NCBI RefSeq assembly: GCF_002742265.1 | Contig: NZ_MDGL01000161.1 | Span: 1-64,000 of the forward strand | Reading direction: 5' to 3' | DNA from: Maribacter sp. 4G9 | GTDB lineage: Bacteria; Bacteroidota; Bacteroidia; Flavobacteriales; Flavobacteriaceae | Length of the DNA: 64,000 nucleotides | In this document: positions 1 through 64,000 of the stretch, piece after piece | Position numbering within the stretch: the stretch's first letter is position 1 | Layout: each line of letters starts with the position of its first letter | Notes under the pieces: model-generated | Told to the model about the DNA's origin: nothing | Databases searched by the model: none | The model's input: the letters and a program-made list of their open reading frames with translations, nothing else | Made by a program: the position numbers and the translations under genes

Positions 1-115
1 GGCACCTGTAGCCCCCGTCCCACTTTAGCCAGGCCAGATGCGACAGGCAGCTGTCCGTGTCCGGGAATTTCTCCATAAAGTCGAAAAGGGACATGCTCTT
101 GAATCTTTGCTCCAT
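1..115 (-). mobile_element. IS1595-type transposase, N-terminal fragment (cut by window edge)
   Basis: An open frame starts at an ATG on the minus strand (113-115) and runs off the left edge, giving 38 residues beginning MEQRFKSMSLFDFMEKFPD and continuing with an HLAWLKW-x-GGYRC stretch. The F..FP....C...L...KW..G..C pattern is the usual start of IS1595 (ISXO2-like) transposases, where the Cys begins a zinc-binding motif before the DDE-type catalytic domain. Only this N-terminal part is visible, so whether the element is intact cannot be judged. No terminal inverted repeat was recognised upstream. The assignment rests on a short stretch. Confidence 0.6.
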
Positions 116-442
116 GTTCTTGATGTTTGTTTCCCCGAATTTACTACTTCTATCGTTATTGATTAAGTACCTAAGTCAATAGAATTATTTATGATTTTGA
201 AATCAATGCCATTCTCTCTTTGTAAAAAGCAAGAGCATAGAAGAAAGCTTGTCAGAATTACGGGCAATTTTCCCATGTTACTTTTTGGTGATCTTTAAAG
301 TTATCTCATTTTTAAGAATTAAAACTTTCAAAATCAGAAAATTCATCCAATTAAATGATAATCATTGAAAAAATCGAAAGTGACAAAACCATCCATTTAA
401 TAATTCACTACCTTTTAACTGCTAATTCAATAATCGACCAAA
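116..442. other. Intergenic region, no gene; AT-rich, with a Fur-box-like palindrome
   Basis: This 327-base stretch separates the transposase fragment from the secreted amidohydrolase gene. It is strongly AT-rich, with no convincing open frame or RNA gene. It probably carries the end of the insertion element and the promoter of the downstream gene, but no clear TAnnTTTG box was identified. The only structured element noticed is the 13-base palindrome at 354-366, listed separately. Confidence 0.6.
354..366. promoter_or_regulatory. Palindrome AATGATAATCATT, resembling the centre of a Fur box
   Basis: The 13 bases form a perfect palindrome around position 360 and equal the central 13 positions of the classical 19-base Fur consensus GATAATGATAATCATTATC. 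The flanking three bases on each side do not match. It lies 77 bases upstream of the M20 amidohydrolase start. Fur sites in Flavobacteriaceae are poorly characterised and AT-rich palindromes arise by chance, so this is a suggestion only. Confidence 0.25.
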
Positions 443-2029
443 ATGACTAAAAAACTATGTACGTTCATCATGTGCCTTTCATGTGCCATGGTGACATTTG
501 CCCAGAAAAAGTATTCCAAGAAACAAATCGAGAAATTAAAATCGGAAGCCAATGCCTTGATCGAAACCGATAAAAAGTTGGCCCAGGTGATGGTGGACAA
601 AATTTTCAGTTTTGCCGAATTGGGCTTTCAAGAGGAAGAGTCCTCAAAGTACCTAACAGGGGTATTGCAGGAAAATGGTTTTGAAATAGAGCATTCCCTC
701 TCTGGAATACCAACCTCGTGGTTTGCCAAATGGAGCAACGGTGATGGCCCTGTGATCGCATTGGGAAGTGATGTGGACTGTATTCCAAAGGCATCGCAAT
801 ACCCTGGAGTGGCCTTTCATAAACCTATCGTGGAAGGAGCACCCGGACATGGGGAAGGTCACAATGCTGGGATACCCCTTAATATCATGTCCGCTTTGGC
901 CGTAAAGGAAATTATGGAAAAGGAGAATATTGGAGGAACCTTAATTCTTTGGCCCGGCATCGCAGAGGAACTCGTGGCCGCCAAGGCATGGTATGTTCGT
1001 GATGGTCTTTTTGACGATATAGACATGTGTATTTTCACCCATGTTGGTAATAATCTGGGAGTTTCCTACGGACCCACAAGGGGCACCGGACTCATATCAG
1101 TGGAGTATTCCTTTGATGGGGAGGCCGCACATTCCGCGGGATCGCCATGGCGGGGCAAAAGTGCCTTGGATGCCGCTGAATTGATGAATATTGCCTGGAA
1201 CTATAAAAGAGAACATTTACACCCTCTTAAACGTTCCCATTCCATTTTTACGGATGCTGGCGACCAACCCAATGTAGTGCCTTCCAAAGCGGCGATTTGG
1301 TTTTACCTTAGGGATATAAAATATGAAGGTATCATGGAAATGTACGCGTTGGCCAACGATATGGCCAAAGGAGCTGCCTTGATGACGGGTACCACCATGA
1401 CCTCCAAGGTATTGGGAACTGCATGGCCAAGACATTACAACAAGGTCATTGCGGAAACTATGTACGACAATATTACCAAGGTAGGACTTCCGGTATGGTC
1501 CGAAGCCGACCAGACCTTGGCCAAGGCCGTACAGACCGAAGTAGGTTCCGAAAAAATCGAGGGCTTACCTACAGAATTGTCCCCATTAGGTCTACCCGTT
1601 GAAGAGCCTGTTAGTGGGGGTTCCGACGATATCGGAGATATTTCCTGGAAGGTGCCTACGGTAACCATGCGTTTTCCTTCCAATATTCCCGGATTGCAGG
1701 GACACCACTGGAGCAATGCCATTGCTATGGCAACACCTATAGCACACAAAGGGGTTGTGGCCGGTGCCAAGGCCGAAGCCATGACCATATTGGATTTCTT
1801 AACGAAACCGGAACTTTTAGAGGGCGCATGGGACTATTTCAAAAATGTTCAGCAGAAGGAGACCACATATAAACCGATGATTTCGGATACGGATATGCCC
1901 CCCATCTATTTGAACACGGACAAGCAAGGTCAATTTAGGGAGGAATTGCAAAAGTATTATTACGATGAAACCAAATACGATAGCTATTTGGAGCAATTAG
2001 GGGTCGAATATCCCACTGTAAAGGAATAA
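443..2029 (+). CDS. Secreted M20-family amidohydrolase (AbgB-like metallopeptidase)
   Basis: This 528-residue protein has a cleavable signal peptide (about residues 1-20, ending TFAQ) and resembles AbgB (p-aminobenzoyl-glutamate hydrolase subunit B) and related M20 amidohydrolases. M20 enzymes use two metal ions to hydrolyse amide or N-acyl bonds. Visible metal-site motifs are GHGEGHNAG (135-143), the Glu pair at 175-176 and His200; AHSAGSPWRGKSALDA around 230 marks the lid/dimerisation domain. The signal peptide puts it in the periplasm or outside, unlike cytoplasmic AbgB, so the substrate is probably an extracellular acylated amino acid or peptide, but it is not known. A 13-bp hairpin follows the stop codon. 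Family confident, substrate not. Confidence 0.85.
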   Translation: MTKKLCTFIMCLSCAMVTFAQKKYSKKQIEKLKSEANALIETDKKLAQVMVDKIFSFAELGFQEEESSKYLTGVLQENGFEIEHSLSGIPTSWFAKWSNGDGPVIALGSDVDCIPKASQYPGVAFHKPIVEGAPGHGEGHNAGIPLNIMSALAVKEIMEKENIGGTLILWPGIAEELVAAKAWYVRDGLFDDIDMCIFTHVGNNLGVSYGPTRGTGLISVEYSFDGEAAHSAGSPWRGKSALDAAELMNIAWNYKREHLHPLKRSHSIFTDAGDQPNVVPSKAAIWFYLRDIKYEGIMEMYALANDMAKGAALMTGTTMTSKVLGTAWPRHYNKVIAETMYDNITKVGLPVWSEADQTLAKAVQTEVGSEKIEGLPTELSPLGLPVEEPVSGGSDDIGDISWKVPTVTMRFPSNIPGLQGHHWSNAIAMATPIAHKGVVAGAKAEAMTILDFLTKPELLEGAWDYFKNVQQKETTYKPMISDTDMPPIYLNTDKQGQFREELQKYYYDETKYDSYLEQLGVEYPTVKE

Positions 2030-2050
2030 GGAATTATAATTAAAATTTTT

Positions 2051-2085
2051 AAAACATCGGTCTGTAATTTAGACCGATGTTTTAT
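2051..2085. terminator. Hairpin terminator after the M20 amidohydrolase gene
   Basis: A perfect 13-bp stem (AAAACATCGGTCT, 2051-2063, with AGACCGATGTTTT, 2071-2083) encloses a 7-base loop 22 bases after the stop codon. The A and T runs at its feet suit an intrinsic terminator. It also lies just upstream of the HxlR gene, so a regulatory role cannot be excluded. Confidence 0.75.
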
Positions 2086-2131
2086 ATTTGGGGCATATCA
2101 AAGAATTGCCTATTTCTTAAATTTTAAAGTT

Positions 2132-2500
2132 TTGAACAAATCACCAGATAGTTGTCCCGTTACCTTGTGTATGGAGGAAATAGGTAGTAAATGGAAACCG
2201 ATACTACTCTTTAAGGTCTCACAGGGCATCAACCGTTTTTCCATACTCCTAAAAAGCATAGAAGGTATTAACAAACAAATGTTGAGCAAGCAATTAAAGG
2301 AATTGGAAAGGTCCCAAATACTCGAACGCAAAACGTTCGCTGAAATTCCACCGCGTGTTGAATATTCCATAACGGCAAAGGGCAAATCCTTAATGCCCGT
2401 TGTACAAGCTATGAAAAAGTGGGGGCAAAATCCGGCGGAGAAACCCACGGTTAAAAAACCCGAAAGTAAGGGAGATCAACAGTTGCCCTTGTTCGGCTAG
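2132..2500 (+). CDS. HxlR-family winged-helix transcriptional regulator
   Basis: A 122-residue protein matching the HxlR (MarR-like) family: a Cys near the N-terminus (SCPV, residues 7-10), the start helix IGSKWKPILLF, the recognition segment INKQMLSKQLKELE and the wing YSITAKGKSLMPVV. HxlR proteins bind DNA as dimers and often sense thiol-reactive or oxidising compounds through the N-terminal Cys. The start is read as TTG at 2132, since no in-frame ATG lies upstream and the first internal Met (12) would remove the conserved Cys. Its stop codon overlaps that of the convergent methylase gene in CTAG. The target genes are not evident. Confidence 0.85.
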   Translation: MNKSPDSCPVTLCMEEIGSKWKPILLFKVSQGINRFSILLKSIEGINKQMLSKQLKELERSQILERKTFAEIPPRVEYSITAKGKSLMPVVQAMKKWGQNPAEKPTVKKPESKGDQQLPLFG

Positions 2501-3717
2501 GCCTTGGGTTCATTTTGCAATAGGGCCATATAAAAGCCGTCAAATCCGCTTTTTGAAGCGTATATTTTCTTTTCGGTAACCATCGTGAATTTGCTTCCTT
2601 CTTCAGATGCTAAAAAGGATTTTATTTGATCTTTATTTTCTTGAGGCAGTATAGAACAAGTGGCATAGACCATTTTCCCACCTGGTTTAACCATCTTACT
2701 ATAACTTCTAAGGATTTCCTGCTGGGTTTTGGTGATTTTATCCAAAAAGTCTGGCTGTAGTTTCCATTTGGTATCCGGGTTTCTACGGATAACCCCAAGC
2801 CCGGTGCAGGGGGCATCGATTAGAACCCTGTCCGCACTATCGTATAATTTCTTGAACACCTTGGTCGATGTTATCTCCCTTAGTTCAATATTATGCGCCC
2901 CGTTTCTTCTGGCGCGTCTTTTTAGTTCCTTTAATTTGCTTCCATAGATATCCATGGAGATAAGCTGGCCCTTGTTTTCCATTAAAGCGGCCAAATGAAG
3001 CGACTTGCCGCCTGCACCGGCGCAGGTGTCTACCACACGCTGACCAGGTTTCACATCCAAAAGTTCCGCTACCAATTGGGAGGAGGCATCCTGAACCTCA
3101 AAAAGTCCGTCCTTAAAGCTTTGGGTAACAAATACATTGGCCCGCTCGGGGAGTCTAAGAGCCAATGGATATCCTTTAATGGGTTCGGTAACGATACCTT
3201 CATCCAAAAGGGCTTTTCGAAGCTTTTCCTTGGTGGTTTTCAAGGTGTTCGTTCTTAGGATGACATCGGCAGGTTCATTGAGTTTGGCAATCTCCGCGGT
3301 CCATAACTTTTCGCCCAAGGCTTTTTCACAAAGGGTATCCATCCAATCTGGAATGGCTTCCCTATATTTTCTAATCTTGGATAACTCGTCAAAACGTCCC
3401 TTGATGCGTCTTTCCGGGGTGGGTTCAATTTGTTTCCAATCCGGCAGTTTAATTCCGCTCAGTACGGCCCAAACCGCCCACATTCGGAATAAATCGGGCC
3501 GACTAAAAGGGGCCTTTACTTCAGCAATTTCGGCATATAACCTTTTGTAACGAACCATTTCATAAGTGGTTTCGGCAATAAAACCGCGATCACGTGATCC
3601 CCAACGCTTGTCAAACTTTAGGACCTTTTGTACGACCTTGTCCGCATATTCACCTTCATTGAAAATCAAGTTCAAAGCATCAATCACCGCGAATACCAAG
3701 TTTCTATGCAACTTCAT
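2497..3717 (-). CDS. rsmB: RsmB-family 16S rRNA (cytosine-C5)-methyltransferase
   Basis: This 406-residue protein is an m5C RNA methyltransferase that transfers a methyl group from S-adenosylmethionine to a cytosine. It shows the SAM-binding motif DTCAGAGGKSLH (230-241), the PC motif DAPCTG (301-306, Cys304) and the catalytic TC motif YATCS (351-355, Cys354). The N-terminal ~140 residues resemble the NusB-like RNA-binding domain of RsmB (target C967 of 16S rRNA), although other RsmB/NOP family members differ in target. A minus-strand TACCTTTG (3743-3736), a Bacteroidota -7 box, lies about 20 bases upstream and supports the ATG at 3717. It is convergent with the HxlR gene. Confidence 0.85.
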   Translation of the reverse strand: MKLHRNLVFAVIDALNLIFNEGEYADKVVQKVLKFDKRWGSRDRGFIAETTYEMVRYKRLYAEIAEVKAPFSRPDLFRMWAVWAVLSGIKLPDWKQIEPTPERRIKGRFDELSKIRKYREAIPDWMDTLCEKALGEKLWTAEIAKLNEPADVILRTNTLKTTKEKLRKALLDEGIVTEPIKGYPLALRLPERANVFVTQSFKDGLFEVQDASSQLVAELLDVKPGQRVVDTCAGAGGKSLHLAALMENKGQLISMDIYGSKLKELKRRARRNGAHNIELREITSTKVFKKLYDSADRVLIDAPCTGLGVIRRNPDTKWKLQPDFLDKITKTQQEILRSYSKMVKPGGKMVYATCSILPQENKDQIKSFLASEEGSKFTMVTEKKIYASKSGFDGFYMALLQNEPKA

Positions 3718-3788
3718 GAGAAAAAATTAAGGCTGCAAAGGTATTGTTTTAGAGTGGATTCCATTTATTTTTGAGAAACTTTGTACGT

Positions 3789-4826
3789 ATGCGCCCATTA
3801 TCATCTTTTTTATTCTTCCTTATAATTTTAGCTTCTTGTTCCAATAAAAATGAATTCAGGAAATTCTCAACAGTGGAAGTGGAGGATGTTCTTGTGGATT
3901 CCGTGAGTATTAGGGCCATTGAATTTTTGGATCAGAATACGCTGGCTTTTGCAGGTAGTAACGGCATGTATGGGACAGTGGATGTTCCATCCGGTAGGAT
4001 TCGTACCAATATTATGATGTTTGACAGTTTAACCCCTTCCTTTAGGGCCGCAGGACATACGGCCACGGATTTTTTCATGCTCTCCATTGGAAGTCCGGCC
4101 TTGTTATATAAAACGGGGGAAAGTGGGAAAATGGAATTGGTATATACCGAAGTAGGTGAAACTGTTTTTTATGATGCCATGATGTTTTGGAACGACCGGG
4201 AAGGTTTGGCGGTGGGGGATACCGTAGACGGGTGTATGAGTATTATTATAACCAGGGATGGCGGACAGACTTGGAACAAGATTCCCTGTTCCCAACTTCC
4301 GGAGGGTATCGATGGAGAAGGTGCCTTTGCCGCGAGTAATACCAACATTGAAGTTATAGGGGAGCAGGCTTGGATAGCAACAACCACTGGTAAAATCTAT
4401 CATACAATGGACAAAGGAAAAACATGGGAATCCACTGCTACCCCAATGAAAAATGATGTGGACACCCAAGGTATTTACTCCATTGATTTTGATGATGAAA
4501 ATTTGGGAATAGCGATTGGTGGTGATTACACCCAACCCGAAGTAAATAGAGGAAATAAAATGAAAACTTTGGATGGTGGGGCCACTTGGAGCCTAATAGC
4601 AGATGGCCAGAATCCCGGGTATAAAAGTTGTATCCAATTTGTTCCAAATTCTGATGGAATGGGTATTATTGCTATTGGATTTACCGGTATTTCCTACTCG
4701 CCGGACGGGGGTGACCATTGGCGCCAACTAGGTGATGAGGGGTTTTACACTTTTCGTTTTTTAAATGATAGTACGGCCTACGCTGCGGGTAAAAATCGCA
4801 TTTCCAAACTAACTTTTAAGAACTAA
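3789..4826 (+). CDS. Lipoprotein with Asp-box (BNR/YCF48-like) repeats
   Basis: A 345-residue protein with a lipoprotein signal ending in LASC (Cys17), followed by a beta-propeller-like region. At least four Asp-box motifs (S/T-x-D-x-G-x-x-W) are visible: TRDGGQTW, TMDKGKTW, TLDGGATW and SPDGGDHW. These occur in sialidase-type and YCF48-type propellers and mark a fold rather than an activity; no sialidase catalytic Arg triad or FRIP motif was seen. The ATG at 3789 is preferred over an upstream TTG (3771) because it gives a clean signal. Flavobacteria often label such proteins oxidoreductase, which the sequence does not support. It probably sits on a membrane facing the periplasm or exterior; role unknown. 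Confidence 0.7.
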   Translation: MRPLSSFLFFLIILASCSNKNEFRKFSTVEVEDVLVDSVSIRAIEFLDQNTLAFAGSNGMYGTVDVPSGRIRTNIMMFDSLTPSFRAAGHTATDFFMLSIGSPALLYKTGESGKMELVYTEVGETVFYDAMMFWNDREGLAVGDTVDGCMSIIITRDGGQTWNKIPCSQLPEGIDGEGAFAASNTNIEVIGEQAWIATTTGKIYHTMDKGKTWESTATPMKNDVDTQGIYSIDFDDENLGIAIGGDYTQPEVNRGNKMKTLDGGATWSLIADGQNPGYKSCIQFVPNSDGMGIIAIGFTGISYSPDGGDHWRQLGDEGFYTFRFLNDSTAYAAGKNRISKLTFKN

Positions 4827-4830
4827 AAAA

Positions 4831-4854
4831 AGGAGCTATATAGCTCCTCTTTTT
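4831..4854. terminator. Bidirectional terminator between convergent genes
   Basis: AGGAGCT (4831-4837) and AGCTCCT (4842-4848) pair around a 4-base ATAT loop, with an A run on the left and CTTTTT on the right. It follows the Asp-box lipoprotein gene and precedes, from the other side, the end of the sigma-factor operon, so it can stop both transcripts. Confidence 0.85.
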
Positions 4855-4875
4855 AAGTCATTTTTTAGGCATCAA

Positions 4876-5310
4876 TTAGCGACCTCCCTTATTTTGACGG
4901 TACTGTTTGATCAACTGCCGTTTAAAATCCTCTTCTGAGCGCATCAATACCAAGGTCTTTTTCGCAGATATTACTTTACTTATCTCATTAAGGAAATTCT
5001 TTTCAAGTTCTTCTTCCTCTTCCTCTATTTTAAGATAGACGGACAAGAGATTTTGTGCTTCTTGCTCGTTTAGACTTCCTACGTCCTTTAATTTGCTTTT
5101 GATTTCGACCCATTGTCTATGTCTTAGTTCTTGCCTTTCTTTTTCGTACTCATTGTAAACGGGCCAAAAATCCTGTGCTTCCTCACTGCTAAGTTCAAGG
5201 TGCTCTGTTAAATAAGCTACCTTGAGAGCCTTAATCTTTTCCCTCGATTTGTCTTGGGCAAAAGTTACTGTCGTAAACAATATCAATACGGCTATGAGTA
5301 GTCTATTCAT
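4876..5310 (-). CDS. Spy/CpxP-like periplasmic protein of an ECF sigma locus
   Basis: A 144-residue protein with a signal peptide (MNRLLIAV... ending TFAQ) and an almost entirely helical, charged body, including a run of Glu (EEEEEELEKN around 96-105). Flavobacterial homologues are labelled sensor of ECF-type sigma factor and resemble Spy/CpxP helical periplasmic proteins with chaperone-like or envelope-stress roles. It is the third gene of a sigma factor, membrane protein, periplasmic protein operon and overlaps the preceding gene by 8 bases. A role in sensing or relieving envelope stress is inferred from the context; the signal is unknown. Confidence 0.7.
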   Translation of the reverse strand: MNRLLIAVLILFTTVTFAQDKSREKIKALKVAYLTEHLELSSEEAQDFWPVYNEYEKERQELRHRQWVEIKSKLKDVGSLNEQEAQNLLSVYLKIEEEEEELEKNFLNEISKVISAKKTLVLMRSEEDFKRQLIKQYRQNKGGR

Positions 5311-5824
5311 TGTCTTCTAAATTTAGTTCTTCAAAATTCTCTACATTCTCATTGAGATAATCCAGAAGGTTTTCCTCGGTCATCTCAGGTTTTACAAAAT
5401 CATTGATTTCGTATCCGTCAATGGGCAAAACCTCGGCAATCTCGTCACTGGACAAGTCTATTTCAGTATCATTAAAATAGGCTTCAATTTCAGAATTGGC
5501 CAAATCCGTAAAACTCAAGGTATCGTCATTGTTCCAATTAATGCCAACGGCCAAAACCAAAAGGGCTGCAATCGAGGCGGCTATAACCAAAAACTTCTTA
5601 AAAGGATACAATGGGATAACTTTGGGAGACGATTTATCTTCTTCTACCATGGCCATCAATTGTGTCTGCAATTGCTCAAAATAAGAATCCGGAACACTGA
5701 AACCGTCGTTTTTAGGAATAGGTGATTCCTCCTTAAAGATTCTATCTTTAAGTTTGTCCTCAAAGCTATTAAAATAGCCTTTTGGGATATGGAACGGATT
5801 TTTATCTGAATTCTTCCTTTTCAT
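5303..5824 (-). CDS. Single-pass membrane protein, probable anti-sigma factor
   Basis: A 173-residue protein with a ~76-residue N-terminal cytoplasmic part, one membrane segment (about 77-95, FLVIAASIAALLVLAVGI) and an acidic C-terminal part outside. The N-terminal half has two copies of an F-x-(I/V)-P-x-(G/S)-YF-x-x-(F/L) motif (FHIPKGYFNSF, FSVPDSYFEQL), seen in Bacteroidota membrane proteins encoded beside ECF sigma factors. There is no HxxxCxxC zinc anti-sigma motif. The gene starts 33 bases after the sigma-factor stop and overlaps the periplasmic-protein gene. Control of the sigma factor is inferred from position and topology. Confidence 0.65.
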   Translation of the reverse strand: MKRKNSDKNPFHIPKGYFNSFEDKLKDRIFKEESPIPKNDGFSVPDSYFEQLQTQLMAMVEEDKSSPKVIPLYPFKKFLVIAASIAALLVLAVGINWNNDDTLSFTDLANSEIEAYFNDTEIDLSSDEIAEVLPIDGYEINDFVKPEMTEENLLDYLNENVENFEELNLEDNE

Positions 5825-5857
5825 CGTATTACTATGACTCCCAATTGTTTAAATGGT

Positions 5858-6400
5858 TTAATCTTCTTTGAGAAAACTTTCAATCTTTTTTACAGCCAAA
5901 TGGTAGGAAGCTTTAAGTCCGCCCACCGATGTATCCAAGATTTCCGATATTTCTGCATACTTTAATTCTTCAAAATACTTCATATTGAAAATCAGTTTCT
6001 GTTTTTCTGGTAAGGTAGCAATGGCCTTTTGTAACTTTAACTGTATCTCGTCCCCTTCAAAATAAACATCGGACTGCAAGTTTTGTACCATGCGTTCTTG
6101 ATACTCCCCATCCGTAACCCCCAGTTTGAGACTTTTTTGTTTTAGAAAACTTAGGGCTTCATTGGTCGCTATTCTGAACATCCAGGAAAACAACTTACTC
6201 TCGCCTTTAAATCCGTCAATATTGCGATATACCTTAATGAAGGTATTTTGCAACACATCGTCGGCATCATCATGGTTTAAGACTATTCTTCGGATGTGCC
6301 AATATAAACGCTCCTTGTAGTTGCTTACAAGCGTTTCAAAGGCGGTGGACTGCGTCTCCTTTGCCTTTAATTCCTTTATTAAGGTTTCTTCTGCAATCAA
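5858..6400 (-). CDS. ECF-type RNA polymerase sigma factor
   Basis: A 180-residue sigma-70-family protein with region 2 at about 24-90 (DADDVLQNTFIKVYRNID and LFSWMFRIATNEALSFL, the -10-binding and melting segments) and region 4 at about 120-175 (LPEKQKLIFNMKYFEELKYAEIAEIL-like helix-turn-helix). No anti-sigma or extra domain is attached. The reading starts at TTG (6398-6400); an in-frame stop lies ten codons upstream with no ATG between, so the start is TTG or the ATT at 6404-6406. It heads the three-gene operon running down to 4876. The regulon cannot be read from the window. Confidence 0.85.
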   Translation of the reverse strand: MIAEETLIKELKAKETQSTAFETLVSNYKERLYWHIRRIVLNHDDADDVLQNTFIKVYRNIDGFKGESKLFSWMFRIATNEALSFLKQKSLKLGVTDGEYQERMVQNLQSDVYFEGDEIQLKLQKAIATLPEKQKLIFNMKYFEELKYAEISEILDTSVGGLKASYHLAVKKIESFLKED

Positions 6401-6454
6401 CCGAATTTGTTTTGTTTGGTAATTGGACTACTAATTTATGAAAAGGTTTAGTTT

Positions 6455-6495
6455 GTTAGGAGTTAGGAGTTAGGGGTTAGGAGTTAGGGGTTAAG
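6455..6495. repeat. Tandem heptamer repeat GTTAGG(A/G), about 5.9 copies
   Basis: Five consecutive 7-base units (GTTAGGA, GTTAGGA, GTTAGGG, GTTAGGA, GTTAGGG) plus a partial GTTAAG lie about 55 bases upstream of the sigma-factor start and read G-rich on the plus strand. The unit contains the telomere-like string TTAGGG. Such repeats can expand or contract by slippage. They lie in the leader or promoter region of the divergent-side sigma gene, so copy number could affect its expression. Confidence 0.8.
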
Positions 6496-6560
6496 TGAAA
6501 TAGAGAAATAGTGGGATAGTGTTTAATTGAAAAATGAAAAGTTAAAAATGTAGATTTTAC

Positions 6561-6581
6561 CAACACCCAACACCCAACACC
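6561..6581. repeat. Tandem heptamer CAACACC, three copies
   Basis: Three perfect adjacent 7-base units lie 17-37 bases beyond the stop codon of the ABC exporter gene and are followed by a further CCAC. Together with the GTTAGG(A/G) array 70 bases away they make this intergenic region low-complexity with opposite strand bias. No open frame or terminator hairpin is evident here. Confidence 0.75.
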
Positions 6582-6597
6582 CCACAATTAACAGCCA

Positions 6598-8424
6598 TTA
6601 ACCCAGCGACTGCATTTCGACCAACTTATTATACGTCCCTTTTTTGCTTAATAACTGCTCATGGGTACCTTGCTCCACGATTTCTCCTTTGTTCAATACC
6701 ACAATAGTGTTAGCATTCTGGATGGTTGAAAGTCGGTGTGCGATTACAATGGAAGTTCTGTTCTTCATCATTTTTTCCAAAGCGTCCTGTACCAAGCGTT
6801 CGCTCTCGGTATCCAAGGCGGATGTTGCCTCGTCCAAAATCATAATGGGCGGATTCTTCAATACGGCCCTGGCAATGGAAAGGCGTTGCTTTTGTCCACC
6901 ACTCAATTTGTTACCACTGTCACCAATGTTTGTTTCGTATCCTTGGGGCAATTCCATGATAAAATCGTGGGCATTGGCGATTTTAGCCGCTTCCATAATT
7001 TCTTCCTCCGATGCATTTTCCTTTCCCAAGCCAATGTTATTTTTCACCGTATCATTAAATAGAATGGAATCTTGTGTAACGAGTCCCATCAACCCCCTCA
7101 ACGATTTTTTGGACAAGTCCTTTATGTTGATGCCATCGATGGTAATATCCCCTTCGTTTACATCATAAAACCTGGTCACTAAATTGGCAATGGTACTTTT
7201 CCCACTTCCGGATTGTCCCACTAGGGCGACCGTGGAACCTTTGGGTACGGTAAGGTCAAAATTCTTCAATATATATTCGTCTTCGTATTTGAAGGATATA
7301 TTTTTTAGTTCGATTTCTTGATTAAAATCGGTCTTAACAACCGGGTTTTCTATTTCAGAAATTGGATTCTCGGTTTCCAAAATTTCCAAGACACGCTCAG
7401 CTGCGGCATTACCTTTTTTGACGCCATAGGAAGCTTTGCTAATGGCTTTTGCTGGAGTAAGAATTTGATATGCAAGCCCCATATACGTAATAAACAGCTC
7501 TGGCTGCAATGATTGCTCAACTAATACCATCTGTCCGCCATACCAAAGTATTACCCCTATAGCGGCAATTCCAAAAAATTCACTGGTAGGAGAGGCCAAG
7601 TTTTGTCTGTTTAATAGGCTATTGGAAAAGGTGTAAAATCTTTTGGTGGAATTCTTGAATATAGAAATAAAACGAGTTTCGGCATTAAAGGCCTTTATGA
7701 CACGTAAACCTCCAAGAGTTTCCTCTAATATTGAAAGAAATTGCCCTTGCTCCTTTTGGACCTTATCTGATTTTCGTTTTAAGGATTTACCAATTAATGA
7801 AATTAAAAAGCCCGAAAGCGGTAGGAATATAAAAACAAAAAGGGTCAGTTTTGGACTTATTGAGACCATTGCCAAGATTGTAAAAAGAATCGTTAGAGGT
7901 TCCCGAACGATTAGCTCCAATATGGACAAAAAGGAATGTTGAATTTCGAGTACATCCGTGGTAATTCTTGCTATAGTATCTCCTTTTCGCTTTTCCGAGT
8001 AATATGAAATGGGAAGTTCCACGGTCTTTTTATAAAGAGCATTTCTTAAATCCTTTAAGACTCCGTTTCGCAGAAAAGTTATGAAGTACATGGCCAGGTA
8101 TCCAAAAACGTTTTTTAAGAAAAACATGGTAATCACCAAAACGACCATTAACATTAGTGCATTACCTTCACCGGCATCCTCACTTCTTAGTGTCACAAAG
8201 TAATTAAGATACTCCATTAGGTAATCCTTTGCTTGTGAAAATCCTTTCCAAATTGGTTTTTGGTAAACCGGTTCTGTTTGTTTAAAAAGAACGGCTAGCA
8301 TTGGAAACAAAGAAATCATTGCCAATGTTGAAAAAAGCGCATAAAAGATATTCGAAAAAATGTTAAAATAAGCAAATAGTCTATAGGGCCTCGCAAAGCG
8401 AAGAATCTTTTTAAAATAATCCAT
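6598..8424 (-). CDS. MsbA-like ABC exporter (membrane and ATPase domains fused)
   Basis: A 608-residue half-transporter: six membrane helices within about residues 18-330, then an ATPase domain with Walker A GQSGSGKST (403-411), ABC signature LSGGQ (507-511) and Walker B IMILDEATSAL (527-537). It would work as a homodimer in the inner membrane. This architecture matches lipid/multidrug exporters such as MsbA, which flips lipid A-core, but substrate cannot be told from sequence. Its ATG overlaps the stop of the upstream phosphohexose mutase by one base (TAATG), so the two are translationally coupled. The CAACACC repeats follow its stop. Confidence 0.85.
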   Translation of the reverse strand: MDYFKKILRFARPYRLFAYFNIFSNIFYALFSTLAMISLFPMLAVLFKQTEPVYQKPIWKGFSQAKDYLMEYLNYFVTLRSEDAGEGNALMLMVVLVITMFFLKNVFGYLAMYFITFLRNGVLKDLRNALYKKTVELPISYYSEKRKGDTIARITTDVLEIQHSFLSILELIVREPLTILFTILAMVSISPKLTLFVFIFLPLSGFLISLIGKSLKRKSDKVQKEQGQFLSILEETLGGLRVIKAFNAETRFISIFKNSTKRFYTFSNSLLNRQNLASPTSEFFGIAAIGVILWYGGQMVLVEQSLQPELFITYMGLAYQILTPAKAISKASYGVKKGNAAAERVLEILETENPISEIENPVVKTDFNQEIELKNISFKYEDEYILKNFDLTVPKGSTVALVGQSGSGKSTIANLVTRFYDVNEGDITIDGINIKDLSKKSLRGLMGLVTQDSILFNDTVKNNIGLGKENASEEEIMEAAKIANAHDFIMELPQGYETNIGDSGNKLSGGQKQRLSIARAVLKNPPIMILDEATSALDTESERLVQDALEKMMKNRTSIVIAHRLSTIQNANTIVVLNKGEIVEQGTHEQLLSKKGTYNKLVEMQSLG

Positions 8425-10133
8425 TAACCTAAATTAAGCTCGCTTACAATGCTTTTGATTTTTGCATCCAACTGAGCGGAAACAGCTTTAAAGTTTTCTA
8501 CTTTGTCCAACCTTGTATTCGTGCTGATATAAAATTTCACCTTGGGTTCCGTGCCACTGGGTCTTGCAGCGATGCGGGTACCATCTTCCGTTTCATATAT
8601 CAATACGTTGGATTTAGGAATATCTATCGCTTTTTCCTCCCCGGTCAAAACATTTTTAGCAACGGATGTGTTATAGTCCTCTATCCATTTGACCTTGGAT
8701 CCTGCAACGGATTCCACCGGATTTTCCTTAAAGTCTTTCAACATTTGCTTAATTTCCTCCGCGCCACTCATTCCTTTTTTGGTAAGGGATATTAGGTGTT
8801 CCTTGTAAAAACCATAATCTACGTAGCAATCGATCAGGTCCTTAAAAAAAGAACTGCCATTGGCTTTTGCTTGGGTTGCAATTTCACAGGCCAATAGGGT
8901 GGAAGTAACGGCATCCTTATCCCGCACAAAATCGCCCACCATGTAGCCAAAACTTTCTTCCCCACCGCCAAGAAATTCGGATTCTGGAAAATCCTTTATC
9001 ATCTTACCGATCCATTTAAATCCGGTCAAGGAGGTCTTATATTCAACGCCATAGGCATCTGCCATGGCCTTTACCATGGGAGTGGAAACAATGGTTGTGG
9101 CCGTGAACTCATTTCCTTTAAAGCCTTGTTTCTTTCTATTCTCCAAGAGAAACTTGGTCATCATGACCATGGCCTGGTTTCCGTTAACGATTTGCATCTC
9201 ACCGTCCAAATTACGAACCGCTATGCCCAATCTATCACTATCAGGGTCGGTACCTACCACCATGTCCGCACCAATTTCCTCAGCCTTTTTTATGGCCATG
9301 GATAATGCTTCAGGTTCTTCAGGGTTGGGTGATTTTACAGTAGGAAAGGAACCATCCGGTTTCGCTTGTTCCTCAATTATGGTTACGTTTTCATACCCAG
9401 CTCTTTTCAATACTTCCGGAATCGCTGTTATGGAAGTTCCATGAAGTGAGGTGAAGACAATTTTAAAATCATTTTTGCCTTTTGCGTTAACACTTCCATT
9501 TTTGACCGATGCTTCAAAAAAAGCTTCGTCCACTTCCTTGTCAATGACCTTGATAAGACTGTCGTTGGCCTTAAAGTTGATATCCTCAAAACTGAGACTG
9601 TTGATTTCAGCAATGATTTCACCATCCTGAGGGGGGACAATTTGTCCCCCGTCCGTCCAATATACCTTGTACCCATTGTATTCCGGGGGATTATGGGAAG
9701 CGGTGAGTACGATTCCTGCATGGCATTTTAGATGCCTTACTGCAAACGATAGTTCTGGCGTAGTGCGTAGTTCTGAAAATAGATTCACATGGATTCCGTT
9801 CGCGGAAAATACTTCGGCAACCGTTCTGGCCAATGTATCGCTGTTGTGTCGGCAGTCATACGCAATGACCACTTTAATGTCTTCACCGGCATAAACTTTT
9901 TTCAAATAATTACTAAGTCCCTGCGTGCTTTTCCCAAGTGTGTAATTATTGATGCGATTGGTTCCAACGCCCATTACGCCTCGCATACCTCCGGTTCCGA
10001 ATTCCATATTTTTATAAAAACGGTCCTTTAGCTCCTCGGTGTCATTATCGATTAGGTGCTGTATTTCTTCCTTCACTTTGGGGTCAAAAAAGTCGGTCAG
10101 CCAACTTTTGGCGGTATCAAGGATTTTATCCAT
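8424..10133 (-). CDS. Phosphohexose mutase (phosphoglucomutase/phosphomannomutase)
   Basis: A 569-residue alpha-D-phosphohexomutase that interconverts hexose 1- and 6-phosphates through a phosphoserine. It has the catalytic loop TASHNP (144-149, Ser146), the metal loop DPDSDR (296-301), the sugar loop GGGEESFGY and the C-terminal phosphate loop RPSGTEPKVKFY. Its length and motifs fit the larger PgcA-type enzymes. It is followed with a one-base overlap by the ABC exporter, and the upstream neighbour is a glycosyltransferase, so a supply role in cell-envelope sugar metabolism is plausible but not shown. Glucose versus mannose preference cannot be decided. Confidence 0.9.
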   Translation of the reverse strand: MDKILDTAKSWLTDFFDPKVKEEIQHLIDNDTEELKDRFYKNMEFGTGGMRGVMGVGTNRINNYTLGKSTQGLSNYLKKVYAGEDIKVVIAYDCRHNSDTLARTVAEVFSANGIHVNLFSELRTTPELSFAVRHLKCHAGIVLTASHNPPEYNGYKVYWTDGGQIVPPQDGEIIAEINSLSFEDINFKANDSLIKVIDKEVDEAFFEASVKNGSVNAKGKNDFKIVFTSLHGTSITAIPEVLKRAGYENVTIIEEQAKPDGSFPTVKSPNPEEPEALSMAIKKAEEIGADMVVGTDPDSDRLGIAVRNLDGEMQIVNGNQAMVMMTKFLLENRKKQGFKGNEFTATTIVSTPMVKAMADAYGVEYKTSLTGFKWIGKMIKDFPESEFLGGGEESFGYMVGDFVRDKDAVTSTLLACEIATQAKANGSSFFKDLIDCYVDYGFYKEHLISLTKKGMSGAEEIKQMLKDFKENPVESVAGSKVKWIEDYNTSVAKNVLTGEEKAIDIPKSNVLIYETEDGTRIAARPSGTEPKVKFYISTNTRLDKVENFKAVSAQLDAKIKSIVSELNLG

Positions 10134-10163
10134 GTAGAATATTTTTAATTGTGATATCTAAAT

Positions 10164-11138
10164 TTACAAAGAATATTGTGTTTGTTCCGTGTTCAAATTC
10201 AATTCTTCGGAAATATGGTAACGCGGTTCATTTCTTTTGGATCGTGTGATGATTTCCCCTATAAATCCGGCAAGGAACAACTGTGTGCCGATGACCATGG
10301 ATACCAATGAAATATAGAATTCCGGCCTATCCGTAATCAATCGACCAAAGGGATTTAAAAAAAGTTTATCGATTCCTAAATACAGGGCGAAGCCAAAACC
10401 TATAATGAACATTAGAACCCCCAAGGCACCGAAGAGATGCATGGGGCGTTTGCCAAAACGTGAAACGAACCAAATGGTGATCAAATCCAAAAAGCCATTG
10501 ATAAAACGTTCCATGCCAAATTTGGTCTTTCCGTATTTTCTGGCCTGGTGCTTTACTACTTTTTCGCCGATTTTATTGAACCCTGCATTTTTTGCCAAGA
10601 CTGGGATGTATCGGTGCATTTCGCCCGATACTTCAATGTTTTTTATCACCGATTTGTTATAGGCCTTCAATCCGCAATTGAAATCATGTAGTTTTACCCC
10701 TGAAGTTTTTTTTGCGGCCCAGTTAAAAAGTTTCGAAGGCAGGTTTTTAAATATAAGGGAGTCGTATCGTTTCTTTTTCCATCCAGAGATTAAATCGTAT
10801 TCCTTGGATTGAATAAGTTGGTATAATTCTGGAATTTCCTCTGGATTGTCCTGCAAATCTGCGTCCATGGTGATGACGACATCTCCTTTAGCCGCTTTAA
10901 ATCCGGCATGCAAAGCTTGGGATTTTCCGAAATTCTTAAGGAAGCGAATTCCTTTTACATGGGGGTTGAGTTCTGAAAGCTTCGAAATGGTTTTCCAGGA
11001 ATCGTCCGTGCTACCGTCGTCAACAAATAAAATTTCATAAGAAAAATGATTGGATTGCATTACAGATGCAATCCAATCATGAAGTTCTTTGAGGGATTCT
11101 TCCTCGTTCAGTAAGGGAATAACTATGGATAATTGCAT
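10164..11138 (-). CDS. Family 2 glycosyltransferase with two C-terminal membrane helices
   Basis: A 324-residue GT2 enzyme of the DPM1/GtrB/ArnC type. The N-terminal GT-A domain has the nucleotide-sugar motifs VIPLLNEEESL (about 6-16), FVDDGSTDDSW and the metal-binding DADLQD; two hydrophobic segments follow (about 235-258 and 272-296). Such enzymes transfer a sugar from UDP- or GDP-sugar to polyprenyl phosphate on the inner face of the membrane, for glycan or lipid modification. Acceptor and sugar are not determinable. A minus-strand TATTTTTG box (11168-11161) about 25 bases upstream supports the ATG at 11138. Confidence 0.88.
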   Translation of the reverse strand: MQLSIVIPLLNEEESLKELHDWIASVMQSNHFSYEILFVDDGSTDDSWKTISKLSELNPHVKGIRFLKNFGKSQALHAGFKAAKGDVVITMDADLQDNPEEIPELYQLIQSKEYDLISGWKKKRYDSLIFKNLPSKLFNWAAKKTSGVKLHDFNCGLKAYNKSVIKNIEVSGEMHRYIPVLAKNAGFNKIGEKVVKHQARKYGKTKFGMERFINGFLDLITIWFVSRFGKRPMHLFGALGVLMFIIGFGFALYLGIDKLFLNPFGRLITDRPEFYISLVSMVIGTQLFLAGFIGEIITRSKRNEPRYHISEELNLNTEQTQYSL

Positions 11139-11172
11139 TGATTACTTCAGGAATTCCCTTCAAAAATACAAA

Positions 11173-11697
11173 TTAGTTCAGATCTTCCTGTTTTTTTAGA
11201 ATGAGTCCGGAAATAAGGGAGATTATAAAACCAAAAAAGAGACTAAATACGAGTCCAAATACTATTTGCATGGTTGGCGTCGAGAATTTTTTCCCCATTT
11301 CGATTTGAGCGTCTATCTGTTCTGGAGTCATTGCTGTGGTCTCCATTAGTTGATTTTTTTGGAATTCCATGGCCTTGTTCATCATATCGGGATCAATTAC
11401 ATTGGCCATTAATTGATTAAAGATAATACCAATAATTCCGGCTATGAGGCTAACCCCAACACCTACTTTAAGGGCTTGAGCAAAGGACATAAAACCACCG
11501 TTTGCCTTTTTAAATTGAATCATGGCCAAGACTATTCCGGCAATTGAAAGGGCTAAGCTGATTAACATAACCGCGATCCCTCCTTGGTAATGCATATCCG
11601 CAGAATAAAGCATTATAGCAAAAACTATGCTTATTCCTCCGAGTATAGCACCATAAGTTAAAGCAAACTTCCCAGTTTTAGGTTTATTTTCTTCCAT
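11173..11697 (-). CDS. DUF4199 membrane protein
   Basis: A 174-residue protein with four predicted membrane helices (about 11-30, 37-60, 78-98 and 146-168) and a Met/Gln-rich loop (about 100-140) between the last two. The pattern matches DUF4199, a family of unknown function common in Bacteroidota. It lies 34 bases upstream of the glycosyltransferase gene, so the two may be cotranscribed, although a candidate promoter lies between them. No function can be assigned. Confidence 0.7.
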   Translation of the reverse strand: MEENKPKTGKFALTYGAILGGISIVFAIMLYSADMHYQGGIAVMLISLALSIAGIVLAMIQFKKANGGFMSFAQALKVGVGVSLIAGIIGIIFNQLMANVIDPDMMNKAMEFQKNQLMETTAMTPEQIDAQIEMGKKFSTPTMQIVFGLVFSLFFGFIISLISGLILKKQEDLN

Positions 11698-11798
11698 TGT
11701 TTTTAAGTTTTAAAAGTTGATTATTCTATTTGTGTATAGGAACTAGAAAATGTTACATAAAAGCTACAATTTATTTTCTGTTTTTTCTAATTAATAAA

Positions 11799-11828
11799 TT
11801 GGCATTTCTAATAAATTGACTAAATTTG
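11799..11828 (+). promoter_or_regulatory. Bacteroidota-type promoter of rpmE2
   Basis: TTG (11799-11801) and TAAATTTG (11821-11828) are separated by 19 bases, matching the Bacteroidota housekeeping promoter (TTG, N19-20, TAnnTTTG). Transcription would start near 11835, giving a leader of about 45 bases that holds a small hairpin (GTGCCC 11843-11848, GGGTAC 11857-11862) before the rpmE2 start. Confidence 0.8.
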
Positions 11829-11878
11829 CACCCTTAAAATAAGTGCCCGTTGGAATGGGTACGGTAAAGATTTTAAAA

Positions 11879-12151
11879 ATGAGAAAAGGAATACACCCAG
11901 AAAATTATAGATTGGTAGCCTTCAAGGACATGTCCAACGAAGATGTTTTCATTACCAAGTCTACAGCGGATACAAAAGAAACTTTAGAGGTTGATGGAGT
12001 AGAATATCCATTGATAAAATTGGAGATTTCAAGAACGTCGCATCCATTCTATACAGGAAAGGCCAAATTTTTGGATACGGCTGGTAGAATTGATAAGTTC
12101 AAGAACAAATACAAGAAATTCTCTAAATCTGAAACGAAAGAAGAGGAATAG
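11879..12151 (+). CDS. rpmE2: Ribosomal protein bL31, type B (zinc-independent)
   Basis: A 90-residue protein of the 50S subunit, beginning MRKGIHPENYRLVAFKD and containing SRTSHPFYTGKAKFLDTAGR, the bL31 signature. It has no cysteine, so it is the type-B form lacking the Cys zinc site of RpmE. In many bacteria type B replaces the zinc form under zinc shortage; in Bacteroidota it is often the main or only copy. The ATG at 11879 is the family start; an earlier in-frame GTG (11843) falls in the leader hairpin. A strong promoter lies upstream and a clean terminator follows. Confidence 0.97.
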   Translation: MRKGIHPENYRLVAFKDMSNEDVFITKSTADTKETLEVDGVEYPLIKLEISRTSHPFYTGKAKFLDTAGRIDKFKNKYKKFSKSETKEEE

Positions 12152-12177
12152 GATTGCTGTTATTCTCAAGATAATCG

Positions 12178-12206
12178 ACGCCTCCCAATTTTGGAGGCGT
12201 TTTTCG
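12178..12206 (+). terminator. Intrinsic terminator of rpmE2
   Basis: ACGCCTCC (12178-12185) pairs with GGAGGCGT (12193-12200) around a 7-base loop and is followed by a T-rich tail, 26 bases after the stop codon. Confidence 0.9.
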
Positions 12207-12291
12207 TTGGATACTATCTATTTTTTTGGCGTTTAGACCGGAATGGGATAGCTTGTCCTGGTCTATTGATTAATTTTGAAAAAAAATATCC

Positions 12292-13467
12292 ATGAACTAT
12301 ATTCTTTTTGATGGTCCGGTCAGGGAACATCTTCTTCCTTTCACATTTACAAGACCTGTGGCCGAGGTGCGTTTGGGAATCATGACCATAAAGGAAAAAT
12401 GGGAAGCGTATTTAAAAACCTCCGTTAGTTATAAAACAGAAGATTATCTAAGCGTGAAGTTTCCGATGGTCTTGAAGTCTGATAACGTGTTCCTCAATGG
12501 AAGTGTACTGCCAGATGCTTTTCTCCTTGATCAAGTTAAAGCACTTAAGGAGTCGGAAGTATTGCAAAAGGAAGACCTCATAATTGCGTACAGGTCCAAT
12601 AAAGTGAATGAAAATAAAGACTGGGGTCAGTTCAATGTGGTGGAATATGAAAAGAACCTCTTTCAGATTAAGAACACCTGGGATATTTTTTCCCAAAATG
12701 AAAGGGCACTTCAAGAGGATTTTGACTTTTTGACCAAGGGAAGGGAAAGTCAGCCCATTTCAAAAACCAATAGTTTAATCTGTCCGGAACGGATATTTTT
12801 GGAAGAAGGGGCCAAGGTGGAGTATAGCATTTTAAACGCCACGGATGGACCCATTTATATTGGTAGGCATGCGGAAATCTGGGAAGGTAGCCTTATCCGT
12901 GGAGGATTAGCCCTCTGCGATCATGCTATTGTAAAGATGGGCGGCAAAATGTACGGGGCAACTACCATAGGACCTTATTCCAAGGTTTGTGGCGAGGTAA
13001 GCAATTCGGTTATTTTTGGATACTCGAGCAAAGGCCACGAAGGATATCTAGGAAATGCGGTACTTGGGGAATGGTGTAATATTGGGGCAGATTCCAATAA
13101 CTCCAACCTTAAAAATAATTATGCCAAGGTTCGCTTATGGAACTATGCCACTGAAAAGTTTGAGCAGACCGGATTGCAGTTTTGCGGATTGATGATGGGG
13201 GACCACAGTAAAACGGCGATAAACACTATGTTTAATACGGGTACGGTCATCGGTGTGAATTCCAATATTTATGTTCCTGGTTTTCCAAGAAATTTTGTAC
13301 CTAGTTTTAGTTGGGGAGGTGCATCGGGGTTTTCCTCCTATTTGCCCGCAAAGGCGTTTGAAGCTGCCAAGGTTATGATGGCCAGAAGAGGGGTGGCGTT
13401 TACCGATGCGGATGCCGATATTTTGAACCATGTCTTTGAAATCACCAAAAAGTGGCGCAATTATTAA
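12292..13467 (+). CDS. GlmU-like putative sugar nucleotidyltransferase with left-handed beta-helix
   Basis: A 391-residue protein of the GlmU-like family common in Bacteroidota. The N-terminus (MNYILFDGPVREHLLPFTFTRP) corresponds to the NTP_transf_4-type domain and lacks the canonical GxGxRM nucleotide loop of GlmU. From about residue 175 hexapeptide-like repeats (IYIGRHAEIWEGSLI, AIVKMGGKMYGATTIGPYSKV) suggest a left-handed beta-helix acyl/nucleotidyl domain with a trailing GVNSNIYVPGFPRNFVPSF segment. A role in making an activated amino sugar is a family guess; nothing here proves which reaction. It is 33 bases upstream of mtaB and may be cotranscribed with it. Confidence 0.75.
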   Translation: MNYILFDGPVREHLLPFTFTRPVAEVRLGIMTIKEKWEAYLKTSVSYKTEDYLSVKFPMVLKSDNVFLNGSVLPDAFLLDQVKALKESEVLQKEDLIIAYRSNKVNENKDWGQFNVVEYEKNLFQIKNTWDIFSQNERALQEDFDFLTKGRESQPISKTNSLICPERIFLEEGAKVEYSILNATDGPIYIGRHAEIWEGSLIRGGLALCDHAIVKMGGKMYGATTIGPYSKVCGEVSNSVIFGYSSKGHEGYLGNAVLGEWCNIGADSNNSNLKNNYAKVRLWNYATEKFEQTGLQFCGLMMGDHSKTAINTMFNTGTVIGVNSNIYVPGFPRNFVPSFSWGGASGFSSYLPAKAFEAAKVMMARRGVAFTDADADILNHVFEITKKWRNY

Positions 13468-13500
13468 TTTTGAACTCGCAGGGATTGGAATTCTGATGTT

Positions 13501-14829
13501 ATGAACAAAAAAGTCGCATTTTATACGTTGGGCTGTAAGCTTAATTTTTCCGAAACTTCTACTATTGCCAGAAGCTTGGTGAAAGAGGGTTTTGACAGGG
13601 TCGGTTTTGATGAAATGGCCGATATGTATGTTATCAACACCTGTTCCGTGACTGAAAATGCCGATAAAAAATTTAAAACCATCGTAAAGCAGGCGCAAAA
13701 ATCCAACCCGCAGGCCTTCATTGCGGCCATTGGCTGTTATGCCCAATTAAAACCTGAAGAACTTATCGCCGTTGATGGTGTGGACCTGGTTCTAGGTGCC
13801 ACTGAAAAATTCAATATAGCCGATTATGTAAATGACCTGACCAAGAACGACATGGGAGAAGTACATTCCTGTGAAATTCAAGAAGCCGACTTTTATGTGG
13901 GAAGTTATGCGATAGGGGACAGGACTAGGGCATTTTTAAAGGTACAGGATGGATGTGATTATAAATGTACCTATTGTACCATTCCCTTGGCCAGGGGAAT
14001 TTCCAGAAGCGATTCGCTGGAAAATGTTTTGAAGAATGCCGAGGAAATTGCAGCACAGGATATTAAGGAAATCGTTTTGACGGGAGTTAATATTGGCGAC
14101 TACGGTAAAGGGGAGTTCGGTAATAAAAGGCACGAACATACTTTCTTGGATCTGGTAAAGGCCTTGGATGCCGTAGACGGTATTCACAGGTTACGGATTT
14201 CTTCCATCGAACCGAATCTCTTGAAAAACGAAACGATTGATTTTGTAGCCCAAAGTGAGTGTTTCGTACCCCATTTTCATATTCCATTACAAAGTGGTAG
14301 CGATGCTTTGTTGAAGTTGATGAAGCGAAGGTATCTTACTGATTTGTACCTGGACCGCGTTCGGAAAATCAGGGAGGTGATTCCAAATTGTTGTATCGGT
14401 GTGGATGTGATTGTAGGTTTTCCTGGTGAAACCGACGAGCATTTTCTAGAAACCTATCATTTTTTGAATGAATTGGATATTTCCTATTTACATGTCTTCA
14501 CCTATTCGGAGAGGGATAATACGGAGGCAGCAAATATGGATGGGGTTGTACCCAAAAAGGTCAGGAACAAACGCAGCAAAATGCTCAGGGCCTTATCGGT
14601 TAAAAAAAGAAGGGCCTTTTATGAAAGTCAATTGGGGTCAGAATTGGAGGTATTGTTCGAAGGGGAGAACAAGGAGGGCTATATCCATGGATTTACAGAA
14701 AACTATGTAAAAGTAAAAACCCCCTGGAATCCAACCTTGGTAAATACGTTACATAAAATAAAACTTAAGGAAATAGCAGAGGACGGAATTGTAACCATGG
14801 AATTTGTAAATACGCCCGTAATAGTATAA
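13501..14829 (+). CDS. mtaB: tRNA t6A37 methylthiotransferase
   Basis: A 442-residue radical-SAM methylthiotransferase. The N-terminal domain carries the three auxiliary-cluster cysteines (Cys12 in TLGCKLN, Cys48 in NTCSVT, Cys79 in IGCYAQ), the radical-SAM domain has CDYKCTYC (Cys152, 156, 159), and a TRAM-like RNA-binding domain ends the protein. The TLGCKxNxxE start and overall order match MtaB, which converts t6A37 to ms2t6A in ANN-decoding tRNAs, rather than MiaB or RimO. The start lies 33 bases after the GlmU-like gene and a terminator follows at once. Confidence 0.93.
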   Translation: MNKKVAFYTLGCKLNFSETSTIARSLVKEGFDRVGFDEMADMYVINTCSVTENADKKFKTIVKQAQKSNPQAFIAAIGCYAQLKPEELIAVDGVDLVLGATEKFNIADYVNDLTKNDMGEVHSCEIQEADFYVGSYAIGDRTRAFLKVQDGCDYKCTYCTIPLARGISRSDSLENVLKNAEEIAAQDIKEIVLTGVNIGDYGKGEFGNKRHEHTFLDLVKALDAVDGIHRLRISSIEPNLLKNETIDFVAQSECFVPHFHIPLQSGSDALLKLMKRRYLTDLYLDRVRKIREVIPNCCIGVDVIVGFPGETDEHFLETYHFLNELDISYLHVFTYSERDNTEAANMDGVVPKKVRNKRSKMLRALSVKKRRAFYESQLGSELEVLFEGENKEGYIHGFTENYVKVKTPWNPTLVNTLHKIKLKEIAEDGIVTMEFVNTPVIV

Positions 14830-14830
14830 A

Positions 14831-14855
14831 AAAAGCTCCCGAAAGGAGCTTTTTA
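14831..14855. terminator. Bidirectional terminator after mtaB
   Basis: AAAAGCTCC (14831-14839) pairs with GGAGCTTTT (14845-14853) around a 5-base loop, directly after the mtaB stop and two bases before the convergent acetyltransferase stop. Confidence 0.9.
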
Positions 14856-14856
14856 A

Positions 14857-15150
14857 TTAGATTCTGATGCCAACCGGCAACATTTCCTTGTACTGTCTGT
14901 TCTTTCGTAAGAATCCCGCTATTTGGGGACTTGTAGGAACCACCCTTAAGTTTTGTTCTTGAATGTGGTGGAGAACGGATTTAATAAAGTCTTCCTTGAA
15001 ACCTTCTAGGTCTATCTCTTCAGGAACTACTAGCTTTGTTAAAAAAACTTTTCTTTCTTGGGATGAGTACTCAATTTTAGCAAGTTGGCCGTTTACTGTT
15101 GCTTCAAATTGGCGCAAGAAAGCATTGTCCTTAATGATAACATTGTTCAT
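14857..15150 (-). CDS. Small GNAT-like N-acetyltransferase (YjdJ/COG2388 type)
   Basis: A 97-residue protein resembling the short GNAT family (COG2388): an N-terminal sheet (FEATVNGQLAKIEY), a central V-P-E-x-(I/L)-x-G-like acetyl-CoA region (LTKLVVPEEIDLEGF) and the C-terminal VVPTSPQIAGFLRKN-QYKEMLP segment. Substrate unknown. The frame is open further upstream, but the ATG at 15150 gives the family-sized protein. It is convergent with mtaB and shares its terminator. Confidence 0.75.
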   Translation of the reverse strand: MNNVIIKDNAFLRQFEATVNGQLAKIEYSSQERKVFLTKLVVPEEIDLEGFKEDFIKSVLHHIQEQNLRVVPTSPQIAGFLRKNRQYKEMLPVGIRI

Positions 15151-15296
15151 ATAGTTGAATTTAGTGTTTGGTTTGGGCAAAAAAATTACGACGTTCCCCA
15201 ATCGTAATTCTATCATACTTGTTTATCTGTTGATGTCTTAAGTTATCAACAACAATTGTTCAAAACTAGCTAAAAATTCCCTAAATTCCTATTTTT

Positions 15297-15974
15297 ATGC
15301 CATTTGCTTTTATGCAGGATACAAAGACCCATGTCTATTTTATGCCAGGAATGGCCGCAAGCCATTCCATTTTTGAATATATCAAACTACCGGAAGAAAA
15401 ATTCCAAATGCATTTTCTGGATTGGTTTGTTCCTGAAAAAGGGCAGTCGCTGGAATCATATGCTAAGGAGGTGCTGCAGCGAATTGAGCATGTAAATCCC
15501 ATCCTTTTAGGGGTTTCATTGGGCGGTATTCTAGTACAGGAGATGGCCAAGCACCTATCCGTAAAAAAAATAATCATCATTTCCAGTGTAAAATTGAAAA
15601 GTGAATTGCCCAAACGGATGCTATTTGCGAGATATACCCAGATACATAAACTACTGCCCACTGGTTTGGTGAACAATGTGGAACTTTTGGCAAAATATGC
15701 CTTTGGTGAAACCGTAGTGAAAAGATTGGAGCTTTATGAAAAATATCTCTCGATAAGGGACAAACAGTATATCGATTGGTGTATTCATCAAATGGTACAT
15801 TGGAATCAAACGGAATACCCGGCTAATCTGGTGCATATCCATGGGGACAAAGATGCTGTTTTTCCAATAGCCAATATTAGTGATTGTAAAATAGTAAAAA
15901 ACGGTACACATACTATAATTATCCATAGGGCAAAATGGTTTAATGAGCACCTGCCCACAATTATTTTGGATTAA
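15297..15974 (+). CDS. Alpha/beta-fold hydrolase
   Basis: A 225-residue protein with an alpha/beta hydrolase core: nucleophile elbow GVSLGG with Ser74, likely acid Asp in HIHGDKDAVFP and likely His in KNGTHTII. There is no signal peptide, so it should be cytoplasmic. Substrate is unknown. The first Met (15297) is used; Met6 is an alternative. Its end lies 47 bases before the lytic transglycosylase start, so the two may share a transcript. Confidence 0.78.
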   Translation: MPFAFMQDTKTHVYFMPGMAASHSIFEYIKLPEEKFQMHFLDWFVPEKGQSLESYAKEVLQRIEHVNPILLGVSLGGILVQEMAKHLSVKKIIIISSVKLKSELPKRMLFARYTQIHKLLPTGLVNNVELLAKYAFGETVVKRLELYEKYLSIRDKQYIDWCIHQMVHWNQTEYPANLVHIHGDKDAVFPIANISDCKIVKNGTHTIIIHRAKWFNEHLPTIILD

Positions 15975-16020
15975 CCTAGTTGTATTAATACCTTTGATTA
16001 CACATAAACGTTTTTTACAT

Positions 16021-16980
16021 ATGAAACTCTTAAAGAATATTTTGATGTTTTGCGGTGTCCTTTTTATTGTTGGCACCTTGATTTTTGCAACTACATCCAC
16101 GGAACTGGTCAGCACGGATAATAAAACCACCATTGCCAACGATACCATTGAAAAAAATGTGGCTGCCGAGTATCGTATCTCATCCATTGATATTCCTTCT
16201 GATTTAAATTTTGCCGGAGAAGTGGTCCCACAAGAGGACCCAGAAATTATGGAGCGTGTAGACCGTGAATTTTTGGTAAATACATACTGGCAGTCCAATG
16301 CATTGCTTTTAATGAAAAGGGCCCATAAATATTTCCCGGTTATCGAGCCTATTTTGGCTAAAAATGGTATTCCCGATGATTTTAAATATTTGGCGGTTGC
16401 AGAAAGCGGACTTACCAACGTCGTTTCCCCTGCAGGTGCTACAGGATTCTGGCAGATTATGAGGGAAACCGGGCGGGAATATGGTCTTGAAGTCAACTCC
16501 AATGTAGATGAAAGATATCATTTGGAAAAGTCGACGGAAGTTGCCTGTAGATATCTTAACAAGTGGAAGGAAAAATATGGGAGTTGGTCTTTGACAGCTG
16601 CCGCTTACAACGCAGGACCTGGTTCCATTAATAAATTTATGGGGATTCAGCAAGTAGACAATTATTGGGACTTATTATTAGGGGATGAAACTGGGAGATA
16701 TGTCTTCAGGATTTTAGCCATTAAAGAAATCCTGTCAAACCCTGAAAAATATGGATTCCACTTAGACGAGGAGGATTACTATACCGCTGTACCGACCTTT
16801 ACCGTTGAAATTGATGAACCCGTTACAAGTTTTGCAGATTTTGCGCAGCAATACGAAATCAATTACAAAATCTTGAAACGCCACAATCCATGGCTTCGTG
16901 AACCGCACTTGAACAATAGCTCGGGTAAAAAGTATGCCATTGAAATTCCAAACAAAGGATATTATAGGGAAACCAAGTAA
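16021..16980 (+). CDS. Membrane-anchored lytic transglycosylase (MltD-like)
   Basis: A 319-residue protein with an N-terminal hydrophobic signal/anchor (about 7-25) and a goose-lysozyme-like SLT domain: catalytic Glu128 in AVAESGL, then SPAGATGFWQIM and LTAAAYNAGPG. It would cleave the MurNAc-GlcNAc bond of peptidoglycan to a 1,6-anhydro product. The C-terminal FADFAQQYEINYKILKRHNPWL segment resembles a degenerate LysM peptidoglycan-binding repeat. The frame is open from 15943 but the ATG at 16021 gives the signal and avoids overlapping the upstream hydrolase. Confidence 0.88.
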   Translation: MKLLKNILMFCGVLFIVGTLIFATTSTELVSTDNKTTIANDTIEKNVAAEYRISSIDIPSDLNFAGEVVPQEDPEIMERVDREFLVNTYWQSNALLLMKRAHKYFPVIEPILAKNGIPDDFKYLAVAESGLTNVVSPAGATGFWQIMRETGREYGLEVNSNVDERYHLEKSTEVACRYLNKWKEKYGSWSLTAAAYNAGPGSINKFMGIQQVDNYWDLLLGDETGRYVFRILAIKEILSNPEKYGFHLDEEDYYTAVPTFTVEIDEPVTSFADFAQQYEINYKILKRHNPWLREPHLNNSSGKKYAIEIPNKGYYRETK

Positions 16981-16992
16981 CGAAGAAACTTT

Positions 16993-17508
16993 TTAGATTT
17001 TCTTCATTTGCTGCTGCATCATTTTTATCTGCTCCGTCAGCATATTGTTCTTATCTAGTTTTTTGGCTTCATTCAATAAGGTGGTGGCCTCCCTTTTTCT
17101 TCGCTTCTGCATGGATATTCCGGCCAAACTCAATTTGGCCATGGCCACATCGTAATCCATCGTCAATCCCAACTTAAGAGCTTTTCGAAAGTACTTTTCG
17201 GCCTGTGTAAGGTTGGTCTGCGAATATATGATACCGTGAAGATAATTATAGTAGCCCTGCTGTTTGGTTGTCAAGGCACTTTTTGGATTTTTGATTTTGG
17301 AGAGCCATTTTTCGGTTCCTGCCAAATCCTGTTTTCTCATTCTAAGAAAGGCCAGTAGGATAATTTCATTTCTAAAATATAGAAAGACGAAGATGAGGGA
17401 CAAAAGGATTAGAAATATACCATTGCCTATATTTCCCTCTATGAACTGGTATATGGCATACGCTATGATAAGACCTGCAATGACGAGTTTTATGTTTTTG
17501 TTGAACAT
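16993..17508 (-). CDS. Membrane protein with TPR-like C-terminal half, unknown function
   Basis: A 171-residue protein with two predicted membrane helices (about 5-23 and 28-47) followed by a helical region. Segments such as AEKYFRKALKLGLTMDYDVAMAKLSLAGI and EATTLLNEAKKLDKNN resemble tetratricopeptide repeats, which bind other proteins. The family is not recognised. It is convergent with the transglycosylase gene, 12 bases apart. Confidence 0.6.
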   Translation of the reverse strand: MFNKNIKLVIAGLIIAYAIYQFIEGNIGNGIFLILLSLIFVFLYFRNEIILLAFLRMRKQDLAGTEKWLSKIKNPKSALTTKQQGYYNYLHGIIYSQTNLTQAEKYFRKALKLGLTMDYDVAMAKLSLAGISMQKRRKREATTLLNEAKKLDKNNMLTEQIKMMQQQMKKI

Positions 17509-17653
17509 TGTTATTTTGATTAAAGTACGTTTAGGTTGCCTGTAAAATAAAATTTTTAAAGGCGGTTAACCCTTGGAATTTGGTTCGGGCAAAATTAGGG
17601 AAAACCTAGCTTTCGGAAAGAATGGATTTATTAAAATATTTTTTTGTTACTAC

Positions 17654-17683
17654 TTGCCAAAGAAAAAACTCTTTGTATATTTG
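17654..17683 (+). promoter_or_regulatory. Bacteroidota-type promoter of rpmH
   Basis: TTG (17654-17656) and TATATTTG (17676-17683) are separated by 19 bases, an exact match to the TTG, N19, TAnnTTTG promoter. Transcription should start near 17690, leaving a leader of about 60 bases before rpmH. Confidence 0.85.
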
Positions 17684-17752
17684 CACCCGGTTTTACCGAT
17701 GCCTTAAACGGTACTTCAAAAAAGAAATTCATATAGATTTAAAATATAGGCG

Positions 17753-17914
17753 ATGAGCAAGAGAACATTTCAACCATCTAAGAGAAAGAGAAAAAACAAA
17801 CACGGTTTCCGTGAGCGTATGGCTTCGGTTAATGGAAGAAAGGTTCTTGCCAGAAGAAGGGCAAAAGGTAGAAAAAAGCTAACCGTTTCCTCTGAACCAC
17901 GTCACAAAAAGTAA
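17753..17914 (+). CDS. rpmH: Ribosomal protein bL34
   Basis: A 53-residue, very basic protein of the large subunit. It starts [19 protein letters not shown] and contains [21 protein letters not shown], the bL34 signature, with the short C-terminal tail found in Flavobacteriaceae. It is not next to rnpA or dnaA here, as is usual in this phylum. A consensus promoter precedes it and a strong terminator follows within 30 bases, so it is probably a single-gene transcript. Confidence 0.97.
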
Positions 17915-17940
17915 TGACTTGTAGATAACTTTTAAAAAAA

Positions 17941-17974
17941 GGTGCTGCTTCTTTAAGTTCAGCACCTTTTTTTT
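17941..17974 (+). terminator. Intrinsic terminator of rpmH
   Basis: GGTGCTG (17941-17947) pairs with CAGCACC (17960-17966) around a 12-base loop, preceded by an A run and followed by eight T. Confidence 0.92.
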
Positions 17975-18017
17975 GACCTAATTTTGAAATTTTAGATAAC
18001 GAGAAACTAGTATTGGA

Positions 18018-20870
18018 ATGCCTAAAAGAAAAGATTTAAATTCAATTTTGATTATTGGTTCCGGACCTATTATTATAGGTCAGGCTTGTGAATTCGATTA
18101 TGCGGGAAGTCAGTCACTTCGTTCTTTGAGGGAGGACGGCATAGAGACTATTTTGATCAATAGTAACCCCGCCACGATTATGACAGACCCTTCCATGGCC
18201 GATCATGTCTACTTGAAGCCCCTCACTACGAAATCAATTATTGAAATCCTTAAGGCACATCCACAAATAGACGCCGTATTACCTACTATGGGCGGACAGA
18301 CAGCTTTGAACCTTTGTATCGAAGCGGATAAAAAGGGCATATGGGAAGATTTTGGCGTAGAGCTTATCGGTGTGGATATCGATGCTATTAATATTACGGA
18401 AGACCGGGAGCAATTCCGTGAGCTGATGCTAAAAATAGGTATTGGGATGGCACCCCAGGCAACGGCCACTTCTTTTCTTAAGGGAAAGGAAATTGCACAG
18501 GAATTTGGTTTCCCCTTGGTAATAAGGGCTTCCTACACCTTAGGTGGGGCAGGGGCCTCCATTGTTTATAGACCAGAGGATTTTGATGCCTTATTAAGTC
18601 ATGGACTCGAAATTTCTCCTATCCACGAGGTGATGATAGACAAGGCCTTAATGGGATGGAAGGAATACGAGTTGGAGCTGCTACGCGACAAAAATGATAA
18701 CGTTGTAATAATCTGTACCATTGAAAATATGGACCCCATGGGCATCCATACCGGTGATTCCATTACCGTGGCACCTGCACTGACCCTTTCGGATAGAACT
18801 TTCCAAAGAATGCGGGACATGGCAATAAAAATGATGCGCAGTATCGGGGATTTCGAAGGAGGATGTAATGTACAGTTTGCAGTAAGTCCGGACGAAAAGG
18901 AAGATATTATTGCCATCGAAATCAATCCTAGGGTTTCTAGGTCTTCTGCCTTAGCTTCCAAAGCAACGGGATATCCCATTGCAAAGGTCGCCACGAAATT
19001 GGCCATTGGGTATAGTCTGGACGAGTTGGAAAATCAGATTACCAAATCAACATCGGCATTGTTCGAACCAACCTTGGATTATGTTATCGTGAAAATTCCA
19101 AGATGGAACTTTGATAAGTTCGAGGGGTCTGACCGCACCTTGGGGCTACAAATGAAATCGGTTGGTGAGGTCATGGGTATCGGTCGGTCGTTCCAAGAAG
19201 CGCTTCACAAGGCAACCCAATCTCTTGAAATCAAGAGAAATGGCTTAGGTGCAGATGGAAAGGGATATAAGGATTATGACCAGATTATCAGTAAATTGAC
19301 CATTCCAAGTTGGGACAGGGTCTTTGTTATTTACGATGCTATACAAATGGGGATTCCTTTGAGCAGGATTCATGAAATCACCAAAATAGACATGTGGTTC
19401 CTGAAGCAATACGAGGAATTATATCAATTGGAAAAGGAAATTTCCAAATATACCATCGCCACCTTATCCAAGGAATTGTTATTGGAAGCCAAGCAAAAAG
19501 GTTTTGCCGATAGACAAATTGCCCATATGTTGGATTGTTATGAAAGTGAGGTTTACAATAAGCGGACCGAACTGAATGTAAACCGCGTCTATAAGTTGGT
19601 AGATACCTGTGCCGCGGAGTTTAAGGCGATGACACCTTATTATTATTCAACCTTTGAGGAAGAGATAGAAAAGCCGGATGGAACCAGATATGTGGAGAAT
19701 GATAGTGTAGTTACCGATAGGAAAAAGATTGTTGTTTTGGGGTCTGGTCCTAACCGGATAGGGCAGGGGATAGAGTTCGATTATTGCTGCGTACATGGAG
19801 TTTTGGCCGCTGCCGAATGTGGCTATGAAACCATTATGATCAACTGTAACCCTGAGACAGTTTCAACCGATTTCGATACAGCTGATAAACTCTATTTTGA
19901 ACCCGTATTCTGGGAACATATTTATGATATTATTCGACATGAAAACCCGGAAGGAGTTATTGTACAGTTGGGCGGACAGACCGCTTTAAAACTGGCTGAA
20001 AAATTATCCAAATACGGAATCAAGATTCTGGGAACGAGTTTCGAATCGCTGGATTTGGCAGAGGATCGTGGTAGTTTCTCAGACCTTCTAAAAAAGAACG
20101 GTATTCCATATCCAAGGTTCGGGGTTGCAGAAACAGCGGAAGAAGCCTTGACCTTGGCAGATGAATTGGATTTTCCTTTGTTGGTAAGGCCTTCTTATGT
20201 ATTGGGCGGACAGGGAATGAAGATTGTCATTAACAAAGAGGAATTGGAAGCCCATGTGGTAGACCTCTTAAGAAAAATCCCGAACAACAAATTATTGTTG
20301 GACCATTATTTGGATGGAGCTATTGAGGCTGAAGCAGATGCTATCTGTGATGGTAAGGATGTATATATCATCGGTATTATGGAGCATATTGAACCTTGCG
20401 GAATTCACTCTGGGGATTCCAATGCTACCTTACCGCCGTTCAACCTTGGGGAATTTGTGATGCAGCAGATTAAGGACCACACCAAAAAGATTGCTTTGGC
20501 ACTGAATACGGTTGGTCTTATAAACATACAATTTGCCATCAAGGACGATATCGTATATATCATCGAAGCGAATCCACGTGCTTCCAGAACGGTGCCGTTT
20601 ATCGCAAAAGCCTACAAGGAACCGTATGTGAATTATGCAACCAAAGTGATGTTGGGTGAAAAGAAAATCAAGGATTTTGATTTTAAACCTCATTTGGAAG
20701 GTTACGCCATCAAACAACCCGTATTCTCTTTTAACAAGTTCCCGAATGTAAACAAAAACCTAGGACCGGAAATGAAAAGTACCGGGGAGAGCATTCTATT
20801 TATAGATAGTTTGAAGGATGACGAGTTCTATAATCTTTATGCACGTAGAAAAATGTACTTGAGTAAATAG
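18018..20870 (+). CDS. carB: Carbamoyl-phosphate synthase large subunit, short form
   Basis: A 950-residue enzyme that makes carbamoyl phosphate from bicarbonate, ammonia (channelled from CarA) and two ATP, for pyrimidine and arginine synthesis. Two homologous ATP-grasp halves are visible: the first contains IGSGPIIIGQACEFDYAG and EINPRVSRSSALASKATGYP, the second GSGPNRIGQGIEFDYCCVH and EANPRASRTVPFIAKAY. It ends soon after the second half, about 120 residues short of E. coli CarB (1073), and lacks the C-terminal MGS-like allosteric domain. Bacteroidota CarB proteins are typically this length. carA is not in the window. It lies between two strong terminators. Confidence 0.96.
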   Translation: MPKRKDLNSILIIGSGPIIIGQACEFDYAGSQSLRSLREDGIETILINSNPATIMTDPSMADHVYLKPLTTKSIIEILKAHPQIDAVLPTMGGQTALNLCIEADKKGIWEDFGVELIGVDIDAINITEDREQFRELMLKIGIGMAPQATATSFLKGKEIAQEFGFPLVIRASYTLGGAGASIVYRPEDFDALLSHGLEISPIHEVMIDKALMGWKEYELELLRDKNDNVVIICTIENMDPMGIHTGDSITVAPALTLSDRTFQRMRDMAIKMMRSIGDFEGGCNVQFAVSPDEKEDIIAIEINPRVSRSSALASKATGYPIAKVATKLAIGYSLDELENQITKSTSALFEPTLDYVIVKIPRWNFDKFEGSDRTLGLQMKSVGEVMGIGRSFQEALHKATQSLEIKRNGLGADGKGYKDYDQIISKLTIPSWDRVFVIYDAIQMGIPLSRIHEITKIDMWFLKQYEELYQLEKEISKYTIATLSKELLLEAKQKGFADRQIAHMLDCYESEVYNKRTELNVNRVYKLVDTCAAEFKAMTPYYYSTFEEEIEKPDGTRYVENDSVVTDRKKIVVLGSGPNRIGQGIEFDYCCVHGVLAAAECGYETIMINCNPETVSTDFDTADKLYFEPVFWEHIYDIIRHENPEGVIVQLGGQTALKLAEKLSKYGIKILGTSFESLDLAEDRGSFSDLLKKNGIPYPRFGVAETAEEALTLADELDFPLLVRPSYVLGGQGMKIVINKEELEAHVVDLLRKIPNNKLLLDHYLDGAIEAEADAICDGKDVYIIGIMEHIEPCGIHSGDSNATLPPFNLGEFVMQQIKDHTKKIALALNTVGLINIQFAIKDDIVYIIEANPRASRTVPFIAKAYKEPYVNYATKVMLGEKKIKDFDFKPHLEGYAIKQPVFSFNKFPNVNKNLGPEMKSTGESILFIDSLKDDEFYNLYARRKMYLSK

Positions 20871-20891
20871 AAAAACATTTCTATAAAAAGT

Positions 20892-20919
20892 AAAAAGCAC
20901 CCGAATAGGGTGCTTTTTT
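20892..20919. terminator. Bidirectional terminator after carB
   Basis: AAAAAGCACCC (20892-20902) pairs with GGGTGCTTTTT (20908-20918) around a 5-base loop, 21 bases after carB and 9 bases before the convergent GIY-YIG gene's stop. Confidence 0.93.
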
Positions 20920-20927
20920 GTTGGATA

Positions 20928-21269
20928 TTAATTAAACCAAACCGCGTACTTCTTACGTCTAAGTTCCAAGGCAAGTGAGCGTTCCATTTTTAAGGCTTCT
21001 TGCCTGGTAACCAAAGGTTTTATATGATTATATAAACTACCTCGAAGATATAGGCCGTACTTTTTCACAATGCGGGAAGAAATGTCAACGCCTTTGTTAC
21101 TTAAGACACCATTTTTGTGCTGTTCAAAGCGCTCTTTGGGTGTCTTGCTGGTCATACCTACATACAGACATTCCAAAACCCCATTGAACTGGGGGTTTGC
21201 TTCCCGAAACTTTCTGTTTTCCGTAAAAACCTTTTTATGAAGTTCAACTACGTAGATGCTGTAAGGCAT
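20928..21269 (-). CDS. GIY-YIG-like nuclease-fold protein
   Basis: A 113-residue protein that looks like a stand-alone GIY-YIG domain: SIYVVEL (residues 4-10) corresponds to the GIY strand and CLYVGMTSKTPKERFEQH (34-51) to the YIG-x-T...R...H segment, with Glu96 a candidate for the metal-binding Glu. The spacing between the two strands is long. Stand-alone members occur in DNA repair and mobile elements; some lack activity. The ATG at 21269 is chosen over an upstream TTG (21278). It is 15 bases beyond gnd on the same strand. Activity is uncertain. Confidence 0.6.
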   Translation of the reverse strand: MPYSIYVVELHKKVFTENRKFREANPQFNGVLECLYVGMTSKTPKERFEQHKNGVLSNKGVDISSRIVKKYGLYLRGSLYNHIKPLVTRQEALKMERSLALELRRKKYAVWFN

Positions 21270-21284
21270 ATTCCACAAAGTGAA

Positions 21285-22697
21285 TTACTCTTTTTCCCAC
21301 TCCGTATGAAAAATACCCTCCCTATCCAAACGCTCATAGGTATGCGACCCAAAATAATCCCGTTGCGCCTGTATCAAGTTTAGGGGCAACCTGCTGGAGG
21401 TATAGGCATCAAAATAGGTAAGGGAATTTGAAAGTCCGGGCAAAGGAATGCCATTTTTTGCACCAAATGCGACCAACTCCCTCGCCGAATCCACGGTACC
21501 CTGTACCTTTTTAACGAAGGTTGGCGACACTAAAAGGTTGGGCAGGGATGCATCGGTTTCAAAAGCTTCCGTAATGTCGGCCAATAACCCGGCCCTTATA
21601 ATACAGCCTGCTCGCCAAATTTTGGCAATTTCCGCGATATTCAAATCGTAACCGTACTCTTTGGAGGCATCCGCCAGTTGATGTAATCCCTGGGCATAGG
21701 TGATGATGAATGAAAAATACAATGCTTCTTCGGTCAACTTCTCCATAGCCGTCTTGTCCGTTTGCTGAACCGTTGGGCGGTCGTAAAGTTTATCGGCCTC
21801 GATACGCTCCTCCTTTAACGCGGAAATTTCGCGCATACTTACCGCAATATCTATCGAAGGCACAGGAATCCCCAAATCCATCGCATTCTGACTGGTCCAT
21901 TTACCGGTGCCCTTCTGTTTTGCCTTGTCCAAAATTTTATCCACCAGTCTACCATCACTCAAATTGTCCTCCTGCAAGAAAATTTCGGAGGTGATTTCCA
22001 CCAAAAAGGATTGTAGGCGCCCTTTGTTCCAGGAATCAAAGGTTTTGTAAAGTTCATCGTTGTTATAATCAGCACCTTTTTTCAGCACATCATATATTTC
22101 GGAAGTCAACTGCATCAATCCGTATTCAATACCGTTATGGACCATTTTCACGTAGTTTCCGGCCGATTTCGGTCCTAAGTAGGCCACACAGGGTTCGCCT
22201 TGATATTTTGCCGCAACGGCCTCAAAAATCGGTCTTACATGCTGATAAGCTTCCCTGTTTCCACCTGGCATGATGCTTGGTCCTTTTCTGGCCCCCTTGG
22301 CACCACCTGAAACGCCCGCACCAAAGAAATTAATGCCTTTTTTGGAGAGATAGGCTTCCCTTCGGTCCGTATCGGTATAAAATGAATTTCCTCCATCAAT
22401 AATCAAATCACCTTCATCCAAATTGGGCAGAAGGGATTCAATGACCATATCCACGATCTTACCAGCGGGTACCAACAGCATTATTTTTCTGGGGGTTGAA
22501 AGTGCTTTCAGGAAAATTTCACTGTCCGTTGAGGCATTTACTTTTGTAGTATCACCGCCTTCTTCGATAAGGGCCTTTACTTTTTCTGGGTCCAAATCAT
22601 TACCAAATGCCGTAAATCCATTATCAGCAACGTTCAAAATAAAATTACGTCCCATAACGCCTAGCCCCACCATTCCAAAATCATATTTCATATCCAT
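21285..22697 (-). CDS. gnd: 6-phosphogluconate dehydrogenase (decarboxylating)
   Basis: A 470-residue enzyme that oxidises 6-phosphogluconate to ribulose 5-phosphate and CO2 while reducing NADP+. It has the nucleotide-binding start GLGVMGRN, the substrate motifs GGNSFYTDT and FFGAGVSGGAKGARKGPSIMPGG, and the C-terminal domain typical of the ~470-residue dimeric form. It is divergent from zwf-pgl, so the three oxidative pentose phosphate enzymes sit together. The intergenic region with zwf (22698-22837) probably holds both promoters. Confidence 0.96.
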   Translation of the reverse strand: MDMKYDFGMVGLGVMGRNFILNVADNGFTAFGNDLDPEKVKALIEEGGDTTKVNASTDSEIFLKALSTPRKIMLLVPAGKIVDMVIESLLPNLDEGDLIIDGGNSFYTDTDRREAYLSKKGINFFGAGVSGGAKGARKGPSIMPGGNREAYQHVRPIFEAVAAKYQGEPCVAYLGPKSAGNYVKMVHNGIEYGLMQLTSEIYDVLKKGADYNNDELYKTFDSWNKGRLQSFLVEITSEIFLQEDNLSDGRLVDKILDKAKQKGTGKWTSQNAMDLGIPVPSIDIAVSMREISALKEERIEADKLYDRPTVQQTDKTAMEKLTEEALYFSFIITYAQGLHQLADASKEYGYDLNIAEIAKIWRAGCIIRAGLLADITEAFETDASLPNLLVSPTFVKKVQGTVDSARELVAFGAKNGIPLPGLSNSLTYFDAYTSSRLPLNLIQAQRDYFGSHTYERLDREGIFHTEWEKE

Positions 22698-22837
22698 AAA
22701 AATATTATTTCCTGATAACTCCTTTCTTTCAAAAGTAAGCGAAAAATATCTATAATTCCCTGCATCTTCCCATCAACTCATTGGTATTGGCCATAGTTTT
22801 CGATACTTTTAGGGAAACTAATTTTTGAGGAACATTT

Positions 22838-24370
22838 ATGAGAAAAACTGAAAATCAAATGCTGGTCATTTTTGGGGCTTCGGGGGACTTAACCTCGAGA
22901 AAATTGGTTCCTGCACTTTATAATCTTTACAAAGCGGGTCAATTACCGAAGCATTTTGTAGTCCTTGGTACGAGCAGAAGTGATATGACCGATGCTGATT
23001 TTCGAAACCGTATAGTACTGGAAAGCGAGTATTTAAAGGATAAATTTAAAAATGCGAAGGACGATGAAATAACGGATTTCGCCAATAAGTTCTTTTATCA
23101 GGACCTAGGGGACTCCTACGATGTGGACTACGCTTCCTTACGAAAAAGGGTAGAGCAACTAAACAGTGATTATAAAACTGAGGGCAATATCATGTATTAC
23201 CTTTCCACCCCTCCAAGACTTTACGAAACCATTGCCAAAAATTTAGCCGATGCTGGCCTTAATACCCAGAACAACGGTTGGAAGCGTTTGATCGTAGAAA
23301 AGCCCTTTGGCTATAGTTTAGAGACCGCCAAGGCCCTTAATGAGGGACTTCAACAACACTTTAAGGAATCCCAGATTTATCGGATAGACCATTACCTTGG
23401 CAAGGAAACGGTACAAAACTTGCTCGTGACCCGTTTTTCCAACAGTATCTTCGAACCCTTGTGGAACAGAAATTATATTAAACATATTGAGATTACGAAT
23501 GCTGAAAGTGTAGGGGTCGAAAAACGCGGTGGATATTACGATAAGTCCGGGGCATTGAGGGATATGTTCCAAAATCATTTGCTACAAATAGTATCCCTAA
23601 TCGTCATGGAACCTCCCATTGGCGACAAGGCGGAGGAAATTAGGGACGAGAAGGTAAAGGCCTTGAAATCACTACGGATCATGAGGGAAGAAAAGACTTT
23701 GCATGATCATACGATCCGTGCCCAATACATGGCTTCCGATATACAGGGAAAAAAGGTAAAGGGCTACAGGGAAGAAGGAGGTGTAGATCCTGAATCGACC
23801 ACCGAAACCTATGCCGCCATTAAATTTTATGTAGATAATTGGCGTTGGAAGGATACCCCTTTTTACGTACGAACGGCCAAAAGAATGCCTACAAAGGTTA
23901 CGGAAGTGGTCATACATTTTAAGTCACCACACCATGAAATATTTAAAGAATCGGGTATACATAATAAGGATAATAAGCTGATTATTAGGATTCAGCCCGA
24001 TGAGGGAATCCTTTTAAAGTTTGGGGTAAAGGTCCCGGGCCAAGGCTTTAAAGTGGAACGCGCCAATATGGATTTCTACTATTCCAGTTTGATGGAAACC
24101 CAAGTAATGGAGGCCTACGAACGCTTGCTTCTGGATGCCATGCAAGGCGATGCTACCTTGTATGCCAGAGCCGATGAGGTGGAGGCCGCATGGGAATTCG
24201 TTGACCCTATTTTGGACTATTGGCAGCACGGTAAAGACGTACGTATGTATGGCTACCCTTCCGGTACTTGGGGACCAAAAAACTCCGATGACTTGATAGA
24301 AGGGGAAGGCTACTGGCGCAATCCAGGCGAAAACCTTACGGACGATGAAAATTATTGTGTGCTTTGCTAA
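22838..24370 (+). CDS. zwf: Glucose-6-phosphate 1-dehydrogenase
   Basis: A 510-residue enzyme of the oxidative pentose phosphate pathway, converting glucose 6-phosphate to 6-phosphogluconolactone with NADP+. It shows the coenzyme loop FGASGDLTSRKL (12-23), EKPFG (154-158) and the active-site RIDHYLGKE (182-190). The length fits the family. Only 11 bases separate it from pgl, so they form an operon, divergent from gnd. Confidence 0.97.
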   Translation: MRKTENQMLVIFGASGDLTSRKLVPALYNLYKAGQLPKHFVVLGTSRSDMTDADFRNRIVLESEYLKDKFKNAKDDEITDFANKFFYQDLGDSYDVDYASLRKRVEQLNSDYKTEGNIMYYLSTPPRLYETIAKNLADAGLNTQNNGWKRLIVEKPFGYSLETAKALNEGLQQHFKESQIYRIDHYLGKETVQNLLVTRFSNSIFEPLWNRNYIKHIEITNAESVGVEKRGGYYDKSGALRDMFQNHLLQIVSLIVMEPPIGDKAEEIRDEKVKALKSLRIMREEKTLHDHTIRAQYMASDIQGKKVKGYREEGGVDPESTTETYAAIKFYVDNWRWKDTPFYVRTAKRMPTKVTEVVIHFKSPHHEIFKESGIHNKDNKLIIRIQPDEGILLKFGVKVPGQGFKVERANMDFYYSSLMETQVMEAYERLLLDAMQGDATLYARADEVEAAWEFVDPILDYWQHGKDVRMYGYPSGTWGPKNSDDLIEGEGYWRNPGENLTDDENYCVLC

Positions 24371-24381
24371 TCGATTGAAGT

Positions 24382-25095
24382 ATGGAAATGAAGATTTATA
24401 CCGACAAAAATGAAGTTGCCCTGGAATTCTCAAAATATTTGGCCAATTTCATCGGGCAACAAGATAAAGTACATATCGCCTTATCCGGGGGAAGTACACC
24501 CAAAATTGTGTTCGATGTATTGGCTTCCACCTTTAATGATAAAATCGATTGGGTGAAGGTTCATTTCTATTGGGGCGACGAACGTTGTTTGCCGCCAACG
24601 GATGCCGAGAGTAATTATAAGATGACCGAGGAGCATCTTTTGTCCAAAATTGATATCCCTGAGGGAAATATACATAGGATAAGGGGCGAGGACGATCCCA
24701 ATACGGAAGCCCATCGCTACGCAGATTTGCTGGAAAAGAAACTCCCTTACATGGATGGGGTGCCGCAGTTTGATCTGGTTATTTTGGGCATGGGTGATGA
24801 CGGACATACGGCCTCCATTTTTCCACATGAAATTCATCTTTGGGATTCAGATAGATTATGTGAGGTTGCGGTGCATCCGGATACCGGGCAGCGGCGTGTG
24901 ACTATTACCGGAAGGATTATTAATCACGCAAAAGTAGTGGCCTTTTTGGTAACGGGCGGTGGAAAATCGGAAAAAGTCCGGATTATAACACAAAGGGAAC
25001 CGGGGTTTGAAAAATATCCTGCATCGCTCGTAAGTCCAATTTCCAAAGAATTGGTATGGTTTTTAGACAGGGAAGCGGCCTCTGAAATTTCTTAG
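24382..25095 (+). CDS. pgl: 6-phosphogluconolactonase
   Basis: A 237-residue DevB-type enzyme that hydrolyses 6-phosphogluconolactone, the product of the preceding zwf gene. Recognisable motifs are ALSGGSTPK (phosphate binding), FYWGDERCLPPTD and LGMGDDGHTASIFP. Start at the first ATG (24382) or Met3. Its stop overlaps by 4 bases the stop of the convergent thioesterase gene. Confidence 0.95.
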   Translation: MEMKIYTDKNEVALEFSKYLANFIGQQDKVHIALSGGSTPKIVFDVLASTFNDKIDWVKVHFYWGDERCLPPTDAESNYKMTEEHLLSKIDIPEGNIHRIRGEDDPNTEAHRYADLLEKKLPYMDGVPQFDLVILGMGDDGHTASIFPHEIHLWDSDRLCEVAVHPDTGQRRVTITGRIINHAKVVAFLVTGGGKSEKVRIITQREPGFEKYPASLVSPISKELVWFLDREAASEIS

Positions 25096-25640
25096 GAACC
25101 CAACACTACTTTACAGTTCTCGTTTTCCAGTTCCGCCAAGTATTTGTCCGCATTGAATTTATGGGATTCAAATTTGGTGTCGCGCTCTTTCGCTTCTAAT
25201 TTTCGGTATTTGCTTCGGGCGAATCGTCTGACCCCTTGTTTGTCAGTAACGATCAATCCGGGCACGGGTACACTATTCCCGTTTTCGTCCTTGGCAACCA
25301 TCGTAAAATAAGAGGAGTTGCAGTGCCTTTTTTCTCCAGTGGTAATATTTTCGGAATCGACCCGAACACCCACCACCATGGAGGTTTTTCCCGTATAATT
25401 GATGGAAGCCCTCAGGGTTACCAATTCCCCAACATCGATGGGATTTAAAAAATCCACCCGGTTGACCGATGCCGTCACACAATAACGTTGCGAGTGTTTG
25501 GATGCGCAGGCAAATGCAATTTGATCCATTAAATTCAGTATGTGGCCACCATGTACCTTTCCACCAAAATTGGAGTGGGAGGGCAGCATGAGCTCCGTAA
25601 TGGATACCTGGGAGTCCTTTACACTTTTAAATTCTTGCAT
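25092..25640 (-). CDS. Acyl-CoA thioesterase (hotdog fold, YciA-like)
   Basis: A 182-residue hotdog-fold protein with the acyl-CoA hydrolase signature LPSHSNFGGKVHGGHILNLMD and the second motif CVTASVNRVDFLNPIDVGE. It would hydrolyse acyl-CoA thioesters in the cytoplasm; chain length is unknown. The ATG at 25638-25640 shares its A with the upstream gene's TGA (TGATG), which favours this start over the GTG just before it and shows translational coupling. Confidence 0.85.
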   Translation of the reverse strand: MQEFKSVKDSQVSITELMLPSHSNFGGKVHGGHILNLMDQIAFACASKHSQRYCVTASVNRVDFLNPIDVGELVTLRASINYTGKTSMVVGVRVDSENITTGEKRHCNSSYFTMVAKDENGNSVPVPGLIVTDKQGVRRFARSKYRKLEAKERDTKFESHKFNADKYLAELENENCKVVLGS

Positions 25641-26005
25641 CACTTCCTAAAATGTGGAGACTGCTCCTGTTCAACATGGGTTATGAAGTATTTGGTATCG
25701 CCCAGCCAAAAGAAGGTGGCATAGCGTTCCGTATAATTAACTTTTACATACTGGCCTTGATAATCCTTCAATTTCGCTATCACTTCCTTATCCTTGTCCA
25801 ATACGGAAAAAGCGAAAATCTGTGCCCCGGAAATTCCCTGACTAATTTCACCTTCCCATGTTTTTACAAGAACACCCTTATGACTTATTTTTATAAGTTC
25901 CCCGGAGCGCACACCCTCACTATATGGTACAAAGTAGATAAAGGCATAAATCATGGCGAGTAGCACCGCGCAACCACCAAGAAACAGGAATAATATTCTT
26001 TTCAT
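25640..26005 (-). CDS. Small single-pass membrane protein, unknown function
   Basis: A 121-residue protein with an N-terminal hydrophobic segment (about 4-26) and a small soluble, strand-rich domain with EGVRSGELIKISHKGVLVKTWEGE and NYTERYATFFWLGDTKYFITHVE. The family is not recognised. The C-terminal part should face the periplasm. It is translationally coupled to the following thioesterase gene and lies three bases after rmuC, so rmuC, this gene and the thioesterase gene probably form one operon. Confidence 0.6.
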   Translation of the reverse strand: MKRILFLFLGGCAVLLAMIYAFIYFVPYSEGVRSGELIKISHKGVLVKTWEGEISQGISGAQIFAFSVLDKDKEVIAKLKDYQGQYVKVNYTERYATFFWLGDTKYFITHVEQEQSPHFRK

Positions 26006-26008
26006 GTA

Positions 26009-27361
26009 TTACAATTTTAATTTGGGTTCTTCCTCCTCTTCGAAATCATCTTCCTGGGCCCTTTTGAGAATGGGGGCTGGAAGCGATTTTTTGGCCTTGG
26101 CGCCCATTTTTTTCAGTTTTTCAATACTGGTGATGATATTGCCACGACCCTCGAACAATTTGTTCATGGCACCCTTGTATTCAGATTTGGCCTCATCCAT
26201 TTTCTTGCCCACTTTTGTAAGATCGTTCACAAATCCTTCAAACTTGTCATATAGAGCTCCTGCCTGTTTGGCAATCTCAATCGCGTTTCTTTGCTGTTTT
26301 TCATTGTTCCACATACTGTCAATGGTGCGTAAGGTAGCCAATAGGGTTGATGGGGTAACAATTACAATATTTTGTTCAAATGCCTTGTTGTACAAGGTGT
26401 TATCATTATTTATGGCAATAGCGAAGGCCGGTTCTATAGGTACGAACATCAGTACAAAATCCGGACTCTCCATTTCATATAAATCCTCATATTTCTTGGC
26501 GGACAACTGGTCCACATGCCTTCTCAACGAATTAATATGATCTTTTAGGAATTTTTCCTGAAACTCTTCATCGGCATTGATATAACGTTCATAGTCCGTT
26601 AAGGAAACCTTGGAATCGACAACCATCTTCTTGCCGTCCGGTAGGTTGATAATGACATCTGGCATGACGCGGGATCCGTCTTCTCGGGTAAAGCTCTGTT
26701 GTACACTATACTCGCGGTCCTTTTCAAGTCCGGATTTCTCCAAAACACGTTCTAGGACCAATTCGCCCCAGTTCCCTTGCATTTTACTGTCACCCTTGAG
26801 TGCTTTTGTAAGGTTCTCCGCTTCTTGGGTAATCTTTAGGTTTTGGGTCTGCAAGTTCAGCAATTGTTCTTTAAGCGCGGAATGTATGCTGATGTTCTCC
26901 TTCTGACTTTCCTCGACCTTTTTTTCGAAAAGTTGTATTTTTTCGTTCAGGGGACTTAATATGTTCCTGATGTTTTTCTCATTCCGTTCCGTAAATTTCA
27001 GGCTTTTTTCCTCTAGGATTTTATTTGCCAAATTTTCAAACTCCTTGGTGAATTTTTCCTGTAGTTTTTCTACTTCCTCCTTTTGTTCCGAATTCTTCAA
27101 ACCCAGGTTTTCCAAATCAGCCTGATAGCGAACAATCTGATTGCCCAACCGCTCTTTTTCCGACCGGAGTTCCTCCCGCTCGTTCTCTAGGGTCAGGTTC
27201 TTATTTTCCAATTGCGTCCTGGCAAGCTCCAACTGTCTGTTTTCTTCCTCCATTTTGCTTTGATTGGACTTGGTCTTCAAATATTGGATATAGTGCCCTA
27301 AAAAGAACCCAATTGCCAAACAAAGCACGGATATGATGATATAAAGTAGCGTCTCGTTCAT
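26009..27361 (-). CDS. rmuC: RmuC-family DNA recombination protein
   Basis: A 450-residue protein: N-terminal membrane anchor (about 4-22), a long coiled coil (about 25-200, rich in Glu, Lys and Leu), and the conserved RmuC core starting at GNWGELVLERVLEKSGL, with MPDVIINLPDGKKMVVDSKV and SPDFVLMFVPIEPAFA. The core has a PD-(D/E)xK-like nuclease pattern (D...DSK). E. coli RmuC limits rearrangements at inverted repeats. A minus-strand TACCTTTG (27390-27383) about 20 bases upstream supports the start. It heads the short operon described for its neighbours. Confidence 0.88.
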   Translation of the reverse strand: MNETLLYIIISVLCLAIGFFLGHYIQYLKTKSNQSKMEEENRQLELARTQLENKNLTLENEREELRSEKERLGNQIVRYQADLENLGLKNSEQKEEVEKLQEKFTKEFENLANKILEEKSLKFTERNEKNIRNILSPLNEKIQLFEKKVEESQKENISIHSALKEQLLNLQTQNLKITQEAENLTKALKGDSKMQGNWGELVLERVLEKSGLEKDREYSVQQSFTREDGSRVMPDVIINLPDGKKMVVDSKVSLTDYERYINADEEFQEKFLKDHINSLRRHVDQLSAKKYEDLYEMESPDFVLMFVPIEPAFAIAINNDNTLYNKAFEQNIVIVTPSTLLATLRTIDSMWNNEKQQRNAIEIAKQAGALYDKFEGFVNDLTKVGKKMDEAKSEYKGAMNKLFEGRGNIITSIEKLKKMGAKAKKSLPAPILKRAQEDDFEEEEEPKLKL

Positions 27362-27478
27362 TTTAAAAACTCAGATTCTGACCAAAGGTAAATCAACTTT
27401 ACTATTTAAAAACCAATAGCCTGGTTTTGTTAGGAGCTTTGGAGGATTTTATTATCCATTTTCAAGTAAAGATACAGG

Positions 27479-28273
27479 TTACTTCTGAATTCGAAAAGCA
27501 CCTGTATTGGCATCAAATTGTACGGTATCTGAGGGAAATAATCGCTCAAACGAGGCACTTTCAATCAGTTTGCATGGCGCATTAAAAGGATTTGTGCAAC
27601 CATCAAGAATTAAAATCTTATCACACATCTGTATGGCCATTTCAATCTCATGGGTGGTGAACAAAATGGTCTTTTGGGTGCTATGCGCTATCGATTTAAG
27701 GAGTTTCAAAATTGTAACCTTGTGAAAAAGATCTAAATGGGTCGTAGGTTCGTCGAGCAGAATGATATCAGTGTCCTGGGCCAAGGCCCTTGCGATCATT
27801 ACCCTTTGTAATTGTCCGTCGCTCAATTCATGGCATTTTTTCCCCCTTAGGTCCTTGAGCTCGAGCAGCTCAATGGCTTCAGTTATTTTTTCCCTGTCAA
27901 TGGGGTTTAAACTACCGATCCAATTGGTATAGGGTTGTCTTCCCAAGGCGACCAATTCTTGGACGGTCAAGTTTTTGGATGCTACTGTTTCGGTAAGGAC
28001 AACACTGATTCTCCGGGCCAATTGATTGGGACTCATTTCCCACATGGAGGTCCCATCGATACATACGTCGCCCTCTAGTGGTGGTTGAAGATTACCAAGC
28101 GTTCTCAATAAGGTCGATTTTCCAATTCCATTTATCCCTACTATGGCCGTACATTCCCCTTTATCTACCAAGAAGGAAAGATTTTCACACACAACCTTTT
28201 TATGATAGCCTATGGACAGATCCCTCACTTCCAGAACCGGCTTCGCTTCGCTTATATTTTTCTTATCCTCCAA
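27479..28273 (-). CDS. btuD: ABC importer ATPase (BtuD/FecE-like)
   Basis: A 264-residue ATPase with Walker A GINGIGKST (46-54), signature LSDGQLQRVMIARA and Walker B IILLDEPTTHLD. The sequence type is that of siderophore/haem/cobalamin importers. It follows the permease gene by one base, and the substrate-binding protein and a B12-riboswitch-controlled receptor lie next to it, so cobalamin is the likely cargo. Other chelates such as haem or ferric siderophores remain possible from sequence alone. Confidence 0.82.
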   Translation of the reverse strand: MEDKKNISEAKPVLEVRDLSIGYHKKVVCENLSFLVDKGECTAIVGINGIGKSTLLRTLGNLQPPLEGDVCIDGTSMWEMSPNQLARRISVVLTETVASKNLTVQELVALGRQPYTNWIGSLNPIDREKITEAIELLELKDLRGKKCHELSDGQLQRVMIARALAQDTDIILLDEPTTHLDLFHKVTILKLLKSIAHSTQKTILFTTHEIEMAIQMCDKILILDGCTNPFNAPCKLIESASFERLFPSDTVQFDANTGAFRIQK

Positions 28274-28274
28274 T

Positions 28275-29306
28275 TCAAAAAATCATTTTTCTTTTTCGTA
28301 TTAATAGCCAAATAACTACAGGTGCCCCTATAATACTGGTTATAGCATTAATAGGCAGAACCGCTGCCTGACCGGGTAATTGGGCTAGAACATCGCATAA
28401 TAAGAGTATACAACTACCATAAATAAGTACGGCTGGAATCAAAATCCTGTGGTCCGTTGTATTGAAAATCTGACGGGTCAAATGCGGTACGGCCAACCCG
28501 ATGAAAGCGATCGGACCCGTGAAAGCGGTAATACTTCCCGCCAATATTCCGGTGGCGACAATAATCATGTAGCGTGATGTTCTAAGGTTTATTCCTAAAG
28601 TTTGCGCGTAATTTTCGCCCAATAAATAACCGTTCAAGGATTTAATCGTACGTATGGATAAAAGTACGCCCACAAAAACCATCGTACTTAAAATGCCCAA
28701 CTGTGACCATGAAAGTCCGCCCACACTCCCAAAAGTCCAAAAAACATACTGTTGCAACTTTTCTGAACTGGTGAAGTATGAAAGTACGCTTACCACAGCG
28801 GCAGTAATGCTTCCAAACATCAACCCTATGATCAACAAGGCCATAGTGTCCTTGACCCGTGATGCCATGCCAATGACCAGGAACAAGACTAAAAAACTTC
28901 CCAAGCTGGATGCAATGGCCAGGGTGATATCGTTTATAAGCGAGGCCGATAAAACTCCTCCCAACAGGGAAATTCCCATAATCAGTAGTGCGGCTCCCAG
29001 ACTGGCCCCGGAACTAATCCCAAGAACAAAAGGTCCCGCCAGCGGATTTCTAAATAAGGTTTGCATGAGCAACCCGCTTAAGGCCAATCCTGCACCTGCC
29101 AAAAGAGCCGTTAGTGCCTTAGGAATCCTATAGCTCCAGATAATATACTCCCAAGAGGGATTTTTGAGTTCCATTCCAACAAGGGCTTTCAGGGTATCCC
29201 AAAAGGATATACTAACGGAACCTAGGCTTATATTCACCAAAAAACAAAGAAAAAGTATGGCAATCAATAGCGAAAAATGAAGCGTATATGTTCTTGTTTG
29301 ACTCAA
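28275..29306 (-). CDS. btuC: FecCD-family ABC importer permease (BtuC-like)
   Basis: A 343-residue inner-membrane protein with about ten hydrophobic helices and FecCD motifs (LALSGLLMQTLFRNPLAGP, LGISSGASLGAAL, FIGLAVPHLTRQI). With the adjacent ATPase and binding protein it forms a BtuCDF-type importer. The frame is open to 29513, overlapping the binding-protein gene. The TTG at 29304-29306, just beyond that gene's TAA, gives the normal family length and is preferred, but an ATG at 29417 would be in frame, so the start is uncertain. Confidence 0.82.
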   Translation of the reverse strand: MSQTRTYTLHFSLLIAILFLCFLVNISLGSVSISFWDTLKALVGMELKNPSWEYIIWSYRIPKALTALLAGAGLALSGLLMQTLFRNPLAGPFVLGISSGASLGAALLIMGISLLGGVLSASLINDITLAIASSLGSFLVLFLVIGMASRVKDTMALLIIGLMFGSITAAVVSVLSYFTSSEKLQQYVFWTFGSVGGLSWSQLGILSTMVFVGVLLSIRTIKSLNGYLLGENYAQTLGINLRTSRYMIIVATGILAGSITAFTGPIAFIGLAVPHLTRQIFNTTDHRILIPAVLIYGSCILLLCDVLAQLPGQAAVLPINAITSIIGAPVVIWLLIRKRKMIF

Positions 29307-29307
29307 T

Positions 29308-30468
29308 TTATTCCAAAGGGGTAAAGAAAAATAGTTCGTGATCTTGTAGTAAATGTGGATGAAAAATATGAATGAGGTCCTTGAGTACAAGGTCGGGTCT
29401 TTGAGGGGCCAGCTCATAATAAAGTACTCCCCCCGTGGCACCCTTGGTTTTTGAAAAGGTAAATATTTTCCGATTTTGTAGGGCATCGAACTGCGCGTAA
29501 TGTTCACTGGCATTGGCTAATTCCATATAGCTTGTGTATTGGGCAGGGGCAATCCAGAAATCGGCATTTTTTCCTTTTTCCAAAACACTTTCCCAACTCA
29601 AGGAGAGGCTTCCAGTCTCCGGAGAATTAGCCCATAGATAATCGGCATTGGCATCCTGGATAAATTTTGCCGCCCAACTTTCCCCGCCAGGTAAATACCA
29701 AACATCCTTGAACATGGCCCCGCTTATAACAGAAGGAGCTGTTTCTACCGTTTTTGCAATCTTAACGGCATTATGGTAATCCTGTGCTATTTTTGAAAAA
29801 ATTTGTTCGGCCTCCTGTTCCTTTCCAAAAAAGGGAGCAAAGAACTTGATCCATTCCGCTTTTCCCAACGGACTTTCTTCTGTCCAATCTCCATTGTAAA
29901 CTACGGGTATATTGGCTTGTTGAAGGATATTGTAGGTTTTGTTTTGGGCATTTATACTGAAACCAACCACCAATTCAGGCCGAAGTGCCAGCACCATTTC
30001 GGTATTAAGGGATTCATTGTTGCCCAATTCCTGTATTTTCCCGGCATCTATGAGCTCTCTGGCATACTTTGATGATATATACTTCGTATCCGGAAAGCCG
30101 ATAAGTCTATCTAGGACTCCCAAAGATTCCAGGGCAGGAATATGCGTGGTCGAGGTGACCACCACGTTTTCCACGGGGGTAGTAATGATGGCGTCATAAG
30201 CGTTTTTGTCCAATGTTATTGTTGAAAGCCGGTCCTTGGGAACCAAGGCGTATGTAAATCCGGATTCGGCATTTGGCCAAGGGGAGATAATTTTGAGCAC
30301 TGTGATATCTCGGCCTGATTTTTCCAAGGTGAAGCCCTTCGCGTATTGAATGGAATCTACCACCGTATTCCTTGGGCCTTGCGCTGCTTTTGGAGTTTCC
30401 TTACAACCCCAAAAACATAACAGGGCAACACAATATACGATCTTAATGGATTTCAATGATAGGGTCAT
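29308..30468 (-). CDS. btuF: ABC importer substrate-binding lipoprotein (BtuF-like)
   Basis: A 386-residue protein with a lipoprotein-like signal (Cys22 in CFWGC) and the two-lobed periplasmic-binding fold of the BtuF/FhuD class (TSTHIPALESLGVLDRLIGFPD, NTEMVLALRPELVVGFS). It would deliver cobalamin or another metal chelate from the periplasm to the adjacent permease. The assignment to B12 rests on the divergent riboswitch and BtuB-like receptor 500 bases away. The three importer genes lie in order binding protein, permease, ATPase on one strand. Confidence 0.82.
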   Translation of the reverse strand: MTLSLKSIKIVYCVALLCFWGCKETPKAAQGPRNTVVDSIQYAKGFTLEKSGRDITVLKIISPWPNAESGFTYALVPKDRLSTITLDKNAYDAIITTPVENVVVTSTTHIPALESLGVLDRLIGFPDTKYISSKYARELIDAGKIQELGNNESLNTEMVLALRPELVVGFSINAQNKTYNILQQANIPVVYNGDWTEESPLGKAEWIKFFAPFFGKEQEAEQIFSKIAQDYHNAVKIAKTVETAPSVISGAMFKDVWYLPGGESWAAKFIQDANADYLWANSPETGSLSLSWESVLEKGKNADFWIAPAQYTSYMELANASEHYAQFDALQNRKIFTFSKTKGATGGVLYYELAPQRPDLVLKDLIHIFHPHLLQDHELFFFTPLE

Positions 30469-30540
30469 GACTTTTTAACCAAAATATCGCTGCAAGGTAA
30501 CAAAAGTCACTTGCTATTTCTACCGAGAGTAGTAGCTTTG

Positions 30541-30669
30541 ATGAAAAATCCACTCATGAGGGGATCTTCGAACACCATGATCTATGTAATTGCCGGTATT
30601 ATTCTCTTGCATTTTATTATAGGTTTTATTTGGTTGGCGATTAAAATGGGAAAGAAAAACCGCAAATAA
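30541..30669 (+). CDS. Small membrane protein (42 residues) beside the B12 locus
   Basis: An ATG-initiated frame of 42 residues (MKNPLMRGSSNTMIYVIAGI... ending MGKKNRK) with one clear membrane helix (about 13-35) and a positively charged C-terminal tail. The composition is like a real small membrane protein and not a shadow frame. It lies between the importer operon and the riboswitch, in the orientation of the receptor. Function is unknown; its persistence between B12 genes in relatives would test whether it is part of the uptake system. Confidence 0.55.
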   Translation: MKNPLMRGSSNTMIYVIAGIILLHFIIGFIWLAIKMGKKNRK

Positions 30670-30689
30670 ATAAATTAGTTTTACTTTCG

Positions 30690-30884
30690 TTCCGAATTTT
30701 GGTTCAATAATCCGTTTTTTGCGGATTATTGATTAAAAGGGAATCCGGTGTGAATCTGGAACTGTTCCCGCAACTGTAAGCTAGGCCGATACATTCGGTA
30801 CGTTTCGAAATCTACAAACCACTGTAACAACTCGTGTTGGGACGGGAAGGTATTCAAAACGATGCAAGTCAGGAGACCTGCCAA
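30690..30884 (+). ncRNA. Cobalamin (adenosylcobalamin) riboswitch
   Basis: Characteristic conserved pieces occur in order: a P3-like hairpin (TCAATAATCCG 30704-30714 with CGGATTATTGA 30722-30732), AAAAGGGAATCCGGTGTGAA, CCCGCAACTGTAAG and, at the 3' side, the B12-box region AGTCAGGAGACCTGCC ending at about 30882. Cobalamin riboswitches bind B12 coenzymes and switch off downstream B12 uptake genes. The receptor start follows 86 bases later and the intervening stretch would be the expression platform. Exact outer boundaries are approximate. Confidence 0.95.
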
Positions 30885-30969
30885 ATTCAAACAACTATTG
30901 TTAAACTTTCGGGATAAAGGTTTACGTATGGGGACAGACATACTATTCGCTCGAACAAGAGATTAAAAA

Positions 30970-32868
30970 ATGTACAAAAATTTGGTAGGCTTTGGAGCCA
31001 TGGCTTTGCTATGTTTCAAAGCGATTGCCCAAGAAGGGCATCCCCTTGGTTACAATCAAAGGGAAAAGGACTCCGTTCACATTGAGGAATTGGACGAAGT
31101 AGTGGTCAGTGACTCCCGTTTTTCACTAAAGCGGGAAAATTCCGGGAAAACGGTCATTAAAATTTCAGCAGCAGAACTGGAAAGAAATCAAGGTAGGTCA
31201 ATAGCGGAAATCATCAATACAAAAAGTGGATTGGAAGTGAACGGCACCCGAAGTTTTGCCGGACAGAATCTTTCGGTTTTCGCTAGGGGCGGTAATAATA
31301 GGCAGGTGTTGGTGATCATTGATGGTATCCAGGTATCGGACCCTTCCAATGTAAATGCGGAATACGACCTGCGCTTGTTGAATCTTTCCCAGATCGAAAG
31401 TATTGAAATTGTAAAAGGTGCAGCTAGTACGCTTTACGGGAATTCAGCGGCCACGGCCGTCATCAATATTACCACAAAGCAATCGGATGAAGATGGAATG
31501 AGCCTGGAGGTCGTTTCCAATTGGGGAACGAATCAATCCCAAATGAATAGGAACAATAATCTTTCAGACATCTCCAACAATGTGGTCATTTCAGGGAAAA
31601 ACATGGGACTTACGTTTTTGGCTTCTGGCGGACATCAATTTACCGATGGACTTTCGGCAGCGATTGGGGAAGAGGCCGATGCTTTATCCAGAATTGACGG
31701 AAATTTTAAGGTGGGCTACCAATTTTCAAGAAGACTAAAATCGGAGGCATCAGCTTTCTATAGCAAGCTGAAGTCCGATTTTGATAATGGTTTTCCGGTT
31801 GAAGATGCTGATTTTCATTTCAATAGCGAGCAATCCCGTTTTGGATTGGCTACTACGTACACCTATGCCAATGGAAGTCTACATTTGAATACCGCCTTCA
31901 ATCAAATTACGAGGGAATTTCTATCGGATTTTCCCAATTCCTTCGATTCCGAATCCTTCGTACTGGATGTATTCAACAAGTATAAGTTCAACCAACGGTT
32001 TTATACCATCGTTGGCCTGAATTTGGTAGAAGGCAAAACAGCATTTTCAGAAACGGTATCCGCGAGAAACTTGGATCCCTATTTCAACCTTGTTTATATA
32101 AGCGATTTTGGTCTGAACGTGAACGCAGGTGCCCGATGGAACAATCACAACGAATATGGTTCGCATTGGATCTATAATCTGAATCCTTCCTATCGCGTAA
32201 AATGGGACGAGGGATATTTAAAATTATTGGCTTCGTATGCCACTTCATACATAGCGCCAAATCTTTCCCAGTTATACGGGCCATTTGGTCCCAATACAGA
32301 TTTACGCCCTGAAGAAAACTCGACGTTAGAGGGCGGTATGGAAATAAGACTTTCAGAAAAGTTTAGATTCAATGCCGTTTATTTTAATCGGAATGAGAAA
32401 TCTAGAATCGATTATGTTGTTATAGACCCCAATACTTTTGAAAGCCAGTACCAAAATTTGGAGGATTCCATTACTATAAATGGGGTGGAAGTAGAGTTGG
32501 TGGCCCATCCCCTGAATAACCTGCAAGTAAGCGCGAACTATACCTATACTGACTCCGATACCGGGTTGGCCTTGCGGATTCCCAAACAAAAGTGGAACGC
32601 GCAAATTAGCTACACTTTGCATGATGACACCTATTTTTCGGTAAACTATCAACACCTTTCAAATCGCCTGGATACCGATTTCAACTCCTTTGAAAATGTT
32701 GATTTGGAACCCTTTGGACTTTTGAATGTATATGTAAAACATCAAATAAATGACCAAATTAGCCTTATGGCCTCTATGGATAATGTGTTCAATGAAGATT
32801 ATGTGGAAATTTTAAATTATACGACCAGAGGGCGTAATTTTAGAATAGGCTTGCGTTTGAATCTATAA
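30970..32868 (+). CDS. btuB: TonB-dependent outer-membrane receptor, BtuB-like
   Basis: A 632-residue outer-membrane transporter with a signal peptide (cleavage near Ala20), a TonB-box-like DEVVVSDSR (42-50), a plug domain (GKTVIKISAAELERNQGRSI, IEIVKGAASTLYGNSAA) and a 22-strand-barrel C-terminal part ending NFRIGLRLNL. Riboswitch control upstream and the divergent BtuCDF-like importer identify it as the likely vitamin B12 receptor. It has no CarboxypepD-like N-terminal extension typical of SusC. A strong terminator follows. Confidence 0.92.
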   Translation: MYKNLVGFGAMALLCFKAIAQEGHPLGYNQREKDSVHIEELDEVVVSDSRFSLKRENSGKTVIKISAAELERNQGRSIAEIINTKSGLEVNGTRSFAGQNLSVFARGGNNRQVLVIIDGIQVSDPSNVNAEYDLRLLNLSQIESIEIVKGAASTLYGNSAATAVINITTKQSDEDGMSLEVVSNWGTNQSQMNRNNNLSDISNNVVISGKNMGLTFLASGGHQFTDGLSAAIGEEADALSRIDGNFKVGYQFSRRLKSEASAFYSKLKSDFDNGFPVEDADFHFNSEQSRFGLATTYTYANGSLHLNTAFNQITREFLSDFPNSFDSESFVLDVFNKYKFNQRFYTIVGLNLVEGKTAFSETVSARNLDPYFNLVYISDFGLNVNAGARWNNHNEYGSHWIYNLNPSYRVKWDEGYLKLLASYATSYIAPNLSQLYGPFGPNTDLRPEENSTLEGGMEIRLSEKFRFNAVYFNRNEKSRIDYVVIDPNTFESQYQNLEDSITINGVEVELVAHPLNNLQVSANYTYTDSDTGLALRIPKQKWNAQISYTLHDDTYFSVNYQHLSNRLDTDFNSFENVDLEPFGLLNVYVKHQINDQISLMASMDNVFNEDYVEILNYTTRGRNFRIGLRLNL

Positions 32869-32872
32869 CCAA

Positions 32873-32906
32873 AAAAAGGCGACCAAAAGAAAAGGTCGCC
32901 TTTTTA
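32873..32906. terminator. Terminator after btuB
   Basis: AAAAAGGCGACC (32873-32884) pairs with GGTCGCCTTTTT (32894-32905) around a 9-base A-rich loop, directly after the receptor stop; the convergent S41 protease gene ends 16 bases beyond. Confidence 0.93.
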
Positions 32907-32921
32907 TATTGGAAAATTTTT

Positions 32922-34394
32922 TTAATTAAAGGATATCTCTAATTCATAAACTGTATCATCGATCGTTCTGTCCTTGAACGGACCGTACATTTTGGAACTG
33001 GATAATATCTCGATCGGGTTTTCTACCGTAAAATCCCTTTTACCTGTAGCTCCTGTAATTTCTTGGATGGCCCTGGCCAGAAGTGGCTCTTTGAGGTCGC
33101 CCAAAATGCCTAAATTACCGTAATCTTCCTTTAAGGGGATATCGGGAAACAATCCATCCGTATAGTCAAAGAATCCATCCGCATTCTCGTTTCTGCCCAA
33201 AAGCGGCTGAATGGCCCATTGATTGTCTGGGTTGATTTTATTTACCCTGGATGGTGTATAGAGATAGGAATTTTCGCGGTCATCCACCAAGGTTGTGGAG
33301 AATTCATTTTTTCCCCTTGTAACATCCCCTATAATCACCACATCAATATACGGTTCCAAACTATTTATTAGCAGCTCACTTGCCGATGCCGAACTTGCCG
33401 AGGTAAGTACATACAATTTATTTAGCCCGAGTGGCTCAATGGTGTTGCTCCCAACCTTATCCGTAAAATAGACTTCAAGTTGGTTTGCGGCTAACTGATC
33501 CTGTATTTTATCGTTATACCGCTTTCTAAGAAAGAGGTTGTCCGTATTGGTGTCGTAGATCATACTGGCCAAAATACGGGTGGTGTTTACCGATCCACCT
33601 GGATTATAGCGTAAATCCACGATAAGTTCCGTAATACCCAAGTTTTTTAGTCCCAAAATAGCGTCGTAGAGGTCATCGTCGTACTCATTGGTAAATTGAT
33701 TGTACATAAGATAACCTATCGTGATACCATTGATTTCGAAGGATTTGGAAATGAAAACCGGATTTTCAGCAAGTGCAGCTTCCTTGGTAAGGCTCACCTC
33801 CCTATCATTCTGTACCACATCCCCGTTTGAAAAATCGGCCATGTTCAGCACATAGGTATTATTTTCCCTAAAGAGCAGGTCAGCAAAATTATTGATGGTT
33901 AAAGTGGTGCCATCAACTCCTGTAAACAGGTCCCCACGCTCAATATCCTTCGTTGCTGCATCGGAGTTTGGTATGATGTACCGAACATATCCAAAAACTT
34001 CCTCACTATTCGATTTTCTTACGAGTCCAAATTCCAGACCATTGCTTCTGGAAATACCGGCCAGTGAATTGGTCAATTCCCTAAAATCAGAATTATAAAA
34101 GCTGAACCTGTCCTGGATGAATAGTAGTTTGCTGTCAAAAAAGGCCCCGGGCTCCTCCACGGATTGTAAAAACTCGGTATAACTTTCAGAGTCCGTGAAT
34201 CGGTTATCGCCCAAATCCGGAACATCTGCTTGCCAAAAGTACCAGAAATTCATGGCCTTCCACATAAAGTTCTGAACGGGTACATTGGCGTTGGGAAGTG
34301 GGTCTACCGTTTTTGGAACCGATAATTCATCATCCTTTGAACAGGACAACATCGTTACAACCAAAAAAAGGGAAAAAAGAAATTTAGTTTTCAT
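32922..34394 (-). CDS. S41-family serine protease, lipoprotein
   Basis: A 490-residue protein with a lipoprotein signal (Cys18 in MLSC), a PDZ-like region (about 115-200) and an S41 (C-terminal processing peptidase) domain: IVDLRYNPGGSV (258-269), the Ser region SASSASASE (332-340) and Lys362 in RGKNE. The Ser337-Lys362 spacing of 25 fits the Ser-Lys dyad of Prc/Tsp-like enzymes. It probably acts at the cell surface or in the periplasm on unknown protein substrates. It is a tandem paralogue of the next gene. Confidence 0.87.
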   Translation of the reverse strand: MKTKFLFSLFLVVTMLSCSKDDELSVPKTVDPLPNANVPVQNFMWKAMNFWYFWQADVPDLGDNRFTDSESYTEFLQSVEEPGAFFDSKLLFIQDRFSFYNSDFRELTNSLAGISRSNGLEFGLVRKSNSEEVFGYVRYIIPNSDAATKDIERGDLFTGVDGTTLTINNFADLLFRENNTYVLNMADFSNGDVVQNDREVSLTKEAALAENPVFISKSFEINGITIGYLMYNQFTNEYDDDLYDAILGLKNLGITELIVDLRYNPGGSVNTTRILASMIYDTNTDNLFLRKRYNDKIQDQLAANQLEVYFTDKVGSNTIEPLGLNKLYVLTSASSASASELLINSLEPYIDVVIIGDVTRGKNEFSTTLVDDRENSYLYTPSRVNKINPDNQWAIQPLLGRNENADGFFDYTDGLFPDIPLKEDYGNLGILGDLKEPLLARAIQEITGATGKRDFTVENPIEILSSSKMYGPFKDRTIDDTVYELEISFN

Positions 34395-34416
34395 ACAATG
34401 TAGAACTGGAAATAGC

Positions 34417-35943
34417 TTATTTTATTTCCTTTAACAAGTTTTTAGAGCCAACGTTCAAACCATTTAATATAAGGGCCGTATTGCGATCATCATACAGTTT
34501 GGAGCTGGATACCAGGTTAACGGGCATGCTTACATCAAAACTTCTTTTCGCACCAATACCTGTAATTTCCTGAATGGCCCTGGCCAATAAGGGTTCGTTG
34601 ACGTCACCCAAAGTACCTAAGTTGGTCACGTCCTCTTCCAATTCAATATCCGGAATCAATCCATCTGAATAATCGGAGAAACCAGCACTATTTTCAGATC
34701 TTGAAACAATGGGTTGTAATGCCCATTGATTTTCAGGATTTATTCTGTCTTCACGCTCAGGATCGTAAAAGTTTCCGTTTTCTGGATCGTCCACAAAAGT
34801 AATAGAACCTTCATTTTTACCCACCGTGGTAGTACCTATGTGTACAACGTTCATATACGGTTCCAAACCAACCATGACCAATTCGCTGGATGAGGCAGAG
34901 GCTCCCGTTGCAAGGACATAGACCGTATTAAGGTTTAACGTGTTCAATGCAGCATTTGAATTTCCATTGGCCGTACCTGTGGTTGCGACAAAATTGTTTT
35001 CCAGTTCCCCAGGCTCAAAAAGTGCCTGAATTTTAGCATTGTATCTATCCCTATAAAACAATTCTTCTGTGTTTGTACCGTAAATGAGACTGGAAAGAAT
35101 TATTGCGGTACTTACTCTACCTCCAGAATTATATCTTAGGTCCAGGACCAGGTCGGTCACATTTTGTCCTTTAAATTCCGCAAAAACACTATTTAACGCT
35201 TCCCCAGAACCGGGGGTGAAGGAATTGTACATTAAATAGCCGATCCGTTTATCGCCAATATTAAATACATCTGTAATTAAAATTGGGTCTTCCACCAAAC
35301 CTTCTTGTTTGGTCAAAGTAACTTCCTTTCCATTTGGGCTAATCGTATTATTTTCAATGGTCGCCATGTTGAGCGTATAGGTGTCGCTCTCCCCGAACAA
35401 CAAGTCTATGTAGTTGTTTACATTTAGTTCAGTTCCGTTGACTCCAATAAAAACATCACCTCTTTTAATGTCCTTGGTAGAAGCATCTGAATCTTTGATT
35501 ACATATTCTACAAATCCGAAGACATCATCTGAATTTCCAATTCTTGATAGTCCAAATTCCAGACCATTGCTTTTGGAAATCCCTGAAAGGAGATTAGTCA
35601 ACTCCTTGTAGTCTTCACTGTAGAACGTAAACCGATCCCCTGAAAAAAGCAGTTCGTCCAACAAAAAGTTTTCGGGATTTGGATGGCTCTTTAAATACGT
35701 TTCATATTCAACAAAAGTAGCAAATCGGTTATCTGCCAAAACGGGAACATCGCCTTGCCAAAAATAATAAGCATTCAAGGTCTGCCACATGAAATCCTGT
35801 ACCTGAATGTCAACTTCCTCTTCAACTACTTCTTCTTCAACCATTTCCTCCTGTTCTTCTTCTATGACCGGAGAGTCGTCATTTTTTTTACAGGATTCTG
35901 TAAGTATTCCAATAAACAGTAAAAACAAAATGTATTTTCTCAT
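34417..35943 (-). CDS. S41-family serine protease, lipoprotein (tandem paralogue)
   Basis: A 508-residue paralogue of the neighbouring S41 protease with the same layout: lipobox TESC (Cys18), an acidic Glu-rich linker (about 25-45), PDZ-like region, LVLDLRYNSGGRV, the Ser region ASASSSELVM and the Lys segment VGKNEGS. The ATG at 35943 gives the signal; the frame is open 17 codons further. Only 22 bases separate it from the following paralogue, so they are one operon arising from duplication. Substrates unknown. Confidence 0.87.
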   Translation of the reverse strand: MRKYILFLLFIGILTESCKKNDDSPVIEEEQEEMVEEEVVEEEVDIQVQDFMWQTLNAYYFWQGDVPVLADNRFATFVEYETYLKSHPNPENFLLDELLFSGDRFTFYSEDYKELTNLLSGISKSNGLEFGLSRIGNSDDVFGFVEYVIKDSDASTKDIKRGDVFIGVNGTELNVNNYIDLLFGESDTYTLNMATIENNTISPNGKEVTLTKQEGLVEDPILITDVFNIGDKRIGYLMYNSFTPGSGEALNSVFAEFKGQNVTDLVLDLRYNSGGRVSTAIILSSLIYGTNTEELFYRDRYNAKIQALFEPGELENNFVATTGTANGNSNAALNTLNLNTVYVLATGASASSSELVMVGLEPYMNVVHIGTTTVGKNEGSITFVDDPENGNFYDPEREDRINPENQWALQPIVSRSENSAGFSDYSDGLIPDIELEEDVTNLGTLGDVNEPLLARAIQEITGIGAKRSFDVSMPVNLVSSSKLYDDRNTALILNGLNVGSKNLLKEIK

Positions 35944-36147
35944 AACAGTTTTTTTAAAGGCGCAACAATTACTGTACCAAGGATGGTCAAGCAATGGACA
36001 AGCACAAAAGCAATTTTTAATATCAGTCTAAAGCCCCTAAATTTACTTACATAGGTGGGAAAAAAAAACTTATTGTAACAAAAATCGTTGAATATCGTCT
36101 TCCATATAGAAAGCCTTAACAAGGTATTTTGAACAACGAAACCAAAA

Positions 36148-36660
36148 ATGAAACAAGCTGAATTTTTAAATGTGGTCATGCCCTTTAAGGATAAGTTGTA
36201 CCGATTGGCAAAGCGCCTCTTGGTATCCAACGAAGAAGCAGAGGATGCCACCCAAGAGATTTTGCTGAAATTATGGTCCAAAAAGAAGTCCATGGAATCC
36301 TATAATAATGTAGAGGCATTTGCCATGACCATGACCAAGAATTTTTGTCTGGACCGATTAAAATCGAAACAGGCGAGCAATTTGAAACTGGTGCATAGCA
36401 ATTATGGGGACGAAGGAAGTTCTTCACTTCAGAAGCAAGTAGAGGCCAGGGATAGTCTGAGTTGGGTAGAGAAAATTATGGATGAGCTCCCGGAGCAACA
36501 AAAAATGGTACTACAATTGAGGGACGTGGAACAATATGAATATGAGGAAATAGAGGAGCTTTTGGGAATGAAACCGACCGCAATTCGTGTTGCGCTTTCC
36601 AGGGCAAGAAAAACAGTTAGGGAAAAATTAATTCAAAAACATAGTTATGGAATTGGATAA
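36148..36660 (+). CDS. ECF-type RNA polymerase sigma factor (second locus)
   Basis: A 170-residue sigma factor with region 2 at about 10-75 (NEEAEDATQEILLKLWSKK and FAMTMTKNFCLDRLKSK) and region 4 at about 110-165 (LPEQQKMVLQLRDVEQYEYEEIEELL, IRVALSRARKTVREKL). It heads an operon with a small membrane protein, overlapping by 14 bases, and DUF4252 proteins. This gene order is recurrent in Bacteroidota; the inducing signal is not known from the window. Confidence 0.87.
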   Translation: MKQAEFLNVVMPFKDKLYRLAKRLLVSNEEAEDATQEILLKLWSKKKSMESYNNVEAFAMTMTKNFCLDRLKSKQASNLKLVHSNYGDEGSSSLQKQVEARDSLSWVEKIMDELPEQQKMVLQLRDVEQYEYEEIEELLGMKPTAIRVALSRARKTVREKLIQKHSYGIG

Positions 36661-37096
36661 AGTAGAAAATTTATTGGAAAAGTATTTCGACGGTGCCAGT
36701 ACAGTAGCAGAGGAAGAGTCGCTAAGGGAATATTTTTCAAGGGAGAATATACCGGCACATTTAGAGCAATATGCTCCCATGTTCCAATATTTTACCGTTG
36801 CCAAGGAGGAACGTTATACCAAAAAACTTGCGTTGATCCAGAAACCCAAAGGCATGGTACGTAACCTTTACAAATGGGCATCCGTGGCGGCAGTGACCGT
36901 TTTCACGATTGGACTTTACTTTTATAATTCCACCTCGGAACCAGTTTCCCTGGCAGATGAATATACACCGGAGGAGATTGCTTCTGCCCAAGAGGCGCTG
37001 GCCCTCTTAGCGTTTAACTTTAATAAGGGTACGGAACAGTTGTACCACTTGGAAGAATTTGAAAGGAATACCAATAAATTTTTAACAAAAGAATAG
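36647..37096 (+). CDS. Single-pass membrane protein, probable anti-sigma partner
   Basis: A 149-residue protein with a ~70-residue N-terminal cytoplasmic domain (MELDKVENLLEKYFDGASTV-like acidic helices), one membrane helix (about 77-92) and a short acidic outer tail. It has no zinc anti-sigma motif and no FecR domain. The start overlaps the sigma-factor gene by 14 bases, so coupled translation and a role in holding the sigma factor are likely; this is inferred from position. Confidence 0.62.
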   Translation: MELDKVENLLEKYFDGASTVAEEESLREYFSRENIPAHLEQYAPMFQYFTVAKEERYTKKLALIQKPKGMVRNLYKWASVAAVTVFTIGLYFYNSTSEPVSLADEYTPEEIASAQEALALLAFNFNKGTEQLYHLEEFERNTNKFLTKE

Positions 37097-37168
37097 AGAT
37101 ACTCAAATAAACCCAAATTTTAACCTTTTAGGTTAATTCTTAATTAATAAATGATAAAACAAAAAAAT

Positions 37169-37723
37169 ATGAAAAAGCTATTATTTATATGTGCCCTTGC
37201 CTTAGCGCCCTATGTCACCAGTGCCCAGGATATTTTTGACAAGTACGAGGACAATGATAAAGTGACTTTTGTAGCCATGCAACCCAAAATGTTCCAGATG
37301 TTGGGAAAAATGAGCGTAAACTCAGATGACCCGGAAGCTAAGGAATTTTTTGAATTGGTAAATTCCATTACGAGTTTTAAAGTAATCACAACGGACGACC
37401 CCGCAATTTCCAAAGATGTGGATAGCTGGGTGGCCAATAGGTTAAAAAGTTCCTCCTTTGAGGAGCTGATGCGCGTACGGGATGGTGATAGTAACGTGAA
37501 GTTTTATGTAAAGGAAGGTAAGGATGATGACCACGTAAAGGAGCTTTTGATGTTCGTTACCGGAATGAAGGATATGGATATAGACATCAATGGCAAAAAA
37601 CTGGAAACGGTATTGCTTTCCTTAACAGGGGACATTAATCTAAAATCGGTATCAAAACTTACCGATAAAATGGACTTGCCAGGTGGAGACCAATTGGGCA
37701 AGGCCAGCAAAAAAAGTAATTAA
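37169..37723 (+). CDS. DUF4252 secreted protein, first copy
   Basis: A 184-residue protein with a signal peptide (ending TSAQ) and a DUF4252 body: IFDKYEDNDKVTFVAMQPKM, then SSFEELMRVRDGDSNVKFYV and a C-terminal LETVLLSLTGDINL. The family is periplasmic or secreted and of unknown function. The start at 37169 is chosen for the signal; the frame opens six codons earlier. It is a close paralogue of the next gene. Confidence 0.75.
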   Translation: MKKLLFICALALAPYVTSAQDIFDKYEDNDKVTFVAMQPKMFQMLGKMSVNSDDPEAKEFFELVNSITSFKVITTDDPAISKDVDSWVANRLKSSSFEELMRVRDGDSNVKFYVKEGKDDDHVKELLMFVTGMKDMDIDINGKKLETVLLSLTGDINLKSVSKLTDKMDLPGGDQLGKASKKSN

Positions 37724-37755
37724 TCAAAAATCAATAACAATCAAAAACAACAGTC

Positions 37756-38301
37756 ATGAGAAAATTAACAGTAGTATTATTAGTAGCCGTTTTGCCTTTA
37801 TTAGGCTTTTCACAGTCCATCTTTGACAAGTATGAGGATATGGATAATGTAGGTTCGGTCATCGTTAACAAGGGAATGATCGATTTGGTTTCCAAAATTG
37901 GAGCATTGGATGACGATGCCGAAGCAAGGGAGTTTGTAGAAGTGGCCAAGGGATTGCAGGGCGTAAAGGTCTTCATGACCGAGGATCAAAATGTTTCCTT
38001 GGATATGTCCAAAACCGTTAAGCAATATTTAAAGAGTTCTAAACTTGAAGAGTTAATGCGTGTAAAGGACAAGGACGTAAACGTTAAGTTCTACGTGAAA
38101 AATGGTAAGAACGAAAACCATGTAACGGAATTGCTTATGTTCGTTTCCGGGATGGAGAATGTTGAAATTGGACACAATGGGCGAAAGCTGGAAACGGTAT
38201 TGGTAAGTCTTACAGGGGATATCGACCTGAACAAAATAGGTTCCCTTACCAACAAAATGGACCTTCCAAAAGACTTGAAAAAGGCCGGTGGAAGTAAATA
38301 A
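37756..38301 (+). CDS. DUF4252 secreted protein, second copy
   Basis: A 181-residue paralogue of the previous protein, sharing IFDKYEDMDNV, LEELMRVKDKDVNVKFYVKNGK, ELLMFVSGMENV and LETVLVSLTGDIDL, with its own signal peptide (ending GFSQ). It is 32 bases downstream in the same operon. The tandem similarity points to local duplication. Function unknown; control by the upstream sigma factor is inferred. Confidence 0.75.
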   Translation: MRKLTVVLLVAVLPLLGFSQSIFDKYEDMDNVGSVIVNKGMIDLVSKIGALDDDAEAREFVEVAKGLQGVKVFMTEDQNVSLDMSKTVKQYLKSSKLEELMRVKDKDVNVKFYVKNGKNENHVTELLMFVSGMENVEIGHNGRKLETVLVSLTGDIDLNKIGSLTNKMDLPKDLKKAGGSK

Positions 38302-38325
38302 AATAAACGAAAATCAGATAATCAC

Positions 38326-38350
38326 AGGCGGACCATTTTTGGCCCGCCTA
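38326..38350 (+). other. Hairpin between second and third DUF4252 genes
   Basis: AGGCGG-A-CC (38326-38334) can pair with GG-C-CCGCCT (38341-38349) around a short T-rich loop with one mismatch. No T run follows, so it is not a clear terminator; it could slow transcription or protect the upstream part of the message. Confidence 0.4.
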
Positions 38351-38370
38351 TACTTCTTAAAGAAAGCCAT

Positions 38371-38910
38371 ATGAAACATATTAGAACTACTTTATTTATT
38401 CTACTGGTAGTGCTGTTGAGCTCATGTTCTTCTACACAGAGCCTACAGGAATATTATATCGATAATACGGAGAATCCCAATTTTCTACATTTGGATGTGC
38501 CAACCAGTATATTAAAGTTGGACGAGGCAAACCTTACGGAATCCCAAAAAACGGCTTTGTCCTCCCTAAAGAAATTAAATATTCTAGCTTTTAAAAAGAC
38601 CGAAGAAAATACACCGCAATATATTGCGGAAAAGCAACAGGTCAAGGCCATTCTCTCCAATACCATTTATTCTGAGTTGATGAAGATGAATACTGAATTT
38701 GGTAGGGCCACTGTCAAGTATTTGGGGGATGATGATGCTATTGACGAGGTAATAATTTATGGTGACAATGACGAAAAGGGATTTGCCCTAATTAGGGTTT
38801 TGGGCAACGATATGAATCCTGCCCACTTTGTGCAGCTTTTGCAAGCGGTCCAAAAATCGGATTACAAAGGAGAGGGCCTTGGTGCCCTTGGCGATTTTTT
38901 AAAAGGATAA
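38371..38910 (+). CDS. DUF4252 lipoprotein, third copy (divergent)
   Basis: A 179-residue lipoprotein (lipobox LLSSC, Cys19) more distant from the two preceding DUF4252 proteins but with a similar layout: LHLDVPTSILKL near the start, YSELMKMN and a central VKYLGDDDAIDEVIIYGDNDEKGFALIRVLG. It is 69 bases after the second copy and closes the operon, with a strong terminator beyond. DUF4252 membership is by resemblance and context; function unknown. Confidence 0.65.
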   Translation: MKHIRTTLFILLVVLLSSCSSTQSLQEYYIDNTENPNFLHLDVPTSILKLDEANLTESQKTALSSLKKLNILAFKKTEENTPQYIAEKQQVKAILSNTIYSELMKMNTEFGRATVKYLGDDDAIDEVIIYGDNDEKGFALIRVLGNDMNPAHFVQLLQAVQKSDYKGEGLGALGDFLKG

Positions 38911-38929
38911 AGGTATCTTTTTATGGAAC

Positions 38930-38968
38930 AAAGTCCCGTCTAGGCTTAGCCTAGACGGGACTTTTCAT
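38930..38968 (+). terminator. Terminator of the sigma/DUF4252 operon
   Basis: A perfect 16-bp stem (38930-38945 with 38949-38964) encloses a 3-base TTA loop, followed by a short T-rich stretch. It is the longest perfect stem of the terminators noted here and lies 19 bases after the last DUF4252 gene. Confidence 0.9.
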
Positions 38969-39066
38969 TTTTAATCCATTGCTTTCCAATAAATTAATTG
39001 TGACCTTCTGCGTATATTGGGGTCATAATAGAAGAAGAATATTAACCATTAAACCAGAATACAAGT

Positions 39067-39870
39067 ATGGAAAATTTATCAATGGAAGCTATTATGGGTT
39101 ATGTAGAGACCTATGGAGTTCCAATTCTCACAGCAATCTTAACGTTCATTATTGGATCTTGGATAATTAAACGAATAATCAAGGCGCTAAGTAAGGTAAT
39201 GGCCAAAGGTACCTATGATGAATCTCTCCAGAAGTTTCTAATGAATTTAGTCTCCTGGGCACTGAAGATATTTTTAATTCTTTTAGTTATTTCCCAGTTG
39301 GGAGTAGATGTTACTACGTTTGCAGCAGTAATTGCAGCCGCCGGTTTAGCCGTTGGTCTTGCGTTACAGGGGTCCTTGTCAAATTTCGCAGGTGGTGTGC
39401 TTATCATGATTTTTAAACCTTATAAAATCGGAGATCTAATCGAAGCCCAAGGTGTGTTGGGTTCTGTGAAGGAAATTGAAATATTTACCACTAAACTCAT
39501 AACTCCTCAAAATAAGTTGGCTATCGTTCCCAATGGGGCTATGGCCAATGGCAATATAATAAATTATACTGCCGAGGGTAAAATGCGTGTCGATACCGTA
39601 GTTGGGGTAGATTATGGATCGGACATTAAAAAGACCAAAGAGGTTTTATTGGAAATGTTGAAGGCGAATCCCAAAGTTTTAGAAGAACCCGCGCCATCAG
39701 TAAATGTGGAGGAATTGGCAGATAGTTCTGTAAATCTTGCAGTAAGGCCTTATTGCAAACCTGAAGATTATTGGGACGTGTATTTTGGGACTATTGAAGG
39801 TACAAAAGAAGCTCTTGATAAAGCCGGAATTGAAATTCCATATCCGCACGAAGTACAGATTAACAAATAA
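39067..39870 (+). CDS. Small-conductance mechanosensitive channel (MscS family)
   Basis: A 267-residue inner-membrane channel with three membrane segments (about 14-34, 60-80, 85-110) and the conserved pore-lining/beta-domain sequence QGSLSNFAGGVLIMIFKPYKIGD, followed by NKLAIVPNGAMANGNIINYT. MscS channels open on membrane tension and relieve osmotic shock. The length fits the minimal MscS core. It is flanked by terminators on both sides and so is probably transcribed alone. Confidence 0.92.
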   Translation: MENLSMEAIMGYVETYGVPILTAILTFIIGSWIIKRIIKALSKVMAKGTYDESLQKFLMNLVSWALKIFLILLVISQLGVDVTTFAAVIAAAGLAVGLALQGSLSNFAGGVLIMIFKPYKIGDLIEAQGVLGSVKEIEIFTTKLITPQNKLAIVPNGAMANGNIINYTAEGKMRVDTVVGVDYGSDIKKTKEVLLEMLKANPKVLEEPAPSVNVEELADSSVNLAVRPYCKPEDYWDVYFGTIEGTKEALDKAGIEIPYPHEVQINK

Positions 39871-39880
39871 CAAAAAAAAA

Positions 39881-39906
39881 GGGCCGATATCAATCGGCCC
39901 TTTTTT
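39881..39906. terminator. Bidirectional terminator between mscS and purB
   Basis: GGGCCGAT (39881-39888) pairs with ATCGGCCC (39893-39900) around a 4-base loop, with an A run before and six T after. It lies between the two convergent stops. Confidence 0.93.
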
Positions 39907-41248
39907 ATATCCCCGTATAATTACTTGGGGTGATTTGTTTTAACTCCTCTTTAATTCCTGTCGAAACATCCAAAGTATCAATAAAAGAAGCTATGGATGC
40001 CTGATTGATCTTTTCATTGGTCCTTGTAAGTCCTTTAAGAGCTTCATAGGGATTTGGATACCCTTCCCTTCTTAGAATGGTCTGTATGGCCTCGGCGACA
40101 ACGGCCCAATTATTTTCCAGGTCTTGCTCAAATTTCTCCTTGTTCAGCAATAATTTATTAAGACCTTTTAGAGTGGAAAGAAAGGCTATTATCGTATGCG
40201 CAAAGGGTACACCTACATTTCTTAGAACGGTACTATCCGTTAAATCACGCTGTAATCTGGATACTGGTAGTTTGGCGGATAAATGTTCAAAAAGTGCATT
40301 TGCAATGCCCAGGTTACCTTCGGAGTTCTCAAAGTCAATTGGATTTACTTTATGGGGCATGGCAGAGGAACCTACTTCCCCAGCTTTTATTTTTTGCTTG
40401 AAATAATCCATGGAAACGTAGGTCCAAAAGTCTCTGTCCAAATCCAGGATTATGGTATTGATGCGCTTTAAGGTATCGAACAATGCGGCCATATGGTCGT
40501 AGTGTTCAATCTGTGTGGTGGGGAAAGAATGATGGAGCCCCAATTTTTCTTGAACGAATTTTTCACCAAATGCTTTCCAGTCTATACTTGGATAGGCAAC
40601 TTTATGTGCATTGTAATTGCCAGTTGCACCACCAAATTTAGCGGCACTGGGAATATCGTTCATCAAGTTGAACTGTTCCTTGAGTCTCACCACAAAAACC
40701 TCAATTTCTTTACCTAAACGGGTAGGGGAGGCAGGTTGGCCATGTGTTCTGGCCAACATGGGAATATCTTTCCATTCTTCGGCCAGGTCTTCCAACTTTT
40801 TTAGGACATTGAAATATTCGGGAACGTACACATCGTTCATGGCTTCTTTTATGGAGAGCGGAATAGCGGTGTTGTTTATGTCCTGTGAGGTAAGACCAAA
40901 GTGAATAAACTCCTTATATTCAGAGATGCCAAGTTGATCAAAGGCTTTTTTGATGAAATATTCTACCGCTTTAACATCATGGTTGGTGGTTTTTTCAATT
41001 TCCTTTATTCCCAACGCATCTTGCTCATTAAAATTTAAATAAATATTCCGAAGTACCGTAAAATTTGATGTATCGAACGATGCAAGCTGTGGCAACGGAA
41101 TTTCACATAGCGCGATAAAATACTCGATTTCAACCCTGACCCTATATTTGATCAAAGCTTCCTCTGAAAAATAAGGAGCTAAATTTTCTACTTTTTTTCG
41201 GTATCGACCATCTATAGGGGAGATGGCATTCAGCACATTCAGGGCCAT
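39905..41248 (-). CDS. purB: Adenylosuccinate lyase
   Basis: A 447-residue fumarase/aspartase-superfamily enzyme that acts twice in purine synthesis, releasing fumarate from SAICAR and from adenylosuccinate. The signature loop is SSAMPHKVNPIDFENSEGN, with TSQDINNTA and ARTHGQPASPT upstream. The frame is open 29 codons before the ATG at 41248, but that ATG gives the family N-terminus MALNVLNAISPIDGRY, and a -7 box lies just upstream on this strand. Confidence 0.95.
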   Translation of the reverse strand: MALNVLNAISPIDGRYRKKVENLAPYFSEEALIKYRVRVEIEYFIALCEIPLPQLASFDTSNFTVLRNIYLNFNEQDALGIKEIEKTTNHDVKAVEYFIKKAFDQLGISEYKEFIHFGLTSQDINNTAIPLSIKEAMNDVYVPEYFNVLKKLEDLAEEWKDIPMLARTHGQPASPTRLGKEIEVFVVRLKEQFNLMNDIPSAAKFGGATGNYNAHKVAYPSIDWKAFGEKFVQEKLGLHHSFPTTQIEHYDHMAALFDTLKRINTIILDLDRDFWTYVSMDYFKQKIKAGEVGSSAMPHKVNPIDFENSEGNLGIANALFEHLSAKLPVSRLQRDLTDSTVLRNVGVPFAHTIIAFLSTLKGLNKLLLNKEKFEQDLENNWAVVAEAIQTILRREGYPNPYEALKGLTRTNEKINQASIASFIDTLDVSTGIKEELKQITPSNYTGI

Positions 41249-41273
41249 AATTATGTATCTTAAATGAAAATGG

Positions 41274-41281
41274 CAAAGATA
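41274..41281 (-). promoter_or_regulatory. TAnnTTTG box upstream of purB
   Basis: On the minus strand TATCTTTG reads from 41281 to 41274 and matches the Bacteroidota -7 element; no clear TTG partner was found at the usual distance. Transcription would begin near 41268, 20 bases before the purB ATG, which supports that start. Confidence 0.5.
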
Positions 41282-41360
41282 CCGAATAGTACTAGAGTTT
41301 AAAACAGTTCTTTCAACTAAAATTAGGGTCTTCATAGCTTTGATTTAGACCCCAGTCTTT

Positions 41361-41921
41361 TCATATTATTTTTTTAAGGACCATTCTGGCCCTTGCCTGA
41401 TAAGCGGCACTTTCATTTGAATAATGCTGCTCTAGAACCAATTTCAGTTCGGGGTGGATCCACGGGTATTTTGTGCCCAATAAGTACAAACTGGTCATGG
41501 AATAGGCCTTTGCCGCCACTTTGTGTTCTCCTATCAGCCAATCAAAACATGCCGTGGTGACTTTTTCAAGGTGGGCTTCCGTAATTTGCTGTTGCATATA
41601 AATAACCTTTTTTGAAAAATATCTTTCCATTAAAAGTTCGCATACCTTGGCGACAGGCCGTACGGCGGAATCCAGTTCAACTTTACCAATGATTTCAGTA
41701 AATGAATCGAGATATGGAAGAATAACATTCAGTTTTTTACGCACAACCGCTTCTAAAATCCAACAGGCCTTGCAGGAGATTGGGTCTTTTGTTAGATTTA
41801 TGATTTCCAATAAGGGCGGTATTAAATCTGGGTTCATGAGAACCTTTTTGGCCATTTCGGTTCGTTTGTCCCGAGTATGGTCAACGTACTGTAAAGATTC
41901 GTAAAGCTCTTGTTGGCTCAT
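41361..41921 (-). CDS. HEAT-like helical protein, unknown function
   Basis: A 186-residue helical protein starting MSQQELYESLQYVDHTRDK, with HEAT-like helix pairs such as LIPPLLEIINL, CWILEAVV and AKAYSMTSLYLLGTKYPWI. It has no signal peptide or enzymatic motif. It lies upstream of purB on the same strand, 112 bases away, which probably explains why relatives are sometimes mislabelled as that enzyme. The ATG at 41921 is chosen over an upstream codon. Its start is 33 bases from the divergent haem-binding protein gene. No function can be given. Confidence 0.6.
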   Translation of the reverse strand: MSQQELYESLQYVDHTRDKRTEMAKKVLMNPDLIPPLLEIINLTKDPISCKACWILEAVVRKKLNVILPYLDSFTEIIGKVELDSAVRPVAKVCELLMERYFSKKVIYMQQQITEAHLEKVTTACFDWLIGEHKVAAKAYSMTSLYLLGTKYPWIHPELKLVLEQHYSNESAAYQARARMVLKKII

Positions 41922-41954
41922 GGACACAAAAATTATAAATATATTTAACTTCAA

Positions 41955-42428
41955 ATGAAAATCTTAAAAAAAATATTGATAGGCCTTTTGGTGGTTTTCA
42001 TAGCCATTCAATTCTACAGACCGGAAAAGAATGTTTCGAATGAAAATGATACCGCTGCCTTTATGCAGGAAACGAACCCTCCCGAAGAAGTACGTACCAT
42101 ACTTAAAACTACCTGTTTTGACTGCCATAGCAACAATACGGTGTATCCATGGTATAATAATATCGCACCAATTTCATTTTGGTTGGCCGATCATATTGAG
42201 GAGGGAAAATCCGAATTGAATTTTTCCGAATGGGCAACTTATTCGGATAAAAAAAAGGATCATAAGCTAGAGGAGCTTTATGAAGAAACCGAAAAGCGGG
42301 CGATGCCGCTGAAGGAATATACCTGGACCCACGAGGAGGCAAGACTTACACAGGCCCAAATTGATGCCGTAGTAAAATGGGCGAAAGACACTAGGTCACT
42401 TTATGAATTAGGGAATCAACCAAAGTAG
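41955..42428 (+). CDS. Haem-binding-domain membrane protein (one CxxCH)
   Basis: A 157-residue protein with an N-terminal membrane anchor (about 5-22) and one c-type haem motif, CFDCH (Cys54, Cys57, His58), in a sequence (CFDCHSNNTVYPWYNNIAP) typical of the small haem-binding domain family of Bacteroidota. It would sit on the periplasmic side of the inner membrane and may pass electrons; partner unknown. Its 3' end overlaps the convergent sirtuin gene by 38 bases. Confidence 0.8.
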   Translation: MKILKKILIGLLVVFIAIQFYRPEKNVSNENDTAAFMQETNPPEEVRTILKTTCFDCHSNNTVYPWYNNIAPISFWLADHIEEGKSELNFSEWATYSDKKKDHKLEELYEETEKRAMPLKEYTWTHEEARLTQAQIDAVVKWAKDTRSLYELGNQPK

Positions 42429-43083
42429 GAACACCTTCTACAGCTGTTTTGGGGATTATCTTGAGATTTTCAATCCGACCTTCTTGAATGGAAGGTCTGG
42501 GGTCGATAAAATAAATGTGAGTGCCAACATTGATAAAATTGATGAGGCTAGCTGCCGGATATACCTGCATGGATGTTCCTATAATAATCAAAATATCGGC
42601 GTTTTGTGTAATGTTGATGGCCATGTCCAATAGGGGAACCGCTTCCCCAAACCAAACAATGTGGGGTCTAAGCTGATATCCTTCTTCGCAAACATCTCCA
42701 AGTAAAATATCGTCCCTTCGTAATACGATATTGGACTCGTTACCTACACTTCTTGCTTTTAAAAGCTCTCCATGTAAATGCAATACATGGGCGCTTCCGG
42801 CCCTTTCATGCAGGTCGTCCACATTTTGGGTAACGATTTGTACGTGGTAATGTCCTTCTAATTTTACCAATGCCCTATGGGCGGCATTGGGTTCAACGGT
42901 CAATAATTGTCTTCTGCGCTGATTATAAAATTCCAAAACCAGTTCAGGGTTCCTCTCAAATGCTTGTGGAGTGGCCACTTCCATCACATCGTGTCCTTCC
43001 CACAATCCATCCGCATCCCTAAAGGTTTTTAATCCACTTTCGGCACTCATTCCGGCACCCGTTAAAACCACAACGTTCTTCAT
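42391..43083 (-). CDS. cobB: Sirtuin-type NAD-dependent protein deacylase
   Basis: A 230-residue class III-type sirtuin. Motifs: VVLTGAGMSAESGLKTFRDADGLW (NAD binding), the Y-x-x-R acyl-acid pocket in YNQRR that marks desuccinylase/demalonylase activity, TQNVDDLHERAG and the catalytic His in LHLHGELL. No four-Cys zinc module is seen between HLHG and the next Rossmann strand; bacterial class III members often lack it. The ATG at 43083 is used rather than the TTG six codons earlier. The targets are not known. Confidence 0.9.
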   Translation of the reverse strand: MKNVVVLTGAGMSAESGLKTFRDADGLWEGHDVMEVATPQAFERNPELVLEFYNQRRRQLLTVEPNAAHRALVKLEGHYHVQIVTQNVDDLHERAGSAHVLHLHGELLKARSVGNESNIVLRRDDILLGDVCEEGYQLRPHIVWFGEAVPLLDMAINITQNADILIIIGTSMQVYPAASLINFINVGTHIYFIDPRPSIQEGRIENLKIIPKTAVEGVPTLVDSLIHKVT

Positions 43084-43128
43084 ATACTTGCTTTGTTTCA
43101 AAAATATAGATTTTATTATCTTGGTTAC

Positions 43129-43785
43129 ATGGTAGATATGGAACTTTTAAACTATTTGGAAAATTTTATTTCCGAGGAAAGAAAGCAGCGATTTATATCG
43201 ATTTTAGAAAGCCGGACGAACTTTATCACGGTGGCAATCGAAGATGTATATCAAATGCACAATACCAGTGCCGTAATTCGCAGTTGTGAATCTTTTGGGG
43301 TTCAAAAAGCCCATTTGATAGAGGGTAGGTTTGGTAAGCGTTTGGATAAAAAAATTGCCATGGGGGCACAGCAATGGGTCGATTTACATAGGTATTCCTC
43401 CTCTTCCGAGGCCATTTCCACATTAAGAAATCAAGGGTATAAAATCGTAGCGACCAGTCCACATGCAGAAGGTTCACTTTTGAACGATTTTCAAATGGAT
43501 TCCCCTATTGCAGTGTTCTTTGGCACCGAAAAGGAAGGTCTAAGTAAGGAGGTCATGGATAAAGCCGATATGTTCTTGAAAATACCCATGGTAGGTTTTA
43601 CCGAAAGTCTTAATATTTCGGTTTCGGCAGCGATAATTCTGCAAGATTTGACAACAAAACTTAGGAACAGCAATTTACCTTGGCGGTTGCCCGAAGAAGA
43701 AATTCTTGAAAAACGATTGGATTGGACCAAAAATTCCATAAAGAGTATCGAGGAAATTCTGATAAGATTTAACCTGCAAAAGTAG
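43129..43785 (+). CDS. trmH: TrmH-family tRNA 2'-O-ribose methyltransferase
   Basis: A 218-residue SPOUT methyltransferase with a short N-terminal extension, the NxxxxxR-containing MHNTSAVIRSCESFG, the SAM knot FFGTEKEGLSKEVMDKAD and LNISVSAAIIL. It most resembles TrmH (Gm18 of tRNA). The ATG at 43129 is preferred over the longer open frame from 43093, which would overlap the sirtuin start region; Met at 43138 is another option. Confidence 0.85.
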   Translation: MVDMELLNYLENFISEERKQRFISILESRTNFITVAIEDVYQMHNTSAVIRSCESFGVQKAHLIEGRFGKRLDKKIAMGAQQWVDLHRYSSSSEAISTLRNQGYKIVATSPHAEGSLLNDFQMDSPIAVFFGTEKEGLSKEVMDKADMFLKIPMVGFTESLNISVSAAIILQDLTTKLRNSNLPWRLPEEEILEKRLDWTKNSIKSIEEILIRFNLQK

Positions 43786-43829
43786 ATTTTTTACTATTTT
43801 AGAATATCAACTAACTAATTGATTAACAA

Positions 43830-44357
43830 ATGACTACTTTAATTTATTTCCTGGCCGCCATTATAGTCCTTATCATCTTTCTTGCGGTAATTGCACCAAA
43901 AACCTATGATGTTTCAAGAAGTATTGAAATCAATAGTTCGAAAGAAAAAATTTGGCCCTATCTAAAATTTTTGGAAAAACAACGGGAATGGTCACCATGG
44001 TCCAAAAAGGACCCAGGTATGGAAACCAAACTTTCCGGAACCGATGGGGAAGTTGGTGCCGTTAGTTATTGGAACGGAAACAAGGAAGTAGGGGAGGGAG
44101 AACAGGAAATCACCAAGATAGTGGAGGGAGAAAGAGCCGAAGGTCAGCTGAGATTTTTCAAACCCATGAAATCAGAATCCGATTGTTATCTTGTTCTTGA
44201 GGAAAACACCCCTGAAAAGAGTAAGGTTACTTGGGGCTTTAAAGGTAAAAGCGCATTTCCTTTTAGCATAATGCTGCTTTTTATGAGCATGGACAAAATG
44301 GTAGGAAAGGACTTTGAAGAGGGACTACAGATGTTAAAGACCAAAATGGAAACCTAG
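43830..44357 (+). CDS. SRPBCC-family protein with N-terminal anchor
   Basis: A 175-residue protein with a hydrophobic N-terminal segment (about 3-22) and a SRPBCC (START-like) fold: SRSIEINSSKEKIWPYLKFLEKQREWSPWSK and a C-terminal helix near KDFEEGLQMLKTKME. These domains form a ligand pocket, and family members range from polyketide cyclases to unknowns. The anchor suggests membrane association. Its stop lies 9 bases before the convergent phosphoesterase gene. Confidence 0.75.
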   Translation: MTTLIYFLAAIIVLIIFLAVIAPKTYDVSRSIEINSSKEKIWPYLKFLEKQREWSPWSKKDPGMETKLSGTDGEVGAVSYWNGNKEVGEGEQEITKIVEGERAEGQLRFFKPMKSESDCYLVLEENTPEKSKVTWGFKGKSAFPFSIMLLFMSMDKMVGKDFEEGLQMLKTKMET

Positions 44358-44366
44358 GCACTTTAC

Positions 44367-45188
44367 TTATACAAGGAAAACGGATGCTTCTGCCCGTGCC
44401 CAAAACCTAATGGGTAAAATGGTGGTCCCGATTCCTTTCGACACATACATGGGAATATCACCCGTTTTGTACCATCCTTTGAGGTACCTCCCGCTCCCAC
44501 CGGGTTTATAAAGCTCCTTTCCAAAAAATGTGATCTGACCGCCATGGGTGTGCCCGGACAGGATGCATTTTAAATTGATTTTGAATGATGCGTTTAGCTT
44601 TGCAATAGTATCACTGTATTCCGGACAATGGTTCAAAACGATGGTGTCGATATTTTTATCATCGATAGATGAAATGGCATGGACAAAATCTGCATTGCCA
44701 CCAATAAAATCATCAATTCCCAAAAACTGTAAAGTCCTATCTCTTTTCCTTATCCCAAAACCTTCATTGATTAACAGCATACCGTTATGTTTAGCTATAA
44801 CTTGTCTAAACCCATCCATGGGTACACGGCCACTGTGTTCCTTGTTACCGTAGATGAAGATTTTTAGTACGGAGTCATCAAAATGGTTTAAATATTCATC
44901 CAACAGGTCCAAACGTGTTTTTCTCGTAATGGTGTCTCCCGTAAATAAAATGGCATCTGGTTTTAGTTCATTAACTTTTTCCGCTATGGAGGTAAGACCG
45001 GAATGTAGATCTCTAAGATGTAAATCCGAAAGCTGTACCAATTTGATTTTTTCTTCATGGCCATTTGAAAGGTCAAATTCCGTCCAATGGATAATATATT
45101 TTTCAAACCAGAACGCATCTAGGGCAAATAGACCACCCAAACCCACTATCGAATTAAATAGCCTCTTTAAAAATGTCCTTCGCTTCAT
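44367..45188 (-). CDS. Metallophosphoesterase with Tat-like signal
   Basis: A 273-residue calcineurin-like phosphoesterase: DLHLRDLH, FTGDTI, a GNKEH variant of the GNH(E/D) motif, NHCPE and SGHTHGGQ, the metal ligands of the family. The N-terminus KRRTFLKRLF fits a twin-Arg signal before a hydrophobic segment, suggesting folded export. The GNK in place of GNH replaces the usual phosphate-contact His, seen in some YkuE-type members. Start at ATG 45188; longer frame rejected. Substrate unknown. Confidence 0.85.
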   Translation of the reverse strand: MKRRTFLKRLFNSIVGLGGLFALDAFWFEKYIIHWTEFDLSNGHEEKIKLVQLSDLHLRDLHSGLTSIAEKVNELKPDAILFTGDTITRKTRLDLLDEYLNHFDDSVLKIFIYGNKEHSGRVPMDGFRQVIAKHNGMLLINEGFGIRKRDRTLQFLGIDDFIGGNADFVHAISSIDDKNIDTIVLNHCPEYSDTIAKLNASFKINLKCILSGHTHGGQITFFGKELYKPGGSGRYLKGWYKTGDIPMYVSKGIGTTILPIRFWARAEASVFLV

Positions 45189-45222
45189 TAAAATCCTTCT
45201 ACTAACCTTTCTGTTAGGACAC

Positions 45223-46914
45223 TTATTCCCGCAATTCCAAGAGGGAAATGTCGTAGTTGTTGTCCAATACAACCTTGCCGTTTTCTACCGTTACCTCGGT
45301 TTGGGAGTAGGCATCGAACAGTTTTGTACCATCCCCAAAAAAACCTTTCACCCAAATGGATTTTTTACCGTCTGGCAAGTCCAGGGCAATGACCACCTTA
45401 TCCTTTATATCCCCGTTCATATAGGTTCTTCCAAAGGTGTATGGCGATTTGGACAATCTGCGATGTCTACCAGTGCCAACCGCCAAGTGTTCCCTTCTAA
45501 ATTTTCCAAGTTTTCTCCAATGGTCCAAAATATCTTTGGTCGACTCCTTATCCAAATCTTCCCAGTTCATAAAGGAACGCAACGTGGCATCACCTTGTGT
45601 ACTGTCTATGACCAAACTCCTTGCCGTTTCATCACCGTAATAAATTTGGGAAGCCCCTGGGGTAAGCAAGAGCACATTGGCTGCTTTTTTAGGTTCCTTT
45701 CTATCCTTGTCAAATGGACTTCCGTCGTCATGGGAGGTTAGATAGTTGAGCGCGCTTTTACCCTTTAATTTAGTCCTCAAAAGTCTACTGTATTTTGAAA
45801 AAATGGAGTCATATTCCTTGGAGGCATCATTCTTTAATTCAAAATTGATAAGGCTTTTGAAACCATGGTCGAAATAGTCCACTTTTTTGTCGCCAAAATC
45901 ATACTCCCTGCCTCCTGAAATACCATAGCCATAGACCTCGCCCACCATATAGAAAGGGCTATCATCCAAAACGGCATCGGGGTGTTTTCGTTTCCAGGTT
46001 TCAAAGGCATAAGATGCCTCCTTATATAATTCTGCCCATACATTTTCGTTCACATGTTTTACGGTATCTACCCTAAAACCATCTATGCCAAGTTCGTGGA
46101 CGTAATCGGTCAGCCATTTTATGATATAAAATCTTGGGGACCTTGGATAACCCGTTCTTTCAAAAAACAATTGGAGCTCGTCCAGCTCAGTACTCAATCG
46201 TCCCTCTTTTTTCCATTTGGCCAAGAGATGGTCCGGTAATTCCACGGATTCATCGGAAAGTGTTCTTATGTCCGGTAAATTGTTGACCAAAGTACAATTG
46301 GTGGTGTTTTCATAATTGGTAAACTCACAGGTAGGTTCCGTAATAACCCATTCATCCGGCCATACGGGGTCTTCTTCCGTAATAGGTCCGGTGTGGTTGA
46401 CCACTACATCCATTAAAACACGTATACCATGGTCGTGCGCTTTTTTTACCAAATCTGCCAAATCCTTTTTTGTTCCAAAATTGGGATCTAGGGCCGTCCA
46501 ATCCTTGGCCCAATACCCATGATAGCCATAGGTATTTCCCGTACCTTCATCCGTATCGCCATGAATTTGTTCCACAACCGGGGTAAACCATATGGCGTTT
46601 ACGCCCAGTTCGTCAAAATACCCTTCCTCTATTTTTTCAGATATACCTTGAATGTCCCCACCCATGAATCCTCTAAGCTTTCCGGTAGGATTGTTCCTAT
46701 TGAAATTCACGTCATTATCTGGATTTGCATTGTTGAAACGATCGGTCAACAGGAAATAAATATTGGCCCCTTCCCAGGCAAAAGGAAGGTCCTTGTTTAA
46801 AACACTGTCCTTTTTAATTATGGGTTCCTTTGCAACTTCTTTTCGATCTACCTTGCATGAGAGACCAAGGAACAACAAAAAAAGTAGGATAAAACTGGAA
46901 TATTTCATGTGCAT
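45223..46914 (-). CDS. GH13 alpha-amylase-family glycoside hydrolase, lipoprotein
   Basis: A 563-residue lipoprotein (signal ending LGLSC, Cys20) with a GH13 catalytic barrel: region I DVVVNHTG (169-176), nucleophile Asp283 in GFRVDTVKH, acid Glu326 in MVGEVYG and LTSHDDG (392-398). It would cleave alpha-glucans at the cell surface or in the periplasm. No SusC/SusD pair or other glycan genes surround it, so it is not part of a visible utilisation locus. ATGs at 46914 and 46908 are both possible starts. Confidence 0.9.
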   Translation of the reverse strand: MHMKYSSFILLFLLFLGLSCKVDRKEVAKEPIIKKDSVLNKDLPFAWEGANIYFLLTDRFNNANPDNDVNFNRNNPTGKLRGFMGGDIQGISEKIEEGYFDELGVNAIWFTPVVEQIHGDTDEGTGNTYGYHGYWAKDWTALDPNFGTKKDLADLVKKAHDHGIRVLMDVVVNHTGPITEEDPVWPDEWVITEPTCEFTNYENTTNCTLVNNLPDIRTLSDESVELPDHLLAKWKKEGRLSTELDELQLFFERTGYPRSPRFYIIKWLTDYVHELGIDGFRVDTVKHVNENVWAELYKEASYAFETWKRKHPDAVLDDSPFYMVGEVYGYGISGGREYDFGDKKVDYFDHGFKSLINFELKNDASKEYDSIFSKYSRLLRTKLKGKSALNYLTSHDDGSPFDKDRKEPKKAANVLLLTPGASQIYYGDETARSLVIDSTQGDATLRSFMNWEDLDKESTKDILDHWRKLGKFRREHLAVGTGRHRRLSKSPYTFGRTYMNGDIKDKVVIALDLPDGKKSIWVKGFFGDGTKLFDAYSQTEVTVENGKVVLDNNYDISLLELRE

Positions 46915-46959
46915 TTTGCGTTTGGTTAAAGCTATAAAATGCAGATGGAAGGCTAAAAT

Positions 46960-47730
46960 TTATTTTTTCCTATTTAGGACCTTGAATTCCTCGTAGCAAC
47001 TACTAATGGCATCCAAGATCTGGAGATCGTTGGCGGTAGTAATAAAGGATTGCGAATAATTGCAATTGTTTAGGATGTCTTGGATATCCATTTTTTCGAG
47101 TTGAAGCAGTTCTACCAAGGTTTCCCTATCGAATTTGGAGGCCAACAGGTCCCTAATCTTATCATCCTCCTTCATCTGCCTTAGTTTTCGCATCTGATTG
47201 GGCCTCTTGCCGAAAAGGTTTCTGAGTAAATCAGCCGGATTTAAAATGGCGCCCAGAACTTTGGTTACCGCGCTGGGATTTTTATTTCCACCCTCGTATC
47301 CTACCGATAGACCGGATATACTATACTGATAGGCATTATTTATGGGAAGGTTTTTGACATCTATTTCCAAATAACCGGTAAGTTGATAGGGCCTAACGAT
47401 GACCTCCTCTAGGGCATAAGCCAACTCCGTAAGGGCAATCTCCGTGTTCTCAAATTTGAACATATCGTTCGTTACCCTAATTTTTTGGGATTTAAAACCA
47501 AGGTAGGAAAAAAACAGGGTGTCATTGACAGCAGCGGAAATGGAGAATTCACCTTTTTCATTGGTAATGGTTCCAACCACCTGATTCAGGTTTACAACGT
47601 GTACGCTCTCCATGGGAAGATTTGATTGCGCGTTCTTAACGATAGCTTTTATGGTGCTGGTTTCAGAGTCCTCTTGGGCTAAACCAATCAGGCTAAAAAA
47701 ACAGAATAGTCCTATAAAAAAAATGCGCAT
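46960..47730 (-). CDS. CarboxypepD-like-domain secreted protein
   Basis: A 256-residue protein with a signal peptide (ending GLAQ) and an N-terminal carboxypeptidase-regulatory-like beta domain (IKAIVKNAQSNLPMESVHVVNLNQ... FSISAAVNDTLFFSYLGFKSQ), as seen at the front of SusC-type receptors, here without a barrel. The C-terminal part is helical and charged (NQMRKLRQMKEDDKIRDLL). It is probably a periplasmic or outer-membrane-associated protein; function unknown. Confidence 0.7.
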   Translation of the reverse strand: MRIFFIGLFCFFSLIGLAQEDSETSTIKAIVKNAQSNLPMESVHVVNLNQVVGTITNEKGEFSISAAVNDTLFFSYLGFKSQKIRVTNDMFKFENTEIALTELAYALEEVIVRPYQLTGYLEIDVKNLPINNAYQYSISGLSVGYEGGNKNPSAVTKVLGAILNPADLLRNLFGKRPNQMRKLRQMKEDDKIRDLLASKFDRETLVELLQLEKMDIQDILNNCNYSQSFITTANDLQILDAISSCYEEFKVLNRKK

Positions 47731-47770
47731 AAACCTGTCTCTTCAAATATGAAAGGTACAAACAAAATTA

Positions 47771-47797
47771 AAAAATACGCCGAAGCGTATTTTTTAA
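47771..47797 (-). terminator. Terminator of the DeaD-type helicase gene
   Basis: AAAAATACGC (47771-47780) pairs with GCGTATTTTT (47785-47794) around a CGAA loop, 12 bases past the helicase stop on that strand. Confidence 0.88.
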
Positions 47798-47808
47798 TAT
47801 ACAATTAA

Positions 47809-49599
47809 CTAAAAGAAATCACCTTTTCTTTTTTTACTTCTTCGCTTTCCGGAGTTGGGACTACTGGAACTTCCTCGATCTCTTCCTTTGCCTCGGCCTT
47901 TGTCGTCGCCCCTGAAACTATTTTTTCTTTTCCCCTTGTCTTTTCCTCCCTTACTTCGACGGTTGCCACCACCGCCACCGCCACCGCCGGGGTTTTTGGA
48001 AACTTCAACATTCACAAAACGGCCATCGACCTTAAATTCGGTAAATGTGCTAAGAATCTGTTCGGTAACCGCCGCTTCCGTATTAAAGAACGAAAAACTT
48101 TCCTTTACATCCACTTTATACACATCTTCCTTTCCTAAACCAACCGTATCACGGATGAAGTCCTTTAGGGACATCCAGTCATAACCATCCTTCTCACCAA
48201 CGTTGATAAAATAACGAACCGAGCCATTACCGTTATCCGAGTAGGAAACCCTACCATCATCATTGGACCTGTCGGAGGATGAATTTAAATCTTTGGTTTT
48301 ATTATAGTAATTGAAAAACCTGGTGAATTCTACGGAAACAATTTTTTTGATAAGATCTTCACGATCTATTCCTTTTAAAACATCATTGATAGCCGGTAAA
48401 TAGCTGTCAATCTCAGGGTTTATTTTCGTATCCTTTATTTTATTGGCAAGGTGATATAATTGTATTTCACAAATTTCTATTCCTGTAGGGATATTTTTCT
48501 GGATAAAATCCTGTTTTATCTTATTTTCAATGGCCTTTATTTTGCGTAGCTCACTACGTGTGATGATGACCATGGAAATTCCCGATTTTCCAGCTCTGCC
48601 CGTCCTGCCACTTCTATGGGTATAGGTCTCTATTTCATCTGGTAATTGATAGTTGATAACATGGGTGATATCATCCACATCGATACCCCTGGCGGCCACA
48701 TCGGTGGCGACCAACATTTGGATCTGTTTTTTCCTAAAAGCGTTCATGACCAAATCACGCTGATTTTGGCTCAGGTCCCCATGCAAAGCACCGGCGTTGT
48801 AACCATCCTCGATCAATTTTTCCGCCACTTTTTGGGTATCCCTTTTGGTGCGGCAGAAAACTACCGAAAATATATCGGGATTGGTATCTGCCAATCTTTT
48901 TAAGGCTGGATATCGATCCCTACCGCTTACCACATAATATTCGTGCTGCACGGTGGTCGCGCCAGAGTTTTTTGTGCCCACCGTTATTTCCTGTGGGGAA
49001 TGCATAAACTTTTTGGCAATGATAGCTACCTCCTTAGGCATGGTTGCAGAGAACAGCCAGGTGGATTTATCGTTGGGTGTATTTGAAAGAATATCCTGAA
49101 TATCTTCAAAAAAGCCCATGTTGAGCATTTCATCTGCCTCGTCCAGAATGCAATAATCGATTTTTGTGATATCTACTAGACCCCTACTGATCATGTCCTT
49201 CATCCTACCTGGGGTGGCCACTACAATTTGGGCACCTCTTTTGATCTGTCTTGCCTGTTCCGTAATACTGGCACCACCATAAATGGCAACTACGCTTATA
49301 TTCCGTTCGTACTTGGAGTAAAGTTGCAGTTCGTTGGTAATCTGCAAGCAAAGTTCCCTTGTAGGGGAGAGAATCAACCCTTGGGTCGTACGGCTGTTTC
49401 CATCAATTTTTTGAATTAGGGGAAACCCAAAAGCAGCGGTTTTTCCTGTACCCGTTTGCGCCAAGGCTACCAGGTCCGTATCACTTTCCAATAAAATGGG
49501 GATTGCTTTTTCCTGTACTTCGGATGGGGTTTCAAAACCCAAATCCGCGACAGCATCCAATAAGGACTTATCAAGTCCTAATGCTTCAAATTTTGTCAT
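47809..49599 (-). CDS. deaD: DEAD-box RNA helicase (DeaD/CsdA type)
   Basis: A 596-residue ATP-dependent RNA helicase: Q-motif region near residue 20-35, Walker A AQTGTGKT (47-54), PTRELCLQ, the DEAD box (LDEADEML), SAT, and the C-terminal helicase domain ending HRSGRTGRAGKSG. A DbpA/CsdA-type RNA-binding domain follows, then a Gly/Arg/Lys-rich tail (a long run of Gly, then RRSKGG). It probably helps ribosome assembly and cold adaptation by unwinding RNA. It has a candidate promoter and a leader of about 100 bases. Confidence 0.92.
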   Translation of the reverse strand: MTKFEALGLDKSLLDAVADLGFETPSEVQEKAIPILLESDTDLVALAQTGTGKTAAFGFPLIQKIDGNSRTTQGLILSPTRELCLQITNELQLYSKYERNISVVAIYGGASITEQARQIKRGAQIVVATPGRMKDMISRGLVDITKIDYCILDEADEMLNMGFFEDIQDILSNTPNDKSTWLFSATMPKEVAIIAKKFMHSPQEITVGTKNSGATTVQHEYYVVSGRDRYPALKRLADTNPDIFSVVFCRTKRDTQKVAEKLIEDGYNAGALHGDLSQNQRDLVMNAFRKKQIQMLVATDVAARGIDVDDITHVINYQLPDEIETYTHRSGRTGRAGKSGISMVIITRSELRKIKAIENKIKQDFIQKNIPTGIEICEIQLYHLANKIKDTKINPEIDSYLPAINDVLKGIDREDLIKKIVSVEFTRFFNYYNKTKDLNSSSDRSNDDGRVSYSDNGNGSVRYFINVGEKDGYDWMSLKDFIRDTVGLGKEDVYKVDVKESFSFFNTEAAVTEQILSTFTEFKVDGRFVNVEVSKNPGGGGGGGGNRRSKGGKDKGKRKNSFRGDDKGRGKGRDRGSSSSPNSGKRRSKKRKGDFF

Positions 49600-49711
49600 A
49601 ATATGTTATATACTTAATCGCAAATAAGAATGCTGCTTAGAGGGATTATCCTATATAACCTATTTAGACTCGGCGCAACAAATGCTATACTAGCGGCGTT
49701 ATTTAAAGCGG

Positions 49712-49743
49712 CAAAGGTACTGCTAATTAATGAGATGGTACAA
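49712..49743 (-). promoter_or_regulatory. Candidate promoter of the helicase gene
   Basis: On the minus strand TTG (49743-49741) and TACCTTTG (49719-49712) are 21 bases apart, slightly wide for the Bacteroidota consensus. Transcription near 49705 would give a ~105-base leader, comparable to the long leaders of cold-shock helicase genes. Confidence 0.55.
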
Positions 49744-49760
49744 TAAATCTTTTTCCCTGT

Positions 49761-50405
49761 TTATGGTGCCAGACTATATCCGTAAATTGATAGCAAAATG
49801 CCAATGATACCGGTAACTATCATACAAAGGATGAAGGTCTTTTGTAGCAGTGGATTGTCATAAATGATAATACAGACAGCACCCAATACGATACTTATTT
49901 GGAAGAAAAGCATGCCCAAATCGAATTTTTTGGTGGCAAAGTCGTATTCTTCGGCAAGGGCCTCCCATTCGTTGATGCCAACAATCTTCCCCATTTCCCC
50001 GTCCAGGTCTTGGGCCCACGCATCTTTGGGAATGTTTGAAGATCCTACTAAGATTTCCGTTTTTTCGGATTCATACTTTTTTATTTGGTTTTGTACGTTT
50101 GTTATTTTGGCTTGTATGCTACCCATTTTTTCTTGTTGTACAACGCCTGTTTCCATCAAGGCCTGTAAATAGTCCAACTCACTCTCTTTAAGACTTTCCT
50201 TGATGCTTTTGGACTGGTACCAGCTGGAGTAGTTCACAACTTTGTTATGGGCAATCATCATTTCCTCTTCCAGTTCTCCGTTTATCATTTGGGATATGGC
50301 CATCAGGGCCGCAAAAAAGGCAATTAGGACGCCGCCAACGGCTTCCGCTCTTTCTGATGCGACCGAAACTTCAACCGTATCCGTATTTTTTTTAGTTTGT
50401 AGCAT
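49761..50405 (-). CDS. DUF4337 membrane protein
   Basis: A 214-residue protein with three hydrophobic segments (about 24-42 near the N-terminus and two at 160-210) separated by a helical, charged middle part ([33 protein letters not shown]). This matches DUF4337, of unknown function. The start overlaps the end of rdgB by 14 bases, so they are cotranscribed. Confidence 0.75.
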
Positions 50406-50979
50406 GGTGTGTGTTTAAATGGGTGATTAGTTTGGAAAAGGCCTTGCCCCGGTGGCCTATTTTGTTCTTTATTTCTAGTGGAAGTTCTGCAAACGTTTCC
50501 TTATATCCTTCTGGTCTAAATATGGGGTCGTAGCCAAATCCCTTATCGCCTTTTTTAGAAGTAATTATTTCCCCTGTAACAATGCCTTCAAAAAATAGTG
50601 TTTTCCCTGTTAGATTTAAGGAGATTACGGTTTTGAAATGTGCGGAACGATTCTCTTTGTCCGCTAGGTTTTTCAATAGTTTGTCCATATTGGCGTGGGC
50701 ATCGTTCCGTGTTCCTGCGTATCTTGCGGAATAGACACCCGGCTCGCCGTTGAGAGCGTCCACTAACAGGCCTGTATCATCCGCGAAACAGGGTAAATTG
50801 TAGTTTTTGTAAACGTAATCCGACTTCAGTTTTGCATTGCCCTCCAAGGTGTTGGCAGTTTCGGGAATGACTTCGGTAATACCCAAATCGTTCAGTGAAA
50901 CCAATTCTATACCACTAGGTAGTAATTGTTGTACCTCCCTTACTTTGTTTTGGTTGTGCGTGGCAAAGACAAGTTTCAT
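50392..50979 (-). CDS. rdgB: Non-canonical purine NTP pyrophosphatase
   Basis: A 195-residue RdgB/HAM1-family enzyme that hydrolyses dITP, XTP and similar damaged nucleotides to monophosphates and diphosphate, keeping them out of DNA. Visible are FATHNQNK (substrate loop), [34 protein letters not shown] and GHRGKA. Length fits. It overlaps the following DUF4337 gene and is divergent from the methyltransferase-like gene at 51043. Confidence 0.94.
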
Positions 50980-51042
50980 TTTGGAACTATTTAATCATTT
51001 GAATTATGGGGCAATGAGCGTCAAAAATAGTAATTTTATGCA

Positions 51043-51495
51043 ATGGAGTTAAAAGTGCCCCCTGTACTGGTTTTTTTGAGTTTTGCGATTGTGATGTATC
51101 TGGTAAGTTTGTTTTTACCAGTGGGCTTTTTTGATTTCTTCGGACGTTTTATTTTGGCAAACATACTACTGTTTTGCGCCGTGCTCATAGGTTTGGTTTC
51201 CCTCTTCCAGTTTTTTAGAAATAAGACCACTGTGGATCCCATGCATCCTGAAAAAGTAAACCAACTGGTGACCTCCGGACTTTATAAATATTCCAGAAAC
51301 CCAATGTACTTGGCCCTGTTGATGGTTTTGCTCGCTTTGGGCCTTTACCTGGGTAATGCCTTCAATACCCTTATTGCCGCCGGTTTTGTTGGGTATATGA
51401 ATCGGTTTCAGATCATCCCTGAAGAAAGAATTCTCCTGGCACGGTTTGGAAAGGACTTTAAGTCCTACCAAATTGCTACGCGAAGGTGGTTTTAA
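51043..51495 (+). CDS. ICMT/PEMT-type membrane methyltransferase-like protein
   Basis: A 150-residue membrane protein with four helices (about 8-28, 37-57, 85-105, 110-125) and the RNPMYLALLM and EERILLARFGKDFKSYQIATRRW segments characteristic of isoprenylcysteine carboxyl methyltransferase/phospholipid methyltransferase-like proteins. Such proteins bind S-adenosylmethionine at the C-terminal part. The acceptor is unknown. Confidence 0.8.
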   Translation: MELKVPPVLVFLSFAIVMYLVSLFLPVGFFDFFGRFILANILLFCAVLIGLVSLFQFFRNKTTVDPMHPEKVNQLVTSGLYKYSRNPMYLALLMVLLALGLYLGNAFNTLIAAGFVGYMNRFQIIPEERILLARFGKDFKSYQIATRRWF

Positions 51496-51585
51496 TGGTG
51501 TTTGAAATTATCGGAATAATTAATATCCAAAAATATTATCTATTTAGCTTATAAATTAATATATTAGCTTTTTAAATAATACATT

Positions 51586-52191
51586 ATGATAGCGATAATC
51601 ACTGGAGATATCATAAACTCAGAAGGGCATCATTCTTCTGAATGGGTCGATATCTTAAAAGGATACTTTGCGCGTTTTGGTCCCTCGCCCATGAACTGGG
51701 AAATTTATAGGGGGGACGAGTTTCAATTAAAGGTGACCAAGGATAACGCCTTATTAACGGCTATAAGCATAAAGGCCCTCATAAAATCCGTTAAGGATTT
51801 GGATGTGCGCATGGGAATTGGAATAGGTCTGGAAACGTATATAGGTTCCGGGGTAAGTGAATCCAACGGTCCGGCCTATCAGCGTTCGGGGCGTAAACTG
51901 GAATCCATCAAAGATGGAAAGGTGAACCTCAGTATCGCCACCGGAAATGAATTTTATGACCGCACCCTAAATTTAATGCTCCAATTGTCCTTGGATTTTA
52001 TGGATGATTGGAGTGTTGTATCGGCAGAGATTATGGCACTGGTCTTGGATAACCAAACGGCATCCCAAAAGGAAATAGCCAAAAAACTGGGCATAAAACA
52101 ATCTGCGGTAAGCCAAAGATTAAAAAGAGCCCGATTACATTTGGTTATGGACTTGTTGGAGTATTATCAAAAGGTAATAAAGGAAATTTGA
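51586..52191 (+). CDS. SatD-like protein with C-terminal helix-turn-helix
   Basis: A 201-residue protein. The N-terminal part (MIAIITGDIINSEGHH, YRGDEFQLKVT, MGIGIGLETYIG) fits the SatD family, distantly like a nucleotide-cyclase fold without its catalytic residues. The C-terminal part (QKEIAKKLGIKQSAVSQRLKRAR) is a sigma/LuxR-like helix-turn-helix. It probably regulates its neighbour, since its stop overlaps the DUF3307 start by 4 bases. The ligand is not known. Confidence 0.72.
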   Translation: MIAIITGDIINSEGHHSSEWVDILKGYFARFGPSPMNWEIYRGDEFQLKVTKDNALLTAISIKALIKSVKDLDVRMGIGIGLETYIGSGVSESNGPAYQRSGRKLESIKDGKVNLSIATGNEFYDRTLNLMLQLSLDFMDDWSVVSAEIMALVLDNQTASQKEIAKKLGIKQSAVSQRLKRARLHLVMDLLEYYQKVIKEI

Positions 52192-52895
52192 CCATGCAGC
52201 TATTCGTAAAATTGTTATTGGCACATTTTATAGGAGATTTTATACTGCAACCTACCAAGTGGGTCATTCATAAAGAAGCCAACAAAGCAGGCTCCAAATA
52301 CCTGTATCTGCACGCACTTGTTCATTTTGGTTTATATATGCTCGTGCTTTGGGATATACAAAAGTGGTGGCTTGCCCTTATTTTAACCATTAGCCATCTT
52401 TTTATTGATATGGCCAAACTTTATGTAAACCCAATGTTCAAAAACAAAAGCATCCCATTTTTCCTGGATCAAGTTTTGCACCTGGTGGCCATATATATTT
52501 GTGTGTATTACCCACAACTGTATGAACACACCTTAAGCCTGATTACCGGGTTGGATTGGCCACTTGTTTTGGCTATCGTATTTGTAACCTCCCCATCGGC
52601 GATTATAATGGGCAAGCTCTTGGAAGGTATGTCCACCCAAATAAATACCGACCATAAATCGCTTCCAAATGCCGGTAAATACATTGGCATTATAGAAAGA
52701 TTGTTCGTTTTGACCTTTATAATTTTAGGGAGGTGGGAAGCTATAGGCCTTTTGATTACGGCAAAATCCGTCTTTAGATTTAATGACCTCAAGGAAAGCA
52801 ATAGTAGAAAACTGACGGAGTATATTTTAATTGGAACCTTGGTAAGCTTTGGACTGGCTATTTTGACGGGGCTTTTGTACTTAAACATCAAATAG
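52188..52895 (+). CDS. DUF3307 membrane protein
   Basis: A 235-residue membrane protein with six hydrophobic segments and the DUF3307 features AHFIGDFILQPTKWVIHK near the start and HLFIDMAKLYVNP. It is encoded with a 4-base overlap after the SatD-like gene, a conserved pair in many bacteria. Function is unknown; the Asp/His-containing segments could bind a metal. Confidence 0.75.
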   Translation: MTMQLFVKLLLAHFIGDFILQPTKWVIHKEANKAGSKYLYLHALVHFGLYMLVLWDIQKWWLALILTISHLFIDMAKLYVNPMFKNKSIPFFLDQVLHLVAIYICVYYPQLYEHTLSLITGLDWPLVLAIVFVTSPSAIIMGKLLEGMSTQINTDHKSLPNAGKYIGIIERLFVLTFIILGRWEAIGLLITAKSVFRFNDLKESNSRKLTEYILIGTLVSFGLAILTGLLYLNIK

Positions 52896-52901
52896 TTCAA
52901 A

Positions 52902-53684
52902 ATGAAAAATGCAGCCTTCCTCATTATCATATTTTTTGTCTCTAATTCCTTATTGACCGCACAGAGTAACTATTTCACGTCTTTTGATGGAACCAAGATC
53001 AGTTATTCCGATGAAGGTTTTGGGGAGGCCGTACTTTTATTGCATGGATTTTTAAGCTCTGGAAAATCATGGGACAATACCCAGGTAAAAAAAGACTTGT
53101 TATCCAAGGGATATAGGGTAGTTATTCCCGATCTAAGGGGCTGCGGGCAATCCGATAAACCCCAGGAGAAAAGGTTTTATCAGCACAATGCTGAGGTACA
53201 GGATTTAAAACTCCTGATGGACCATTTAAAAATACAGGACTACGCTGCAATTGGCTATTCTAGAGGGAGTATTATTCTAGCGGAGCTTCTTATGGAAGAC
53301 GCAAGAATCAGTAAGGCCGTATTAGGGGGAATGGGAATCGATTTTACAAACCCCAATTGGGAAAGGAGAGTGGCCTTCGCGAACGCCTTTAAAGGGGAAG
53401 TTGCTGAAATGACCCAAGGAGCGGTAGATTACGCAAAATCGATAGATGCCGATTTTAGGTCACTCCATTTGCAACAAAAGTACCAGCCTTCCACGAGCAA
53501 GGCAGCACTTGGAAGAATAAAGACCGAAATTTTGGTGATAGCAGGGGATACCGATTTTGACAATGGAAATCCAGAAGCCCTAAAAATGGTATTTAAAAAA
53601 TCGGAACTGGTAATAGTTCCGGGTGACCATAATGGTACCTGGAAAACACGGGAATTTTCAGATGAAATACTCAAGTTTTTATAA
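52902..53684 (+). CDS. Secreted alpha/beta hydrolase
   Basis: A 260-residue alpha/beta hydrolase with a signal peptide (cleavage near Ala20), the oxyanion motif LLHGFLSSG (46-54), nucleophile elbow GYSRGS (Ser120), acid in AGDTDFDNG and His in PGDHNGTW. It lies six bases after the DUF3307 gene and probably shares its transcript. The signal places it in the periplasm or outside; substrate unknown. Confidence 0.8.
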   Translation: MKNAAFLIIIFFVSNSLLTAQSNYFTSFDGTKISYSDEGFGEAVLLLHGFLSSGKSWDNTQVKKDLLSKGYRVVIPDLRGCGQSDKPQEKRFYQHNAEVQDLKLLMDHLKIQDYAAIGYSRGSIILAELLMEDARISKAVLGGMGIDFTNPNWERRVAFANAFKGEVAEMTQGAVDYAKSIDADFRSLHLQQKYQPSTSKAALGRIKTEILVIAGDTDFDNGNPEALKMVFKKSELVIVPGDHNGTWKTREFSDEILKFL

Positions 53685-53841
53685 TAGTGCCAGTCCGGCA
53701 TACAAAGAGGTGTTTTTATAATTAATTCAATCCAGCTTCTTTTTGTTGAAATTTTCATCGGGCTATACAAACGTCCGATTTAATTTTTACTTTTGCCACT
53801 TGATTTTGAATACTCCTTTATAGCTTATAAAGCTTCTCAAA

Positions 53842-55734
53842 ATGGTTGCATCGGGTAGAAAATATGTTTTTGATTTTGACAGTACCTTAACGAGGGTCGA
53901 GGCACTGGACGTCCTTGCGGAAATGACCTTGGAAGGTAAATCCAATAGGGAAGAAATTGTAAGCGAGATTCAACGGATTACCAATTTGGGCATTGACGGG
54001 GATATTTCCTTTACGGAATCCCTGGAGCGCCGTTTAAAGCTTTTGGACGCAAATAAGGAGGATCTTGAAAGACTGGTGGCCGAGTTGCGGCAAAAAATTT
54101 CAAAGTCCATAGCGGCCAATAAGGAGTTTTTTGAAAAATATGCCGAGGATATCTATGTGATTTCCTGCGGATTCAAGGAGTTTATAGATCCCATTGTCAA
54201 GGAATACAATATACCATCGAACCGGGTGTATGCCAATACCTTTAAGTTTGATGAGCAAGGAAATATCGTTGGGTTCGATGAGAAAAATGTGCTCTCACAA
54301 CACAACGGAAAAATAGAATGCCTAAAACAAATGGACTTGGACGGTGAAGTCCAGGTCATTGGTGATGGCTATAGTGATTACGTAATGCGGGAAGCTGGCA
54401 TTGCACATAAATTTTTCGCGTACACGGAAAACGTGCACCGAGAAAAAGCGGCAAGGAATGCGGACCACGTTGCACCTAACTTAGATGAATTTTTATTTGT
54501 GAACGATTTGCCAAGAAATATTTCTTACCCAAAGAACAGAATTAAGATCCTTTTATTGGAAAATGTGCATACCAATGCTTTCGATAGCCTTTCAAGCGAA
54601 GGGTTTTCGGTAGAACTGTTAAAGCATAGCCTATCGGAGGAAGAACTCATGGAGAAAATTAAGGATGTCCATGTATTGGGTATCCGTTCAAAGACCCAAG
54701 TTACACAAAAGGTATTGGACGCCGCCGAAAAGTTATTGGTAGTTGGTGCATTTTGTATCGGCACTACTCAAATAGACTTGGAGTATGCCAAGAAAAAGGG
54801 TGTCGTAGTTTTCAATGCCCCTTATAGCAATACACGGTCTGTGGTAGAATTGGCCATTGGAGAAATAATCATGTTAATGCGTAGTGTTTTTGCAAGAAGT
54901 GCAGAACTTCACAGGGGGGAATGGCAAAAAACAGCCGCAGGTTCTAGGGAAGTCCGTGGTAAGAACCTAGGTATTGTTGGTTACGGTAATATTGGTAAGC
55001 AGCTCTCCGTTTTGGCGGAAGCTATGGGTATGAAAGTGTATTATTACGATGTAAACGACCAATTGGCCTTAGGAAATGCCATTAAATGCAGCACCTTGGA
55101 GGATTTGTTGAATGTTTCCGATGTAATCACACTTCACGTAGATGATAACAAGGCCAACAAAAATTTCATCGGGGAACGTGAAATCAACCAGATGAAGAAA
55201 GGGGCCATGCTTATAAATCTTTCTAGAGGTTTTGTGGTGGATATCGATGCTTTGGCGGATGGACTTGAAAGTGGTAAAATTGGAGGTGCTGCAGTGGATG
55301 TATATCCAGAAGAACCCAGTGGTAATGGTGACTTTAAAACCAGACTTCAAGGCTTTCCAAATGTCATTTTAACCCCCCATGTTGGTGGTAGTACGGAAGA
55401 GGCCCAAATGGATATTGCAGACTTTGTACCCAACAAGATCATGGACTACATCAATTCTGGGAATACTGTGGATGCCGTGAACTTTCCAAATATTAGACTT
55501 CCAAAACAAAATAACGCACACAGGTTCCTGCATATCCATAAGAACGTTCCCGGTATCATGGCCAAGATCAATAAAGTATTGGCCAAGTACGAGCTCAACA
55601 TTTCCAGTCAATACCTTTCTACGGATAGTGAAGTGGGCTATGTGATTACCGATTTGGATAAGGAATATAACAAGGATGTTATAAAGGCTTTGAAAAAGGT
55701 AGAAAACACCATTAAATTCCGGGTTCTTTATTAA
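53842..55734 (+). CDS. serA: Phosphatase-phosphoglycerate dehydrogenase fusion (SerB-like/SerA)
   Basis: A 630-residue two-domain protein. Residues 1-220 are a HAD phosphatase of SerB type: DFDST (11-15), Ser108 in ISCG and GDGYSD (174-179). Residues 230-550 are D-3-phosphoglycerate dehydrogenase: NAD-binding GIVGYGNIG (377-385), NLSRGF (459-464), TPHVGGST (511-518). An ACT-like domain (about 560-630) ends it. It could carry out the first and last steps of serine synthesis, with SerC needed between. Similar long SerA proteins occur in flavobacteria. All key HAD acids look present, but phosphoserine specificity is inferred. Confidence 0.88.
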   Translation: MVASGRKYVFDFDSTLTRVEALDVLAEMTLEGKSNREEIVSEIQRITNLGIDGDISFTESLERRLKLLDANKEDLERLVAELRQKISKSIAANKEFFEKYAEDIYVISCGFKEFIDPIVKEYNIPSNRVYANTFKFDEQGNIVGFDEKNVLSQHNGKIECLKQMDLDGEVQVIGDGYSDYVMREAGIAHKFFAYTENVHREKAARNADHVAPNLDEFLFVNDLPRNISYPKNRIKILLLENVHTNAFDSLSSEGFSVELLKHSLSEEELMEKIKDVHVLGIRSKTQVTQKVLDAAEKLLVVGAFCIGTTQIDLEYAKKKGVVVFNAPYSNTRSVVELAIGEIIMLMRSVFARSAELHRGEWQKTAAGSREVRGKNLGIVGYGNIGKQLSVLAEAMGMKVYYYDVNDQLALGNAIKCSTLEDLLNVSDVITLHVDDNKANKNFIGEREINQMKKGAMLINLSRGFVVDIDALADGLESGKIGGAAVDVYPEEPSGNGDFKTRLQGFPNVILTPHVGGSTEEAQMDIADFVPNKIMDYINSGNTVDAVNFPNIRLPKQNNAHRFLHIHKNVPGIMAKINKVLAKYELNISSQYLSTDSEVGYVITDLDKEYNKDVIKALKKVENTIKFRVLY

Positions 55735-55749
55735 GGTTTTGTTTTTAGA

Positions 55750-56223
55750 CTATTGATGGTGGTACGGTTCGTTCCTTAGTATGGTAAAGGCCCTGTAAAG
55801 TTGTTTTATAAAGAATAATCGCACCATTTGATGGGAAAAGGTCATTTTGGAGAGACTTACCTTCCCCAATGCTTTTTTGTGTATTTCTTCGCTGAACCCG
55901 TACGGACCGCCTATCAAAAACACTAGCTGCTTTAGACCGGAGTTCATTTTCTTCTGTAAATAATTGGAAAACTCTATTGATGAATGCTGTTTGCCATTTT
56001 CATCCAATAGAATCAGCACGTCTGTACTGGAAAGTGATTTAAGAATCAGATCGCCTTCCTTGGTTTTTTGTTGCTCCTCGGATAGACTTTTGGTCTTTTT
56101 TAGGTCAGGGATAATTTCCAGTTCAAACTTAATGTAATGGTTTAGACGTTGGTGATAGATGGAAATTAGCTTTTGCAATTCTTTGCTATCTGTTTTTCCT
56201 ATGGCCAGAAGTTTAATAGTCAT
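55750..56223 (-). CDS. rlmH: 23S rRNA pseudouridine-1915 N3-methyltransferase
   Basis: A 157-residue SPOUT enzyme that methylates pseudouridine 1915 in helix 69 of 23S rRNA. It has LLDENGKQHSSIEFSNYL, the knot FLIGGPYGFS and the C-terminal MTFSHQMVRLFFIKQLYRAFTI, all typical of RlmH, and the normal length. Its gene is divergent from nadC. Confidence 0.95.
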   Translation of the reverse strand: MTIKLLAIGKTDSKELQKLISIYHQRLNHYIKFELEIIPDLKKTKSLSEEQQKTKEGDLILKSLSSTDVLILLDENGKQHSSIEFSNYLQKKMNSGLKQLVFLIGGPYGFSEEIHKKALGKVSLSKMTFSHQMVRLFFIKQLYRAFTILRNEPYHHQ

Positions 56224-56284
56224 ATTTCAAAAGTAAATCAATTTCCCAAAATGGATTCGTATTTTAGCAGGAAGCAATAAATAT

Positions 56285-57142
56285 ATGATTTCACAAGTGC
56301 AGTTCGAAAAGGAGTTGGAAGGTATAATTACCAATGCAATCAAGGAGGATGTGGGCGATGGCGACCATAGTTCCTTGGCATGTATTCCGGCCGATGCCCA
56401 AGGCAGGGCTAAATTATTGGTCAAGGACGAAGGGATTATCGCCGGGATAGATTTTGCAAAGATGGTCTTTAAGTATGTGGACATGGACATGGTATTTGAA
56501 AAGAATATGGAAGATGGGGCAAAAGTAAAATATGGCGATATTGCCTTTTACGTAGAAGGAAGTTCACGTAGTATATTGATGGCGGAGCGTCTCGTTTTGA
56601 ATGCGATGCAGCGTATGAGTGCCATTGCCACCAAGACAAGGTCCTTTGTAGATCTATTGGAAGGTACAAAGACCAAAATTCTGGATACCCGAAAAACAAC
56701 TCCAGGCATTAGGGCTTTGGAGAAGTGGGCGGTTAAAATTGGAGGAGGGGAAAATCATCGTTTCGCTCTCTATGATATGATTATGCTTAAAGACAATCAT
56801 ATTGACTTCGCAGGTGGAATTTCCAAGGCAATTGATAAGACCAAAGCCTATTTGCAGGAGACAGGAAGGGATTTAAAAATAATCGTGGAAGCGCGGGATT
56901 TGAATGAAATAAGGGAAATTTTAAAATCGGACGGGGTATACCGCATACTTATAGACAATTTTAATTATGAGGATACTAGGGAAGCGGTACGGCTTATTGG
57001 CGATACCTGTCTTACCGAATCCTCCGGGGGAATAACAGAAGCTACGATACGTTCATATGCAGAATGTGGTGTGGATTTTATATCTTCTGGAGCACTTACT
57101 CATTCCGTTTACAACATGGACCTTAGTTTAAAAGCCGTCTAG
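56285..57142 (+). CDS. nadC: Nicotinate-nucleotide diphosphorylase (carboxylating)
   Basis: A 285-residue quinolinate phosphoribosyltransferase, converting quinolinate and PRPP to nicotinate mononucleotide in NAD synthesis. Motifs: EDVGDGDHSS near the N-terminus, LDTRKTTPGIRALEKWAVKIGGGENHRF and MLKDNHI, and the C-terminal SGGI. It begins an operon: the YihY gene starts on the next base after its stop. Confidence 0.95.
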   Translation: MISQVQFEKELEGIITNAIKEDVGDGDHSSLACIPADAQGRAKLLVKDEGIIAGIDFAKMVFKYVDMDMVFEKNMEDGAKVKYGDIAFYVEGSSRSILMAERLVLNAMQRMSAIATKTRSFVDLLEGTKTKILDTRKTTPGIRALEKWAVKIGGGENHRFALYDMIMLKDNHIDFAGGISKAIDKTKAYLQETGRDLKIIVEARDLNEIREILKSDGVYRILIDNFNYEDTREAVRLIGDTCLTESSGGITEATIRSYAECGVDFISSGALTHSVYNMDLSLKAV

Positions 57143-58111
57143 ATGTCCTTAGAGGTTGAAGAAAAACTTGAAAAAATTCCCATTATCAATAAGGTAGTAC
57201 GATTGTTAAAGACAATTAAATTACCGGGACTTGAAGGACTTTCCCTTTACGATCTTTTGGAAATGTATATTAATGGGATAGTACAAGGAGCATTGTCCTC
57301 TCGGGCAAGTGCTATTTCCTTTAGTCTTTTTATGGCCCTGTTTCCGCTCTTGATTTTTATGGTAACCCTAGTGCCGTTTTTGGTAGATTACATTAGTATC
57401 CAAAATGAAAATTTTGAATTGCAGTTTCAACTTTTTTTGGAGTCTTTTTTACCAAATGCCACAGGAGATTATTTTGGGGATATTTTCAGGCAAATAAAAG
57501 ATCAGAAGCGAGGCGGCCTGCTTTCCTCCTCTTTTTTACTTTCCATTTTCTTGGTGGCCAATGGGGTGAATTCCATTTTTGGAGGCTTTGAGACGAGCTA
57601 CCACATTGAACTTAAACGAAATTTTTTCAGGCAGTATCTTTATGCCCTAATGGTGGGGCTCATTCTGGCCATACTCATCATAGTAGGTTTTGTGGCCTAT
57701 ATTTATTTTGAGTTTTATGTGCTGGGATATTTGACGGAATTCGCCGCAAGGCAGGGAGGTTACGTTTTGGATGAAGATGAAATTATAGGGGTACAAATTG
57801 CAAAAGTGCTGTTTTTTATAGTACTATCGTATTTTACCACGGCAATTCTGTACTATTTTGGGACTAGGGAGGGTAAACAGGCACGATTTTTTTCAATTGG
57901 GGCATTGGTTACCACGGTTTTGTTTTTATTGACGTCCTATCTCTTCGGAATTTATGTGGAAAAATTTGCAAGATATAATGAACTCTATGGTGCCTTGGGG
58001 GGATTATTGATTTTAATGGTCTACATATGGTTAAATTCCAATATCTTGCTCCTTGGGTTTGAGCTGAATGCATCGCTTAATTCCTTACGTAAAATAAGCA
58101 AGAAAGAATGA
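57143..58111 (+). CDS. YihY/BrkB-family membrane protein
   Basis: A 322-residue inner-membrane protein with about six helices and YihY family features: ASAISFSLFMALFPLLIF, GGFETSYHI, FFGTREGKQARFFSIGALV and the C-terminal MVYIWLNSNILLLGFELNA. Function is unresolved, with proposals including a lipid or ion transporter. It starts directly after nadC and overlaps the DUF2147 gene by 4 bases. Confidence 0.88.
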   Translation: MSLEVEEKLEKIPIINKVVRLLKTIKLPGLEGLSLYDLLEMYINGIVQGALSSRASAISFSLFMALFPLLIFMVTLVPFLVDYISIQNENFELQFQLFLESFLPNATGDYFGDIFRQIKDQKRGGLLSSSFLLSIFLVANGVNSIFGGFETSYHIELKRNFFRQYLYALMVGLILAILIIVGFVAYIYFEFYVLGYLTEFAARQGGYVLDEDEIIGVQIAKVLFFIVLSYFTTAILYYFGTREGKQARFFSIGALVTTVLFLLTSYLFGIYVEKFARYNELYGALGGLLILMVYIWLNSNILLLGFELNASLNSLRKISKKE

Positions 58112-58548
58112 TACAATTGAGAGTTGTACTAGTATTCCTATTTTTTTTGAGCGGTGTTCATTTATTGACGGCCCAGACCGTGTTTGGAAAATGGAAAACT
58201 ATCGATGACCGAACGGGAAAACCTAAGGGAATCATCAATATATATAAGAAGGACGGACAAATGTACGGTTATGTAGAAAAAATTCTGGAGGAGGGAAAAG
58301 AAGATATGGTCTGTATTAAATGCGAAGGAGATCTAAAGGACGAGCCCATTGTGGGCATGGAAATAATAAAGGAAGGGGAGCGGCATCATGACGGGGAATG
58401 GAAGGGAAAACACCTTTTTGATCCGGAGCAAGCCATGACGTTCCGCTTTAGAATTTGGCTGAATCCAGATAATAAAGATGAATTAAAGGTCCGTGGGTAT
58501 TTGGCGTTTTTATACCGGACCCAAACGTGGATCAGGGTGGAAGGATAA
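58108..58548 (+). CDS. DUF2147 secreted protein
   Basis: A 146-residue protein with a signal peptide (ending LTAQ) and a DUF2147 fold starting VFGKWKTIDDRTGKPKGII, with an even pattern of strands and the pair of Cys in MVCIKCEG. The family is secreted or periplasmic and of unknown function. It overlaps the upstream YihY gene (ATGA) and precedes priA by 5 bases. Confidence 0.82.
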   Translation: MIQLRVVLVFLFFLSGVHLLTAQTVFGKWKTIDDRTGKPKGIINIYKKDGQMYGYVEKILEEGKEDMVCIKCEGDLKDEPIVGMEIIKEGERHHDGEWKGKHLFDPEQAMTFRFRIWLNPDNKDELKVRGYLAFLYRTQTWIRVEG

Positions 58549-58553
58549 TTTTT

Positions 58554-61007
58554 ATGGAGTATTTTGTCAACGTCATACTTCCCATTCCCCTGGAGCGGCA
58601 ATTCACTTACAGCGTTACTCCAGATGAAGCGGATTTTTTAACTCCGGGTATGCGTGTGGCTGTTCCGTTCGGAAAGTCAAAAATATATACGGCCCTCGTT
58701 CTTACTATACACAATGTCCCACCAAATGCGTACGAGGCCAAGGAAATAGACCAGATTTTGGATGAAGTTCCCTTGGTCAATCATCTACAACTTAGGCATT
58801 GGGAATGGATCGCTAATTACTACATGTGTTCCCTAGGAGAGGTAATGCGCAGTGCTTTACCTTCTGCATTTTTGCTGGAAAGCGAGACCTTAATTATAAG
58901 AAACGATTCTACCCATGTAGAAGAATCCCAATTAAAGGATGATGAGTTTTTGGTTTTTGAGGCATTGCAGCATCAATCTACCTTGAAGGTCCATGAAGTA
59001 TCGGCAATAGTGGAACGTAAAAATGTGCTTCCGGTATTAAACCGACTTTTGGATAAAAACATCATTTATTTAAAGGAAGAAATATACGAACAGTACAAGC
59101 CCAAACTTGTTAAGTATGTAAAGTTGGGTAAAGACTATTTGTCCGATGACGCCTTGGAAGCTTTACTGGAAACCCTTTCAAGGGCCCCAAAACAAAGTCA
59201 GGTGGTACTTTCCTTTTTCCAATTACAGGGAAATAGCAAAAAACCGATTTCCATAACGGATTTGGAAAAGTACAGCAATGCCTCAAAAGCGGTCATCGGT
59301 TCTTTGGTAGATAAGGGAATCTTGGAGGAAGATCATATTCGAATGGACCGTGTCCGTTTTGAGGGGGAAGAAAATTCTGAGGTAAAAAGTCTGAATGTAT
59401 ATCAATTACAGGCCTTGGCCAATATCAAAAGATCTTTTGAAGAAGATAAGGTAACCTTGTTGAAGGGGGTTACATCATCGGGTAAAACGGAAGTGTACGT
59501 GCAATTGATCAGTGAATATCTTGGGAAGGGCAAACAGATACTGTATTTACTGCCCGAAATCGCACTCACCACCCAGTTGATTTCCAGGTTACAGGATTAT
59601 TTTGGTGAACGTATTTCGGTGTTTCATTCCAAATACAACATTCAGGAGCGGGTAGAGGTATGGAACAACGTATTAAAAGGGGCTGAAAAAGCTCAAATTG
59701 TGATCGGGGCGCGATCATCCTTGTTTTTGCCGTTTGACAATTTGGGATTGATTATCGTGGATGAGGAACACGAGGGGTCCTTCAAGCAATTTGATCCTGC
59801 TCCGCGATATCATGCGAGGGATGCGGCCATTGTTCTTGCAAACCTGCACAAGGCCAATATTCTTTTGGGTTCTGCCACGCCCAGTATTGAAAGTTATTAT
59901 AATGCAAAGCTGGGAAAATATGGCTACGCCGAAATAAACAGGCGTTTTGGTAATGTGCTCATGCCCGATATGGAATTGGTTGATTTTAAGGAGGCGCTTC
60001 GCAAAAAAAGGGTTAAAGGCCATTTTTCCGAACGATTATTGGAGGAAATTGAAAAAAGCCTGGGTAATGGTGAGCAAATCATACTTTTTCAAAACAGAAG
60101 GGGCTTTGCCCCGGTTCTAGAGTGTCTAACTTGTGGCCATACGCCCCAATGCTCCAATTGTGACGTTACCTTGACCTACCATCAATATAAAAACCAACTT
60201 CGATGTCACTACTGCAGTTACCATACCGCCCTACCGGAAAGCTGTGCCGCCTGCGGTAGTCCGGAACTGGATACTAAGGGATTTGGTACGGAACAAGTGG
60301 AGGAAGAGGTGAAAAAGCTTTTTCCCGAAGCCAAGGTAGGAAGAATGGATTTGGATACCACCCGAGGCAAACATGCGTATGAAAAGATCATCACTTCATT
60401 TGAACAACAAGAGCTGGACATATTGGTGGGCACCCAAATGCTAACAAAGGGGCTGGATTTTAGGAACGTAAGTTTGGTAGGGGTTATGAACGCTGATTCA
60501 CTTCTTAATTTCCCGGATTATCGTGCGCATGAACGAACGTTCCAAATGTTGACCCAGGTATCGGGTAGGGCAGGGCGTACCCAGAAAAGGGGAAAGGTCA
60601 TCATTCAAACCTATAATCCGTATCATCAAATCCTGAAACAAGTGACCACGGGAGACTATGAAACCATGTTCACCGAACAGATATATGAAAGGGAGCAGTA
60701 TAAGTATCCGCCTTTAAATCGGATTATAAAAATAACCTTTAAACACAAAAATTATAATACGCTCAATGAGGCAGCCGAGTGGTTTAGCGGGGCCCTGAAA
60801 ACTCATTTTGGAGGAACGGTATTGGGTCCTGAATTTCCGTCGATCTCCAGAATACGAAATCAGTATTTGAAGAATATACTAATCAAGATCGATAAAAGTG
60901 AATCGTTGGGCAAAACCAAAAAAAATATCAAAAGAATTGAGAAAACATTCAAATCCGTGAGCTTATTTAGAAGCGTACGTGTAATCTACAATGTGGACCA
61001 CATATAA
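58554..61007 (+). CDS. priA: Primosomal replication-restart helicase PriA
   Basis: An 817-residue superfamily 2 helicase that reloads the replisome at stalled forks. It has the DNA-binding N-terminus (FVNVILPIPLERQFTY), Walker A GVTSSGKTE, the DEEH box (IIVDEEHEGSFKQ), the cysteine-rich zinc region (CLTCGHTPQCSNCDVT...CHYC...CAACGS) and the motif GRAGRTQKRGKVIIQT. The ATG at 58554 is used; the frame opens nine codons earlier inside the DUF2147 gene. It ends the nadC operon and is followed by a terminator. Confidence 0.95.
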   Translation: MEYFVNVILPIPLERQFTYSVTPDEADFLTPGMRVAVPFGKSKIYTALVLTIHNVPPNAYEAKEIDQILDEVPLVNHLQLRHWEWIANYYMCSLGEVMRSALPSAFLLESETLIIRNDSTHVEESQLKDDEFLVFEALQHQSTLKVHEVSAIVERKNVLPVLNRLLDKNIIYLKEEIYEQYKPKLVKYVKLGKDYLSDDALEALLETLSRAPKQSQVVLSFFQLQGNSKKPISITDLEKYSNASKAVIGSLVDKGILEEDHIRMDRVRFEGEENSEVKSLNVYQLQALANIKRSFEEDKVTLLKGVTSSGKTEVYVQLISEYLGKGKQILYLLPEIALTTQLISRLQDYFGERISVFHSKYNIQERVEVWNNVLKGAEKAQIVIGARSSLFLPFDNLGLIIVDEEHEGSFKQFDPAPRYHARDAAIVLANLHKANILLGSATPSIESYYNAKLGKYGYAEINRRFGNVLMPDMELVDFKEALRKKRVKGHFSERLLEEIEKSLGNGEQIILFQNRRGFAPVLECLTCGHTPQCSNCDVTLTYHQYKNQLRCHYCSYHTALPESCAACGSPELDTKGFGTEQVEEEVKKLFPEAKVGRMDLDTTRGKHAYEKIITSFEQQELDILVGTQMLTKGLDFRNVSLVGVMNADSLLNFPDYRAHERTFQMLTQVSGRAGRTQKRGKVIIQTYNPYHQILKQVTTGDYETMFTEQIYEREQYKYPPLNRIIKITFKHKNYNTLNEAAEWFSGALKTHFGGTVLGPEFPSISRIRNQYLKNILIKIDKSESLGKTKKNIKRIEKTFKSVSLFRSVRVIYNVDHI

Positions 61008-61009
61008 AA

Positions 61010-61032
61010 AAACCGCCTTTTGGGCGGTTTAA
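61010..61032 (+). terminator. Terminator after priA
   Basis: AAACCGCC (61010-61017) pairs with GGCGGTTT (61023-61030) around a 5-base loop, immediately after the priA stop. The T run is short (TTT), but the stem is strong. Confidence 0.8.
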
Positions 61033-61061
61033 TCAATGTATTCTTATTTCATAAGCAACTT

Positions 61062-61754
61062 TTAAACATTGCTTAGGGCTTCGGCCAATTCCGTTTTCTT
61101 GTTTCTACTTAAAGGAATCGAACGGCCGCTCACTTCAACATTTTTACTGTTGAATTTTTCAACTTTTTCCAAGTTCACGATATAGGATTTGTGAATTCTC
61201 AGGAATTTATCTTCTGGCAATTGCTTTTCAAAAGATTTCATTGTTGATAAAATTACAATGTTGGCTTCATCGGTTACCAATTTGATGTAATCTCCCAGAG
61301 CCTCGATCCATTTAATATCGTTTAGGATGACCTTTCTTTTCTTCAGGTTGCTTTTAACGAAGATATGTTCCTCGTCTTCGTTCACCCTGTGCATTTGCTC
61401 GTATTTGGCAACCGCTCTTTTTACGGAAGCATCAAAACGCGCCATGGTAATGGGTTTGTGCAAATAGTCCGTTACATCGTAATCGAAAGCCTTTAGGGCA
61501 TAATCCGGTTTACCGGTAATCAAAATTACTTGGGGACTGTTGTCCAAGGATTCAAGTAGGTCGAATCCGGTGATAATAGGCATTTCAACATCTAAAAAGA
61601 TCAAATCGATTTCATTGTTCTTAATGCCGTTTTTGGCTTCGATGGCGTTGCTGTACTCTGCCACCATAGCTAGGTTTGGGTGGTTGTTTACCAACTTGGC
61701 GACCGCCATACGCTGCATGGACGAATCGTCAACGATAATACTTCTTAACTTCAT
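61062..61754 (-). CDS. LytTR-family response regulator
   Basis: A 230-residue two-domain regulator: receiver domain (about 1-120) with acidic pair DD 9-10, phospho-acceptor Asp55 in FLDVEMP, Thr80 and Lys100, then a LytTR DNA-binding domain (about 130-230; IKWIEALGDYIKLVTDE, FLRIHKSYIVNL). The expected partner is a LytS-type histidine kinase, which is not in the window. Targets are unknown. Confidence 0.9.
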   Translation of the reverse strand: MKLRSIIVDDSSMQRMAVAKLVNNHPNLAMVAEYSNAIEAKNGIKNNEIDLIFLDVEMPIITGFDLLESLDNSPQVILITGKPDYALKAFDYDVTDYLHKPITMARFDASVKRAVAKYEQMHRVNEDEEHIFVKSNLKKRKVILNDIKWIEALGDYIKLVTDEANIVILSTMKSFEKQLPEDKFLRIHKSYIVNLEKVEKFNSKNVEVSGRSIPLSRNKKTELAEALSNV

Positions 61755-61958
61755 AAGGGCTGATTTGTGGGGTTAAATCATCGACAAATTACCGAAAAAA
61801 CACGGTCAACTGCAACAAAAGATGTAAACAATGCTTTTCTTATTGTATAGATGGCAATGATCATAAGTTATTAAGATTTGGTTTATACTTTTAAAAAATT
61901 TCTTCCTAGCTATAACGAAGAATTTCTTCATTTCTTATAATTATTGAAAAAAAGTATC

Positions 61959-61966
61959 TATTTTTG
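61959..61966 (+). promoter_or_regulatory. TAnnTTTG box upstream of rpsF
   Basis: TATTTTTG (61959-61966) matches the Bacteroidota -7 element; no clear TTG was seen at the usual distance. Transcription would begin near 61973, leaving a leader of about 17 bases, too short for a structured ribosomal-protein leader. Confidence 0.6.
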
Positions 61967-61989
61967 CACTCCTTTTAAATAAATATAAT

Positions 61990-62331
61990 ATGAACCATTA
62001 CGAAACTGTTTTCATTTTAAATCCCGTTCTATCTGATGTACAGATAGAGGAAACAGTTAAGAAATTCGAGGATTTCTTAATTAACAATGGCGCCAAAATG
62101 GTCGCCAAGGAGAATTGGGGCCTAAAAAAATTGGCCTATCCGATCCAAAATAAAAAAAGTGGTTTTTACCACTTGTTCGAATTTACTAGCACCGGTGAGG
62201 TCGTTATGCCTTACGAGCAGGAGTTTAGGAGAGATGAACGCGTCATGCGCTTTTTGACCGTAAAATTGGACAAACATGCCGTCGCGTGGGCAGAAAAGAG
62301 AAGAACAAGAAACAAAACTGCTAAAGCTTAA
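61990..62331 (+). CDS. rpsF: Ribosomal protein bS6
   Basis: A 113-residue protein of the small subunit, starting [16 protein letters not shown] and containing [37 protein letters not shown], all typical of bS6. bS6 pairs with bS18 on the 30S platform. It lies 5 bases before rpsR, the usual bacterial order rpsF-rpsR-rplI. Confidence 0.97.
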
Positions 62332-62336
62332 GTACT

Positions 62337-63098
62337 ATGTCAACATTACAACAACAGGCAAAAGGAAAAAAAGATGGGGAGATAAGATATCTTACCCCGT
62401 TAAACATAGAGACCAACTCAAAAAAGAAATATTGTAGGTTCAAGAAATCCGGTATCAAATATATTGATTACAAGGATGCCGACTTTCTAATGAAATTGGT
62501 GAACGAGCAAGGTAAGTTATTACCCAGAAGACTTACAGGTACTTCCTTGAAGTATCAACGAAAAGTAGCTCAGGCGGTGAAGAGAGCTCGTCATTTGGCG
62601 CTAATGCCATATGTTGGTGATTTATTAAAAGAAAAGAAAAGAATCATGGAGCTTATATTAAAGGAAGACGTAGAAAATTTAGGTTTTAAAGATGACTTGG
62701 TAAGCGTTAAGAACGGATACGGTAGAAACTACCTTATTCCTCAGGGCTTGGCGACCATGGCAACTCCTTCGGCTAAAAAAGTTTTGGCCGAAACCTTAAA
62801 GCAGAGAGCCCACAAAGAAAAGAAAGTTGTGGATGCTGCTAAGAAAACTGCTGAGGCACTAAAGGCCTTGGACTTGAAAATTGCTGCAAAGGCCGGGGCC
62901 GGCGACAAATTGTTCGGTTCAGTAACCAATGCTGATTTGGCGGATGCAATTGAAAAGGAAGGACATACTATCGATAAGAAGTTCATTAGCATTCAAGGTG
63001 GTTCCGTTAAAAGAACCGGACCCTACAATGCCCAGATTAGACTTCACAGAGAGGTCGTTGTTGATTTCCCTTTTGAGGTTGTCGCGGAGCAGAACTAA
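62337..63098 (+). CDS. rpsR-rplI: Ribosomal proteins bS18 and bL9 in one continuous frame
   Basis: A 253-codon open frame. Residues 1-98 are bS18 ([20 protein letters not shown] ... [15 protein letters not shown]), whose flavobacterial homologues end at this Lys. Codon 99 is GAA (62631-62633) where a stop is expected, followed by a linker EKKRI and then, in frame, Met104, the start of bL9 ([26 protein letters not shown] at about 129-137; whole bL9 150 residues). No stop lies between them. bS18 belongs to the 30S platform and bL9 to the 50S near the L1 stalk, so a fused product would be remarkable. Both parts otherwise look intact. A single-base sequence error is the main alternative. Confidence 0.85.
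62646..63098 (+). CDS. rplI: Ribosomal protein bL9 (possible independent start inside the fused frame)
   Basis: The ATG at 62646 begins a complete 150-residue bL9: N-terminal rRNA-binding domain ([26 protein letters not shown]), the long connecting helix ([17 protein letters not shown]...) and the C-terminal domain ending [10 protein letters not shown]. The stretch before the ATG (AAAAGAAAAGAAAAGAATC) is A-rich, as before many flavobacterial starts, so separate initiation could supply free bL9 even if the upstream frame has lost its stop. Which form is made cannot be told from sequence. Confidence 0.7.
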
Positions 63099-63117
63099 TA
63101 CGATTATAAATTTGGAC

Positions 63118-63153
63118 ATAAGCCTTTCAGGAAACTGAAGGGCTTATTTGTTT
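63118..63153 (+). terminator. Terminator of the rpsF operon
   Basis: ATAAGCCTTTCAG (63118-63130) pairs with CTGAAGGGCTTAT (63135-63147) around a GAAA tetraloop, with one G-T wobble, and is followed by TTGTTT. It starts 20 bases after the rplI stop. Confidence 0.85.
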
Positions 63154-63172
63154 CATACTTTTAATTACAAGA

Positions 63173-63649
63173 ATGAAATATACCAGACTTACAAAGGAAC
63201 AACTGGAAGAGCTTCATCCTGAATTCATTAACTTTTTGGCAACGCAGTCAATCGATAAGACAGAATGGGATGATATAAAGCAAAACAGGCCCGAAGTAGC
63301 AGAAGAGGAATTGGACATATTCAGCGATTTGGTATGGGAAGGCGTACTGACAAAAATTGCCTTCTTGGAGAATATTTCAGATCAAGAAATGAACCTGTTT
63401 CACTTGACCGATAAGGAAATGAAACTGATTGCGGTTAAAGTTTTGAATCCAGAAATAGATTTGACTACCAAGATGGGTTTTGATTGGTTCAGAAAGAATT
63501 GGCAATCTGATTTCGTGGACTATATGACAGCATCCAAGGCATACACGGACGACCCTAACCAAGATAAATTTGAATTGATTAAGCAAGGGGCCGTAATAAC
63601 CAAAGGAGAATTATATCAGTGGTTTGATAAAGTTATCGTAGCCCCCTGA
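63173..63649 (+). CDS. DUF6495 family protein
   Basis: A 158-residue acidic, probably soluble protein starting MKYTRLTKEQLEELHPEFI, matching DUF6495, a family usually found just downstream of rplI in Flavobacteriia. No signal peptide, membrane segment or catalytic motif is seen. Function unknown. Its last two residues (Ala-Pro) and stop lie within the C-rich start of the following repeat element. Confidence 0.72.
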   Translation: MKYTRLTKEQLEELHPEFINFLATQSIDKTEWDDIKQNRPEVAEEELDIFSDLVWEGVLTKIAFLENISDQEMNLFHLTDKEMKLIAVKVLNPEIDLTTKMGFDWFRKNWQSDFVDYMTASKAYTDDPNQDKFELIKQGAVITKGELYQWFDKVIVAP

Positions 63650-63740
63650 CCCCCAAAGGGATCCCCCTCTAGCTAACCCAAGTGGGGAGAATTGGTTTCT
63701 CAGATTGTATTTCCACTTCTTTGGAAGGGATTAAGGGGAG
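63642..63740. repeat. REP-like imperfect inverted repeat between DUF6495 gene and hisS
   Basis: The region begins CCCCCTGACCCCCAAAGGG (about 63642-63660) and ends CTTTGGAAGGGATTAAGGGGA (about 63719-63739), an imperfect inverted pair, with an inner C-run/G-run pair (ATCCCCC and GTGGGGAG). Such CCCC...GGGG elements recur between genes in Bacteroidota genomes. Its left edge supplies the stop codon of the preceding gene and its right edge supplies the TTTG of the hisS promoter. Only one copy is in the window. Confidence 0.6.
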
Positions 63741-63751
63741 ACTTATATTTG
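63720..63751 (+). promoter_or_regulatory. Bacteroidota-type promoter of hisS
   Basis: TTTG (63720-63723) and TATATTTG (63744-63751) are separated by 20 bases, a full match to the consensus. Transcription would start near 63758, about 10 bases before the hisS ATG. The upstream element lies inside the REP-like repeat. Confidence 0.82.
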
Positions 63752-63768
63752 CAACACATAGAATATCC

Positions 63769-64000
63769 ATGGCACAAAAACCATCCATACCCAAAGGAAC
63801 CCGCGATTTTTCACCTTCTGAGGTGATAAAACGAAACTATATTTTTGATATTATAAAAAAGCATTTTCAAACCTTTGGTTTTCAACCTATTGAAACGCCT
63901 TCTTTTGAGAATTCTGAAACCTTAATGGGTAAGTATGGGGATGAGGGTGACCGTTTGATTTTTAATATATTGAATTCGGGTGATTTTTTGAGCAAAGTGG
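63769..64000 (+). CDS. hisS: Histidine-tRNA ligase, N-terminal part (cut by window edge)
   Basis: The first 77 codons of a class II aminoacyl-tRNA synthetase, starting [27 protein letters not shown] followed by [22 protein letters not shown] is the conserved N-terminus of HisRS, with class II motif 1. The window ends within the catalytic domain. A consensus promoter with a very short leader precedes it. Confidence 0.93.

What the first reader, a model, noticed from the sequence alone, without database searches (positions are those of the whole stretch)
62337..63098. bS18 and bL9 joined in one reading frame by loss of a stop codon
bS18 normally ends at Lys98 in this group; here codon 99 is GAA (62631-62633), one base from TAA, and the frame continues through EKKRI into a complete bL9. 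I know of no natural fusion of a 30S to a 50S protein. bS18 sits on the 30S platform and, with bS21 and bS6, forms the pocket that sequesters the anti-Shine-Dalgarno tail in Flavobacterium ribosomes, while bL9 binds 23S rRNA near the L1 stalk; a five-residue tether would constrain subunit movement or require cleavage or independent bL9 initiation at 62646. If real, this could affect ribosome assembly and the loose start-site selection typical of the phylum. A single-base sequence error at 62631 is the main alternative.
Basis: partly seen in the sequence, partly recalled or inferred. Interest (0 to 1): 0.9.

Follow-up and report, generated by a model that had tools for sequence, protein, structure and literature searches.

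The report
Ribosomal gene stop codon lost once
Two neighbouring ribosomal protein genes read as one long gene in this single Maribacter assembly because one letter of a stop codon differs; the relatives examined keep the stop, so this is either a one-letter sequence error or a private mutation, not an established fusion protein.

Summary
In detail: 62337-63098 is one open frame of 253 codons holding a complete bS18 (98 aa), a five-residue link EKKRI and a complete bL9 (150 aa). It differs from a normal rpsR-rplI pair by one base, G for T at 62631 (GAA for TAA); bS6, bS18 and bL9 are identical in protein sequence to the nearest relative. The link is the translated 12-base leader of bL9. TAA stands in all 29 other Maribacter loci read at DNA level; the remaining 4 genus genomes with a match show stops at the bS18 end. 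No second fusion was listed in family, class or phylum samples or found in 116 fetched loci. The genome has no second bS18 or bL9. The assembly otherwise looks clean: of 283 gene comparisons over about 350 kb, this is the only stop lost by one base change, which does not exclude rare substitution errors. Without reads or a second assembly, error and real private mutation cannot be separated. I favour error (0.55) over real mutation (0.4). An evolved, selected fusion finds no support.

The parts
61990..62331 (+). rpsF, bS6 (113 aa), first gene of the rpsF-rpsR-rplI cluster
   Evidence: ORF; 100% identical in protein to G030; the name bS6 is recalled from sequence and position, no family search was run on it
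62337..62630 (+). rpsR, bS18, codons 1-98
   Evidence: 98-residue chain 7jil_w aligns 1-98; identical protein in G030
62631..62633 (+). GAA in place of the bS18 stop TAA; single T-to-G difference at 62631
   Evidence: TAA in 29 of 29 other Maribacter loci read at DNA level
62631..62645 (+). five-codon link EKKRI; its last 12 bases are the bL9 leader AAGAAAAGAATC
   Evidence: 18 of the 20 in-register Maribacter loci have the identical 12 bases
62646..63098 (+). rplI, bL9 (150 aa) with its own ATG and stop TAA
   Evidence: identical protein in G030

Best explanation
This is an ordinary rpsF-rpsR-rplI cluster of a Maribacter genome in which one base of the assembled sequence (62631) reads G where the organism most likely has T. 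In that case bS18 ends at a UAA after Lys98, and a ribosome finishing bS18 can restart 12 bases downstream, or a fresh one can start, on the A-rich leader and AUG of bL9; two free proteins are made. Shown: the one-base difference, its absence from the relatives examined, the intact bL9 leader and start. Inferred: that the base is a consensus error, and that bL9 is made by restart or independent initiation.
For: TAA in 29 of 29 other Maribacter loci read, and stops at the bS18 end in the other 4 of 33 genus genomes with a match. Every listed row that spans both proteins outside the window carries at least one in-frame stop: 140 others in the family sample (counted by eye, list cut by the tool), 136 in the class sample, 23 in the phylum sample; the samples share genomes. 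0 of 116 fetched loci fused. The rpsR coding part has no difference from G030, silent ones included, and between 62104 and 62701 the stop base is the only one. The only copies of both genes are affected, which I take to make a real change costly. bS18 C-termini are described as directed towards rRNA (PMC11711686, passages seen).
Against: The assembly looks clean: 279 of 283 G030 genes compared end alike, and the three other exceptions are two genes with unalignable 3' ends and one gene decayed in G030; no frameshift or nonsense change of this genome was flagged by that test. The site is well inside its contig (62631 of 77669). From general knowledge, substitution errors in a consensus are rare. 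Against G030, T-to-G differences (1751) and A-to-C (1882) only slightly exceed their reverses (1659 and 1767), within a general shift towards G and C.
Confidence: 0.55

Rival explanations
1. Real private mutation. The strain carries GAA; ribosomes run through and make a 253-residue bS18-bL9 chain, while some bL9 may still be started at the intact AUG at 62646. bL9 is not essential in other bacteria, so the cell survives with fused bS18, part of it perhaps trimmed.
For: Clean assembly around it; bL9 start and leader untouched; bL9 called nonessential (PMC10931766, passages) and rplI deletable with a growth cost in Pseudomonas fluorescens (PMC13245932, passages); a natural chain with bL9 at the end of another protein is modelled in NCBIfam (NF011110); T-to-G turns AAAATAAAAGAAAAG into three copies of AAAAG, a change that copying errors in short repeats could favour (inference).
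Against: No other case listed or found, so the change seems strongly disfavoured over evolutionary time; sole copy of bS18.
Confidence: 0.4
2. Evolved tether. The fusion is fixed and selected: it forces one-to-one output of bS18 and bL9 or couples the two subunits.
For: Frame open and both domains complete.
Against: One genome only; the nearest relative held lacks it; the link is just the untouched bL9 leader with no adapted linker; no report found (listings).
Confidence: 0.03
3. Programmed stop-codon readthrough is the normal state in the group and this genome fixed it.
For: In 20 of 33 Maribacter genomes the two genes are in one register with a single stop between; in the family sample at least 141 of 348 genomes with a match (the window included) give a spanning row (list cut), somewhat above one in three.
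Against: The other 13 Maribacter genomes have the genes out of register (coordinates); of the 9 of these read, 8 carry a doubled TAA TAA stop. Among genomes of the same order but other families, 7 of 21 with a match are in register and 14 are not (worked out by hand from the coordinates), which is what chance gives.
Confidence: 0.02

Closest known systems
Ordinary rpsF-rpsR-rplI cluster of Bacteroidota (bS6, bS18, bL9)
   Same: Gene order, spacing, leader and all three protein sequences as in the nearest relative; the related E. coli operon rpsF-priB-rpsR-rplI is described in PMC10931766 (passages)
   Different: One base: GAA instead of TAA at the end of bS18
NF011110 / PRK14538, putative bifunctional signalling protein / 50S ribosomal protein L9 (NCBIfam)
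   Same: bL9 matches the C-terminal end of a longer natural chain, so an N-terminal extension of bL9 has a precedent
   Different: Partner is named a signalling protein, not a 30S protein; the window protein scores 58.1 bits against a cut-off of 707 and is not a member
Ribo-T, engineered ribosome with tethered subunits (PMC7170887, search listing and abstract start only)
   Same: Idea of covalently joined subunits
   Different: Engineered and, from recall, joined through rRNA, not by a protein; no sign that this sequence does the same
Ubiquitin-ribosomal protein fusions of eukaryotes (PMC10457151, search listing and abstract start)
   Same: Ribosomal protein made as part of a fusion
   Different: Eukaryotic and, from recall, cleaved by proteases with no counterpart expected here

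Membership tests
bS18 (TIGR00165, PF01084) | Match to family models above cut-off over the domain | tested here: met
bL9 (TIGR00158, PF01281, PF03948) | Match to both domains above cut-off, own start codon | tested here: met
Evolved gene fusion | Shared by more than one lineage | tested here: not met
Evolved gene fusion | Base supported by raw reads or a second assembly of the species | not testable with these tools
   No reads held; records of the window's own genome or very near ones may be left out of the collection scan (note)
Evolved gene fusion | Fused protein seen in the cell | not testable with these tools
   No proteomics held
Programmed stop readthrough | In-register spacing conserved beyond chance | tested here: not met
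   7 of 21 matched genomes of other families in the order; 20 of 33 in the genus, one group; at least 141 of 348 in the family sample, list cut
NF011110 bifunctional signalling protein / L9 | Score above the curated cut-off of 707 bits | tested here: not met
   58.1 bits

The most novel reading that the evidence does not exclude
The G is real and this bacterium lives with its only bS18 made as a bS18-bL9 chain, a natural covalent link between a 30S and a 50S protein, with bL9 either delivered as the fused tail or supplemented by internal starts at 62646.
Probability: 0.35. Interest if true: 0.75.

Novelty: not a real feature. Interest (0 to 1): 0.3.

Why it matters
If the base is real, a living cell tolerates its sole bS18 fused to bL9, which would test how freely the subunits must separate and whether internal starts can rescue a lost stop. 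If it is an error, it is a warning that a single base can create a spurious two-subunit fusion in annotation. A single PCR read decides.

Tried and rejected
Second copies of bS18 or bL9 that would relieve the pressure: none found. Other fusions elsewhere: none listed, none in the 116 loci. The exact junction in viral contigs: none. An RNA element near the operon: in 61700-63300 only one match, at 16.8 bits against a gathering score of 86, E 0.48. Junction mRNA: folds no better than shuffles (z -0.12); the lowest-energy form puts the bL9 AUG in a weak hairpin. Direct evidence of an error-rich assembly: not found. That check covered 281 of 315 ORFs of at least 80 codons in three contigs of this genome (34 had no counterpart of 70% identity in the G030 stretches held), counts as alike any ends differing by up to 8 residues, did not judge start sites, and is blind to a few substitution errors per 100 kb. 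Structure prediction of the fused chain was not run: it cannot say whether the ribosome accepts the link. The distance from bS18 Lys98 to bL9 Met1 in 7jil, which holds both chains, was not measured because no coordinates are held. In print: searches (listings and abstract starts; one search found no paper) showed no report of a bS18-bL9 or other 30S-50S fusion; most listed papers were not opened, and the library lacks most subscription journals. Searches were for background.

Full report
What is there. The window holds rpsF (61990-62331), rpsR and rplI in the usual order. rpsR starts at 62337; its 98th codon is followed by GAA at 62631-62633, then AAG AAA AGA ATC and the ATG of rplI at 62646; the frame closes with TAA at 63096-63098. 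Family models for bS18 and for both bL9 domains match above cut-off over nearly their whole length, and the solved Flavobacterium johnsoniae bS18 (7jil_w) has 98 residues aligning 1-98.

Where it comes from. The genome is 4.6 Mb in 196 contigs, rated 99.98% complete, and the window is part of contig C160 of 77,669 bases. Two same-genus genomes have contigs of the same length, with the match at the same place, as named records of Maribacter (G014:C19 and Maribacter sp. PR1, 422,458 bases; G006:C2 and M. antarcticus DSM 21422, 767,842 bases), so the genus is Maribacter; the species is not known to me.

One base. The nearest relative held, G030, differs from the 762-base stretch at 13 positions. 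The rpsR coding part has none; between 62104 and 62701 the only difference is 62631, G here and T there. Proteins of bS6, bS18 and bL9 are identical. The EKKRI link is thus the changed stop codon plus the translated leader of bL9: those 12 bases, AAGAAAAGAATC, are identical in 18 of the 20 in-register Maribacter loci.

Relatives. Of 35 other genus genomes, 33 have a match. DNA at the junction was read for 29 of these 33 and all 29 have TAA after the last bS18 codon (the 7 other loci put to that script are of other genera and did not fit its pattern; 6 of them can be read and also have TAA). The remaining four genus genomes show stops in the bS18 match. In 20 of the 33 the genes match as one stretch with a single TAA inside; in 13 they match as two stretches and are out of register. 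In the family sample (397 genomes, 348 with a match at the threshold) 140 listed rows other than the window span both proteins and each has at least one in-frame stop (counted by eye, and lower-scoring rows were not printed). In the class sample (395 genomes, 138 matches) 136 other spanning rows all have stops, one row being bL9 only. In the phylum sample (395 genomes, 27 matches) 23 other spanning rows all have stops, three being bL9 only. These samples share genomes, and their thresholds favour in-register pairs. Of 116 fetched loci none is fused (80 of these were picked as the best full-length matches).

Is in-register spacing itself selected? Among the 21 matched genomes of the same order but other families, 7 are in register and 14 are not (from the coordinates), as expected by chance. 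I see no sign of a programmed readthrough.

Copies. Searches of the window's genome with the whole protein and with the S18 and L9_N models find only this place. If the base is real, no normal bS18 gene is available.

Is the assembly trustworthy? I compared about 350 kb of this genome (the window, C7 and C20) with G030. Of 283 G030 genes with a counterpart of at least 70% identity, 279 end alike; in the other direction 279 of 281 (34 of 315 own ORFs had no such counterpart). The exceptions are this stop, two genes whose 3' ends do not align, one of them holding a C-rich repeat here, and one gene decayed in G030. No frameshift or nonsense change of this genome was flagged. Differences from G030 lean slightly towards G and C of all kinds: A-to-C and T-to-G together 3633 against 3426 the other way, A-to-G and T-to-C together 9321 against 9039 (sums). 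The first lean is a little larger in proportion, which could hide a small excess of such errors, but the two do not differ clearly. These checks exclude a poor assembly but not a rare substitution error: nonsense changes are a small share of substitutions, so an error rate of one in 100,000 would pass unseen.

How it would work. In the error reading, bS18 ends at UAA and bL9 is started 12 bases on. In the real reading, ribosomes pass the former stop; the bL9 leader and AUG are unchanged, the local mRNA is no more structured than shuffles though the AUG can sit in a weak hairpin, and free bL9 may still be made beside the fusion. bL9 is described as nonessential (PMC10931766, passages), and an rplI deletion lives with reduced growth in Pseudomonas fluorescens (PMC13245932, passages), so loss of free bL9 alone need not kill. 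bS18 is the part that matters: with bS21 and bS6 it forms the pocket that holds the 16S 3' tail (PMC9976891, passages), and its C-terminus is described as directed to rRNA (PMC11711686, passages). [quoted passage not shown] Whether five residues can bridge the two sites was not measured.

Weighing. A real change and an error both need a rare event. For error: the change is private, hits a codon kept by all relatives examined, in a gene otherwise identical to its nearest relative, and would burden the sole bS18 gene. For a real change: the surroundings are clean and a fresh mutation in one strain needs no history. A possible route is copying of the neighbouring repeat, as the change makes three units of AAAAG. 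These weights are judgement, not computed: error 0.55, real private mutation 0.4, evolved tether 0.03, fixed readthrough 0.02. I label the finding not a real feature because that is the likelier reading; a read check could overturn this.

Known precedents. NCBIfam has a model of a natural chain with bL9 at the end of a signalling protein (NF011110); the window protein is not a member. No 30S-50S fusion was seen in print (searches; listings only, apart from the passages named above).

Noticed in passing
63634-63765: C-rich stretch (CCCCCTGACCCCC...) downstream of rplI that does not align with G030; a related motif sits at the changed 3' end of a gene at C7:121931 of the same genome. The motif occurs 2 times in 349,708 bases here and 0 times in 391,001 bases of G030: perhaps a small mobile repeat that alters gene ends.
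   Followed up: partly
L022 (G010:C1:1993542-1994301): bL9 of this relative is split by a frame change near its end (query 1-229 and 225-253); the assembly is rated 81% complete, so perhaps a sequence error there.
   Followed up: no
L028, L029, L115, L117-L121 (genus Maribacter): Eight Maribacter loci have a doubled stop (TAA TAA) and a gap of 13 or 14 bases after the first stop, which puts bS18 and bL9 out of register.
   Followed up: partly
L155:7042-7780 (G030:C1 from 1317042): Gene with the look of a membrane protein, intact in the window's genome (C7:208513-209250) but decayed in G030 by a deletion and frame changes.
   Followed up: no
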